Of a stretch of DNA of 38,188 nucleotides, positions 1 to 38,188 are shown piece after piece. Within the stretch, counting starts at the first letter, position 1, and every line of letters begins with the position of its first letter. The stretch covers positions 1 to 38,188 of IMG/VR virus record IMGVR_UViG_3300022839_000040; one strand, written 5' to 3'. The DNA is from a virus. Both the position numbers and the translations under genes were made by a program. The notes under the pieces were generated by a model. That model saw only the letters and a program-made list of their open reading frames with translations, did not search any database and was not told the DNA's origin.

Positions 1-338
1 TTGAGGGTATAAGTAGTGTTAACATCGTTGCCAGGGCCTAATGTTTCTTTAGTAATTGCCGTTGCGCCTGGACCTCGTACAATTTCCCATACTCCTGCAA
101 TAAGAGCTTCTAGGCTGTTAGTGTCTAGGTTGTAACGAATTGTACCGTCGGCAAATTCGGCGCCACTAATGCCGCCTGGATAACGTACGAGTGTTTCGTT
201 AGGACGTTGTGCAGTTGTTCCCTGTGGCAATCTTAACCCACCAGTTAGTCCCATTACTGCACGACCAAATTGATTAGTGAATAGTGTTTGGTCTCTAATA
301 CTAAACTTTGAAATATTTTTTTGTTTTAGAAATTTCAT
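1..338 (-). CDS. Fibre-like virion structural protein, partial (C-terminus outside window)
   Basis: The reading frame starts with ATG at 338 and runs off the left edge without a stop, so only about 112 N-terminal residues are visible. They contain a glycine-rich stretch (GLTGGLRLPQG), then TTAQRP, and an 'ADGTIRYNLDTNSLEALIAG' segment. Repeated motifs of the type GxIRYNTDTNxxE are common in fibre and neck structural proteins of aquatic T4-like phages. It is the last visible member of a minus-strand run of virion genes downstream of gp23, and its start lies 2 bases after the stop of the preceding 124-aa gene, so the two are probably cotranslated. The virion class is inferred from motif and context; the exact role is unknown. 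Confidence 0.7.
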   Translation of the reverse strand, partial: MKFLKQKNISKFSIRDQTLFTNQFGRAVMGLTGGLRLPQGTTAQRPNETLVRYPGGISGAEFADGTIRYNLDTNSLEALIAGVWEIVRGPGATAITKETLGPGNDVNTTYTL

Positions 339-339
339 A

Positions 340-714
340 TTATACCGGCAATGAACTTACTGTTACTGCAATTAAGTCTGCAACATCTGCGCCTACATAA
401 ATTGTATCGTTAGATTCTAAAATAATCCGTTCTTCACTAAAGAATACAGTTTCGCCTGCAGGAATAATTAAATTGCTAACTATCCTATTATAATTTTGGT
501 ATCCAACACCTTGTTTAGCAAACCAAATATTAACCGTGACTGCATTAACTGTTTCGTCTGTTAATGTTACAGCACCAATGTTACATAATGCTATTGTTGT
601 GATTGCATTTTGCTGACCAGTGCCGCCACTAGTGCCATTACTGGTACTAACAAAGATAGGGTTTCCTGGTACAGTGAGGGCTCTGGTTGCATCTATTAAT
701 GTGCTTGTAATCAT
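340..714 (-). CDS. Hypothetical virion protein, 124 aa
   Basis: A small protein with no motif I can name. It is rich in Thr, Val, Ile and Asn and looks all-beta, with alternating hydrophobic segments (TTIALCNIGAVTLT, VTVNIWFAK, NLIIPAGETVFF, DTIYVGADVADLIAVTVSS). Segments of the form 'IPAGETVxF...ExIxLxxNDTIYV' recur in small structural proteins near the capsid genes of aquatic T4-like phages, but I cannot assign a location in the particle. It sits between two fibre-like genes on the same strand, 10 bases after the stop of the upstream gene and 2 bases before the next start. It is likely a late gene. Confidence 0.75.
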   Translation of the reverse strand: MITSTLIDATRALTVPGNPIFVSTSNGTSGGTGQQNAITTIALCNIGAVTLTDETVNAVTVNIWFAKQGVGYQNYNRIVSNLIIPAGETVFFSEERIILESNDTIYVGADVADLIAVTVSSLPV

Positions 715-724
715 ATTTGTCTCT

Positions 725-1804
725 TTAAAATATTATGCTAAAAACAAGTGCCTTGTTTTTACTTATTAATTCACCAGTCCTGTGATTAGTGCTTGTACTG
801 TCATTTACAAAATAAACACCACTAGTTCCTAGTCCAGGATCTCCTGCTCGAACTAATGTTGCACCTGACACAGTTGCAGGATCACTTGTAATTTGATCTA
901 ACTGTAATGCATAATTTGTACGCAACTTGCCTGTAGTAGCAGTTTTAACATAGATGTTTTGTGCTGTAACTCCAACAGGAGTTCGTATTTCAAAATTTAC
1001 CCCGTCGATCTCAATACCATTCAGTCCTTTGAGACCAACTAAAAATCTATCTGCAAAAAACTGAGCCGTTAGCGTAGTATCCACTACAATAGATACAGAG
1101 CTTTCATTAATTAATTGACCAACAGTTGCAGTCGCAAATGCAAGCGAGCCGGCTGTATCTGTATTATTAGGAGTAACATCGGCGTCAGCAATAATTACTC
1201 TAGTGTTATCTTTAAGAATTTGGAATGTTGGATTATTTTGAATTGCATCATCAACATATTTTTTGTTTGTTAACACATCGTCGTGTGTAACTTGATCTTC
1301 ATAGCTAGTAGTACCAGATACTTTAACAACTCCTGTTCCCTGACCAATCAATGTCAAGTCTCCGGCGTCTGTTATACTATCTGTAATTATTTGTCTTAAT
1401 TTTAAACGACTGTTTTGGAATGTATAAGCGTCTTCGGCGCCGACTAGTTTCCATCCGCCTGCGGTTGCTCCTAGTTCTAAACTTGGAAATGTCTGTGCTG
1501 TTGGTATAGCAATATTCTCATCCCAAAGTAAAGAAGCGTCATCAGCTGAACCTCGATCAATTCGGATTCCGGAAATAATTAATGATACTCCGTCGCCTCC
1601 TTCACCTTTGTTTAGCGTGATAACGTTGTCTTCAATTTCTAATTGTGTTGCAGCAACATAGACAGTTTCCCCTTCAACTAGTAATCCGCCAGTTACAATA
1701 ACCGTACCTGAAGGTCCAGTATCTAGAGTAATTGTACCTCCGGATACTGAATCTCTAATGGCTTGTATATTATAATCGCCGTTGACTCTTAAAAACTGTC
1801 CCAT
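725..1804 (-). CDS. Fibre-like structural protein, 359 aa
   Basis: The N-terminal half has the look of T4-type tail-fibre shaft segments: 'VNGDYNIQ', 'VIVTGGLLVEGETVYV', then 'LEIEDNVITLNKGEGGDGVS' and 'ISGIRIDRG', a pattern (xVxDNxIxLNxGExGxGV) found in long-tail-fibre and related proteins. Near the middle is 'LTNKKYVDDAI', a motif commonly seen at trimerisation or domain junctions in phage fibres. The C-terminal part is beta-rich and ends at the stop near 725. It follows the 131-aa virion gene with a 14-base gap and shares its late promoter candidate. It is probably a fibre, neck-whisker or other trimeric appendage; which one cannot be decided from sequence alone. Confidence 0.75.
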   Translation of the reverse strand: MGQFLRVNGDYNIQAIRDSVSGGTITLDTGPSGTVIVTGGLLVEGETVYVAATQLEIEDNVITLNKGEGGDGVSLIISGIRIDRGSADDASLLWDENIAIPTAQTFPSLELGATAGGWKLVGAEDAYTFQNSRLKLRQIITDSITDAGDLTLIGQGTGVVKVSGTTSYEDQVTHDDVLTNKKYVDDAIQNNPTFQILKDNTRVIIADADVTPNNTDTAGSLAFATATVGQLINESSVSIVVDTTLTAQFFADRFLVGLKGLNGIEIDGVNFEIRTPVGVTAQNIYVKTATTGKLRTNYALQLDQITSDPATVSGATLVRAGDPGLGTSGVYFVNDSTSTNHRTGELISKNKALVFSIIF

Positions 1805-1818
1805 GTTGTAATCCTAAA

Positions 1819-2214
1819 TTAAACGATTGCTGTTAGTACAATGTAGTCTGCTGATGAGTCATTTTCTAAGTACCAATTGTACTTAACGCCGTCGAAGTCT
1901 GTAGCTACACGTTTAGTAATCTTAGCAATTTGTTTGGTATTATTAAGTCCGTTTCCGCCAACATAACCAGTGATACGCATTTCGCCGTATGCATTAGGTT
2001 CATCAGATACTACAGTTGCAGTAACATATGATGAAGTTGTACCAATGTTTCCTACTTGAGTAACTACGAAAGTTTTTGCGCCACGTTGCTTGAGAATAAC
2101 ACCGTCTGTTCTTAACGATGCATCAAAAAACTCAACTCTTACACCAGTAGCTGTAGTAGCACCAGTTCCGATAACATCAACTCCGTTTACATCTTTTCTT
2201 AATGGACGTCCCAT
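1819..2214 (-). CDS. Small virion structural protein, 131 aa
   Basis: This protein begins MGRPLRKDVNG and contains 'KQRGAKTFVVT', a glycine-rich 'RITGYVGGNGLNN' and a C-terminal 'YNWYLENDSSADYIVLTAIV'. It has no enzymatic motif and no signal peptide. The all-beta look and its position in the run after the capsid gene suggest a virion component; similar small proteins accompany fibre genes in aquatic T4-like phages. An AGGAGAA ribosome binding site lies just before its ATG (2214), and a GATAAATA late promoter candidate lies about 70 bases upstream. It is therefore the probable first gene of a late unit with the 359-aa and 124-aa genes. Confidence 0.75.
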   Translation of the reverse strand: MGRPLRKDVNGVDVIGTGATTATGVRVEFFDASLRTDGVILKQRGAKTFVVTQVGNIGTTSSYVTATVVSDEPNAYGEMRITGYVGGNGLNNTKQIAKITKRVATDFDGVKYNWYLENDSSADYIVLTAIV

Positions 2215-2282
2215 TTTGTTTCTCCTTAATTTGACGTTCTAGGTCTACGCAGAGGGATTCTGCATAAATCTTCTTGACTCTT

Positions 2283-2290
2283 TATTTATC
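2283..2290 (-). promoter_or_regulatory. Late promoter candidate GATAAATA
   Basis: On the minus strand the site reads GATAAATA, matching the NATAAATA core of gp55-dependent late promoters (T4: TATAAATA). It lies about 70 bases before the ATG of the 131-aa virion gene and overlaps the stop codon of the upstream 89-aa gene. The strong terminator after gp23 further upstream makes a fresh promoter here plausible. Confidence 0.5.
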
Positions 2291-2555
2291 CACGACTAAG
2301 CATTGCCATTAGCTCAATTTTTTCAACTGTGCTTAGTATTTGATTAATAGTGTCTATTTCTTTTTGTGCTTTTTCTAAATAGGCTCGACTTTTAGTTTGT
2401 CTATGCTGTACCATAATAATACTATGTTGCTTTATGCGATTTTCAATCATATGTTCTATCTGATTAACATCGTGAGTAAACATAGGAAAGCGTTTACGCC
2501 ATATACTAAACTGCTCACGCATCTGTTTAAAGTCGTTGTCTGATTCTATTTGCAT
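2286..2555 (-). CDS. Hypothetical protein, 89 aa, helical
   Basis: A short, highly charged, probably all-helical protein (FKQMREQFSIWRKRFPMF, then heptad-like HQIEHMIENRIKQHS and EKAQKEIDTINQILSTVEKIELM). I do not recognise a family. It lies directly after the gp23 terminator, with only about 18 bases between the terminator T-run and the ATG, and no Shine-Dalgarno sequence is visible before that ATG. Its expression probably depends on terminator read-through, or it is weakly translated. Codon use looks like its neighbours and the frame is clean over 89 codons, so I consider it a real gene, but less surely than the others. Confidence 0.55.
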   Translation of the reverse strand: MQIESDNDFKQMREQFSIWRKRFPMFTHDVNQIEHMIENRIKQHSIIMVQHRQTKSRAYLEKAQKEIDTINQILSTVEKIELMAMLSRG

Positions 2556-2572
2556 TAGGTATTTAAGTCAAC

Positions 2573-2596
2573 AAAAAAGCCCCGAAGGGCCTTTTT
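2573..2596 (-). terminator. Rho-independent terminator after gp23
   Basis: On the minus strand an A-run leads into GCCC-TTCG-GGGC and a T6 run, giving a short GC stem closed by a UUCG tetraloop, extended by a G-T and five A-T pairs. It lies about 26 bases after the gp23 stop. It is the usual arrangement for ending the capsid transcript and stabilising its 3' end. Confidence 0.85.
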
Positions 2597-2621
2597 GAAT
2601 CTTTCTTCTTGTTTCTAAGAA

Positions 2622-3791
2622 TTAAGCAAAACGTAGGTTTGCGCTAGTTACAGCAACAGTACCTAGGTAATCAGCTGCGTTACCTAAAGAAGATGCTGTG
2701 TTTGTCAACTCAACATAACCATAGCGTGTCATGAATGACACCACTGGTTCGAATGTTGATGGATCTAACACTACACCAGAACTCATTAGAGGAATGTAAG
2801 GGCAGTAAAATGCCGCTGCATCTGACTCAGATGAACCTTTGTAACCTACTAATACGTTGTCGTCAGTAGCATAGCCGTTAACATAAATCTTCATTGCACT
2901 GTTCAATGTACCAACAAACTTTGTGTTTGTAGGAGCTTCGAATGTACCTTCTGTTGTACGAGCAAATGCGCTTGTAGTAGCAGATTGTAGAAGAGTTAGA
3001 ACTGTTGGAGATACAACAGCCCAGTTACCAGCACCACGACGTGTGCGTTGAGCAATCAAGTTAGCAGTACGATTGATTTGAACAGCTAAAGCAGCGTGCT
3101 CGTCACCAACGAAAGTTGCAGTACCAGAAACAGCAGCTTGGTCGTATGTTAATACGATACCAGACAAGCTCTTCAAGCTAGCAATAACTTCTTGGTCAAT
3201 TTCAGCAGTAATTTCTTGCGCCAAAGCAGCCATAATTTCTGCTTCGATGTCAATACCCTGTTGGGCTTGTGCATCTTGTGCAGACTCAAACGTCCAGCGA
3301 GCTGACAATTTACGTGTCTTAGCTTCAACTGTCTGTTTCAAGATTTGAATGCTTAGTCTGTTACCAGCACGACCTTCTAAAGCTGCTGTACTAGCTGCTT
3401 TGTCAGATGCTGAACCGGAATAGCCTTCGGCGATCTTGAATGGGCTTAGTGCCTCATCACCAGCTGTGATGTCAGTACCGGCTGCGCTGTTAAAGCTATC
3501 TGCATAGCGAACACGCAAGGTATGGATCTGACCAACTGGGCCAGTCATTGGTTGTACACCTACTAACTCGTTAGCGATAACGGTAGGCATTACACGTCTG
3601 ATCACTGGAAGGATCACACGATTTAAAGTTGCAACGTTGCCAGCGGATGTAGCTCCAGCAGTAGCACTCTCAGCCAAATACTTGCGGGTATTTTCTAAAG
3701 TAGTAGCCATTACTGAACGCTTGTTACCTTGAAGACCTTCTAGAAGGGCGTCTTTGGTTTCCGACCAGCGTGACTCGAGTAATTGTGACAT
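2622..3791 (-). CDS. 23: Major capsid protein gp23
   Basis: The main shell protein of the T4-like head. The core segment 'ILPVIRRVMPTVIANELVGVQPMTGPVGQIHTLRVRY' corresponds to the diagnostic gp23 block (T4: RRAMPNLIAFDICGVQPMNSPTGQ). At 389 aa it is shorter than T4 gp23 (521 aa), as in many aquatic relatives. The N-terminal propeptide ends in Y-L-A-E41 followed by S42, matching the L/I-x-E site cut by protease gp21; further LxE motifs at residues 4-6 and 16-18 could give secondary cuts. The C-terminal part (PYIPLMSSGVVLDPSTFEPVVSFMTRYG) is also typical. It has an AGGAGAA ribosome binding site, lies 11 bases after gp22 and is followed by a strong terminator. Confidence 0.97.
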   Translation of the reverse strand: MSQLLESRWSETKDALLEGLQGNKRSVMATTLENTRKYLAESATAGATSAGNVATLNRVILPVIRRVMPTVIANELVGVQPMTGPVGQIHTLRVRYADSFNSAAGTDITAGDEALSPFKIAEGYSGSASDKAASTAALEGRAGNRLSIQILKQTVEAKTRKLSARWTFESAQDAQAQQGIDIEAEIMAALAQEITAEIDQEVIASLKSLSGIVLTYDQAAVSGTATFVGDEHAALAVQINRTANLIAQRTRRGAGNWAVVSPTVLTLLQSATTSAFARTTEGTFEAPTNTKFVGTLNSAMKIYVNGYATDDNVLVGYKGSSESDAAAFYCPYIPLMSSGVVLDPSTFEPVVSFMTRYGYVELTNTASSLGNAADYLGTVAVTSANLRFA

Positions 3792-3802
3792 TATAGTTCT
3801 CC

Positions 3803-4897
3803 TTAAACTTTTAGTCCCGCAAGCCTGCGGATGTCAAATATTTCAGCAGTTTTTTCTTCACTGCTAAATTGTTGTGCCTGATGTTTATTGCCTGTAATTT
3901 CTTTGCCTTCGGTCAATGCTTTCTTGGCCGGAGTTCCACCATTCATTACTGCTGGTAGATACTTGTCAAAAGCTGCATTTAGCTTATCTGTTTGTACTGA
4001 CTCTAATAGTTGGCTCATTACTGAACGCTTATCACCACCTAATGGTCCTAACAACTCGCCTATAACTGCTGTGCGCTTTGCGGATTCTTTAATGATTCTT
4101 AATTCAGTTTTATTGCTTTCTACTAATTTTTCTGTTTCTGCAACAATCTTTGCTGCTTCTTCTAATTCCATTTCTTTCTGTGCAACTACCTTTAACAGGC
4201 GTGCAGTTTCAGATTTTTCATTTAGATGACTTGCAGCAAACTCGCTTGCGAATGATTCAAAAATTCTGCGACCAAAGTCGTTTCTGCGAGCAGAGTTGAT
4301 ATCTTCTTTCAACTGAGTCATTTCAGATTTCAATCCCTTAGAGACTGTTTCTTCAATGATTTGTGCTGAACGAGCGATGAAATCTTTCCTGACAGCTTCA
4401 AACTTAACTCTACTATCACGTACTAGACGTACTTTAGTTTCAGCTAAATCTTTCTTGTCGCTGTGGAATTCTGCGATTTCTTTCGCTAGTGAGTCCACAA
4501 TAAAAGACTCTAATTTTTCAACGTTGCCTGCAACTGCGTTACGGTCTTCGTGTAATTCTGCAATTTCTTTGCGTAGATTATTTAAGATAAATGATTCCAT
4601 AGTGGCCGCATCATCTTTCATTTTTCTAGCGTATTTTGCACGGGCTTCGATAAGTCCTTGACGGTCTTCAGCAAGTTCTGTTAGCTCTGCGGTTAAGCGA
4701 TCAGCTAACATTCCTTCAACAGCTTCAACCATTGCGGTTTTATCGTGCGCATATTTCTGCGCAAATTCTTCACGTAGTGTAGCAGTGACTTGATCACGAG
4801 ATTCTTGAATCTGCGTATTCCAAGCAGTTTCAATCTCCGATTTGATGTCCTCGGAAATCACATTGTTTTCAAATAATTGTTTAACGAAATCTAGCAT
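3803..4897 (-). CDS. 22: Prohead core scaffolding protein gp22
   Basis: The main internal scaffold around which gp23 assembles; gp21 degrades it during maturation. The 364-aa sequence (T4: 269 aa) is almost entirely charged coiled coil, rich in Glu, Lys and Ala (ELTELAEDRQGLIEARAKYARK, repeated 'KEIAELHEDR' and 'KEIAEFHSDKKDL'). The N-terminus MLDFVKQLFE-N contains an L-F-E cleavage-like motif at residue 10. Near the C-terminus, residues 290-294 are KRSVM followed by SQLLES, a motif also present in the gp23 propeptide. Position between gp21 and gp23 is as in T4. An AGGAGAA site precedes the ATG. Confidence 0.93.
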   Translation of the reverse strand: MLDFVKQLFENNVISEDIKSEIETAWNTQIQESRDQVTATLREEFAQKYAHDKTAMVEAVEGMLADRLTAELTELAEDRQGLIEARAKYARKMKDDAATMESFILNNLRKEIAELHEDRNAVAGNVEKLESFIVDSLAKEIAEFHSDKKDLAETKVRLVRDSRVKFEAVRKDFIARSAQIIEETVSKGLKSEMTQLKEDINSARRNDFGRRIFESFASEFAASHLNEKSETARLLKVVAQKEMELEEAAKIVAETEKLVESNKTELRIIKESAKRTAVIGELLGPLGGDKRSVMSQLLESVQTDKLNAAFDKYLPAVMNGGTPAKKALTEGKEITGNKHQAQQFSSEEKTAEIFDIRRLAGLKV

Positions 4898-4910
4898 GTG
4901 ATTCTCCTTT

Positions 4911-5546
4911 TTATTTGAGATCCTTGATGATTTTCACCAAGCTCTCTGCTATATATCTTTGTGCCTGTGGGTTGCCTTGTACTTCTAATGCCATTTTAAA
5001 TGCCTGATAGCCACCTGTGTTATTCATCAAGTGCTCATATACTGGAGTTGGGTAAGCTCCGGGTGCGCTTGGCTGCGCAACAATGTCAACAGTGATAATT
5101 TCAAATCCCTGGACATTGCCGCCACCGTCTACTTCGCCGGATCCTCTTGAACTTACACCCAACTTAACTCCTGCCGTCAACATGGATTCAATTAATTTAC
5201 CCATTGGTGTTGGCAAGATTTTTAGTTTTCCGTAGCCGTTAGGACCATCCATCCACATCTTGGTAATCATATGACTAACACGATCTAGATTAATTTTTAA
5301 ATCCTGAGGATGATCAACTTCACCTAGCACAGAGTAACCACCAGAGATCTGTTCGTTGAGCGTTTTGACAGCCCTGCCAATCTCTTGAGAAGAATAAACA
5401 CGTTGATTTGCATTGCGGATATCACCTTGGATGCAAATCCCGTTGAGATGTAACGACTTACCGCCGTTACCATCTTCTTCGCTCTCAAGAACAATCTTAG
5501 CCTGATCGTAACTTAAATGTTCTGCTAGAGTAAATTTTTTCACCAT
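4911..5546 (-). CDS. 21: Prohead core protease gp21
   Basis: A serine protease of the herpesvirus/T4 prohead family that matures the head by cutting scaffold, capsid and internal proteins after L/I-x-E. Its 211 residues match T4 gp21 (212 aa). Family motifs are present: GxGxxGDIRNANQRVY near residues 36-51, the catalytic His in GEVDHP (H79), and the nucleophile Ser in GVSSRGSG (S132 or S133). The later segment 'FEIITVDIVAQPSAPGA' is also typical. It lies between the gp67-like core protein and gp22 with gaps of about 10 bases, so it is cotranscribed with its substrates. Confidence 0.95.
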   Translation of the reverse strand: MVKKFTLAEHLSYDQAKIVLESEEDGNGGKSLHLNGICIQGDIRNANQRVYSSQEIGRAVKTLNEQISGGYSVLGEVDHPQDLKINLDRVSHMITKMWMDGPNGYGKLKILPTPMGKLIESMLTAGVKLGVSSRGSGEVDGGGNVQGFEIITVDIVAQPSAPGAYPTPVYEHLMNNTGGYQAFKMALEVQGNPQAQRYIAESLVKIIKDLK

Positions 5547-5555
5547 TCGGTCCTA

Positions 5556-6392
5556 TTATCTACGACCACGGAAAAGACTTTGGCCATCAGTGGAACCTTC
5601 CGCTGCGCCCTTTTTCTCAGCACCATGACCTGACTCTTTCTTGGAGAAAGCACTACCTGCTTTTCCGCCTGGGACATTGATGTTACCTGTATTTTGTTCT
5701 TTTGGATTACCTTTTAACAGACCGTTGCCTTTTAATGCACCTGTCTCTGAACCTTCGCTACCGTTACGGCCGCTTAGGATGTTAGCAGTTGTACCACCCA
5801 TATCATTCTTACCAGCTACTGGGGACTTGCCGCCGTCAGCTTTTTCGGATTGACCTTTCTTTTCTGCGCCGTGACCTGCTGGAACTTTCTCAACATATTC
5901 ACGCACTGTTTCTAGATCAAAGTCATCTTTCATTTCCATTTCGTCGCCCATGTCGTCGCTGTCGTCAGCCATGTCGCCACCTTTCAATGCATCAAACTTA
6001 GCTTGTAGTTCATCTACAATACTGTCTAGATCTTGGAATAATTCTTCTTCGGACTTTTCTTCGTCATCTTCTTCTGGACCCATGTCCATATCTAAATCAC
6101 TTTCTAGATCGTCAGTTGCGTCGCCGCCCATTTCGTGATCGCCTTCATATGCGATATCTTCGAAGTTTTCATCCATCTTGTCTTCTTCAGCATCTTCATC
6201 TTCAGCTGCTTCGTCCATTTCTTCTTCGTCTTCGTCTTCTTCTTCTTCTTCAGAAATTTCGGAATCGATTAGATTTTCGTAAATTTCACGTGAAGCAGCA
6301 ACTACGTATTCGTGGAATAGTTCTTCTGCTTTAGCTTGGTCTTCGTTAACTAGATGCGCTAGCATCTGTTCTAAAATATTTTTGTCTGCCAT
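5556..6392 (-). CDS. 67: Acidic prohead core protein, gp67-like
   Basis: The first 45 residues (MLAHLVNEDQAKAEELFHEYVVAAS, REIYENLIDSEI) resemble the N-terminus of T4 gp67, the small prohead core protein, and are followed as in gp67 by a very acidic run (residues about 46-160, mostly Glu/Asp). At 278 aa it is far longer than T4 gp67 (80 aa). The extra C-terminal part is Gly/Lys/Ser-rich and low in complexity, with a repeated GHGAEKKG motif at residues 173-180 and 255-262. It ends in RGRR. Its position just upstream of gp21 agrees with T4 order (20-67-68-21). The gp67 call rests on synteny, composition and the short N-terminal similarity. It has a good AAGGAGAA site. Confidence 0.75.
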   Translation of the reverse strand: MADKNILEQMLAHLVNEDQAKAEELFHEYVVAASREIYENLIDSEISEEEEEDEDEEEMDEAAEDEDAEEDKMDENFEDIAYEGDHEMGGDATDDLESDLDMDMGPEEDDEEKSEEELFQDLDSIVDELQAKFDALKGGDMADDSDDMGDEMEMKDDFDLETVREYVEKVPAGHGAEKKGQSEKADGGKSPVAGKNDMGGTTANILSGRNGSEGSETGALKGNGLLKGNPKEQNTGNINVPGGKAGSAFSKKESGHGAEKKGAAEGSTDGQSLFRGRR

Positions 6393-6427
6393 GTTATGTT
6401 CTCCTTCAAGATTGTTAGGCTGTAGTA

Positions 6428-6435
6428 TATTTAAT
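6428..6435 (-). promoter_or_regulatory. Possible degenerate late promoter ATTAAATA
   Basis: On the minus strand the site reads ATTAAATA, one base off the NATAAATA late core, about 36 bases before the gp67-like ATG. The spacing is right, but the sequence is weaker than the other candidates. Confidence 0.25.
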
Positions 6436-6455
6436 GCGTAGATTTAAAACCGGCG

Positions 6456-7106
6456 TTAAATGATAGTTTTTTGATTCGTTTGATCTGAATATGCAGTTTC
6501 TGGAAATTTTTGTTCAAATTGACTAAAACTTATATGGCTAAGATTACCTAGCTGATTTCCAAGTTTATCTGGAATAAAAGCAGTTGTCGGTATAACTCTA
6601 TAAAATTTAATACCTTTAAACTCTTTAATAACTTTTTCCGTCTGACTTAACCAGTTTCCATGAAAAGTTGCTGCGTCTGTTGATTTTTTGTAGTTAAATG
6701 TATCTGCATACACATTGTTAAACTTTCCAGCAATACCTTGATAGTCAAACCCTAAAATGTAAACTTCTTTATGGCCTTGACTTGCAGCATGCCATAGTGC
6801 TGTTGGACCACTTGACCAACCTTTATGAGGTGTAAAGAAATTTATACCTGCTTTAGAGCTAATACCTTTATTAGGATTAGTCCATACCTGGTGTGTCTTA
6901 TGATAGCCAGACTCAATAATCTCATTAACCATTTTAACATCTACTGCAATTAAAACGTGTGGTTCATATTCTCTATACTGGGCATTACATCCGTAAACAA
7001 TACCTTTAGGTAGCAGAGATTTAGGATCAACAGATAGTCTGCTGGTTCCATTTCCTAGTACAAATGCTGGAGTATTATTCGGCTGCTGCTTCAACTGGGA
7101 TACCAT
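6456..7106 (-). CDS. Conserved phage protein with Rossmann-like MptE/DUF115-type fold
   Basis: The N-terminal motif 'AFVLGNGTSR' resembles the nucleotide-binding GNGxS loop of MptE-like (6-hydroxymethylpterin pyrophosphokinase type) and DUF115 proteins, which also resemble glycosyl/sialyltransferase folds. It is followed by 'IVYGCNAQYREYEPHVLIAVDVKM', 'KGWSSGPTALWHAAS' and 'EVYILGFDYQG', the pattern of a phage family of unproven function. There are no membrane segments. The ATG at 7106 overlaps the end of the 80-aa gene by 32 bases, suggesting translational coupling. It interrupts the otherwise T4-like head order between gp20 and the gp67-like gene. A transferase or nucleotide-sugar role is inference only. 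Confidence 0.7.
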   Translation of the reverse strand: MVSQLKQQPNNTPAFVLGNGTSRLSVDPKSLLPKGIVYGCNAQYREYEPHVLIAVDVKMVNEIIESGYHKTHQVWTNPNKGISSKAGINFFTPHKGWSSGPTALWHAASQGHKEVYILGFDYQGIAGKFNNVYADTFNYKKSTDAATFHGNWLSQTEKVIKEFKGIKFYRVIPTTAFIPDKLGNQLGNLSHISFSQFEQKFPETAYSDQTNQKTII

Positions 7107-7317
7107 ACATCTGTTGGATAAACCCTTGCTCTGAATTTTCTTCTGCTTGGTGCGCTTCAGATTGTAACCTAAGCTGATTTATCTGTCTTAGTGTTAAGCG
7201 AATCTTGCGAGTGTCGCTTTTTTTCACAACTGAACTGTCTTTACTGTTATCGTATCTACGATCGTTAGCAAAGTCGTTATTTTCGTTGTTGAAATAAAAA
7301 AATTCTAATAGGAGCAT
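7075..7317 (-). CDS. Conserved hypothetical protein between gp20 and gp21, 80 aa
   Basis: A small charged protein with an aromatic N-terminus (MLLLEFFYFNNENNDF), a basic middle (DTRKIRLTLRQINQLRLQSE) and a C-terminal 'GFIQQMYGIP'. This arrangement occurs in small proteins encoded beside gp20 in aquatic T4-like phages, as I recall the family. It has the length of T4 gp67, but the acidic tail of gp67 is absent and the 278-aa protein fits gp67 better. It lies 14 bases after the gp20 stop and overlaps the next gene by 32 bases. A structural or head assembly role is inferred from position only. Confidence 0.75.
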   Translation of the reverse strand: MLLLEFFYFNNENNDFANDRRYDNSKDSSVVKKSDTRKIRLTLRQINQLRLQSEAHQAEENSEQGFIQQMYGIPVEAAAE

Positions 7318-7331
7318 ACTTGTATTTAGTC

Positions 7332-9035
7332 TTATACTGCTGGAGGTTCTTCTGCAGGTGCCTGGGCTGCTGCGCCTGCTTCGGCTGCTGCTGCCATATC
7401 ATCAGGAGCTGTTTCATCTTGGGCGCCTAAATCAGCTGACATACCGCTTGGAGTAATACCTGCTGATCGCATCTCGCTTGCTGCATCTGTGGATGCTTTT
7501 AGCTTGTTGCCGTTTTCTTCGCGCCATAATGTTTCGTTTTCTACAATCTCTTCCTGAGTAAGACCAAGATATCGTTTCATAGCAAAACGTTTGCTCATAT
7601 GTGGAATTTCTTGCACCTGCGCAAACACTCCAACACGAGTAGTATCAAGTTCTGCTTGACGGTAAGCAGCAAAGTTTTGCGGAGGATTAAATCTTAAGTC
7701 AAACAAACTTGAATCAATATTGATGCCTTGGTGCTGCATCCATAACTTAAATTCTAAGTCGAATGTTTCGACAACCATTGCCTGCAACCGTTCGCAGTAC
7801 TTGTTAAATCGTAGTTCTTGAATGTATGCTGTGCCAACTTTGCCATCGGCAACTGAGTTACTTGATTCTTCAACACCTGTTGGCAAGTAAGCACTGGGAA
7901 TTCTCAACGCACGGAATAACTTGTTAGTAAAGAAGCGTAAGTCAGTAATTTCACCTAGGTTAGTACCGCCTGGTAACGTTTCTACTTTTGATCCGCGACC
8001 TTCTGCTGTCTGCGGAAAGAAATAATCTTCGTTAGTGCTTAATGGATTATAACTTGAGTCAACAATGTTTGAACCGCCGCCACTAGCACTAGGAATGCGG
8101 CGCTGCTGTATTTCGTTTTTAACACGTTCAACAAAGCTCATGGCCATGTGTGCTGGCATATTACCCACGTCAACATAGAAAATCCTACGTTCAGGCGCAC
8201 GTTGAATACGATAGATAATAATTGCATCTTCCAGCAATTCTTTTTGCTTGTAAACTTTGAATACTGATTCTAGCAAGCTATTGCCGAAAGGATAGTTTCT
8301 ATCTAGTCCTTCACTTAATGAAATATGCACAACATCTTTTGCATCAACGCAAAATTCGTTTGAAGCATTTTGAAAACGTGTACCAGGAGACTGTCCCATA
8401 TCACCAACCATACCGCGTCCAAATCCGCCACCTGTGGTGTAAGAGCTTGTACCGCTAGGGCTAGTGTTAGATGTTCCGTGTGGAGTAACCGCAACTAGAT
8501 TTGCAAAGTTGAAGTTCATATCTTTAATAACATACTGCTCAGGAACTTTACCTTCGCTTTCGTTTACAATAATTTTGCTTACTTTGGCAGCATCAACAAA
8601 TAGCCATTTTTTAGTTTCAGGATCACGTACAAAGAAACAGTCGCCGTATTTGAATGCATTACGCACAATGCGGAATATACGTGTTTCAAATTGTTGTTGC
8701 TTGACCCACTTCTGCAGGCTGTCTTTAATTAGTTTAACTTCAGTGCTAGTCGGCTTGCCGCGGAAGTGTGTACTAAACGGTGTTTCGTTTTCTTTATCGC
8801 GCTGTGTACAAAATTCAGCAAGGATATCTAGTGCAGCGTTAACTTCACTGTCCATATCCATTGTGTCGTATTGAATATACTTTTCAATACGGTTCGGACT
8901 ACCTGCGTATACATCTGGCAAGTAGCTTGAGTAATTAGTACGAGCTGGCCCGGGTCTCCCTTGGCCGCCCAATGGACTCATTGATCCTGATTGATTCGAT
9001 GTGTCTACTGGGGTGAAGTATTTTTTCCAACTCAT
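7332..9035 (-). CDS. 20: Portal vertex protein gp20
   Basis: Forms the dodecameric ring at the head vertex through which DNA is packaged and which starts prohead assembly. At 567 aa it compares with 524 in T4. Diagnostic gp20 segments are visible: 'RIEKYIQYDTMDMDSEVNAALDILAEF', 'RNAFKYGDCFFVRDPETKKW', 'IYRIQRAPERRIFYVDVGNMP', 'TLPGGTNLGEITDLRFFTNKLFRALRIPSAYLP' and 'ELRFNKYCERLQ'. The C-terminal tail after residue 520 is Ala/Pro/Glu-rich and probably disordered. It opens the head run and follows the tape-measure-like gene by 15 bases. Confidence 0.97.
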   Translation of the reverse strand: MSWKKYFTPVDTSNQSGSMSPLGGQGRPGPARTNYSSYLPDVYAGSPNRIEKYIQYDTMDMDSEVNAALDILAEFCTQRDKENETPFSTHFRGKPTSTEVKLIKDSLQKWVKQQQFETRIFRIVRNAFKYGDCFFVRDPETKKWLFVDAAKVSKIIVNESEGKVPEQYVIKDMNFNFANLVAVTPHGTSNTSPSGTSSYTTGGGFGRGMVGDMGQSPGTRFQNASNEFCVDAKDVVHISLSEGLDRNYPFGNSLLESVFKVYKQKELLEDAIIIYRIQRAPERRIFYVDVGNMPAHMAMSFVERVKNEIQQRRIPSASGGGSNIVDSSYNPLSTNEDYFFPQTAEGRGSKVETLPGGTNLGEITDLRFFTNKLFRALRIPSAYLPTGVEESSNSVADGKVGTAYIQELRFNKYCERLQAMVVETFDLEFKLWMQHQGINIDSSLFDLRFNPPQNFAAYRQAELDTTRVGVFAQVQEIPHMSKRFAMKRYLGLTQEEIVENETLWREENGNKLKASTDAASEMRSAGITPSGMSADLGAQDETAPDDMAAAAEAGAAAQAPAEEPPAV

Positions 9036-9050
9036 TATATTATCCTATTA

Positions 9051-11639
9051 TTAGACGCTGGCAAATAAGTCACCGCTCAATCCTTGCTGCACTGTAAGCT
9101 GTCTATCTTGAACATCTTTCATGTTCATATTTACTTTTATTAACTGCTCCAACTTAGTATTTAAGCTAGCAAGTAATGATTCTGCTGATTCTTGAGTAGG
9201 TGCCGCAGCAGTAGCAGCGCCTCCTGAGTTCTTCATCTCTGCTTTGTCTGCTTTAGCTTTAACTTCAGCTTCTTTTTTATTTTCAATATCTTTCTTTCCG
9301 GCTTCAGCTGTAGACATACCGCCTGATTTTGGTCCTCCGGCAATTGCTACTTCAGATTTCAACAAGTCTAAACTATTGTTTGTATTAAAATTAGTCTTTG
9401 CTTGTGCTGCCTCGGCTTTATCGTTTTCAACACCAATTTTCTTAGTATGACTATCTTTTAGTCCAATAAGTTTTTTATCTATTTCAGTTTTCTTTTGCTC
9501 TCTGGCTTCTTTCTTTGTTTCACTGCTTCGTTCGTTAGCTACCCCTTTTCTTTCTGCATCTCTAACTTTTTCTTTTTCGTCTAATGCTTGTCGTTCAGCT
9601 GCTACTTCTTGTTGTTTAAGTTTAACTGCTTTATTTGCATCACCAAATGTAATTTTATCAAGTACTGCTAAAAATCCGTCTTGCAACAATAGAAAGAATC
9701 GTTTTAAATTATCTCCGACTGCATCAAGTGCTGTGCTAAATGACCAACCAGTATCATAGAGCTGTTTAAATCCTGCAATAAGTGCAACAACACCTGCAAC
9801 TATACCAATAATTGGAAGAGTAAGCAAAGATAGTGCCGTTGTGGCTAAAAAGGATGCTGCAGATTGTGCTAGAGTTGCGGCTGTCGTTATAGCTAGATAG
9901 CCTCCATATATTGCTAATGCTGTACCTAATCCCAAAAATATTGGCATCAGATTATCAGCAATAAATGTTCCTATACGTTCAAACATAGGCATTACATAGG
10001 TGCCTATTAGATTAGCAATGTCGTTAAACACGGGTACAACATAGTCGTTAATAGCTGATGCCATTAGTTGCAACACTGGAACAATATCTACCAACACAAA
10101 TGCTGCCAAAGTTAGGAAAGCTGGGTACAGGCTATCTCTAATAAAGTTTCCAATACTTTCAAATATTGGTTTTAAATTTGTTACAAGATACATACCAACT
10201 TGTGTAATAATATCGCTAAAAATCATAAAGGCAGGTAACACATAAGTTGTTACTAGATCGGCAACAATTTTAAATGCTCCCATTAATACATCAAGCATAC
10301 CACTTCCAGCTAATGCCATTGAAAAAGCGTTTCCAATTTCTGCAAGACTTTGCTGAAACTTTTGCATCTTCTCATTCATCTTGTCAGTGTTCTTTGCAGC
10401 TTCGCCCTGTTGTTCCCCTGCTTTCTTCACACCGTCTGTGGCAATTTGGTAAGTGGCTGCAAGTGCATTAGTGGTTCCTGCAAGACTAGCATCGGCTGCT
10501 GCTGCACTTTTAATATTTTTTAGATTCTTTGCACCCTCTTCCTTCATTTTATTGTTAAGAGCGTTACGTTCTGCATCAGTAACCGCTTCACCACGCTGCA
10601 TCTTCTGTTGCATAGTAGTTAACATAGCCGCCGACTGAGGCAATTGCGCTAACAACTTTTGATTCTCTTCAGTAGTTGCTGTACCGTTGGCCAACATATC
10701 TTTGGTAAAGTTCTGCAACGGTTCTGGCAATCCGAGAACAGTATTTCTAAAAGACTTTTGTACTTCTTCGTTCTGTCCAGCCATTGCTGCTTGGAACTGT
10801 GCATCTTTAGCCAGTGTTGCTGCTTGTGCTTCTTTAGCAGAACGTTCTTCGCCGGTAATCTTTGCAAGGCCGTCCATCTCTTTTAGATATGTCCTTGCAC
10901 CTTGTGCTAGTTGAGCATTAGTCTTACCGCCAGACAACCCTTGGCTTCTTAATAACGCACCATATCGAATAAGACCGCCATTAATTTCTTGACTACTCAT
11001 ACCTAGTGCATATAACTCCGAACTAGTTGACCGTACTGATTTTGAAACTTGTGCAAAGTTTTTAGCACCATCTTCGGTAGTTGTACCAAAGGCCATCAAG
11101 CCGGCACCGTTATTTTTAATTAATGATCCAAATTCTGCCATGTTCATGCCAGCTTGAGATGCTGATGCAGAGAAACTAGCCATGCTTCCACCGAAACTTG
11201 CTCCGCCGCCTGCGGCATTTACAAATGATTTAGTAACTCTATCAGCTGCGCCAGCAACTGCTCCAAATGCTCCACCTACTAGGCCGCCCACAATTGGTAA
11301 CTGTTTAAATATATCAGCTGCATCTGTAATTGAACCATCTAACTGAGCGAACTGGCTAACAGTGCTGGTTAGTTTATTACCTAGAGTAAAGAACCCTCCA
11401 ACAACACTACTGATACCAACTGTTAGTCTTTTAAAATGATCAGTGCTAGCTTTCCGGTTACCGTTATCTTCTTTCTGATTTTTATTTCGATCTCTCTGAT
11501 TCTTTTCGTCGTCTTTATTACCTTTTCCACCTTTCATTCCCTTAATAGCACTGACTAACTCTCGTAAGGTGGCTTCAGACGCTGCATTCTTAGCTTCTAC
11601 ATTTCCTATGCCTGGTATATCAATTGTTACTGATGCCAT
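9051..11639 (-). CDS. Tail tape-measure-like protein (gp29 role)
   Basis: An 862-aa protein with tape-measure character: long Ala/Gln/Lys-rich helical stretches, and a cluster of hydrophobic segments at about residues 440-625 (for example 'MPIFLGLGTALAIYGGYLAI' near 564 and 'LLTLPIIGIVAGVVALIAGF' near 603). A charged coiled coil (about 660-770) and a low-complexity Lys/Glu/Ala region follow. The N-terminus has a basic linker (about residues 36-65). T4 gp29 (590 aa) sets tail length and plugs the hub. The assignment rests on composition and on the adjacent gp26/gp51 pair, tape-measure chaperone genes being usual neighbours. AGGA precedes the ATG, and a GATAAATA site lies 51 bases upstream. Confidence 0.75.
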   Translation of the reverse strand: MASVTIDIPGIGNVEAKNAASEATLRELVSAIKGMKGGKGNKDDEKNQRDRNKNQKEDNGNRKASTDHFKRLTVGISSVVGGFFTLGNKLTSTVSQFAQLDGSITDAADIFKQLPIVGGLVGGAFGAVAGAADRVTKSFVNAAGGGASFGGSMASFSASASQAGMNMAEFGSLIKNNGAGLMAFGTTTEDGAKNFAQVSKSVRSTSSELYALGMSSQEINGGLIRYGALLRSQGLSGGKTNAQLAQGARTYLKEMDGLAKITGEERSAKEAQAATLAKDAQFQAAMAGQNEEVQKSFRNTVLGLPEPLQNFTKDMLANGTATTEENQKLLAQLPQSAAMLTTMQQKMQRGEAVTDAERNALNNKMKEEGAKNLKNIKSAAAADASLAGTTNALAATYQIATDGVKKAGEQQGEAAKNTDKMNEKMQKFQQSLAEIGNAFSMALAGSGMLDVLMGAFKIVADLVTTYVLPAFMIFSDIITQVGMYLVTNLKPIFESIGNFIRDSLYPAFLTLAAFVLVDIVPVLQLMASAINDYVVPVFNDIANLIGTYVMPMFERIGTFIADNLMPIFLGLGTALAIYGGYLAITTAATLAQSAASFLATTALSLLTLPIIGIVAGVVALIAGFKQLYDTGWSFSTALDAVGDNLKRFFLLLQDGFLAVLDKITFGDANKAVKLKQQEVAAERQALDEKEKVRDAERKGVANERSSETKKEAREQKKTEIDKKLIGLKDSHTKKIGVENDKAEAAQAKTNFNTNNSLDLLKSEVAIAGGPKSGGMSTAEAGKKDIENKKEAEVKAKADKAEMKNSGGAATAAAPTQESAESLLASLNTKLEQLIKVNMNMKDVQDRQLTVQQGLSGDLFASV

Positions 11640-11665
11640 TAAATAAATTCCTGGTAAACTGCGTA

Positions 11666-11673
11666 CATAAATA
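11666..11673 (+). promoter_or_regulatory. Late promoter candidate CATAAATA for gp26
   Basis: CATAAATA matches the NATAAATA late core and ends 34 bases before the gp26 ATG. Transcription would start near 11680. It lies in the 68-base region between the divergent tape-measure and gp26 genes. Confidence 0.55.
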
Positions 11674-11689
11674 CGTTATAACACTATTG

Positions 11690-11697
11690 TATTTATC
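11690..11697 (-). promoter_or_regulatory. Late promoter candidate GATAAATA for tape measure gene
   Basis: On the minus strand the site reads GATAAATA, 51 bases before the ATG at 11639. It faces the plus-strand candidate at 11666-11673, so predicted start points of the two transcripts lie within about 5 bases and the 5' ends would meet or slightly overlap. Confidence 0.5.
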
Positions 11698-11707
11698 GGA
11701 GAAAAAT

Positions 11708-12574
11708 ATGAATCAAAATGTAAATATACCGCAAACGCCAAAATTAAATCCTTTGGCTAATTGGTATAGACAGCCTAAAATCTATGTGAGATTGCCTAGT
11801 CAAGGTCGATTCTATCCCCCAGGTGCATTAGACGTTAGTGCAAACGAAGAATATCCTGTATACTCAATGACTGCCAAAGACGAGTTAATGTTTAAAACTC
11901 CTGATGCACTGTTAAGCGGGCAAAGTACAGTTGAAGTTATTAAAAGTTGTATTCCTGCTATTTTAGATCCCTGGGCAATGCCCAGTATTGATCTAGACTT
12001 TGCACTCATTGCTATCCGCATCGCTACCTACGGCGAAAACATGGAAGTTAGAGTAGACTGTCCACATTGCAAAGAAGAAAATACCTACGATATCAACCTG
12101 TCAGACTGGATTGGTATCTTTAGCCAATTTACTTACAATTCAATTGTAGAAGCTGGGCCGCTAAACGTGCATGTGAGACCTTACAACTATAAAGAAGTTA
12201 CAAAAGCATCAATTAAAACACTAGAGCAACAGAAGATCTTTGGCATTATTAACAATGAAGAAATCAGCGATGAGCTAAAGTTAGAAAAGTTTGGTGAAAG
12301 TTTTGTTAGACTAACTGAACTCACTGTTGATATTATTGCAGATTGCATTACACATATTGAAACACCAGACGGATCCACTGACGATAAAGTTCAGATCAAA
12401 GACTTTATTAATAATTCATCTAAAGATGTGTTTGAAGCTATCCAAATACACATTACTAAAATTAAAGATACTATAGAGTTTAAAGCAAAAGATGTCCAAT
12501 GCGGAGACTGTCATAAGGAGTTCTTACTACCTGTGACAATGGACCAATCAAATTTTTTCGCAGTAAAATCTTAA
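11708..12574 (+). CDS. 26: Baseplate hub assembly protein gp26
   Basis: A 288-aa protein of the gp26 family: 'YVRLPSQGRFYPPGAL', 'YPVYSMTAKDELMFKTPDALLSGQSTVEVIKSCIPAI', 'MPSIDLDFALIAIRIATYGENMEV', and two Cys pairs (CPHC and CGDC) resembling a zinc-binding site. I chose ATG 11708 because GGAG at 11698-11701 precedes it; a longer frame from 11624 would overlap the divergent gene and adds an unrelated leader. In T4, gp26 works with gp51 in hub assembly. The C-terminal codons AAT TTT TTC contain a T TTT TTC slippery heptamer (12553-12559), so a fraction of ribosomes may shift -1 into the gp51-like frame. Confidence 0.88.
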   Translation: MNQNVNIPQTPKLNPLANWYRQPKIYVRLPSQGRFYPPGALDVSANEEYPVYSMTAKDELMFKTPDALLSGQSTVEVIKSCIPAILDPWAMPSIDLDFALIAIRIATYGENMEVRVDCPHCKEENTYDINLSDWIGIFSQFTYNSIVEAGPLNVHVRPYNYKEVTKASIKTLEQQKIFGIINNEEISDELKLEKFGESFVRLTELTVDIIADCITHIETPDGSTDDKVQIKDFINNSSKDVFEAIQIHITKIKDTIEFKAKDVQCGDCHKEFLLPVTMDQSNFFAVKS

Positions 12575-12598
12575 ACAGCCCTTTGCCGGAGATTTTAC
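12553..12598 (+). promoter_or_regulatory. Probable programmed -1 ribosomal frameshift signal (slippery site plus hairpin)
   Basis: Slippery heptamer T TTT TTC at 12553-12559 is in the correct gp26 phase (codons AAT TTT TTC). Three bases later a perfect 9-bp inverted repeat begins: GTAAAATCT at 12563-12571 pairs with AGATTTTAC at 12590-12598, with a further T-G wobble inside. The gp26 stop codon (12572-12574) lies in the loop. A -1 shift joins gp26 to the frame ending at 12786, which is open through this point and has no ATG with a ribosome binding site of its own. Confidence 0.7.
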
Positions 12599-12786
12599 AG
12601 ATAGCCAAACGGATGGAGTCTGAGGTTAAGGGAATCAAGAAAGACGTTCTCAAAATGTGTTGGTACATGAGAGGTCTTTCTTATAGTGAAGGCATGAATC
12701 TAAGTCATGATGAAAGAGAAATTGTTGCTGAGATTATTAAAGAAAACTTAGAGACTACAAAGAAAACTAACTTACCTTTCTTTTAA
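12583..12786 (+). CDS. 51: gp51-like hub assembly protein, probably made as a gp26-gp51 frameshift fusion
   Basis: This frame encodes a helical domain ('LPEILQIAKRMESEVKGIKKD', 'LKMCWYMRGLSYSEGMNLS', 'ETTKKTNLPFF') that I assign to the gp51-like hub assembly family by sequence feel and by its place after gp26. The nominal start is TTG at 12583 without a Shine-Dalgarno. Reading upstream in the same frame gives FFRSKILNSPLPEIL with no stop back into gp26, so the natural N-terminus may be the frameshift junction at 12559. The fusion would be 284 gp26 residues followed by about 75 residues. This resembles lambda G/G-T tape-measure chaperones. The alternative is reinitiation at TTG 8 bases after the gp26 stop. 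Confidence 0.7.
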   Translation: MPEILQIAKRMESEVKGIKKDVLKMCWYMRGLSYSEGMNLSHDEREIVAEIIKENLETTKKTNLPFF

Positions 12787-12791
12787 TCATA

Positions 12792-12818
12792 AAAAAGCCT
12801 GCTTAAAGCAGGCTTTTT
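12792..12818. terminator. Bidirectional rho-independent terminator
   Basis: AAAAAGCCTGCTT and AAGCAGGCTTTTT form a long perfect stem with a tiny loop, with A-run and T-run on either side, so it works on both strands. It lies between the convergent gp51-like gene (stop 12786) and the 188-aa gene (stop 12833). Confidence 0.9.
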
Positions 12819-12832
12819 GTTGGCTGTATATA

Positions 12833-13399
12833 TTACTTTTGACGGAACAATGTAAAGCCTTCGGCAACTACTTTACCGCTATTAACTTTACTTTGAGTCT
12901 GCATAGCTGGTTGAGCTGGTTGAGCTGCTGCTCTGCCAGTAACTCTAACTGGATTTTTGCGTACAGGAGCCGGCGCTGTCATTGAAGTTTGTAGCATAGC
13001 AAGAATTTTCTGTTTCTCGCTAGGCTTTAAAGTGGCAATGGCCTGCTGTGCTTGTTTGTACCCAGATGCTGCTGCCATTGGTGCTGCGTTCTTAGGAGCT
13101 GCTTTCTTAGGAGCTGCTTTCTTAGGAGCCGTAACTTTAGCATATTCATCGTCATATGCTTTTTTCACAGCTGGATCTTGTTCTGCATCTGGTTCTGCAT
13201 CTGGAACATCACCTGCAATGTTTGCAGTAGAAGTAGCTTTACCTTTTTGGTACGCTTTCTTAACGCCACCTGCAATGCCGCCAATCATACCAACGCCTTT
13301 AGCAACCCCGCCAATGCCCTTAGCTAGTCCACGACCAATAGCACCTAACGGTCCTTCTTCAAGTTCTTGTGATTCAGTTAAGATTTCAGTTAGTCGCAT
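12833..13399 (-). CDS. Predicted internal head protein with capsid-targeting leader, 188 aa
   Basis: The N-terminus MRLTEILTE-S mirrors the roughly 10-residue capsid-targeting sequences of T4 internal head proteins (IPIII begins MKTYQEFIAE-A): Met, polar residues, Glu, two hydrophobics, x, Glu, then the gp21 cut. After it come a Gly-rich stretch (GPLGAIGRGLAKGIGGVAKG, about residues 17-48), an acidic patch (DVPDAEPDAEQDP) and a basic PKKAA repeat (about residues 91-107). Then come a helical domain (about 112-138) and a basic, Ala/Pro-rich tail. It has no enzymatic motif. A NATAAATA late promoter candidate lies 50 bases upstream. Role inferred: packaged DNA-binding or core protein cleaved by gp21. 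Confidence 0.65.
   Translation of the reverse strand: MRLTEILTESQELEEGPLGAIGRGLAKGIGGVAKGVGMIGGIAGGVKKAYQKGKATSTANIAGDVPDAEPDAEQDPAVKKAYDDEYAKVTAPKKAAPKKAAPKNAAPMAAASGYKQAQQAIATLKPSEKQKILAMLQTSMTAPAPVRKNPVRVTGRAAAQPAQPAMQTQSKVNSGKVVAEGFTLFRQK
13086..13130 (-). repeat. Three 15-bp tandem repeats inside the 188-aa gene
   Basis: Three near-identical 15-bp units (core TTCTTAGGAGC on the plus strand) encode the repeated basic APKKA/APKNA pentapeptides. Such in-frame repeats can expand or contract by slippage. Confidence 0.85.
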
Positions 13400-13448
13400 T
13401 TTAATTCATTCCTAGGCATATGTTATAATCTTTTTCAGATCTATAGTT

Positions 13449-13456
13449 TATTTATT
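13449..13456 (-). promoter_or_regulatory. Late promoter candidate AATAAATA for the 188-aa gene
   Basis: On the minus strand the site reads AATAAATA, matching the NATAAATA core, 50 bases before the ATG at 13399. Confidence 0.55.
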
Positions 13457-13461
13457 ACAAT

Positions 13462-13479
13462 AATGAGCTAAAGCTCATT
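13462..13479. repeat. Perfect inverted repeat, 8-bp stem
   Basis: AATGAGCT and AGCTCATT are separated by two bases. On the plus strand a T5 run follows a few bases later, so it might act as a weak terminator on that strand. Confidence 0.6.
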
Positions 13480-13578
13480 TGCTTTTTCGCTCACGCTCAA
13501 AGCACTTCTTTTATTTAACAGTATTTTAAGAGATATGTTATTAATGCAATTAAGTATTATGCAGATTGTTCAGTCACA

Positions 13579-13598
13579 CTTAGCCCTTGCGGGCTAAG
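13579..13598 (-). repeat. Hairpin with 8-bp stem and GNRA-type loop
   Basis: CTTAGCCC pairs with GGGCTAAG. Read on the minus strand the four-base loop is GCAA, a stable GNRA tetraloop, which suggests folded RNA from the minus strand. No T-run follows, so it is not a standard terminator. Confidence 0.6.
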
Positions 13599-13713
13599 AA
13601 AATCTAGCATTATGCGAGTTGCACAGTACACAGTAGCGTTAGAACTATAAGCATTGCTGCTTGCGTAGGCGGTTATCCGGTACCTACTCATTCCGTCTTA
13701 ATAATAACGGCGA

Positions 13714-13745
13714 ATTACTATGCACACGCTATCGCACATAGTAAT
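13714..13745. repeat. Perfect 9-bp inverted repeat with 14-base loop
   Basis: ATTACTATG (13714-13722) pairs with CATAGTAAT (13737-13745). The stem can be extended by two CG pairs across a single-base bulge. Confidence 0.6.
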
Positions 13746-13788
13746 CGTGGGTCTCTCTCCCATCTTTTAGCCTTTTTTAATATTCTCT

Positions 13789-13855
13789 TTATAAATCAAA
13801 CCGGTTGTACGTAGGCGTATCCGATCGTCGTCCTGTTAAGGATAGTGATTTATAA
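13789..13855. repeat. 10-bp inverted repeat whose arms resemble late promoters
   Basis: TTATAAATCA (13789-13798) and TGATTTATAA (13846-13855) form the arms. Each arm contains TATAAATC, one base from the T4 late core TATAAATA, pointing inward on opposite strands. Inside the 47-base spacer is a smaller TATCC/GGATA pair (or, alternatively, TCCT/AGGA). Confidence 0.5.
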
Positions 13856-13996
13856 CCTCTTCACCAAGTAGAGATTCCTTACCGTCACACATCAGAACGG
13901 ATTTGGGGCACAGTTATAGTCGCCGGTGCGGGCTTTTTTGGTGATTAAATGCCTGGATTTGTTGAAATTGTCTGTGCCTAGCGGCAATGGTGTTGC

Positions 13997-14431
13997 TTAA
14001 ATTTTGGGTTTTTTGAGGATATGTGAGCCGTGAACTCGAACCTGTATGTGACCGTTGTACCAGTCAGTAGATTCTAGAACTTTGTGTTTAAATTGTTCTC
14101 TTGCCTCGATGTAGCTGCATTCTGATTTGTTTTTGCAGTAAAATAGAATTTCTCTGGTGAAGTTATTTTTGCCTAAAGTCTTAATATCTGCTGTAAGCGC
14201 ATCGCTAGAACCATAATAGTCCTTCCAATCGCTTTCAATCTTGCCTCTAATTTTCTTTTTTTTCTTAGTGCCGTTCTTAAGTGTAACTGTTTTATAAGTT
14301 GTTTTTGCGAACTTTGCTAGTTTTTTGCCTATATACTTGCGCCCAGAGATGACATTGGTAATAAGATATACGAAACCGATATAATCTTCGGAGATTGCAG
14401 TAATTTCTTTCTTCTTATAGTACCATGTCAT
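13997..14431 (-). CDS. GIY-YIG nuclease domain protein
   Basis: The 144-aa protein contains 'GFVYLITNVISGRKYIGKK', the GIY-YIG core (here VYL and YIG), followed by 'ESDWKDYYGSS', 'LGKNNFTREILFYCKNK' and 'SYIEAREQF', whose Glu is a candidate metal ligand. This architecture occurs in Seg-like and other small phage endonucleases. There is no evident extra DNA-binding domain, so whether it is a homing enzyme or a recruited repair/host-DNA nuclease is open. Its ATG overlaps the stop of the 77-aa gene by 4 bases (ATGA), placing it last in the gp47-gp46 early operon. Confidence 0.8.
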   Translation of the reverse strand: MTWYYKKKEITAISEDYIGFVYLITNVISGRKYIGKKLAKFAKTTYKTVTLKNGTKKKKKIRGKIESDWKDYYGSSDALTADIKTLGKNNFTREILFYCKNKSECSYIEAREQFKHKVLESTDWYNGHIQVRVHGSHILKKPKI

Positions 14432-14661
14432 CGAGTACTTATTTTAGGGGGTCTTCCTACCATGCCTTTCCTGGCTGCTTTACGTTCGTCTCTTTTTGCC
14501 TGTATTTCTGTGCGCCTTAAACTTGCCTCATTGCGTATCTCACTCAGCCAATATCGTGCTCTAACACCAGCACTATCTGAACCTCGATGTTCAAAGCGAT
14601 CCTGATACTTAAAGTATTCCTGAAAAGCGTGGATCATACGATCATGACTGTCTGTACTCAT
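14428..14661 (-). CDS. Conserved hypothetical protein, 77 aa
   Basis: A short helical protein: 'DRMIHAFQEYFKYQDRFEHRGSDSAGVRARYWLSEIRNEA', then a strongly basic tail 'LRRTEIQAKRDERKAARKG...GRPPK'. I recall similar small basic proteins in aquatic T4-like phages but know no function. Its start follows the gp46 stop without a gap and its end overlaps the GIY-YIG gene by 4 bases. The basic C-terminus suggests nucleic-acid contact; that is inference. Confidence 0.8.
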   Translation of the reverse strand: MSTDSHDRMIHAFQEYFKYQDRFEHRGSDSAGVRARYWLSEIRNEASLRRTEIQAKRDERKAARKGMVGRPPKISTR

Positions 14662-16443
14662 TTATTGTACTATCTCTACGTCGTTGCTGTAAGTGGTAAA
14701 GCCGCCTTCTTTTATTACTTTGAGCACATGATTTACTCGACTGGTTAAATCATCACGGTGACTGATCAAGAACACATTCTTATCACGCTCGCGAGTCATC
14801 TTTTTAAGTACACTAATAGAACTTTCAACACCGCTAGCGTCCATACCGCTATCAACAAGCTCGTCAATAAACAATAAGTTGATACTATGATATAAGTTTT
14901 CCCACACATCACGGAATGCCCAGCTCATACTTAGAATTAATCGATTACGTTCACCACGTGATAAGTTATCAAAGTCTAGATCTTGGCCTAACTGTGTAAT
15001 AATAACACTCAAGTCATTCTGGAATTCAACGATATGTGGCAACCCAATCTTATCGAGGTAATATGTTAGGCGTTGATTCAAGTGCGCTAAGTTTTGATCA
15101 ATAATTCGTTTGCGTACAAAACTATCTTTATTTGTTAGCAACTTGTGCAGGAACTCTTGATGCTCTTTGATGCGGTTAGCTTCATTTACAGCTTGCCAGT
15201 TAATTTCCTGAACCGCACTTTTCTTAAGTTCGTTAATCTGTTCAAGATACGGATTATTATCACCTTCTTTAATTTCTAAATCTTTAATTAACCCGTTGAT
15301 AGTATTCTTATGATTAAGTGCTTCCTCTAAGCTGTCGTACTGTACTCTAGGACAATCACCCAATTCACCAATTTCTTTCAAGGCAAATTCAGTGTCCATA
15401 ATTATTTCCCCGGCAGATTCGAAGTTAACAGTAGCTTCTTCGAGATCTTTAAGTTTACCGGAAAGTACAGACTCATGTTTTTCATCGTGAAATTCTTGTC
15501 CGCAGGCATGACATTGGTGATTTTTAAGAGTAGCAATTTCAGCAGTTAGCTTATCGAATCGTTTTGTATCTTTATCTTGTTCTAATCGAGTGCGTTGCAT
15601 TGCGCTAGTTAAATCGTTAATGTCTTTACGTTTTTCATTGTAGAGAGCAAGAGCCTTATGATTAACAATTTCAACTTCTGGATCAATAGTACTAAGCGTG
15701 TCAATGCTCTTTAAAATATTTTCGATATTTTTTTCTTTAGTCTCATCCCACAGGCGCTGTTTTCGTTCTAGCGCATCGATACTCTGCTGTATACGCTCGT
15801 TGGACACTTTGATAGTTTCAATGCGAGTGTTTTCTGTCGTAATTGAATCTTTGCTAATACGGATAGCTTCTTTAAGGGTTTCTGCTTTTTCAGAAAGTAA
15901 AGTAATGCCCAATAACTGCTCAATAATGCTGCGTTGTTCACCAGCTTTCATAGACAAGAACGGTTCGGTGTAAGTGTTCAACGCCACAAGATGCTTAAAC
16001 ATATCGTGACTCATGCCCATCATTTCTTCGATGGCTTTTTGTGTTTCACGACTATCACCTTGACTTTCGTCTAGGTCTTTAAGATATTGTTCTTGACCAT
16101 TGATACTAAATTTGAGTACGTTAGGTTTACGGCCACGTTCAATATGATACTCTTGACCATCTTTGTCAAATGTCAGGGTAACTAACATACCCTTACCGTT
16201 AATCTTGTTAACTAGATTATCTTTTTTGATGTTAGTAAGAGCAGTTCCATAAATGCCATAGCTAAGGCCGTTAATAATAGTAGTCTTACCAGTACCGTTG
16301 CGAGCACCACTATCATCTCCACCAAGGTCTAAGTTTTCACCGAGTACAAGTGTAAGCTGGCCTTTGTCAAAACTAATAGCCTGGGTTTGATTGCCCACAC
16401 TCATAAAGTTGCGAACGGTTAAATTCTTTATCTTAATTGTCAT
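14662..16443 (-). CDS. 46: Recombination endonuclease subunit gp46 (Rad50/SbcC-like)
   Basis: An SMC-type ATPase that partners with gp47 to resect DNA ends for recombination-dependent replication and to break down host DNA. Walker A is GARNGTGKT at residues 46-54, and the zinc-hook CHAC lies at 311-314 between two coiled-coil arms. The ABC signature LSRGER starts at residue 494, and Walker B 'LLFIDELVDSGMD' lies about 30 residues later, followed by a 'LISHRDD' switch. The length of 593 aa is close to T4 gp46 (560). It overlaps the gp47 stop by 4 bases (ATGA), indicating translational coupling and balanced synthesis. Confidence 0.97.
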   Translation of the reverse strand: MTIKIKNLTVRNFMSVGNQTQAISFDKGQLTLVLGENLDLGGDDSGARNGTGKTTIINGLSYGIYGTALTNIKKDNLVNKINGKGMLVTLTFDKDGQEYHIERGRKPNVLKFSINGQEQYLKDLDESQGDSRETQKAIEEMMGMSHDMFKHLVALNTYTEPFLSMKAGEQRSIIEQLLGITLLSEKAETLKEAIRISKDSITTENTRIETIKVSNERIQQSIDALERKQRLWDETKEKNIENILKSIDTLSTIDPEVEIVNHKALALYNEKRKDINDLTSAMQRTRLEQDKDTKRFDKLTAEIATLKNHQCHACGQEFHDEKHESVLSGKLKDLEEATVNFESAGEIIMDTEFALKEIGELGDCPRVQYDSLEEALNHKNTINGLIKDLEIKEGDNNPYLEQINELKKSAVQEINWQAVNEANRIKEHQEFLHKLLTNKDSFVRKRIIDQNLAHLNQRLTYYLDKIGLPHIVEFQNDLSVIITQLGQDLDFDNLSRGERNRLILSMSWAFRDVWENLYHSINLLFIDELVDSGMDASGVESSISVLKKMTRERDKNVFLISHRDDLTSRVNHVLKVIKEGGFTTYSNDVEIVQ

Positions 16444-17450
16444 AGGTTTCTATAAATGTCCAACAACATACCTTTGTCAAATGCATCGCTTTCGATAGCA
16501 TTAATTTGATTCATAACAATTGTATCTACACTTTCAAAGCTAATATCAATTGGAACAGAATTTGATTCTATTTCTACTTTTTCGGGGATTAACATCAACT
16601 CACGTAATTTGTACTGAGGAATAAACTGCTCTTTGATAAAGTTTGCTTCTTCGAACGTAATAGGCAAGTCGATAGTCACACGGCAATGCATCTTCTCACG
16701 TAGAAGTCCTTCTGGGTCGTCAATAATCTGACTCAGCTTGTAGGTTCTAAACGTGGGCTGCCCTGGCCATGTATGATATTCGGGCTCATTGCCCCACTCT
16801 AGAATCATCATACCGCGAACATCGTCACCTGCATCGGCATAATTATGGGGGAAAGCATTGCCAATGTAGGTTACATTGCCTTTACTCTGTCGCTTATGAA
16901 AGTGTCCGCTGAATACATACTCTTGTCCACTAAAGTGACTAGCTTGCAACGTTCCGTGATCTGGCATCTGCACCATGGCGTTCATATAGAACAATGGCAA
17001 CTCTAAGTGTCCAAACACATAGCGGCTTTTAAGTTTAGAAACTCCTCGCCACTCGTCGCCTATTAGCCAAGGCATAATAGTAACATCACCTTCTGTTAAT
17101 TGATCTCTAACAGGAATAATGTTAGGAAACAGTCGCATAAATTCGATGCTATTAATTTCACGCTTGTCTTTGTAGAACAGATCGTGATTGCCTAGAATAA
17201 AATAGACTTTTTCAAAACTTTTGCTCAGCTTCTCTAAGTTGCTCACAGTATAATTCATAGTACTAACGTCTGTAGTACTGCGATTATGATGCCAGTCTCC
17301 TAGAAAGATTGCAGTTTCGCAACCTTGTTCTTTAGCAGTGTCACAGAACCAAGATACGAAATCTTCGCAATCTTGATTATGTGTACGACTACCACTTTTA
17401 AGGCCAAAGTGAATATCTGTGAAACAAGCGACTTTTTTAAACAATGACAT
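16440..17450 (-). CDS. 47: Recombination endonuclease subunit gp47 (Mre11/SbcD-like)
   Basis: The nuclease partner of gp46. Phosphoesterase motifs are intact: TDIHFG (D12, H14), FLGDWHHN (D52), LGNHD (N88, H89), FGHLELP and FSGHFHKR. The length of 336 aa matches T4 gp47 (339). The gene has AGGAG a few bases before ATG and a perfect sigma70-type promoter 17-45 bases upstream, and it heads the operon gp47-gp46-77aa-GIY-YIG. Confidence 0.97.
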   Translation of the reverse strand: MSLFKKVACFTDIHFGLKSGSRTHNQDCEDFVSWFCDTAKEQGCETAIFLGDWHHNRSTTDVSTMNYTVSNLEKLSKSFEKVYFILGNHDLFYKDKREINSIEFMRLFPNIIPVRDQLTEGDVTIMPWLIGDEWRGVSKLKSRYVFGHLELPLFYMNAMVQMPDHGTLQASHFSGQEYVFSGHFHKRQSKGNVTYIGNAFPHNYADAGDDVRGMMILEWGNEPEYHTWPGQPTFRTYKLSQIIDDPEGLLREKMHCRVTIDLPITFEEANFIKEQFIPQYKLRELMLIPEKVEIESNSVPIDISFESVDTIVMNQINAIESDAFDKGMLLDIYRNL

Positions 17451-17466
17451 AGTATCTCCTAATATT

Positions 17467-17495
17467 ATTATACAGGGTTAAAGACAAAATGTCAA
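17467..17495 (-). promoter_or_regulatory. Consensus sigma70-type early promoter of gp47
   Basis: On the minus strand TTGACA (17490-17495) and TATAAT (17467-17472) are separated by exactly 17 bases. Both hexamers are perfect, and the start point would be near 17460, ten bases before the gp47 ATG region. The -35 box directly abuts the gp55 stop codon. Confidence 0.85.
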
Positions 17496-18344
17496 CTAGT
17501 CGTTATCGCCAACAGGAGGTGTAGCTGAAATAGTTGCTCCACCGCCTCCGGACCCACTGTTCTGCCTACTCCAACTTGGGTTCATTCCGTTCATTTCAAG
17601 AATATCATCTCGAATGTTTTGATTACGCTTCTCAATATTGATAATGCGAACAAAACTGTTAGTAACAGCAGCGGTATAGTAAGCAAACGGGTTATCACTT
17701 TTGCTTTCATCAAATTGTAAACCTATCTGGGTGAGCTGAAGGATTGCTTGACCGCGCATTTCATCGTTGTAAGTATAGCCACGAACGTTTCCTCTGGTCG
17801 CATATCTTTCACATAATTTTAAAAACATGCGAGCTAGATTGTTAGTCATTTGCCCGTGTTCTTTATTAAACACTCCTGTGGTAAAATCACCTTTCCAGTG
17901 GCTCTTACCAACTAAGATTAGGTTATTATTAGCATCAAACTTCCAGTGTTGGAACGGAGGAAAATTCACTTTTTCGTGACTATCGGCAGTATTTTTTAAA
18001 GTCTTCTTACGACCCGGAGCAAGCGGAACATGTACAAAGGTCATAACTCTAAAAACTACATCATCTTTCTTGATAGTTTTATAGTCGATTTCGAATTCTT
18101 TAGAAGGTAACTTTTTACCACCTGCAAGTACAGCAGCTTCGTGAGCTAATTTAGCTAATCTTGATGCTCTATTGCGTTTAGCTTCCGCTATTGTACGAAT
18201 ATTGATCTTTTCTACATTTGGTATAATCATATCATAGTCTGCGTATTCGGGCGCAGAGTAGGTACAAAATGTGTTTTTGCTTCTGTGGATCTCTTTTAAT
18301 AGATCTTTGTTAGTTAGATACTTTATTTTGGGTACGGTATTCAT
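17496..18344 (-). CDS. 55: Late promoter sigma factor gp55
   Basis: A divergent sigma70-family protein that directs host RNA polymerase to late promoters. The gp55 pattern is clear: 'IKYLTNKDLLKEIHRSKNTFCTY', 'PEYADYDMI', 'NNLARMFLKLCERYATRGNVRGYTYNDEMRGQA', then 'QFDESKSDNPFAYYTAAVTNSFVRIINIEKRNQNIRDDI', equivalent to sigma region 2. At 282 aa it is longer than T4 gp55 (185 aa), with an extended N-terminal/middle segment and a Ser/Gly-rich tail. An AGGAG lies upstream of the ATG, and a TGC-TATTAT extended -10 suggests early transcription. It is divergent from the late gene gp48. Confidence 0.92.
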   Translation of the reverse strand: MNTVPKIKYLTNKDLLKEIHRSKNTFCTYSAPEYADYDMIIPNVEKINIRTIAEAKRNRASRLAKLAHEAAVLAGGKKLPSKEFEIDYKTIKKDDVVFRVMTFVHVPLAPGRKKTLKNTADSHEKVNFPPFQHWKFDANNNLILVGKSHWKGDFTTGVFNKEHGQMTNNLARMFLKLCERYATRGNVRGYTYNDEMRGQAILQLTQIGLQFDESKSDNPFAYYTAAVTNSFVRIINIEKRNQNIRDDILEMNGMNPSWSRQNSGSGGGGATISATPPVGDND

Positions 18345-18369
18345 TATATAAGGATCTCCTGTTACTAAT

Positions 18370-18378
18370 ATAATAGCA
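18370..18378 (-). promoter_or_regulatory. Possible extended -10 early promoter of gp55
   Basis: On the minus strand TGC followed by TATTAT (18370-18375) forms an extended -10 element about 26 bases before the gp55 ATG. No good -35 box is seen at 16-18 bases, so the call is tentative. Confidence 0.4.
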
Positions 18379-18390
18379 CATTTTTAATGA

Positions 18391-18398
18391 AATAAATA
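18391..18398 (+). promoter_or_regulatory. Late promoter candidate AATAAATA for gp48/baseplate operon
   Basis: AATAAATA matches the NATAAATA core and ends 27 bases before the gp48 ATG. It would drive the plus-strand baseplate operon and lies back to back with the gp55 promoter region. Confidence 0.6.
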
Positions 18399-18424
18399 GA
18401 GTATAGCGGAGATATTTAACCAAA

Positions 18425-19573
18425 ATGGCACTATCTATAAATCCTTTGGCACAACTGATTTCAACAGCGACATCTAGTATTGCACAGGCAACAAATGAAG
18501 CAAATGCAGCTCTACCAGGTATAGGGGATGCGTTCTCAAAAGCTAACCTAGACGCTAAGATCGGAAGACTAAGCGGAGAAATTGGTAGCGGGTTAAACGG
18601 AATGACCACAGGGGCTAAGGGGTTACTATCTACAGCAAGTTCATCACTTAATGGAGTTGGCGGCTCTATCGGAAATGCCCTTGGACAGATTAATACCACA
18701 GGACTCGGCGGACTAGGCACTAGTATCCAAAGCTCAGTAGCAGGCGGTATTAGTAGTCTACAAACGGCAGTTGGGGCAACTAGTAATATTACAGCGGATA
18801 TTTCCGGCACACTTAACAAACTAGCAGGCGGTAATCTCGGCGGCGGATTACAAGCTCTTGCTGGAGATATTAGTAAAGCAGCAGGCATGCTAAACAATTT
18901 TCTAAGCCTAAAACGTGGAGCTAATTTACCAGCCGGTGGCCAGCTATTCACTCAAAACGGACAAGCTATTAAATTACAAGCTAGTGCCAAAAACGATTGG
19001 CGTGTAAGATTAAATGCTAACTGGACATTATTTGACAGTCCGCTGTTTAGCCTGTTGGAGAATACCGGCGGTGTTGTGTGGCCTTACTTGCCTAACATCA
19101 CAGTTTCTACTAAAGCAAATTATAATTCAGTAGAAACTACTCACAGTAACTATCCTACACAGGGATATAAAAACAGTGTAGTTGAAGACATCTCTATTGT
19201 TGGAGAGTTTACTTGCGAAACAGAAACAGATGCCGCTTACTGGATAGCAGCAACTACATTTTTTAAGACCGCTACAAAGATGTTTTTTGGACAAGGAGCT
19301 AATGCAGGTAATCCTCCAATCATTTGCAACCTAAGCGGATATGGATCAAGTGTATTTGATTCAATTCCTGTTGTAGTAAAAAGTTTTAGCGTAGACCTAA
19401 AAGATGATACCAACTATATTCAGTGTAACACCTTTGGAACTAATACTTGGGTACCAGTAGTTAGCACTATTTCAGTTACAGTAAGTCCAATTTACAACAG
19501 AGCAAACTTGAGAAAGTTCAGCCTAGCAGATTATGCCAAAGGCAAAGTAGCATCAAGTACAGGATATATCTAA
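18425..19573 (+). CDS. 48: Baseplate tail tube cap protein, gp48-like
   Basis: In T4, gp48 sits on the hub and starts tail tube growth. The first 180 residues here are Ala/Gly/Ser-rich, low in complexity and partly helical. The C-terminal 200 residues carry the family signature: 'DWRVRLNANWTLFDSPLF', 'VVWPYLPNITVSTKANYNSVETTHSNYP', 'GEFTCETETDAAYWIAATTFFKTATKMFFG', 'GNPPIICNLSGYG' and 'PVVVKSFSVDL'. The length of 382 compares with 364 aa in T4. gp54 is a related alternative, but no second copy is present and gene order favours gp48. It has GGAG upstream and is followed one base later by gp53. Confidence 0.75.
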   Translation: MALSINPLAQLISTATSSIAQATNEANAALPGIGDAFSKANLDAKIGRLSGEIGSGLNGMTTGAKGLLSTASSSLNGVGGSIGNALGQINTTGLGGLGTSIQSSVAGGISSLQTAVGATSNITADISGTLNKLAGGNLGGGLQALAGDISKAAGMLNNFLSLKRGANLPAGGQLFTQNGQAIKLQASAKNDWRVRLNANWTLFDSPLFSLLENTGGVVWPYLPNITVSTKANYNSVETTHSNYPTQGYKNSVVEDISIVGEFTCETETDAAYWIAATTFFKTATKMFFGQGANAGNPPIICNLSGYGSSVFDSIPVVVKSFSVDLKDDTNYIQCNTFGTNTWVPVVSTISVTVSPIYNRANLRKFSLADYAKGKVASSTGYI

Positions 19574-19574
19574 T

Positions 19575-19874
19575 ATGGCACAATATAAATCTACAAGTCC
19601 GTGGGCAGCTACAAGACAAAACAATCTATATTTGGAATTACTAGAAATTAGACCTGTACCTGCTGAACCCGACGATTTTAAATATACGATCGAAAATCAG
19701 TATAGGCATCGGCCTGATTTGTTAGCCTATGATTTATACGGTAATGTAAAATTATGGTGGGTATTTGTTCAACGTAACATGAGTGTTTTACGAGACCCAA
19801 TATATGATTTTGAACCAGGAACAACCATTTTCTTGCCTAAAAAATCTAATCTAGAAAAATATCTAGGAGTATAA
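19575..19874 (+). CDS. 53: Baseplate wedge protein gp53-like
   Basis: A 99-aa protein with 'YTIENQYRHRPDLLAYDLYGNVKLWWVFVQRN', 'LRDPIYDFEPGTTIFLP', the pattern of gp53-type wedge proteins with a LysM-like end. T4 gp53 is 196 aa, so this is a short form containing mainly that domain. gp53 clamps the wedges around the central hub. It is tightly packed between gp48 (1-base gap) and the next gene (TTG start 1 base after its stop). Its final codons include the AGGAG used by the next gene. Confidence 0.78.
   Translation: MAQYKSTSPWAATRQNNLYLELLEIRPVPAEPDDFKYTIENQYRHRPDLLAYDLYGNVKLWWVFVQRNMSVLRDPIYDFEPGTTIFLPKKSNLEKYLGV
19865..19869 (+). promoter_or_regulatory. Ribosome binding site AGGAG for a TTG start
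   Basis: AGGAG ends six bases before the TTG at 19876, supporting TTG as the true start of the 778-aa gene. No ATG is near enough to replace it. Confidence 0.75.
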
Positions 19875-19875
19875 A

Positions 19876-22212
19876 TTGGCATTATTTAGAGATCTTGGTA
19901 CAGCAGCATTAAACATTGTTAAACCGGACGGAACAAATATTATTAGTTCCGGACTGTCTTCTCTGGTAAGTATCGGGTCGGCAGTACGTACAACCTTAGA
20001 GAATCCAGCAAGAGCTACTGACAAACTAGTTGATGGCGTTAGTAAGGTAGCTACTGATCCTAACAAGCCGTTATCTGTAGTGACTAGAAATCTTCCAAGC
20101 GTGATTAAGAATCCCTTAGAAAAATTCGCATCAGTTAATTACATGTGGACATTAGCATGTCTAACTCCTAAACAATTTAATAATCCGTCCTTGTATAGAA
20201 ACAATGATCAAGTGTGGACAAATGACAGTTATATAGATGATAAAACTGGTAACACATTCAGTTCAACTGTGATATTTTCTTCCGGCGGTCGATTTGATAG
20301 TCAGCGAACTAAAACAGCTAGTGGATCTCCTGAATACTATATTCAGAATTTTGTTATGAAAACTACTGTTGGTGCAAACAGTAAAACTGGTAATAGTAAC
20401 GCATTTAAATTTGAATTTGATATATATGAACCACACAGCATGGGACTGTTGTTACAGAGTCTTCAAGTAGCTGCAAACACTGCTGGATATATCAACTATC
20501 TTAGTAATGCTCCTTATGTTTTAAAATTAGACTTTATGGGATGGGACGATCTAGGTCTTGGTTACAAAGCAGTAAAATCAAAATACTTTGTTCTTAGACT
20601 AACCTCGTGTAAGTTTAGCGTTAACGAAGGCGGTAGTACTTATAAAGTAGAAGCTGTTCCGTATAATCATCAAGGGTTTAGTGATGATATCAATACTGCC
20701 TACACTGACTTAAAATTAGTAGCGTCTACTCAAGGAACTGTTGAAGAAATACTATCTACTGGACCAGAAAGTTTGCAAGCAGTTCTTAACAAAATTGAAC
20801 AGAAGTTAGTTGCTGATAAACAAGTTGGAGTGGCTGATCAATATGAAATTCAGTTTCCAAAAGACTCTTCTTCCTTTCAGCGAGCTAATGCTCCAGTAGG
20901 AACACAAAAAGCAACATCAAGTCCCGGCCAGCTAGCAAAAATAGTAATAGCTGGAAGTAATACTGAAGTAGTAGCTGCTTTTGATAAAAACGAAATTGGC
21001 GGTTCAAGTTTAGGATTTAGTCAAAGTAGTGGCGGCAACATGACCTTTAAGAAAGCCGGCGATCAGTATGACGCTAAGACCGGAGTTGTTAAACGAGACA
21101 ACATGACTATTGATCCTAAAAACAGATCATTTCAATTTAGCCAAGGACAAACACTTACCGCAATTATTAATCAGGTAGTAGTCAGTTCTAAGTATGCACA
21201 AGATGCAGTTACCAGTGTGAAAAATCTTAAGGATGGGTTTATTAAGTGGTTCCGTCTTGATGTACAAATTGAACTACTAGACTTTGATGCACTAACTAGC
21301 GACTTTGCTAAGAAAATTACATATCGAGTAGTTCCGTATTTCGTACATCATTCTATATTTTCTAATCCTAATTCAGTACCCATTGGATATCCAAAGTTGC
21401 TAGGTAGAATTTGTAAAGGATACGAATACATATACAGCGGTCAAAACGTAGATGTCCTTAAGTTTGACATAAAAATTAATAATATGTTCTATACTGGTAT
21501 TCAACCAGGTAACCCTGCAGATGCTTCTACGGCTAGTAACCAAGATCAAAAGGGTGTAGCAGCAGAACAGCCTAAAGAGTCAAGAGTTGCCGACGGCGGA
21601 TCAAGAGCTGCACAAACAGCTAACCTAGGAAGATCTAGACCTAAAAAGACTCCAGAACAGATAGTAGCAATGAAAGGCGGCACTGGCGATTCTAACACTG
21701 AGCGACAGGTAGCGGAACAGTTTCATAGAGCATTTACACAGAGCCAAGCAGAGATGGTAACTGTTAATTTGGAAATTTTAGGGGATACCTATTGGGTAGT
21801 AGATAGCGGACAGGGAAACTATTTTGCCGCTACTGTAGAACCGCAAGCACAAATTACAGAAGACGGTACAATGAATTACGAAAGCGGCGATGTTTTCATT
21901 TATTTGACCTTTAGAACTCCAATTGATATTAATCAAGAAACAGGATTATATAATTTTCCTAAAGCTGAAAGTCCATTCACTGGGATCTACAGGGTAACTA
22001 TGTGCGAAAATATATTCAGCGACGGTATTTTTAAACAAAAACTAACTTGTATTAGAATGCCAGGACAGCCAGCTGACTATGCAGACAGCCCAGCAGAGAT
22101 TAAATCAGATCTCAGAACAGATCCAGCCAATGCATTATCTATTAAACTTGGCCCAGAAGAAAAACCTAAAACATCCGTAATAGATAATACGCCACCAGTG
22201 GATTACACATAA
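19876..22212 (+). CDS. Large baseplate hub-like protein, 778 aa (gp27 position)
   Basis: Starts at TTG with a well-placed AGGAG. The N-terminus is Ser/Val-rich; from about residue 90 there is a beta-rich domain ('YMWTLACLTPKQFNNPSLY', 'VMKTTVGANSKTGNSNAFKFEFDIYEP', 'APYVLKLDFMGWDD', 'YKVEAVPYNHQGF'). A middle Lys/Ser-rich linker follows, then a domain with 'FIKWFRLDVQIELLDFD', 'YRVVPYFVHHSIF', and a C-terminal 'VTVNLEILGDTYWVVDSGQGNYFA', 'GIYRVTMCENIFSDGIFKQKLTCIRMPG'. The place directly upstream of gp5 is that of the hub gp27 (T4: 391 aa), which binds gp5. The hub role is inferred from position and beta-rich character; direct similarity to gp27 is not obvious by eye. Confidence 0.6.
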   Translation: MALFRDLGTAALNIVKPDGTNIISSGLSSLVSIGSAVRTTLENPARATDKLVDGVSKVATDPNKPLSVVTRNLPSVIKNPLEKFASVNYMWTLACLTPKQFNNPSLYRNNDQVWTNDSYIDDKTGNTFSSTVIFSSGGRFDSQRTKTASGSPEYYIQNFVMKTTVGANSKTGNSNAFKFEFDIYEPHSMGLLLQSLQVAANTAGYINYLSNAPYVLKLDFMGWDDLGLGYKAVKSKYFVLRLTSCKFSVNEGGSTYKVEAVPYNHQGFSDDINTAYTDLKLVASTQGTVEEILSTGPESLQAVLNKIEQKLVADKQVGVADQYEIQFPKDSSSFQRANAPVGTQKATSSPGQLAKIVIAGSNTEVVAAFDKNEIGGSSLGFSQSSGGNMTFKKAGDQYDAKTGVVKRDNMTIDPKNRSFQFSQGQTLTAIINQVVVSSKYAQDAVTSVKNLKDGFIKWFRLDVQIELLDFDALTSDFAKKITYRVVPYFVHHSIFSNPNSVPIGYPKLLGRICKGYEYIYSGQNVDVLKFDIKINNMFYTGIQPGNPADASTASNQDQKGVAAEQPKESRVADGGSRAAQTANLGRSRPKKTPEQIVAMKGGTGDSNTERQVAEQFHRAFTQSQAEMVTVNLEILGDTYWVVDSGQGNYFAATVEPQAQITEDGTMNYESGDVFIYLTFRTPIDINQETGLYNFPKAESPFTGIYRVTMCENIFSDGIFKQKLTCIRMPGQPADYADSPAEIKSDLRTDPANALSIKLGPEEKPKTSVIDNTPPVDYT

Positions 22213-22213
22213 T

Positions 22214-23812
22214 ATGTCACAACAAAAACGTAGCTCAGTAGCAGTAACAGACAAAAAAGATATCGGCGCAGGGCCCTACTTGGCTAAAATTATTAGTCAC
22301 TTAGATCCAAGTTTTATGGGAAGTTTAGAAGTTACTTTACTTAGAAATCAAGGAAACACTATTGGCGAGGATACACAAACATACATTGTAAAATGTGCCC
22401 AGCCATTTTATGGGTACACTGCCTATGAGAACATGGGACAAAATACTGCTACTGACGGAAAAGTTCCAACAATTGAAGCGTTTAACGATACTCAAAAAAG
22501 CTATGGTATGTGGTTCGTACCACCAGATCCGGGAGTAACAGTATTAGTAGTATTTGTTGATGGAGATCCTAGTCAAGGATATTGGATTGGATGTATACCT
22601 AGTAGATTTGCTAATAATATGGTTCCTGCAATCGCAGGGTCAACACAAGTCGATATGGACAAGGCGGACAAAGACAAATATAATACTAAACAGCCATTGC
22701 CAATTGCAGAACTAAATCGTAGATTGAATGCAAAAGACCAGTCAGTTGACATTGATAATAAAAAGAGGCCATTACACCCTATTGCTGAAAGATTCTTAGA
22801 ACAAGGACTAGTAGAAGATGATGTCCGGGGAGTTACTACTTCAAGTGCTAGACGTAATACTCCTAGCATGGTATTCGGAATATCTACTCCAGGACCACTA
22901 GACAAACGTAGCCAAGCAAAGAAAGCAAGATTAGGAACATTGTCAAGCCAAACAACTGCAACAGTTCCAGTCAGCAGACTAGGCGGAACACAGTTTGTCA
23001 TGGACGACGGCGACGATCGTTATCAACGTGCAACGCCAGCAGGAGGTCCAACAGCCGGCCCTGTAAAGTATGCAGATGTACTTGCCGGCGAAAAGGGCGA
23101 CCCTACTATTCCGTACAGCGAATACTTCCGTATCCGTACAAGAACCGGCCACCAACTGCTAATGCATAACAGCGAAGATTTAATCTACATTGGAAATGCT
23201 AGAGGTACATCATGGGTAGAACTGACTAGCAATGGTAAAATAGATATCTATGCTGCCGATAGTATCAGTATCCATACTGAAAATGATTTAAACATTAAAG
23301 CAGCCCGTGATATTAACATGGAAGCTGGCCGCAACATTAATATCAAAACGTTGTCTGGGCAAATGCATGTTGAAACTGCAACAAATTTTGAAGTATTTGC
23401 CAATGCTGATGGCAAAATTACTATAGGTAAGAATCTTGATATACTTGTAGGTGCAAATACAAAAGTATCTCAAGTAGGAACATTTGATCTTAATTCAGGC
23501 GGTGATAACAAATTTAGTACTTCTGGAAACACTAGTATAGGTAGTGCAGGGGATCATAAAGAAACTGCGGCAACTATTAACATGAACAGTGATCTTGCTG
23601 CTGATCCAGCAGTAAATGCCGACTTCGTTAGGCCGTTACCGTTACATGCTAATCCAGTAACGAGTGGTGATAGGAATTGGGCATCAACAAAATATCAGTC
23701 AGGTACCACAAACAGTATTATGAAACGCATACCTATGCACGAGCCTTGGCCGCTGCATGAGAATCAAGCACCTAACTTATTAACTCCGGATAACACGGAT
23801 AGGGACGTATAA
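22214..23812 (+). CDS. 5: Baseplate central spike protein gp5 without lysozyme domain
   Basis: The N-terminal OB-fold region (about residues 18-150) has 'GPYLAKIISHLDPSFMGSLEVTLLR' and 'SYGMWFVPPDPGVTVLVVFVDGDPSQGYWIGCIP', typical of gp5/VgrG. After a linker comes 'RIRTRTGHQLLMHNSEDLIYIGNARG' (about residue 305), leading into the repeating beta-helix of the membrane-piercing spike ('DINMEAGRNINIKTLSGQMHVETA'). The T4 lysozyme domain (residues about 174-340 of T4 gp5) is absent and replaced by a charged linker (about 150-270). The length of 532 aa compares with 575. Membrane puncture should remain; cell-wall digestion must come from another protein. It follows the hub gene with one base between. 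Confidence 0.9.
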   Translation: MSQQKRSSVAVTDKKDIGAGPYLAKIISHLDPSFMGSLEVTLLRNQGNTIGEDTQTYIVKCAQPFYGYTAYENMGQNTATDGKVPTIEAFNDTQKSYGMWFVPPDPGVTVLVVFVDGDPSQGYWIGCIPSRFANNMVPAIAGSTQVDMDKADKDKYNTKQPLPIAELNRRLNAKDQSVDIDNKKRPLHPIAERFLEQGLVEDDVRGVTTSSARRNTPSMVFGISTPGPLDKRSQAKKARLGTLSSQTTATVPVSRLGGTQFVMDDGDDRYQRATPAGGPTAGPVKYADVLAGEKGDPTIPYSEYFRIRTRTGHQLLMHNSEDLIYIGNARGTSWVELTSNGKIDIYAADSISIHTENDLNIKAARDINMEAGRNINIKTLSGQMHVETATNFEVFANADGKITIGKNLDILVGANTKVSQVGTFDLNSGGDNKFSTSGNTSIGSAGDHKETAATINMNSDLAADPAVNADFVRPLPLHANPVTSGDRNWASTKYQSGTTNSIMKRIPMHEPWPLHENQAPNLLTPDNTDRDV

Positions 23813-23813
23813 C

Positions 23814-24251
23814 ATGGCCAATAAATTATATAATCAAAAAACTGTTGCAGTTAATAAAGCATCGGTCGGCGATGCAGGAGGCAGCTTTGCCTACAAAGGA
23901 TTTAGTTCAAGCGAAACTAAAAAGAACTTTAAGCTCTATGATATAGACTTAGTCAAACAGGATTTACTCAATCATTTTTATATCCGTAAGGGTGAAAAAT
24001 TAGAAAATCCAGAGTTTGGTACAATTATCTGGGACATGCTGTTCGAACAATTTACTGAAGATGTAAAAAATATGATTGCCAAAGATGTTGAGGACATTAT
24101 CAATTATGATCCTCGTATTGCGGTAAATCAAGTACAAATAGATAGTACTGACCAGGGTATTAGAATACAAGCAGATATTACATATATACCCTTTAACATT
24201 AACGAGCGCATGAGTTTTAATTTCGACAAGGACAATTCCGTCATTAACTGA
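23814..24251 (+). CDS. 25: Baseplate wedge protein gp25
   Basis: A 145-aa protein (T4: 132) with the gp25-type fold: 'LYDIDLVKQDLLNHFYIRKGEKLENPEFGTIIWDMLFEQFTEDVKN' followed by 'DVEDIINYDPRI' and 'VNQVQID'. The 'RKGE...NPxFGTxIWDxLFE' block is diagnostic. gp25 links the wedges to the sheath and triggers contraction; related proteins serve type VI secretion systems and pyocins. It lies between gp5 and gp6 in the same operon. Confidence 0.95.
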   Translation: MANKLYNQKTVAVNKASVGDAGGSFAYKGFSSSETKKNFKLYDIDLVKQDLLNHFYIRKGEKLENPEFGTIIWDMLFEQFTEDVKNMIAKDVEDIINYDPRIAVNQVQIDSTDQGIRIQADITYIPFNINERMSFNFDKDNSVIN

Positions 24252-24267
24252 GCACATTATTTTGTTT

Positions 24268-24275
24268 GGTAAATA
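24268..24275 (+). promoter_or_regulatory. Weak late-promoter-like site before gp6
   Basis: GGTAAATA, one base off the ATAAATA core, lies 18 bases before the gp6 ATG in a 42-base gap, the largest gap in the baseplate run. A secondary promoter is possible but the match is weak. Confidence 0.2.
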
Positions 24276-24293
24276 TGATTATAGGACTGAAAG

Positions 24294-27200
24294 ATGACAA
24301 CGACAACAAGACAAAATAACTTAATTTTAAACCAAGATTGGACTAGAATCTATCAGACGTTTAGTAATGCTGACTTTAAAAGTTACGACTTTGAAAATTT
24401 ACGTCGTGTCATTATTACCTATCTCCGTGAAAACTATCCGGAAGATTTTAACGATTATATTGAGTCATCTGAGTACATGGCTCTTATTGATGCTGTTGCA
24501 TTTTTAGGTCAAAGTCTTGCTTTCCGTATTGATCTAGCATCAAGAGAAAACTTTATTGAGCTTGCAGAGCGTAAGGAAAGTGTCCTACGTCTTGCTCGTA
24601 TGTTAAGCTACAACGCCAAAAGAAACATCTCTTCTAGCGGTCTTTTAAAATTCTCTACAGTTACAACTACCGAAGACATTCTTGATAGTAACGGTAAAAA
24701 CTTAGCACAGCAAATTATCTCTTGGAACGACCCAACTAACACTAACTGGTTAGAACAATTCATAACTGTGTTAAACTCTGCAATGGCAGATAATACAGAG
24801 TTTGGTCGTAGTCAAGGTAGTGCAACTATACAAGGCATTCCTACAGAACAATATAGATTGCGTAGCACCAGCACAGATGTTGCAGTTTACACATTTAACA
24901 AAACTGTAGCCGGCCGCGGCATGGCTTTTGAAATTGTAAGCACGTCATTTAATGGTAGCACCAGCATATACGAAGAACCGCCGGTTCCTGGTAATCAAGT
25001 AGGATTTGTCTACCGTAATGACGGCAAAGGGCCTGGTAGTTCTAACACTGGTTTTTACTTGATGTTTAAACAGGGCAGTTTAGAGCTTGCAGACTTTAAT
25101 ATTGAAGTTCCTACAACTAATGAAACAGTCTCAGTTGACAGTGTTAACATTAATAACAATGATGTATGGTTATACAGCCTAAGCTCAACAGGCACACAAC
25201 TAAATGAATGGACTCCGGTATCTACGTTACTAGGTAACAATATTGCCTACAATAGTCTAAGTCAAGATATTAGAAATATCTACTCAGTTGTTACTAAAGA
25301 AAACGACCGTATTGATTTAAAATTTGCTGATGGAGTATACGGTAATATTCCACAAGGTGCATTTAGAGTTTACTATAGAGTTAGTAACGGATTATCATAT
25401 ACTATTGCACCGGCAGAAATGCGCGGTATTAACATTGCAGTTCCTTATACTAACAAACAAGGAGTACAGCATACATTAACTATTGGGCTAGCATTGCAGT
25501 CAAGTGTATCTTCAAGTGCAGCTTCTGAAGATATTGACACTATTAGAACAAATGCACCTGCGGTATATTATACACAAAATAGAATGATTACTGGTGAAGA
25601 TTACAATCTTGCACCGTTATCAAGTAGCCAAGATATTTTAAAAATTAAAGCAGTTAATAGAACAAGTAGCGGAATTTCTCGCAACTTTGAAATTATTGAT
25701 GCCAGCGGAAAATACAGTTCAGTTAATGTATTTGCAAATGACGGATTCTTATATAAAGAAGAAATTGAAAGAGCATTGACTTTTAACTGGTCAAACCGAA
25801 TAGATATTATTAATTTTATTAAGCGTAGTGTTGAGCCTGTATTTACAGACACCGATGTTTATAACTTCTACATAACTAATTTTGATAAAATAACATTCAC
25901 TGAAACTAACACTGTATGGGAACAAACAACAACTCAAGTAAATCTTACTACCGGGTATTTTAAAAACTCAGTAGACCAATCGTTATTCCAAGTTGGCACT
26001 TATTCTACTAATAATTTAAAATATGTTAAATTTGGTGCGTTGGTTAAATTTGTTCCTCCTACAGGTAAAGCATTTAAGAATGGACAAATTGTAGACATTA
26101 ACCTTGCAGATTCGTTGCAAACTGATCGACTGTGGACCAAAGTAATTAAAGTTGTCGGCGACGGTACAAATTCTGGCAGAGGTATATTAACATCGGGACT
26201 AGGTCCTGTGTCGTTTAGTGATACTATTCCGTCTGGAGCAATAGCTCAGCGTATTATTCCAAAATTTGTAAATGATCTGCCTGCTGCATTAGAATCGGAA
26301 ATTGTTAATCAAGTATCTCAAAATTTAAATTTTGGACTGCGATTTGAAGTTGAAGCATCAACATGGAATATTATCACTTCATCTAACCTAGATTCAGTTA
26401 GTGACTTTAGTTTAGGACGTTCAGGTGACACTACTAGCAACAATTTAGATGCATCATGGATAATTGCATTTATTAGAGAAGCAGATCAATATAGAGTACG
26501 GATACGAGGCCTAGACTATATTGCTGGTAGTGTTGAACAAAATAGATTTTACTATGATGTTAACCAAAAACAATACAATAATCAAGTTGGCGCAGTTGTA
26601 AAAGATACTGTAACAATTTTAGGAATCAACACAGTTAGCGATGGATCAGGTAGTGCTATCAAGCAGGATTTCGCATTTGAAGTTACCGATACTATTAAAT
26701 TTGACGATGGATATGAAAGTGCAAAAGAAATCAAAGTTGCATTTTCAGATATTGACAGCGACGGCGTTATTGATAATCCTGAGCAATTTGAACAGATTAT
26801 AGGTGAAGATGCAGATTTAAATTATCTATTCTTCCAAGAAGTAACAGATTCTGCAGGAAACACAACATACGAATTGGTTGATAATTCTTCTAATAATATC
26901 ACAGTGGTACAGAAAGAATCACTAGTTAACGTTAATGATTATGCCAACGGCAATTTAATTTATTTTTATGACTTTGCAGAAAATCGTGTTAAGCGAGTAA
27001 ACAAAGTTACTAACACATTGATATTAGAAAGCTCCTACAAAGGAGTAGTTGGTAGAGATAAATTAAAATTCCAATACGTGCATAACGCTAGTGTTGATCG
27101 CCGAATTGATCCTAGCGTAAGTAATATTATTGATGTATTTTTAATGACTAGAAGTTATGATACTGCTTATAGGATTTATCTAGCAGGCGGAAGTACAGAA

Positions 27201-27674
27201 CCAGAAGCACCTAGCAGCGATAGTTTGCAAATAACGTTTGGTACAAATCTAAATGCGATTAAATCGATCAGCGATGAGATTATATATCATCCGGTAACCT
27301 ACAAAGTATTATTTGGCAGCACTGCGGCAGCGAATCTACAAGCACAATTTAAAGTAGTTAAGAATCCTAATAAAGCAATCAACGACAACGACCTCAAAGT
27401 AAGAATTATCACAGCTATTAATGAGTTCTTTGATATAAACAATTGGGACTTCGGAGATAGATTTTACTTAAGTGAAATGAACACATATATACTAAATCAA
27501 ACAGCACCAGACATTAGCAATTTAACAATAACACCAAGACAGGCTAGTTTAGCATTTGGTAGTTTATTTGAAATTCAAAGCGGGCCTGACGAAATTTTAA
27601 TCAGCGGCGCAACAGTAGATGATGTAGAAATAGTGTCAGCAATAACAACCGCCGAAGTCGGTTCTAGCGTTTAA
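24294..27674 (+). CDS. 6: Baseplate wedge protein gp6
   Basis: The core wedge protein that forms the inner iris of the baseplate. The N-terminal block 'ADFKSYDFENLRRVIITYLRENYPEDFNDYIESSEYMALIDAVAFLGQSLAFRIDLASRENFIELAERKESVLRLARMLSY' is diagnostic of gp6, and later 'RMITGEDYNLAPLSSSQDILKIKAVNRTSSG' and the C-terminal 'INEFFDINNWDFGDRFYLSEMNTYI' also fit the gp6/gpJ-like family. At 1126 aa it is much longer than T4 gp6 (660 aa); the extra residues lie mainly in the central beta-rich portion. It is followed 22 bases later by the giant gene. Confidence 0.95.
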   Translation: MTTTTRQNNLILNQDWTRIYQTFSNADFKSYDFENLRRVIITYLRENYPEDFNDYIESSEYMALIDAVAFLGQSLAFRIDLASRENFIELAERKESVLRLARMLSYNAKRNISSSGLLKFSTVTTTEDILDSNGKNLAQQIISWNDPTNTNWLEQFITVLNSAMADNTEFGRSQGSATIQGIPTEQYRLRSTSTDVAVYTFNKTVAGRGMAFEIVSTSFNGSTSIYEEPPVPGNQVGFVYRNDGKGPGSSNTGFYLMFKQGSLELADFNIEVPTTNETVSVDSVNINNNDVWLYSLSSTGTQLNEWTPVSTLLGNNIAYNSLSQDIRNIYSVVTKENDRIDLKFADGVYGNIPQGAFRVYYRVSNGLSYTIAPAEMRGINIAVPYTNKQGVQHTLTIGLALQSSVSSSAASEDIDTIRTNAPAVYYTQNRMITGEDYNLAPLSSSQDILKIKAVNRTSSGISRNFEIIDASGKYSSVNVFANDGFLYKEEIERALTFNWSNRIDIINFIKRSVEPVFTDTDVYNFYITNFDKITFTETNTVWEQTTTQVNLTTGYFKNSVDQSLFQVGTYSTNNLKYVKFGALVKFVPPTGKAFKNGQIVDINLADSLQTDRLWTKVIKVVGDGTNSGRGILTSGLGPVSFSDTIPSGAIAQRIIPKFVNDLPAALESEIVNQVSQNLNFGLRFEVEASTWNIITSSNLDSVSDFSLGRSGDTTSNNLDASWIIAFIREADQYRVRIRGLDYIAGSVEQNRFYYDVNQKQYNNQVGAVVKDTVTILGINTVSDGSGSAIKQDFAFEVTDTIKFDDGYESAKEIKVAFSDIDSDGVIDNPEQFEQIIGEDADLNYLFFQEVTDSAGNTTYELVDNSSNNITVVQKESLVNVNDYANGNLIYFYDFAENRVKRVNKVTNTLILESSYKGVVGRDKLKFQYVHNASVDRRIDPSVSNIIDVFLMTRSYDTAYRIYLAGGSTEPEAPSSDSLQITFGTNLNAIKSISDEIIYHPVTYKVLFGSTAAANLQAQFKVVKNPNKAINDNDLKVRIITAINEFFDINNWDFGDRFYLSEMNTYILNQTAPDISNLTITPRQASLAFGSLFEIQSGPDEILISGATVDDVEIVSAITTAEVGSSV

Positions 27675-27696
27675 CAGAGTATTAAGAAGATAAAAT

Positions 27697-30600
27697 ATGG
27701 CAGATAAAAAATTCCCTCAAAGCGGTTTACCAATCAGAAAAACTGTTGAATTGTTACCAACAGTTTTTAGATCAGACGCGAATGACAAATTCATGTCGGC
27801 AGTGGTTGATCCGTTAGTTCAACCAGGCACCTTACAAAAGTTAGTAGGATATGTTGGAAGACGCTATGGAAATACATACAACGGATCTGATATCTATATT
27901 GATACTGATAATACACTACGTAGCAGATATCAGTTAGAACCTGGAGTAGTTTCTAGAACCAATAACACTGTAGACAGTTTCTACGATTATCTCGATTTTA
28001 AAAATCAATTACAGTTCTTTGGAAATACAGAGGAACGTGACGACTTAATCACAGGCCAAGAACACTACAGTTGGAATCCTCCTATTGACTGGGACAAGTT
28101 TATTAACTATCGCGAATACTACTGGGAACCTAGTGGACCACCAGCGATACCAGTATTCGGTCAATCAGCAAAAATTATTAGCACATACAAAGTTGCTCTC
28201 GGATTAAACTCTTTTATCTTTACTCCTGATTCATTTACTAATAATCCAACAATTACACTATACCGTGGCCAATCATATAAATTTCAAATTAAAGCACCTA
28301 AAGAAGGGTTTGCAATTAGAACAAACTATGACACTGGCTCATTAATATTCAATCCAGCCCGCCCATATTCTGCAAACGAACAAGCGGTATATGATGGCAA
28401 ACTATGGAAAGCTAAAGTAGCAATTGCGTCTGGAGCCAGCAGTAGTATTACGCTTGGAAGTCAGGATTGGGAATTTATAGCACTTGTAGCGTCAGGCACT
28501 GCCCTTGACTATAGCATTGGTGTTACTAATAATGGAATTGAAAACGGAACCTTAACTTTTAAAGTACCGTACGACGCACCTGATGTATTATTCTATCAAA
28601 GTTTAATTGATCCTAACAAGTTTGGTAGGTTTCTAATTACTGATATTGAGGCAAACACAAAGATAAACATTGATAAAGACATCATTGGCAAAATAACCTA
28701 CACTAGCAGCAACGGAATAACATTCTCAAACGGCATGGTTTTAGAATTTAGAGGACAAGTTACTCCTTTAAAATATAGTCTAGACAGTTGGCTAGTAGAA
28801 GGAGTAGGCACAGCAATTACATTAACACGGTTTGCAGATCTTATTGTTCCTGTGTTGACAACAGATACTCCGGAAGTTGTATTTGATAATGAAGGATTTG
28901 ATACTCAGCCGTTTGACGATGCAACAACATATCCTGCACAGAAAGATTATATCACTATCAAACGTGATAGCAAAGATACTAATCCTTGGAGTCGTTATAA
29001 CCGTTGGTTCCACCGAAATGTATTAGAATATTCTTACACTTTACGAGGCGAAGATTTTTCAGCAACTGAATCTCAAAGAGCAAAACGTCCTATCATTGAG
29101 TTTAAGTCAAACATTCAATTGTTTAATCATGGTAGTATTTCTAAAGAAGTTGTAGACTATATTGATGATTATACAACAGATGTATTTTCTAAAATAGAAG
29201 GTAGTGTTGGCTACAACATTGATGGAGAAAATTTATTTGAAGGCGCTCGAATTTTAGTAACTGCTGATACTGATATTCTTGCAAACAATAAAATTTACGA
29301 AGTTAACTTTATTACACATAATAACAAAAAACGAATACATTTAGCAGAAACTACAGATTCTGATTCTGTAGCAGGCGCCGGAGTATTAGTACGTCGAGGT
29401 AAGAATAACGGCGGATTGATGTATTATTTCAATGGATCAAGTTGGTTAGCTAGCCAAGCAAAAACAGCAGTCAACCAGCCTCCGCTATTTGATGTGTTTG
29501 ACAGTAATGGAATAAGTTTTTCCAATACTGATACGTACCCTATAAATTCTTTTAACGGAAACAAACTATTTGCATACAAGATTGGAAACAGTATTGCGGA
29601 CAAAGAATTAGGATTTAGTCTAAGTTACTTGAATATTGACAATGTGGGCGACATCCAGTTTGACTGGAATTGGGAAATTGATAATTTCACATACACTCTT
29701 GATCAATTAGAGTTGACTAAAAATATATCTAGCGGATATTTCAAAATTAATCCAGACGATGTTTATTTAAACGGATGGACTAAAACTGATAATACATATA
29801 TCCAGCCTATCATTGATAGTCAGGTCATTACCGAAGTAACTAACACTATAAAGTTAACAACTATTAACTGGGATAATGTTACTGATAATACTAATTTAAT
29901 AATTAATTTCTATGTTAACCAACAGCAAAAACAAGTAACGCCTATTACTAGAGAGCGCGGAGTATTCACTTTTGCAAATAATTTTGCAGTTGACGACGTT
30001 GTATATGTTAAAATAATTACAGATTTGTCTCCAGATACCGGGTATTATGAAATGCCGGTTAGTCTTGAAAAGAATCCGTTAAATCAAGCATTAACAACTT
30101 TTACATTAGGCCAGGCAATTGATCACGTAGCTGGATCAGTTGAGTTTGATACTAGATATTCTGGAAATATTCCAGGCATTTCTAATATTCGAGATCTAGA
30201 TGACTACCAACCGTTTGCAAAAAGATTTTTAAAGCATTCTGGAATTGCACCGTTAGCAGTTAGTTTATTATGTGATAAAACTTCTAACATAATTAAATCA
30301 ATTCAACATGCTAGAAAATCTTATACAGATTTTAAAAATAATTTTATTGCTAGGTCTACTACTATAGATTATAACGATAACTTAATTAATTTTGTTGATG
30401 ATATCATTACCGACTTAACCAAGACAAAAAATGCAGATAGTGCATTTTCAAATTCTGACATGATTGGCAGCGGCGCATTTATTGCTATCAACTATACAGT
30501 AGAAGATACTGGAATTACAACATTTGCATTATCAGAGAAATTTACACTAACTGAACTAAGCAACAGAGCAGTTTATGTTTACATAAACAATCAACAGTTA

Positions 30601-33600
30601 TTGAACGCTACAGAATATGAATTTAATGCTACTTTTGGTTTTATAACTATTTTAGCTGACTTGGCAGAAAACGACGAAGTTGAAATTAGAGAATATATTT
30701 CGACAGCAGCAAACTATATTCCGTCAACACCAACATCAATGGGACTGTATAAAAAATACACACCAATGAAATTTGTCGATGATACTTACCAAGAACCTAG
30801 AGAAGTAATTCAAGGCCACGACGGTAGTATTACTGCCTCTTACGGTGATTTCCGTGATGATCTATTATTAGAACTAGAATACAGAATTTACAACAACATT
30901 AAGCAAGAATATAATACAGCTATTTTTGATAATGATTTAGTAGTAGGCGGATACTACAGTAACGTATTGTATACTAAATCTCAATTAGACGGCATTGTTG
31001 TGCAAGAGTTTTTAAAGTGGGTTCAAAACACAAATATTAACTATACAATTAACGAGTATTTTGATAGTGAAAATTCTTTCACTTACACATACAGTAACAT
31101 GACCGACCCATCTGGTACACAAAATTTGCCAGGGTACTGGAGAGGAGTATACCAGTGGTTCTTTGACACTGATCGCCCACATCGTTGCCCTTGGGAAATG
31201 TTAGGATTTTCAGAGCAGCCAGTATGGTGGGAAGCAGAGTACGGTTCTGCTCCTTATACTAGCGGCAACTTAATTCTTTGGGAAGACCTTGAAGCTGGCA
31301 TAATCCGCAAAGGCACTACTGCTGGAACGTATGATAGATACAAGCGTCCTGGATTAACAACATATATTCCGGTTGATAGTGACGGTAACTTACTAAGTCC
31401 GTTAGACGCCGGGGTATCTAAAAACTTTACATTGATAAACAACAGAGGAAGCTTCGTATTAGGGGATGTTAGCCCAGCAGAGTATGCTTGGAGATCTAGC
31501 AGCGAATGGCCGTTTGCTGTAACATTAGCAATGTGTTTAATGAAACCGTTTGAATTTATTACAGACAGCTTTGATAGGTCCAATACAACTACAAATATAT
31601 TAGGGCAAACAATTAATTCTAAGACAGGAGTGTTTTCAACTCTTAAAGATATTGTAATATCGACAGCTAGTAACGAACTAACATCTGGGCTAGTGAAATA
31701 TGTCTCAAGTTATATTAGATCTATTGGTGCAGATATTTCAGAAGTTAATACAAAGCTACGAAATCTTGATGTTAATTTATCTACTAGATTGTCAGGCTTT
31801 GTTGACAAAGCTCAACAAAAGTATATTTTAGACAGCAAGAATCCAAGTGCAACTTCTAGTAACATTTACATTCCTGCAGAAAACTACGACATTATTTTTA
31901 ATGTTAGTTCTCCGATCGCAAGTGTTTCCTATAGCGGAGTGATATTAGAAAAATCTGAAGGCGGATGGGTTATAAGTGGCTACGATAATATTCACCCGTA
32001 TTTTAACTACTATCCAGCTGTAGCTAATCAAGCCGATCCTACAATCTCAGTAGGCGGAGTTAGTGAAACATTTACTGACTGGACAACAAATAAAACCTAC
32101 AACAATGGACAGATAGTACGTCGGAATAATACATTTTATAGAGCTTTAAGAACTCATAGTAGCAGTACGGTCTTTGATACAGCCCAGTGGAAAAAATTAC
32201 CACAGTTGCCACTAGTTGGCGCAGTGGAAGCACAACGTCGTAGAACTTTTAATACTTTGAATCTTTCTAGACTCAGCTATGGTGCTAGATTAGATACTGT
32301 GCAAGAAGTAGTTAACTTTCTGCTAGGGTATGAAGCATATCTAAAATCTGTTGGGTTTACCTTTAATAGATACGATCCAGCAAATCAAGTTTCTCAAGAC
32401 TGGACAACAAGCTGCAAAGAATACATGTTCTGGACCAGACAGAATTGGGCAGTAGGGTCTCTAATTACATTAAGCCCAGGCGCAGAAAAATTAGATATTA
32501 CAATTCCAGTAGGAGTTGCTGATAATATTCTAGATGGATTCTACAGTTACCAGTTATTAAAAGCCGACGGAAAACCGTTAGCTCCTAATTTTATTAACGT
32601 TAACAGAAGTTTTCAAAATATCACAGTAGCGACTACTAATACTACAGAAGGTATCCATTACCTAACAGTATACTATGTGCTTAAAGAACACGTTGCTATT
32701 TTCTCTGATCGTACAGTATTCAATGATATTATCTATGACAAGTCAACTGGGTATCGCCAGGATAGGCTAAAGACACAAGGATTCCGCACAGTTGATTGGG
32801 ACGGGGATTACACTAGCCCTGGCTTTTTGTTTGATAACGTTAACATTACTGCCTGGGCTCCTTTTAATGATTATAAGTTAGGAGACATTGTTTCTTATAG
32901 AAGTTACAATTGGACTAGCCTTGTAAACCAATTAGGGTCAGAAACATTTAACAATACTAGCTGGACAAAACTAGATTCAACCCCGGAAAAACAACTAGTT
33001 GCAAACTTTGATTATAAGATCAATCAATTTGAAGATTACTATAATGTAGATGCTGAAGGTACAGGTGAAAGCCAACGTGCTCTAGCACGTCACGCAGTTG
33101 GTTACCAGACTAGAGAATATTTACAAACTCTAGCTGAAGATCCAGTAACACAGTTCCAATTATATCAGGGATTTGTTAGAGAAAAGGGCACAGCAAATGC
33201 AATTTCTAAAGTGTTTAATAAACTAAGTCGTTCAACAGGAGACAGTATTGTACTCAATGAGGAATGGGCATTTAGAGTTGGCCGCGTCGGCGGAACAGAT
33301 CAATTAAGAGAAATTGAGTTTGAATTTTCAAAGAATAAATTTAAAATTGATCCCCAACCGTTTTTATTAACAGCTAATATTGATACAGCTATCACTGATC
33401 AATATTATAGAATCGCACAATCAAATTTTACAGTATCTCCTATAGACTTTACTTTTAATGTAACTCCTGTAGCATACAGCAATGGATTAGAAAAAACGGC
33501 TGGATATGTAAAAAATGATCAAATAGATTTTATATTGAAATCTAGAGACGACATTTTAGATCTTGATATTAATAGTGTTGTAGAAAATGATCATATCTGG

Positions 33601-36600
33601 ATCACATTTGATTCATACACCTGGACAGTTTTACGATATAACCAAGCACCACAACTTAATATTATTGACGTATCTCTAGCAGATGGGCAAGTAACAATTA
33701 CACTGTCACGCCGTCATAGTCTTATAGTTGACGACATTGTTGGGGTTAAGGAAATTCCTAATCTTACAGGATTTTTTAAGATTGTTGAAGTTGGAGATTA
33801 TACATTAGTAGTTGAAGCAACCTCAACTACTGCACCTGAATTTGATGCTAGCACACTTACAACATTGTACACGTTGACTACTGCTCGTACTGCATCCTAC
33901 GACACATTGGATCCAGAAGCAGCCGCATTATTAGTTAATGGCGCTAAACTGTGGGTTGACAACAACGGCAGTGACCTTTGGGAAGTTATTAGAAAAAATA
34001 AACAATTTGTAAACAAAGAATTAACTGAGTATGGCATTACCACTCCTATTAATGCAGGAACTAAAGTTATCTATGATGACAATTTAAAACAGACTATATC
34101 TAGTATTCCAGGATCCGGATATGTAATGAGTTATATTGAATCACATAATGGTCTAACACTAAAACAAATTATTGCTCCTCTAAGCGGGTTCGAGTCAAAT
34201 GTTGTTGGATCGTTTGGTAGCAAGATGGCGATAAGTCCAGACAGTCGTTGGTTAATCGTGTCATCACCATTGGCCAGCGGAATCAAGAGTAATTACCAGG
34301 GTGGTTTTTCATCAGCATCATACATAGAGGATGATATTGTTCTATATGCTGGTAGTTTATGGAAAGCAAACAAGGATATAAACACTAGCGATTACAGCAC
34401 GATTGATCTTGATTCAGAAAATTGGGAACAAGCTAACTCTATTCCTGCACTATCGTCCGGAAGAGCTCCTGGATTTACTCAGCAAGGTATGATTTCTATT
34501 TACGAATGGAGTAACCAACAATGGAATATACATTCTTCATTTGTTAGCCCGCGTCCACAAGAATATGAATTCTTTGGCTCAGAAGTTGCAATTGGAGTAA
34601 GCGGCACAGAATATTACATGGCAGTCTCTGCAATCGGTTCACTAGAAAATCGAGGAAGAGTTTACCTATTTGAATACGACGGCGTAGAGTGGACACACAA
34701 AGAAAATTCTAGCTATGCTGGAATCTATGATCCAACAGGAGCAACTAGTTACCCAGCAGGAACAATTGTTTGGTTTAACGAATCTTTGTGGCAGTCTCTA
34801 GAAGACCAACTAGGTGACGGCAGCTCTATTACTGTAGACTCACAACAGTGGACACAACTAGATCCAGTATCTACACATACCTCACTACCATCAAATATCT
34901 CCATTGACGATGATGGATCAACATTAGCGCTTATAAATCTTACAGAAGAAGCTACTATTGGTATATTAGGCAACACGCAATTAGCAGAATTAATTAAAGT
35001 AGGAGACGAGTTCGGTACTTCGATGACTATGAGCCGAGACGGTGGCATTCTTGTTATCGGTGCACCAAACAGCGACGGCCAATATTTTGCAAACTACAGA
35101 GGACAATGGAGAGCAGATGTAGAGTATGCTGAAAATGATGTAGTGAAGTCTGAAACACAATATTATAAATTAACAGATGCAACAAGCATTAACGACGACC
35201 CGTCAGGCAGTGGACTGCCTTGGATTAATGTGGGCGATAGTACCACAGTATCATCTGGCAAAGTTTACATTTACCAACGGTCTACATTGGGAACATATGA
35301 TCTCAAGCAGACAATCAATGCTGGATCGATGGTAGGGTTAAATGATATTACTACCGGCAATACAGAAATTAATGCAGGCGACCAATTTGGATTTGCTATT
35401 GATGTTGATTATTCAGGAACTACACTAGTAATAACAAGTCCTAGGGCAGACTTAAATCTTATAAATCAAGGCTCTGCTTATGTGTTCGAAACTGCAGGAC
35501 TTGCAGCCCTCGAATTTAGATTGAAGCAAAAACTAGAAAGTTTTGAACAGTATGCTGATGAATGGTTCGGCCAAAGTATCTCTATTAGCTCTGGTACAGA
35601 AAGAATTGCCATCGGCGCAAAGAATACTCCGTTTGTTAATGTCACAATGTTTGATACTCTAGATGGTACATCGTTTGATCAGTCGCTAACACGATTTATC
35701 GATGCAAAGGGATATGCAGGCGCAGTATATGTATTTGAAAGAAAAGCAGATAGCTATTTCCTAACTGAAAAATTAGAAGCAGAGTTATCGCCGTTTGAAT
35801 CTTTTGGTAATAGCATAGATTGTACTAGATCTGCAATAGCTGTAGGATCTCCCAGATTTGTTGCGCCGGTATTGTCTGGATCAGCATTTACATACCCTGG
35901 ACAAAAGATAGGCACAGTTAGATTGTTTAGAAAAGATGAAACTATCGAATCATGGGAAGTGTTATCAACTAAGCAAAAAATTGTTGACCTTGCAAAAATT
36001 CGAAGCATTGGGTTATATGACAATGTCAAAAACACAAAAATTCAAGACATAGACTATGTTGACCATGCTAATTTAAAAATATTAAATTCTGCAGAACAGG
36101 AACTTGCATTCAAAACTCCGTTTGATCCGGCAGTGTACACACTAGGAACTGATGATCAAGTTGTTGAACCAACACAGTCATGGACTACTAAACATGTAGG
36201 TGAACTTTGGTGGGATTTGTCACAAGCTAAGTGGATAGACTATCAGCAAGGCGATATTGCTTATCGAGTAGGCAACTGGAATACTCTTGCAGCAGGCGCA
36301 AGTATTGACATTTACGAATGGGTAGAAAGTTTACTGCTACCGTCAGAATGGAGCGGAGTTGCAGATACTAACGAAGGTATAGCCGAAGGTATTTCCGGAC
36401 AGCCATTATATCCTAATGATAATGTGTATTCAGTTAAAGAACTGTTTAATTCTAATACTGGGCTAGCAACCTCAACCTTATACTATTATTGGGTCAAGAG
36501 CAAAGTAACAGTACCTGAAAATATGCCAAGCAGAAGAATATCAGCTGCATCAGTTGCATCATATATCAGTAGCCCAGCAGGAACCGGAACAGCATTTGTT

Positions 36601-38188
36601 GCACTACTAGATACAGACAAAATATTAACGTATAACTTTACCTCGGTTATCTCGTCTGATACAGCATTGTTGAATATTGAATATCGTAAAACCACTGATA
36701 GTTTAAATGCAATACACAACGAATATCAATTGTTAACTGAAGGTGTAGCAGATAGCGTACCTACAAAACAGTTAGAAACAAAATGGATTGATAGTTTAAT
36801 TGGTATAAATTTAACAGGTGACCGAGTTCCAGATTCTACATTATCTGACAAACAAAAATACGGAATAAGTTTTAGACCAAGGCAGTCAATGTTTGTTAAC
36901 AATATAGCAGCACTGAAAGCAGCTATACAACGAGTTAATACTGTGTTGCAACAGGAATCGTTTGCAGATATTATCAATTTTAATAACTTAAATTTAATTG
37001 ACCAAGCACCTAATGCTGTATTAAATCGCTATGATGTTGCAGTAGATACATACGCAGACTTATTATTAGTGGGTACAGCTAAAACTCGTCAAGCGACTTT
37101 ATCAGTTAACATTGTAGACGGATTAATCGATACTATTGATATTGTTAGTCCGGGATTTGGTTACAAGCCAACAGAATTAGTTAATCAATCAATTCCTGGA
37201 GTGTATGTTGGACCAACGATTAGTATAACAGGTACAGGTACAGGCGCCACAGCAGAATGCCGCATTGATGGCCAGGGCAGAGTTATTACAGTTGTAGTAA
37301 CTTTAAAAGGCAAGAAATATAGTTCGGCATCTGCAGCAGTAAGACAGTTCTCAGTTTTAGTTAATAGTGATGCTACTTCTAATAATTTCTGGAGCATATA
37401 TGCATGGGATGATGTAAGAAAAGTATTCTTTAGAAGTGCATCGCAATCATATGATACTACACGTTATTGGAGTCTAGCAGATTGGTGGAAAGAAGGATAT
37501 ACTCCAACAGACCGCATTGTTAAGGAAATTACAAATCTTTCAGAGTATCCTGCGATAACAAATCTTAATGCAGGGGATTTAGTCCGTATCAAAGAATACG
37601 GCGCTGGCGGATGGGCAGTCTTTGAAGAACTAACTAATTTGCAAAATACTAGCATTAATACCTTTTTAGATAATCACCAACTAGTAGGCAGGGAGAAAGG
37701 TACTGTAGAATTATCTAGCAGTTTGTATGATATTACCGCATCTGGGATCGGGTACGATACTGCTCAAACATTCGATGCTACTTACTATGATATAGGTAAT
37801 TCTACCGAATTAAGAAATATTTTTGCGGCAGTTAAAGAAAATATATTTATTGGTGACTACGCAATTGAGTGGAATCGACTATTCTTTAATTCTGTAAGAT
37901 ATGCATTTGCTGAACAGCCATATATTGACTGGGCGTTTAAAACTAGTTTCTTAACAGCTACTCATAATGTAGGTCCGCTAACGCAAAAACTTAATTACAA
38001 AAATGATAACATTGAAAGTTTCCAAGAATATATTAACGAAGTTAAGCCATATAGAACAACAGTAAGAGAATATATCAGCAGATACGACACAATAGAAGCG
38101 GCACCGTCTGCAATTTCAGATTTTGATTTACCTCCAACTTACTCAGTTGAAGCAGGAAAAATTGTTCCAGTAAACCAATACAGTATCG
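27697..38188 (+). CDS. Giant baseplate wedge protein at the gp7 position, partial (3' end outside window)
   Basis: An open frame from ATG 27697 (purine-rich AAGAAGA upstream) to the right edge, at least 3497 codons, with in-frame reading and no stop in any stretch checked. It begins MADKKFPQSGLPIRKTVELLP, then 'KFMSAVVDPLVQPGTLQKLVGYVGRRYG' and 'YDYLDFKNQLQFFGN'; conserved landmarks include 'NPWSRYNRWFHRN' near residue 429 and 'RPHRCPWEMLGF' near 1160. A beta-propeller-like FG-GAP region spans about 2169-2750. W/Y-G-D-I-V modules similar to carbohydrate-binding modules lie near 223, 1462, 1720, 2209, 2349 and 2471. It follows gp6 as gp7 does in T4 (1032 aa). The wedge role is inferred from position. 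Confidence 0.85.
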   Translation, partial: MADKKFPQSGLPIRKTVELLPTVFRSDANDKFMSAVVDPLVQPGTLQKLVGYVGRRYGNTYNGSDIYIDTDNTLRSRYQLEPGVVSRTNNTVDSFYDYLDFKNQLQFFGNTEERDDLITGQEHYSWNPPIDWDKFINYREYYWEPSGPPAIPVFGQSAKIISTYKVALGLNSFIFTPDSFTNNPTITLYRGQSYKFQIKAPKEGFAIRTNYDTGSLIFNPARPYSANEQAVYDGKLWKAKVAIASGASSSITLGSQDWEFIALVASGTALDYSIGVTNNGIENGTLTFKVPYDAPDVLFYQSLIDPNKFGRFLITDIEANTKINIDKDIIGKITYTSSNGITFSNGMVLEFRGQVTPLKYSLDSWLVEGVGTAITLTRFADLIVPVLTTDTPEVVFDNEGFDTQPFDDATTYPAQKDYITIKRDSKDTNPWSRYNRWFHRNVLEYSYTLRGEDFSATESQRAKRPIIEFKSNIQLFNHGSISKEVVDYIDDYTTDVFSKIEGSVGYNIDGENLFEGARILVTADTDILANNKIYEVNFITHNNKKRIHLAETTDSDSVAGAGVLVRRGKNNGGLMYYFNGSSWLASQAKTAVNQPPLFDVFDSNGISFSNTDTYPINSFNGNKLFAYKIGNSIADKELGFSLSYLNIDNVGDIQFDWNWEIDNFTYTLDQLELTKNISSGYFKINPDDVYLNGWTKTDNTYIQPIIDSQVITEVTNTIKLTTINWDNVTDNTNLIINFYVNQQQKQVTPITRERGVFTFANNFAVDDVVYVKIITDLSPDTGYYEMPVSLEKNPLNQALTTFTLGQAIDHVAGSVEFDTRYSGNIPGISNIRDLDDYQPFAKRFLKHSGIAPLAVSLLCDKTSNIIKSIQHARKSYTDFKNNFIARSTTIDYNDNLINFVDDIITDLTKTKNADSAFSNSDMIGSGAFIAINYTVEDTGITTFALSEKFTLTELSNRAVYVYINNQQLLNATEYEFNATFGFITILADLAENDEVEIREYISTAANYIPSTPTSMGLYKKYTPMKFVDDTYQEPREVIQGHDGSITASYGDFRDDLLLELEYRIYNNIKQEYNTAIFDNDLVVGGYYSNVLYTKSQLDGIVVQEFLKWVQNTNINYTINEYFDSENSFTYTYSNMTDPSGTQNLPGYWRGVYQWFFDTDRPHRCPWEMLGFSEQPVWWEAEYGSAPYTSGNLILWEDLEAGIIRKGTTAGTYDRYKRPGLTTYIPVDSDGNLLSPLDAGVSKNFTLINNRGSFVLGDVSPAEYAWRSSSEWPFAVTLAMCLMKPFEFITDSFDRSNTTTNILGQTINSKTGVFSTLKDIVISTASNELTSGLVKYVSSYIRSIGADISEVNTKLRNLDVNLSTRLSGFVDKAQQKYILDSKNPSATSSNIYIPAENYDIIFNVSSPIASVSYSGVILEKSEGGWVISGYDNIHPYFNYYPAVANQADPTISVGGVSETFTDWTTNKTYNNGQIVRRNNTFYRALRTHSSSTVFDTAQWKKLPQLPLVGAVEAQRRRTFNTLNLSRLSYGARLDTVQEVVNFLLGYEAYLKSVGFTFNRYDPANQVSQDWTTSCKEYMFWTRQNWAVGSLITLSPGAEKLDITIPVGVADNILDGFYSYQLLKADGKPLAPNFINVNRSFQNITVATTNTTEGIHYLTVYYVLKEHVAIFSDRTVFNDIIYDKSTGYRQDRLKTQGFRTVDWDGDYTSPGFLFDNVNITAWAPFNDYKLGDIVSYRSYNWTSLVNQLGSETFNNTSWTKLDSTPEKQLVANFDYKINQFEDYYNVDAEGTGESQRALARHAVGYQTREYLQTLAEDPVTQFQLYQGFVREKGTANAISKVFNKLSRSTGDSIVLNEEWAFRVGRVGGTDQLREIEFEFSKNKFKIDPQPFLLTANIDTAITDQYYRIAQSNFTVSPIDFTFNVTPVAYSNGLEKTAGYVKNDQIDFILKSRDDILDLDINSVVENDHIWITFDSYTWTVLRYNQAPQLNIIDVSLADGQVTITLSRRHSLIVDDIVGVKEIPNLTGFFKIVEVGDYTLVVEATSTTAPEFDASTLTTLYTLTTARTASYDTLDPEAAALLVNGAKLWVDNNGSDLWEVIRKNKQFVNKELTEYGITTPINAGTKVIYDDNLKQTISSIPGSGYVMSYIESHNGLTLKQIIAPLSGFESNVVGSFGSKMAISPDSRWLIVSSPLASGIKSNYQGGFSSASYIEDDIVLYAGSLWKANKDINTSDYSTIDLDSENWEQANSIPALSSGRAPGFTQQGMISIYEWSNQQWNIHSSFVSPRPQEYEFFGSEVAIGVSGTEYYMAVSAIGSLENRGRVYLFEYDGVEWTHKENSSYAGIYDPTGATSYPAGTIVWFNESLWQSLEDQLGDGSSITVDSQQWTQLDPVSTHTSLPSNISIDDDGSTLALINLTEEATIGILGNTQLAELIKVGDEFGTSMTMSRDGGILVIGAPNSDGQYFANYRGQWRADVEYAENDVVKSETQYYKLTDATSINDDPSGSGLPWINVGDSTTVSSGKVYIYQRSTLGTYDLKQTINAGSMVGLNDITTGNTEINAGDQFGFAIDVDYSGTTLVITSPRADLNLINQGSAYVFETAGLAALEFRLKQKLESFEQYADEWFGQSISISSGTERIAIGAKNTPFVNVTMFDTLDGTSFDQSLTRFIDAKGYAGAVYVFERKADSYFLTEKLEAELSPFESFGNSIDCTRSAIAVGSPRFVAPVLSGSAFTYPGQKIGTVRLFRKDETIESWEVLSTKQKIVDLAKIRSIGLYDNVKNTKIQDIDYVDHANLKILNSAEQELAFKTPFDPAVYTLGTDDQVVEPTQSWTTKHVGELWWDLSQAKWIDYQQGDIAYRVGNWNTLAAGASIDIYEWVESLLLPSEWSGVADTNEGIAEGISGQPLYPNDNVYSVKELFNSNTGLATSTLYYYWVKSKVTVPENMPSRRISAASVASYISSPAGTGTAFVALLDTDKILTYNFTSVISSDTALLNIEYRKTTDSLNAIHNEYQLLTEGVADSVPTKQLETKWIDSLIGINLTGDRVPDSTLSDKQKYGISFRPRQSMFVNNIAALKAAIQRVNTVLQQESFADIINFNNLNLIDQAPNAVLNRYDVAVDTYADLLLVGTAKTRQATLSVNIVDGLIDTIDIVSPGFGYKPTELVNQSIPGVYVGPTISITGTGTGATAECRIDGQGRVITVVVTLKGKKYSSASAAVRQFSVLVNSDATSNNFWSIYAWDDVRKVFFRSASQSYDTTRYWSLADWWKEGYTPTDRIVKEITNLSEYPAITNLNAGDLVRIKEYGAGGWAVFEELTNLQNTSINTFLDNHQLVGREKGTVELSSSLYDITASGIGYDTAQTFDATYYDIGNSTELRNIFAAVKENIFIGDYAIEWNRLFFNSVRYAFAEQPYIDWAFKTSFLTATHNVGPLTQKLNYKNDNIESFQEYINEVKPYRTTVREYISRYDTIEAAPSAISDFDLPPTYSVEAGKIVPVNQYSI

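Follow-up and report, generated by a model that had tools for sequence, protein, structure and literature searches.

A slippery heptamer conserved at the end of gp26 points to a programmed −1 frameshift that would give relatives of phage T4 a short and a long form of a tail assembly protein

The G/G-T frameshift of phage lambda reportedly goes back to Levin 1993 and Xu 2004. Lambda G/G-T and related frameshifts of tail assembly chaperones are described in a review of recoding, the accessible part of which makes no mention of gp26, gp51, baseplate, cyanophage or T4-like (PMC5009743). For T4 itself, the available text of a review lists gp26 and gp51 as hub assembly chaperones, states that gp51 is not in the particle and refers to genetic evidence in favour of gp26 being a hub component (PMC3004832); because a pure chaperone would not be in the hub, the last point counts against a chaperone reading of gp26. 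In the accessible text of Sullivan 2010, the gp51 of cyanophages and of marine vibriophage is said to lack the first ~200 residues, with an aligning C-terminus, and the word 'frameshift' does not occur in the main text available (PMC3037559). In phage P1, the position of PmgB led to its being proposed as a chaperone for the tape measure, and Sit was called the tape measure, according to the part accessible of PMC9024508. Among the matches listed, the titles and abstract beginnings of the open-access literature held no report of a gp26/gp51 frameshift, and such a report may exist elsewhere; one paper names, in its accessible part, a supplementary table of peptides suggesting frameshifts in T4-like Klebsiella phages (PMC13119998).

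Here we analysed a stretch of viral DNA of 38,188 nucleotides (hereafter the window; positions 1 to 38,188 of IMG/VR record IMGVR_UViG_3300022839_000040), in which an earlier note had proposed a −1 frameshift fusing gp26 to a gp51-like domain, here called ORF2. The product of the window gp26 gene matched PF12322 (E 4e-17, 63.1 bits vs a Pfam cut-off of 24.5) and phrog_150, the T4 gp26-type baseplate hub protein (E 1e-21), and its final codons read AAT TTT TTC GCA GTA AAA TCT TAA. Both the T TTT TTC heptamer in tandem-slip phase at the end of gp26 and the open −1 frame running upstream through it were found as the note had described them (Table 1). Ribosomes translating gp26 would reach this heptamer, and a minority of them, aided by a downstream hairpin, would slip back one base into ORF2, an event that we infer together with its frequency. 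The outcome would be a gp26-ORF2 fusion of 359 aa (284 + 75; calculated mass 41.08 kDa) beside the 288-aa gp26, with EFLLPVTMDQSNFFR as the predicted junction peptide of the fusion and EFLLPVTMDQSNFFAVK as its counterpart in the short form. Together, gp26 and the fusion would be the short and long chaperone forms needed for assembling the tail hub and tape measure, corresponding to T4 gp26 and gp51, which are encoded by two paralogous genes in T-even phages. On the comparative evidence given below, we consider it highly probable that gp26 and ORF2 are expressed through a programmed −1 frameshift as short and long forms of one chaperone, matching T4 gp26 and gp51.

Table 1 Features of the gp26-ORF2 locus in the window.
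Feature	Position	Strand	Remarks
Large divergent neighbour	9051-11639	-	862 aa; called tape-measure-like from position only
GGAG ribosome binding site of gp26	11698-11701	+	7 to 10 nt before ATG 11708
gp26 (T4_baseplate), predicted zero-frame short product	11708-12574	+	288 aa, 32.7 kDa
T TTT TTC slippery heptamer, −1 phase	12553-12559	+	TTT TTC are zero-frame codons
ORF2, −1 frame following the putative slip	12559-12786	+	75 aa; frame open 12520-12786
Stem, 5' arm GTAAAATCT	12563-12571	+	conserved core 12567-12571; perfect complement, covariation
gp26 zero-frame stop TAA	12572-12574	+	in stem loop
Stem, 3' arm	12590-12598	+	core 12590-12594; covariation
Palindrome, reverse-complementary 13-base arms, A and T runs on either side	12792-12818	+	between ORF2 and convergent gene 12833-13399 (-)

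Since TTTTTTC is no rarity in the window (12 copies, both strands counted) and in-phase X XXY YYZ heptamers whose second triplet is A or T numbered 33 in 25,752 coding bases, a single sequence proves little on its own, and the evidence lies in conservation. Loci were gathered by gp26 or gp51 similarity and not by the heptamer; a viral-contig scan with the window gp26 contributed the best 80 of 360 relatives, and nine of 66 matched phage records were taken, chosen for diversity. In the first set TTTTTTC was in phase in 84/84 loci. The junction count was made from 190 loci, with 11 of T-even type (L085, L181-L190) left out by design and one (L134) having no gp26 stop, and of the 178 non-T-even gp26 junctions that remained, 177 had T TTT TTN in −1 phase with the −1 frame open beyond it. 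The earlier note had suggested aligning such junctions and had held a non-conserved heptamer or phase to be grounds for giving up the frameshift; conservation was found instead.

These 177 heptamer-positive junctions comprised 81 of the window family, 82 nearest to the cyanophage query, two Rhizobium phages included, and 14 from jumbo and other phages, namely 12 from jumbo phages and their close IMG/VR kin, plus Aeromonas phiAS5 and Vibrio EniLVp02. The jumbo-phage hosts were Escherichia, Klebsiella, Cronobacter, Vibrio, Pseudomonas, Sinorhizobium, Agrobacterium, Stenotrophomonas and Xanthomonas, and the slip site read TTTTTTT in Stenotrophomonas RAS14 and Xanthomonas XacN1. Near-identical loci contribute to the 177, L001-L006 and L084 being of the same kind as the window and L178 and L086 representing one phage; there were 67 distinct gp26 genes in the window family and 68 in the cyanophage set. 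In 172 of the 177 junctions the −1 frame ended inside the locus. Assembly or indel errors were rejected as the source of the frame change, since the same junction recurs in many contigs and isolate genomes. The one exception was Pseudomonas phage Cygsa01 (L095, 3072-3982), where gp26 ends with ATT TTC ACC TAA and the ATG of the −1 ORF overlaps the gp26 stop. Cygsa01 may have switched to coupled translation.

At the codon level, only the AAT, TTT and TTC of the heptamer were invariant among 111 conserved degenerate columns in the 67 distinct gp26 genes of the window family, apart from one gene with GAT, which codes for another residue, in place of AAT. Elsewhere in these genes TTC is used less often than TTT for Phe, making up 136/798 of the codons. 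Likewise, TTT was the sole codon-invariant column of 63 in the cyanophage set of 68 genes (in 67 genes; one was misaligned by an offset), and in four genes the second residue was changed from F to L via TTG or TTA with the T run retained. Judged by this codon use, the constraint at the heptamer is one that acts on nucleotides beyond the protein. The notion that the heptamer merely reflects a conserved Phe-Phe of gp26, with ORF2 an unrelated downstream gene that lies in −1 phase by chance, draws on the FF that also ends some T-even gp26 proteins without any frameshift. There, the C-terminal residues are FF, FI or LF, but FF is coded TTC TTT, and T TTT TTN occurred in 0/10 T-even-type gp26 genes, which stand beside a separate gene 51 (in this control L183 runs off its locus and the gp51 frame of L189 is just 120 aa). 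With the codon invariance, the use of a minority codon and the almost uniform −1 phase also speaking against it, we regard a mere Phe-Phe signature as extremely unlikely.

Evidence that the ORF2 frame is coding came from its pattern of variation. Purifying selection on ORF2 was apparent from a median dN/dS of 0.13 in the window family (61 distinct sequences, 879 pairs used) and of 0.19 in the cyanophage set (59 distinct sequences, 480 pairs used). From the heptamer to the gp26 stop, variation among the junctions with the commonest overlap length (n = 47) fell mostly at third positions of the −1 frame and at the first position of its second codon, the −1 reading being RSKIL in 25, RRKIL in 15, RRQIL in four, RGKIL in two and RAKIL in one, and hence the −1 reading is the conserved one in this interval. 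Relatives of ORF2 detected by tblastn in 14 phage records gave alignments that begin at or upstream of the heptamer, and in a profile comparison the window-family ORF2 matched the jumbo-phage ORF2 along its full extent, starting at FF (E 9e-23). The heptamer, its −1 phase and the −1 coding are shown by these comparisons to be under selection.

Alternatively, ORF2 could be a separate short gp51 with a start of its own, used through coupled translation or reinitiation close to where gp26 stops, so that the heptamer would be incidental. In Phosso, Atu_ph07, 121Q, EniLVp02 and Cygsa01 an ATG either overlaps the stop codon of gp26 or lies right beside it, the first quarter of ORF2 holds start codons in 40/82 cyanophage-set junctions (39 with ATG) and in 51/81 of the window family (13 with ATG), several cyanophages have an ATG at +63 with AAGGA, and several records annotate ORF2 as its own gene. 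However, the first-quarter starts mostly have no strong Shine-Dalgarno sequence, a match of at least 4 bases being present in just 9/177 junctions in a simple string match. Start codons in the ORF2 frame upstream of the heptamer were restricted to 18/81 window-family and 1/82 cyanophage-set junctions, and a Shine-Dalgarno match of at least 4 bases accompanied one of them among all 177 junctions, in a window-family member. The kind of gp51 start that the earlier note had named as evidence against the frameshift, one with a good ribosome binding site at this place, is thus uncommon. In the window itself the first ATG, GTG or TTG of this frame is TTG 12583, for which the same scan gave no Shine-Dalgarno match, in agreement with the note's statement that ORF2 lacks a proper start. 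Together with the −1 reading conserved ahead of the gp26 stop, and a heptamer that is conserved at the codon level and absent where gene 51 is separate, these results make an independent gp51 unlikely as the general explanation, although a separate short gp51 may additionally be made in some relatives.

Under the preferred frameshift, the fusion would supply the missing ~200 N-terminal residues of cyanophage gp51. The short gp51 of Sullivan 2010 is most likely the same ORF2, called reduced in the text available there (PMC3037559) and read here as a −1 tail of gp26. In the phage records that we opened, gp26 and ORF2 were annotated apart or ORF2 was unannotated, and the fusion would therefore be missing from protein databases built on these records.

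The perfect 9-bp stem with the gp26 stop in its loop, reported by the earlier note, was confirmed in the window, and comparison across 53 distinct junctions indicated that its core covaries. All nine pairs considered, pairing was formed in 90.6% of cells, vs at most 57.4% with a slid 3' arm. Pair 21-48 was GC in 35, AU in 17 and GU in one sequence and was never broken, and pair 18-51 was UA in 39, CG in seven and unpaired in seven. On the gp26 tree, which has 67 tips, parsimony counted seven changes on one side of pair 21-48 and eight on the other, which argues that the covariation does not stem from a single event. In shuffles, which ignore relatedness, the real stem was exceeded in 0/500 for the number of paired cells, for that of cells with both sides changed and for the covariation score, and in 10/500 for pairs changed on both sides; the count of further pair types was as high in 227/500, so that by this measure the real stem did not exceed the control.

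The stem was not uniformly kept, being imperfect or lost in some window-family members (e.g. L031). Each of the outer four pairs was broken in 7 to 14 of the 53 sequences, each of the inner five in 0 to 4, and the conserved stem accordingly begins 7 nt, not 3, after the heptamer. The concern of the earlier note that a three-base spacer is short for a stimulatory stem is hence eased. An RNAalifold consensus retained four inner pairs with an energy of merely −0.43 kcal/mol, and the stem energy of the single window sequence was not unusual (z −1.08), the support for the stem being its covariation. RNAalifold yielded no consensus stem for either of two subsets of the cyanophage junctions, with 18 and 28 distinct members; single cyanophage junctions often show hairpins, which we did not count as evidence. 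On the strength of the covariation, we consider the stem a candidate downstream stimulatory structure in the window family.

The covarying stem also bears on whether the −1 message could arise by transcriptional instead of ribosomal slippage on the run of six T, which is present in all 177 positive junctions. A downstream stem of this kind fits ribosomal frameshifting better, and the run is in tandem-slip phase in 177/178. Six T are short for RNA polymerase slippage, which likewise weighs against this origin, and we regard it as very unlikely.

The relation of ORF2 to T4 gp51 was addressed by profile comparisons. T4 gp26 (residues 1-206) and T4 gp51 (residues 1-201 of 249) both match PF12322, from which we take them to be paralogs, with gp51 carrying ~48 extra residues. 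The alignment of cyanophage gp26 extended to residue 200 of gp51 (E 2e-9), whereas that of cyanophage ORF2 covered columns 200-251 of the gp51 profile (E 1.1e-6), so that the C-terminal segment of gp51 corresponds to cyanophage ORF2. Consistently, phrog_634 ('baseplate hub assembly catalyst') matched T4 gp51 147-246 as well as the ORF2 of S-CAM8, EniLVp02 and phiAS5, three of five phages tried; the ORF2 of 121Q and Phosso gave no match. The window ORF2 had no PHROGs or Pfam match and hence none to phrog_634, and the window-family ORF2 alone did not reach a match with gp51 (E 0.25), but pooled with the jumbo-phage ORF2 it did so over 31 columns (E 6e-5; reversed sequences 0.13). The label 'gp51-like' given by the earlier note thus draws its support from relatives and from profile comparison, not from a direct match of the window ORF2. 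The best reading of T4 gp51 is that of a gp26 and an ORF2 united in one frame, a reading that is weaker with the window's own group.

In the AlphaFold model of a T4-like gp51 (L186, pLDDT 91), a helix at 198-205 spans junction residue F202 and is followed by a three-helix extension, and the model of the window gp26 (pLDDT 82) has a short C-terminal helix at 280-283, at FF. Neither the gp26 nor the gp51 model had a PDB fold match at E ≤ 0.001.

In contrast to the overlapping arrangement, T4 gp26 and gp51 are encoded by two separate genes on opposite strands, without a heptamer. PF12322 matches numbered one per record in 17/17 records with the −1 ORF arrangement, Cygsa01 included, and two in T4, with the provisos that five of the 17 are IMG/VR contigs and possibly incomplete, and that a second copy, if very divergent, might have escaped the search. 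We lean towards the view that a frameshifted short/long pair is ancestral to the T4 superfamily, taking in cyanophages, vibrio-, rhizobium- and jumbo-type phages and, with a different slip, P1-like phages, and that the T4 26/51 pair is a derived duplication. If the frameshift reading holds, the essential but unexplained gp51 of T4 would be the long form of a two-form chaperone and gp26 its short form, the truncated look of cyanophage gp51 would be explained, and a frameshift would be seen replaced by a gene duplication. By these comparisons, many relatives of T4 appear to make two versions of a tail-building helper from a single gene.

The organisation resembles lambda G/G-T in that a short product would be accompanied by a low-abundance −1 fusion, the slippery site lies near the end of ORF1, the C-terminus would be supplied by a second frame and a large putative tail gene is nearby. 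It differs in the larger ORF1 with paired Cys motifs and in the large neighbour of the window gp26, which is divergent instead of downstream, and no sequence or fold relation to lambda G/G-T was found; gp26 and ORF2 had no match to a Pfam TAC family. The likeness drawn by the earlier note has been strengthened by the paralogy of T4 gp26 and gp51, by the gene order of EniLVp02 and phiAS5 and by P1 PmgB, and is still one of analogy given the missing TAC family or fold match. By that analogy, gp26 and the fusion may work like lambda gpG and gpGT, as their T4-superfamily counterpart and not as members of that family, and would act on the tape measure as these do. T4-like contractile tails would then share a short/long chaperone logic with lambda-type tails.

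As for the neighbouring genes, the large divergent gene next to the window gp26, which the earlier note had called tape-measure-like, is indeed present, but its identity is given by position only, as it had no PHROGs or Pfam match. A large divergent gene occupies the same place in Phosso, PA5oct, 121Q, RaK2 and GAP32 (compared by position), and that of RaK2 is annotated as similar to tail tape measure protein. Of the neighbours scanned with the T4 tape measure profiles (PF25671, phrog_1283), only gp29 itself matched. In EniLVp02 and phiAS5 the gene order is tail-tube or tube-initiator gene, gp26, ORF2 and then a gene of 629 or 623 aa. The gene following ORF2 in phiAS5 matched phrog_7182 (E 3e-7), as P1 Sit does, and the corresponding gene of S-CAM8 matched an 'endolysin' PHROG. 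One Acinetobacter T4-like record (H186) names gp26 'tape measure protein assembly chaperone'.

P1 PmgB, of phrog_1854, is distantly related to gp26 (E 3.5e-4 for the window gp26 against phrog_1854, E 0.024 for PmgB against phrog_150), and pmgB lies between tub (tail tube) and sit and has a conserved out-of-frame extension, which, unlike ORF2, is in the +1/-2 frame. In the three phages examined, this C-terminal extension reads GGIPIQDAERL in P1 (L200, pmgB at 7493-8374 (-)), GGMPVQDAVQL in JK004 (L201) and GYQPVSDVEQL in D6 (L202). GGGGGTA is common to the pmgB genes of P1 and JK004 and would allow a −2 slip of the GGG codon; D6 does not have it.

Downstream of ORF2, the palindrome listed in Table 1 is probably a two-way terminator; a pattern scan for terminators listed none. 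Its position and T run after ORF2 suggest that gp26 and ORF2 probably share one transcript. Rfam returned 14 matches at 12657-12850, all below gathering scores. Further along, a 144-aa ORF (13997-14431, (-)) near SbcC/SbcD-like genes matched PHROGs of homing endonucleases (phrog_314, E 1e-11), but its stronger match was to phrog_447, which is labelled NAD synthetase (E 1e-37). At the far end, one uninterrupted reading frame (27697-38187, (+)), at least 3497 aa long, runs off the end of the window.
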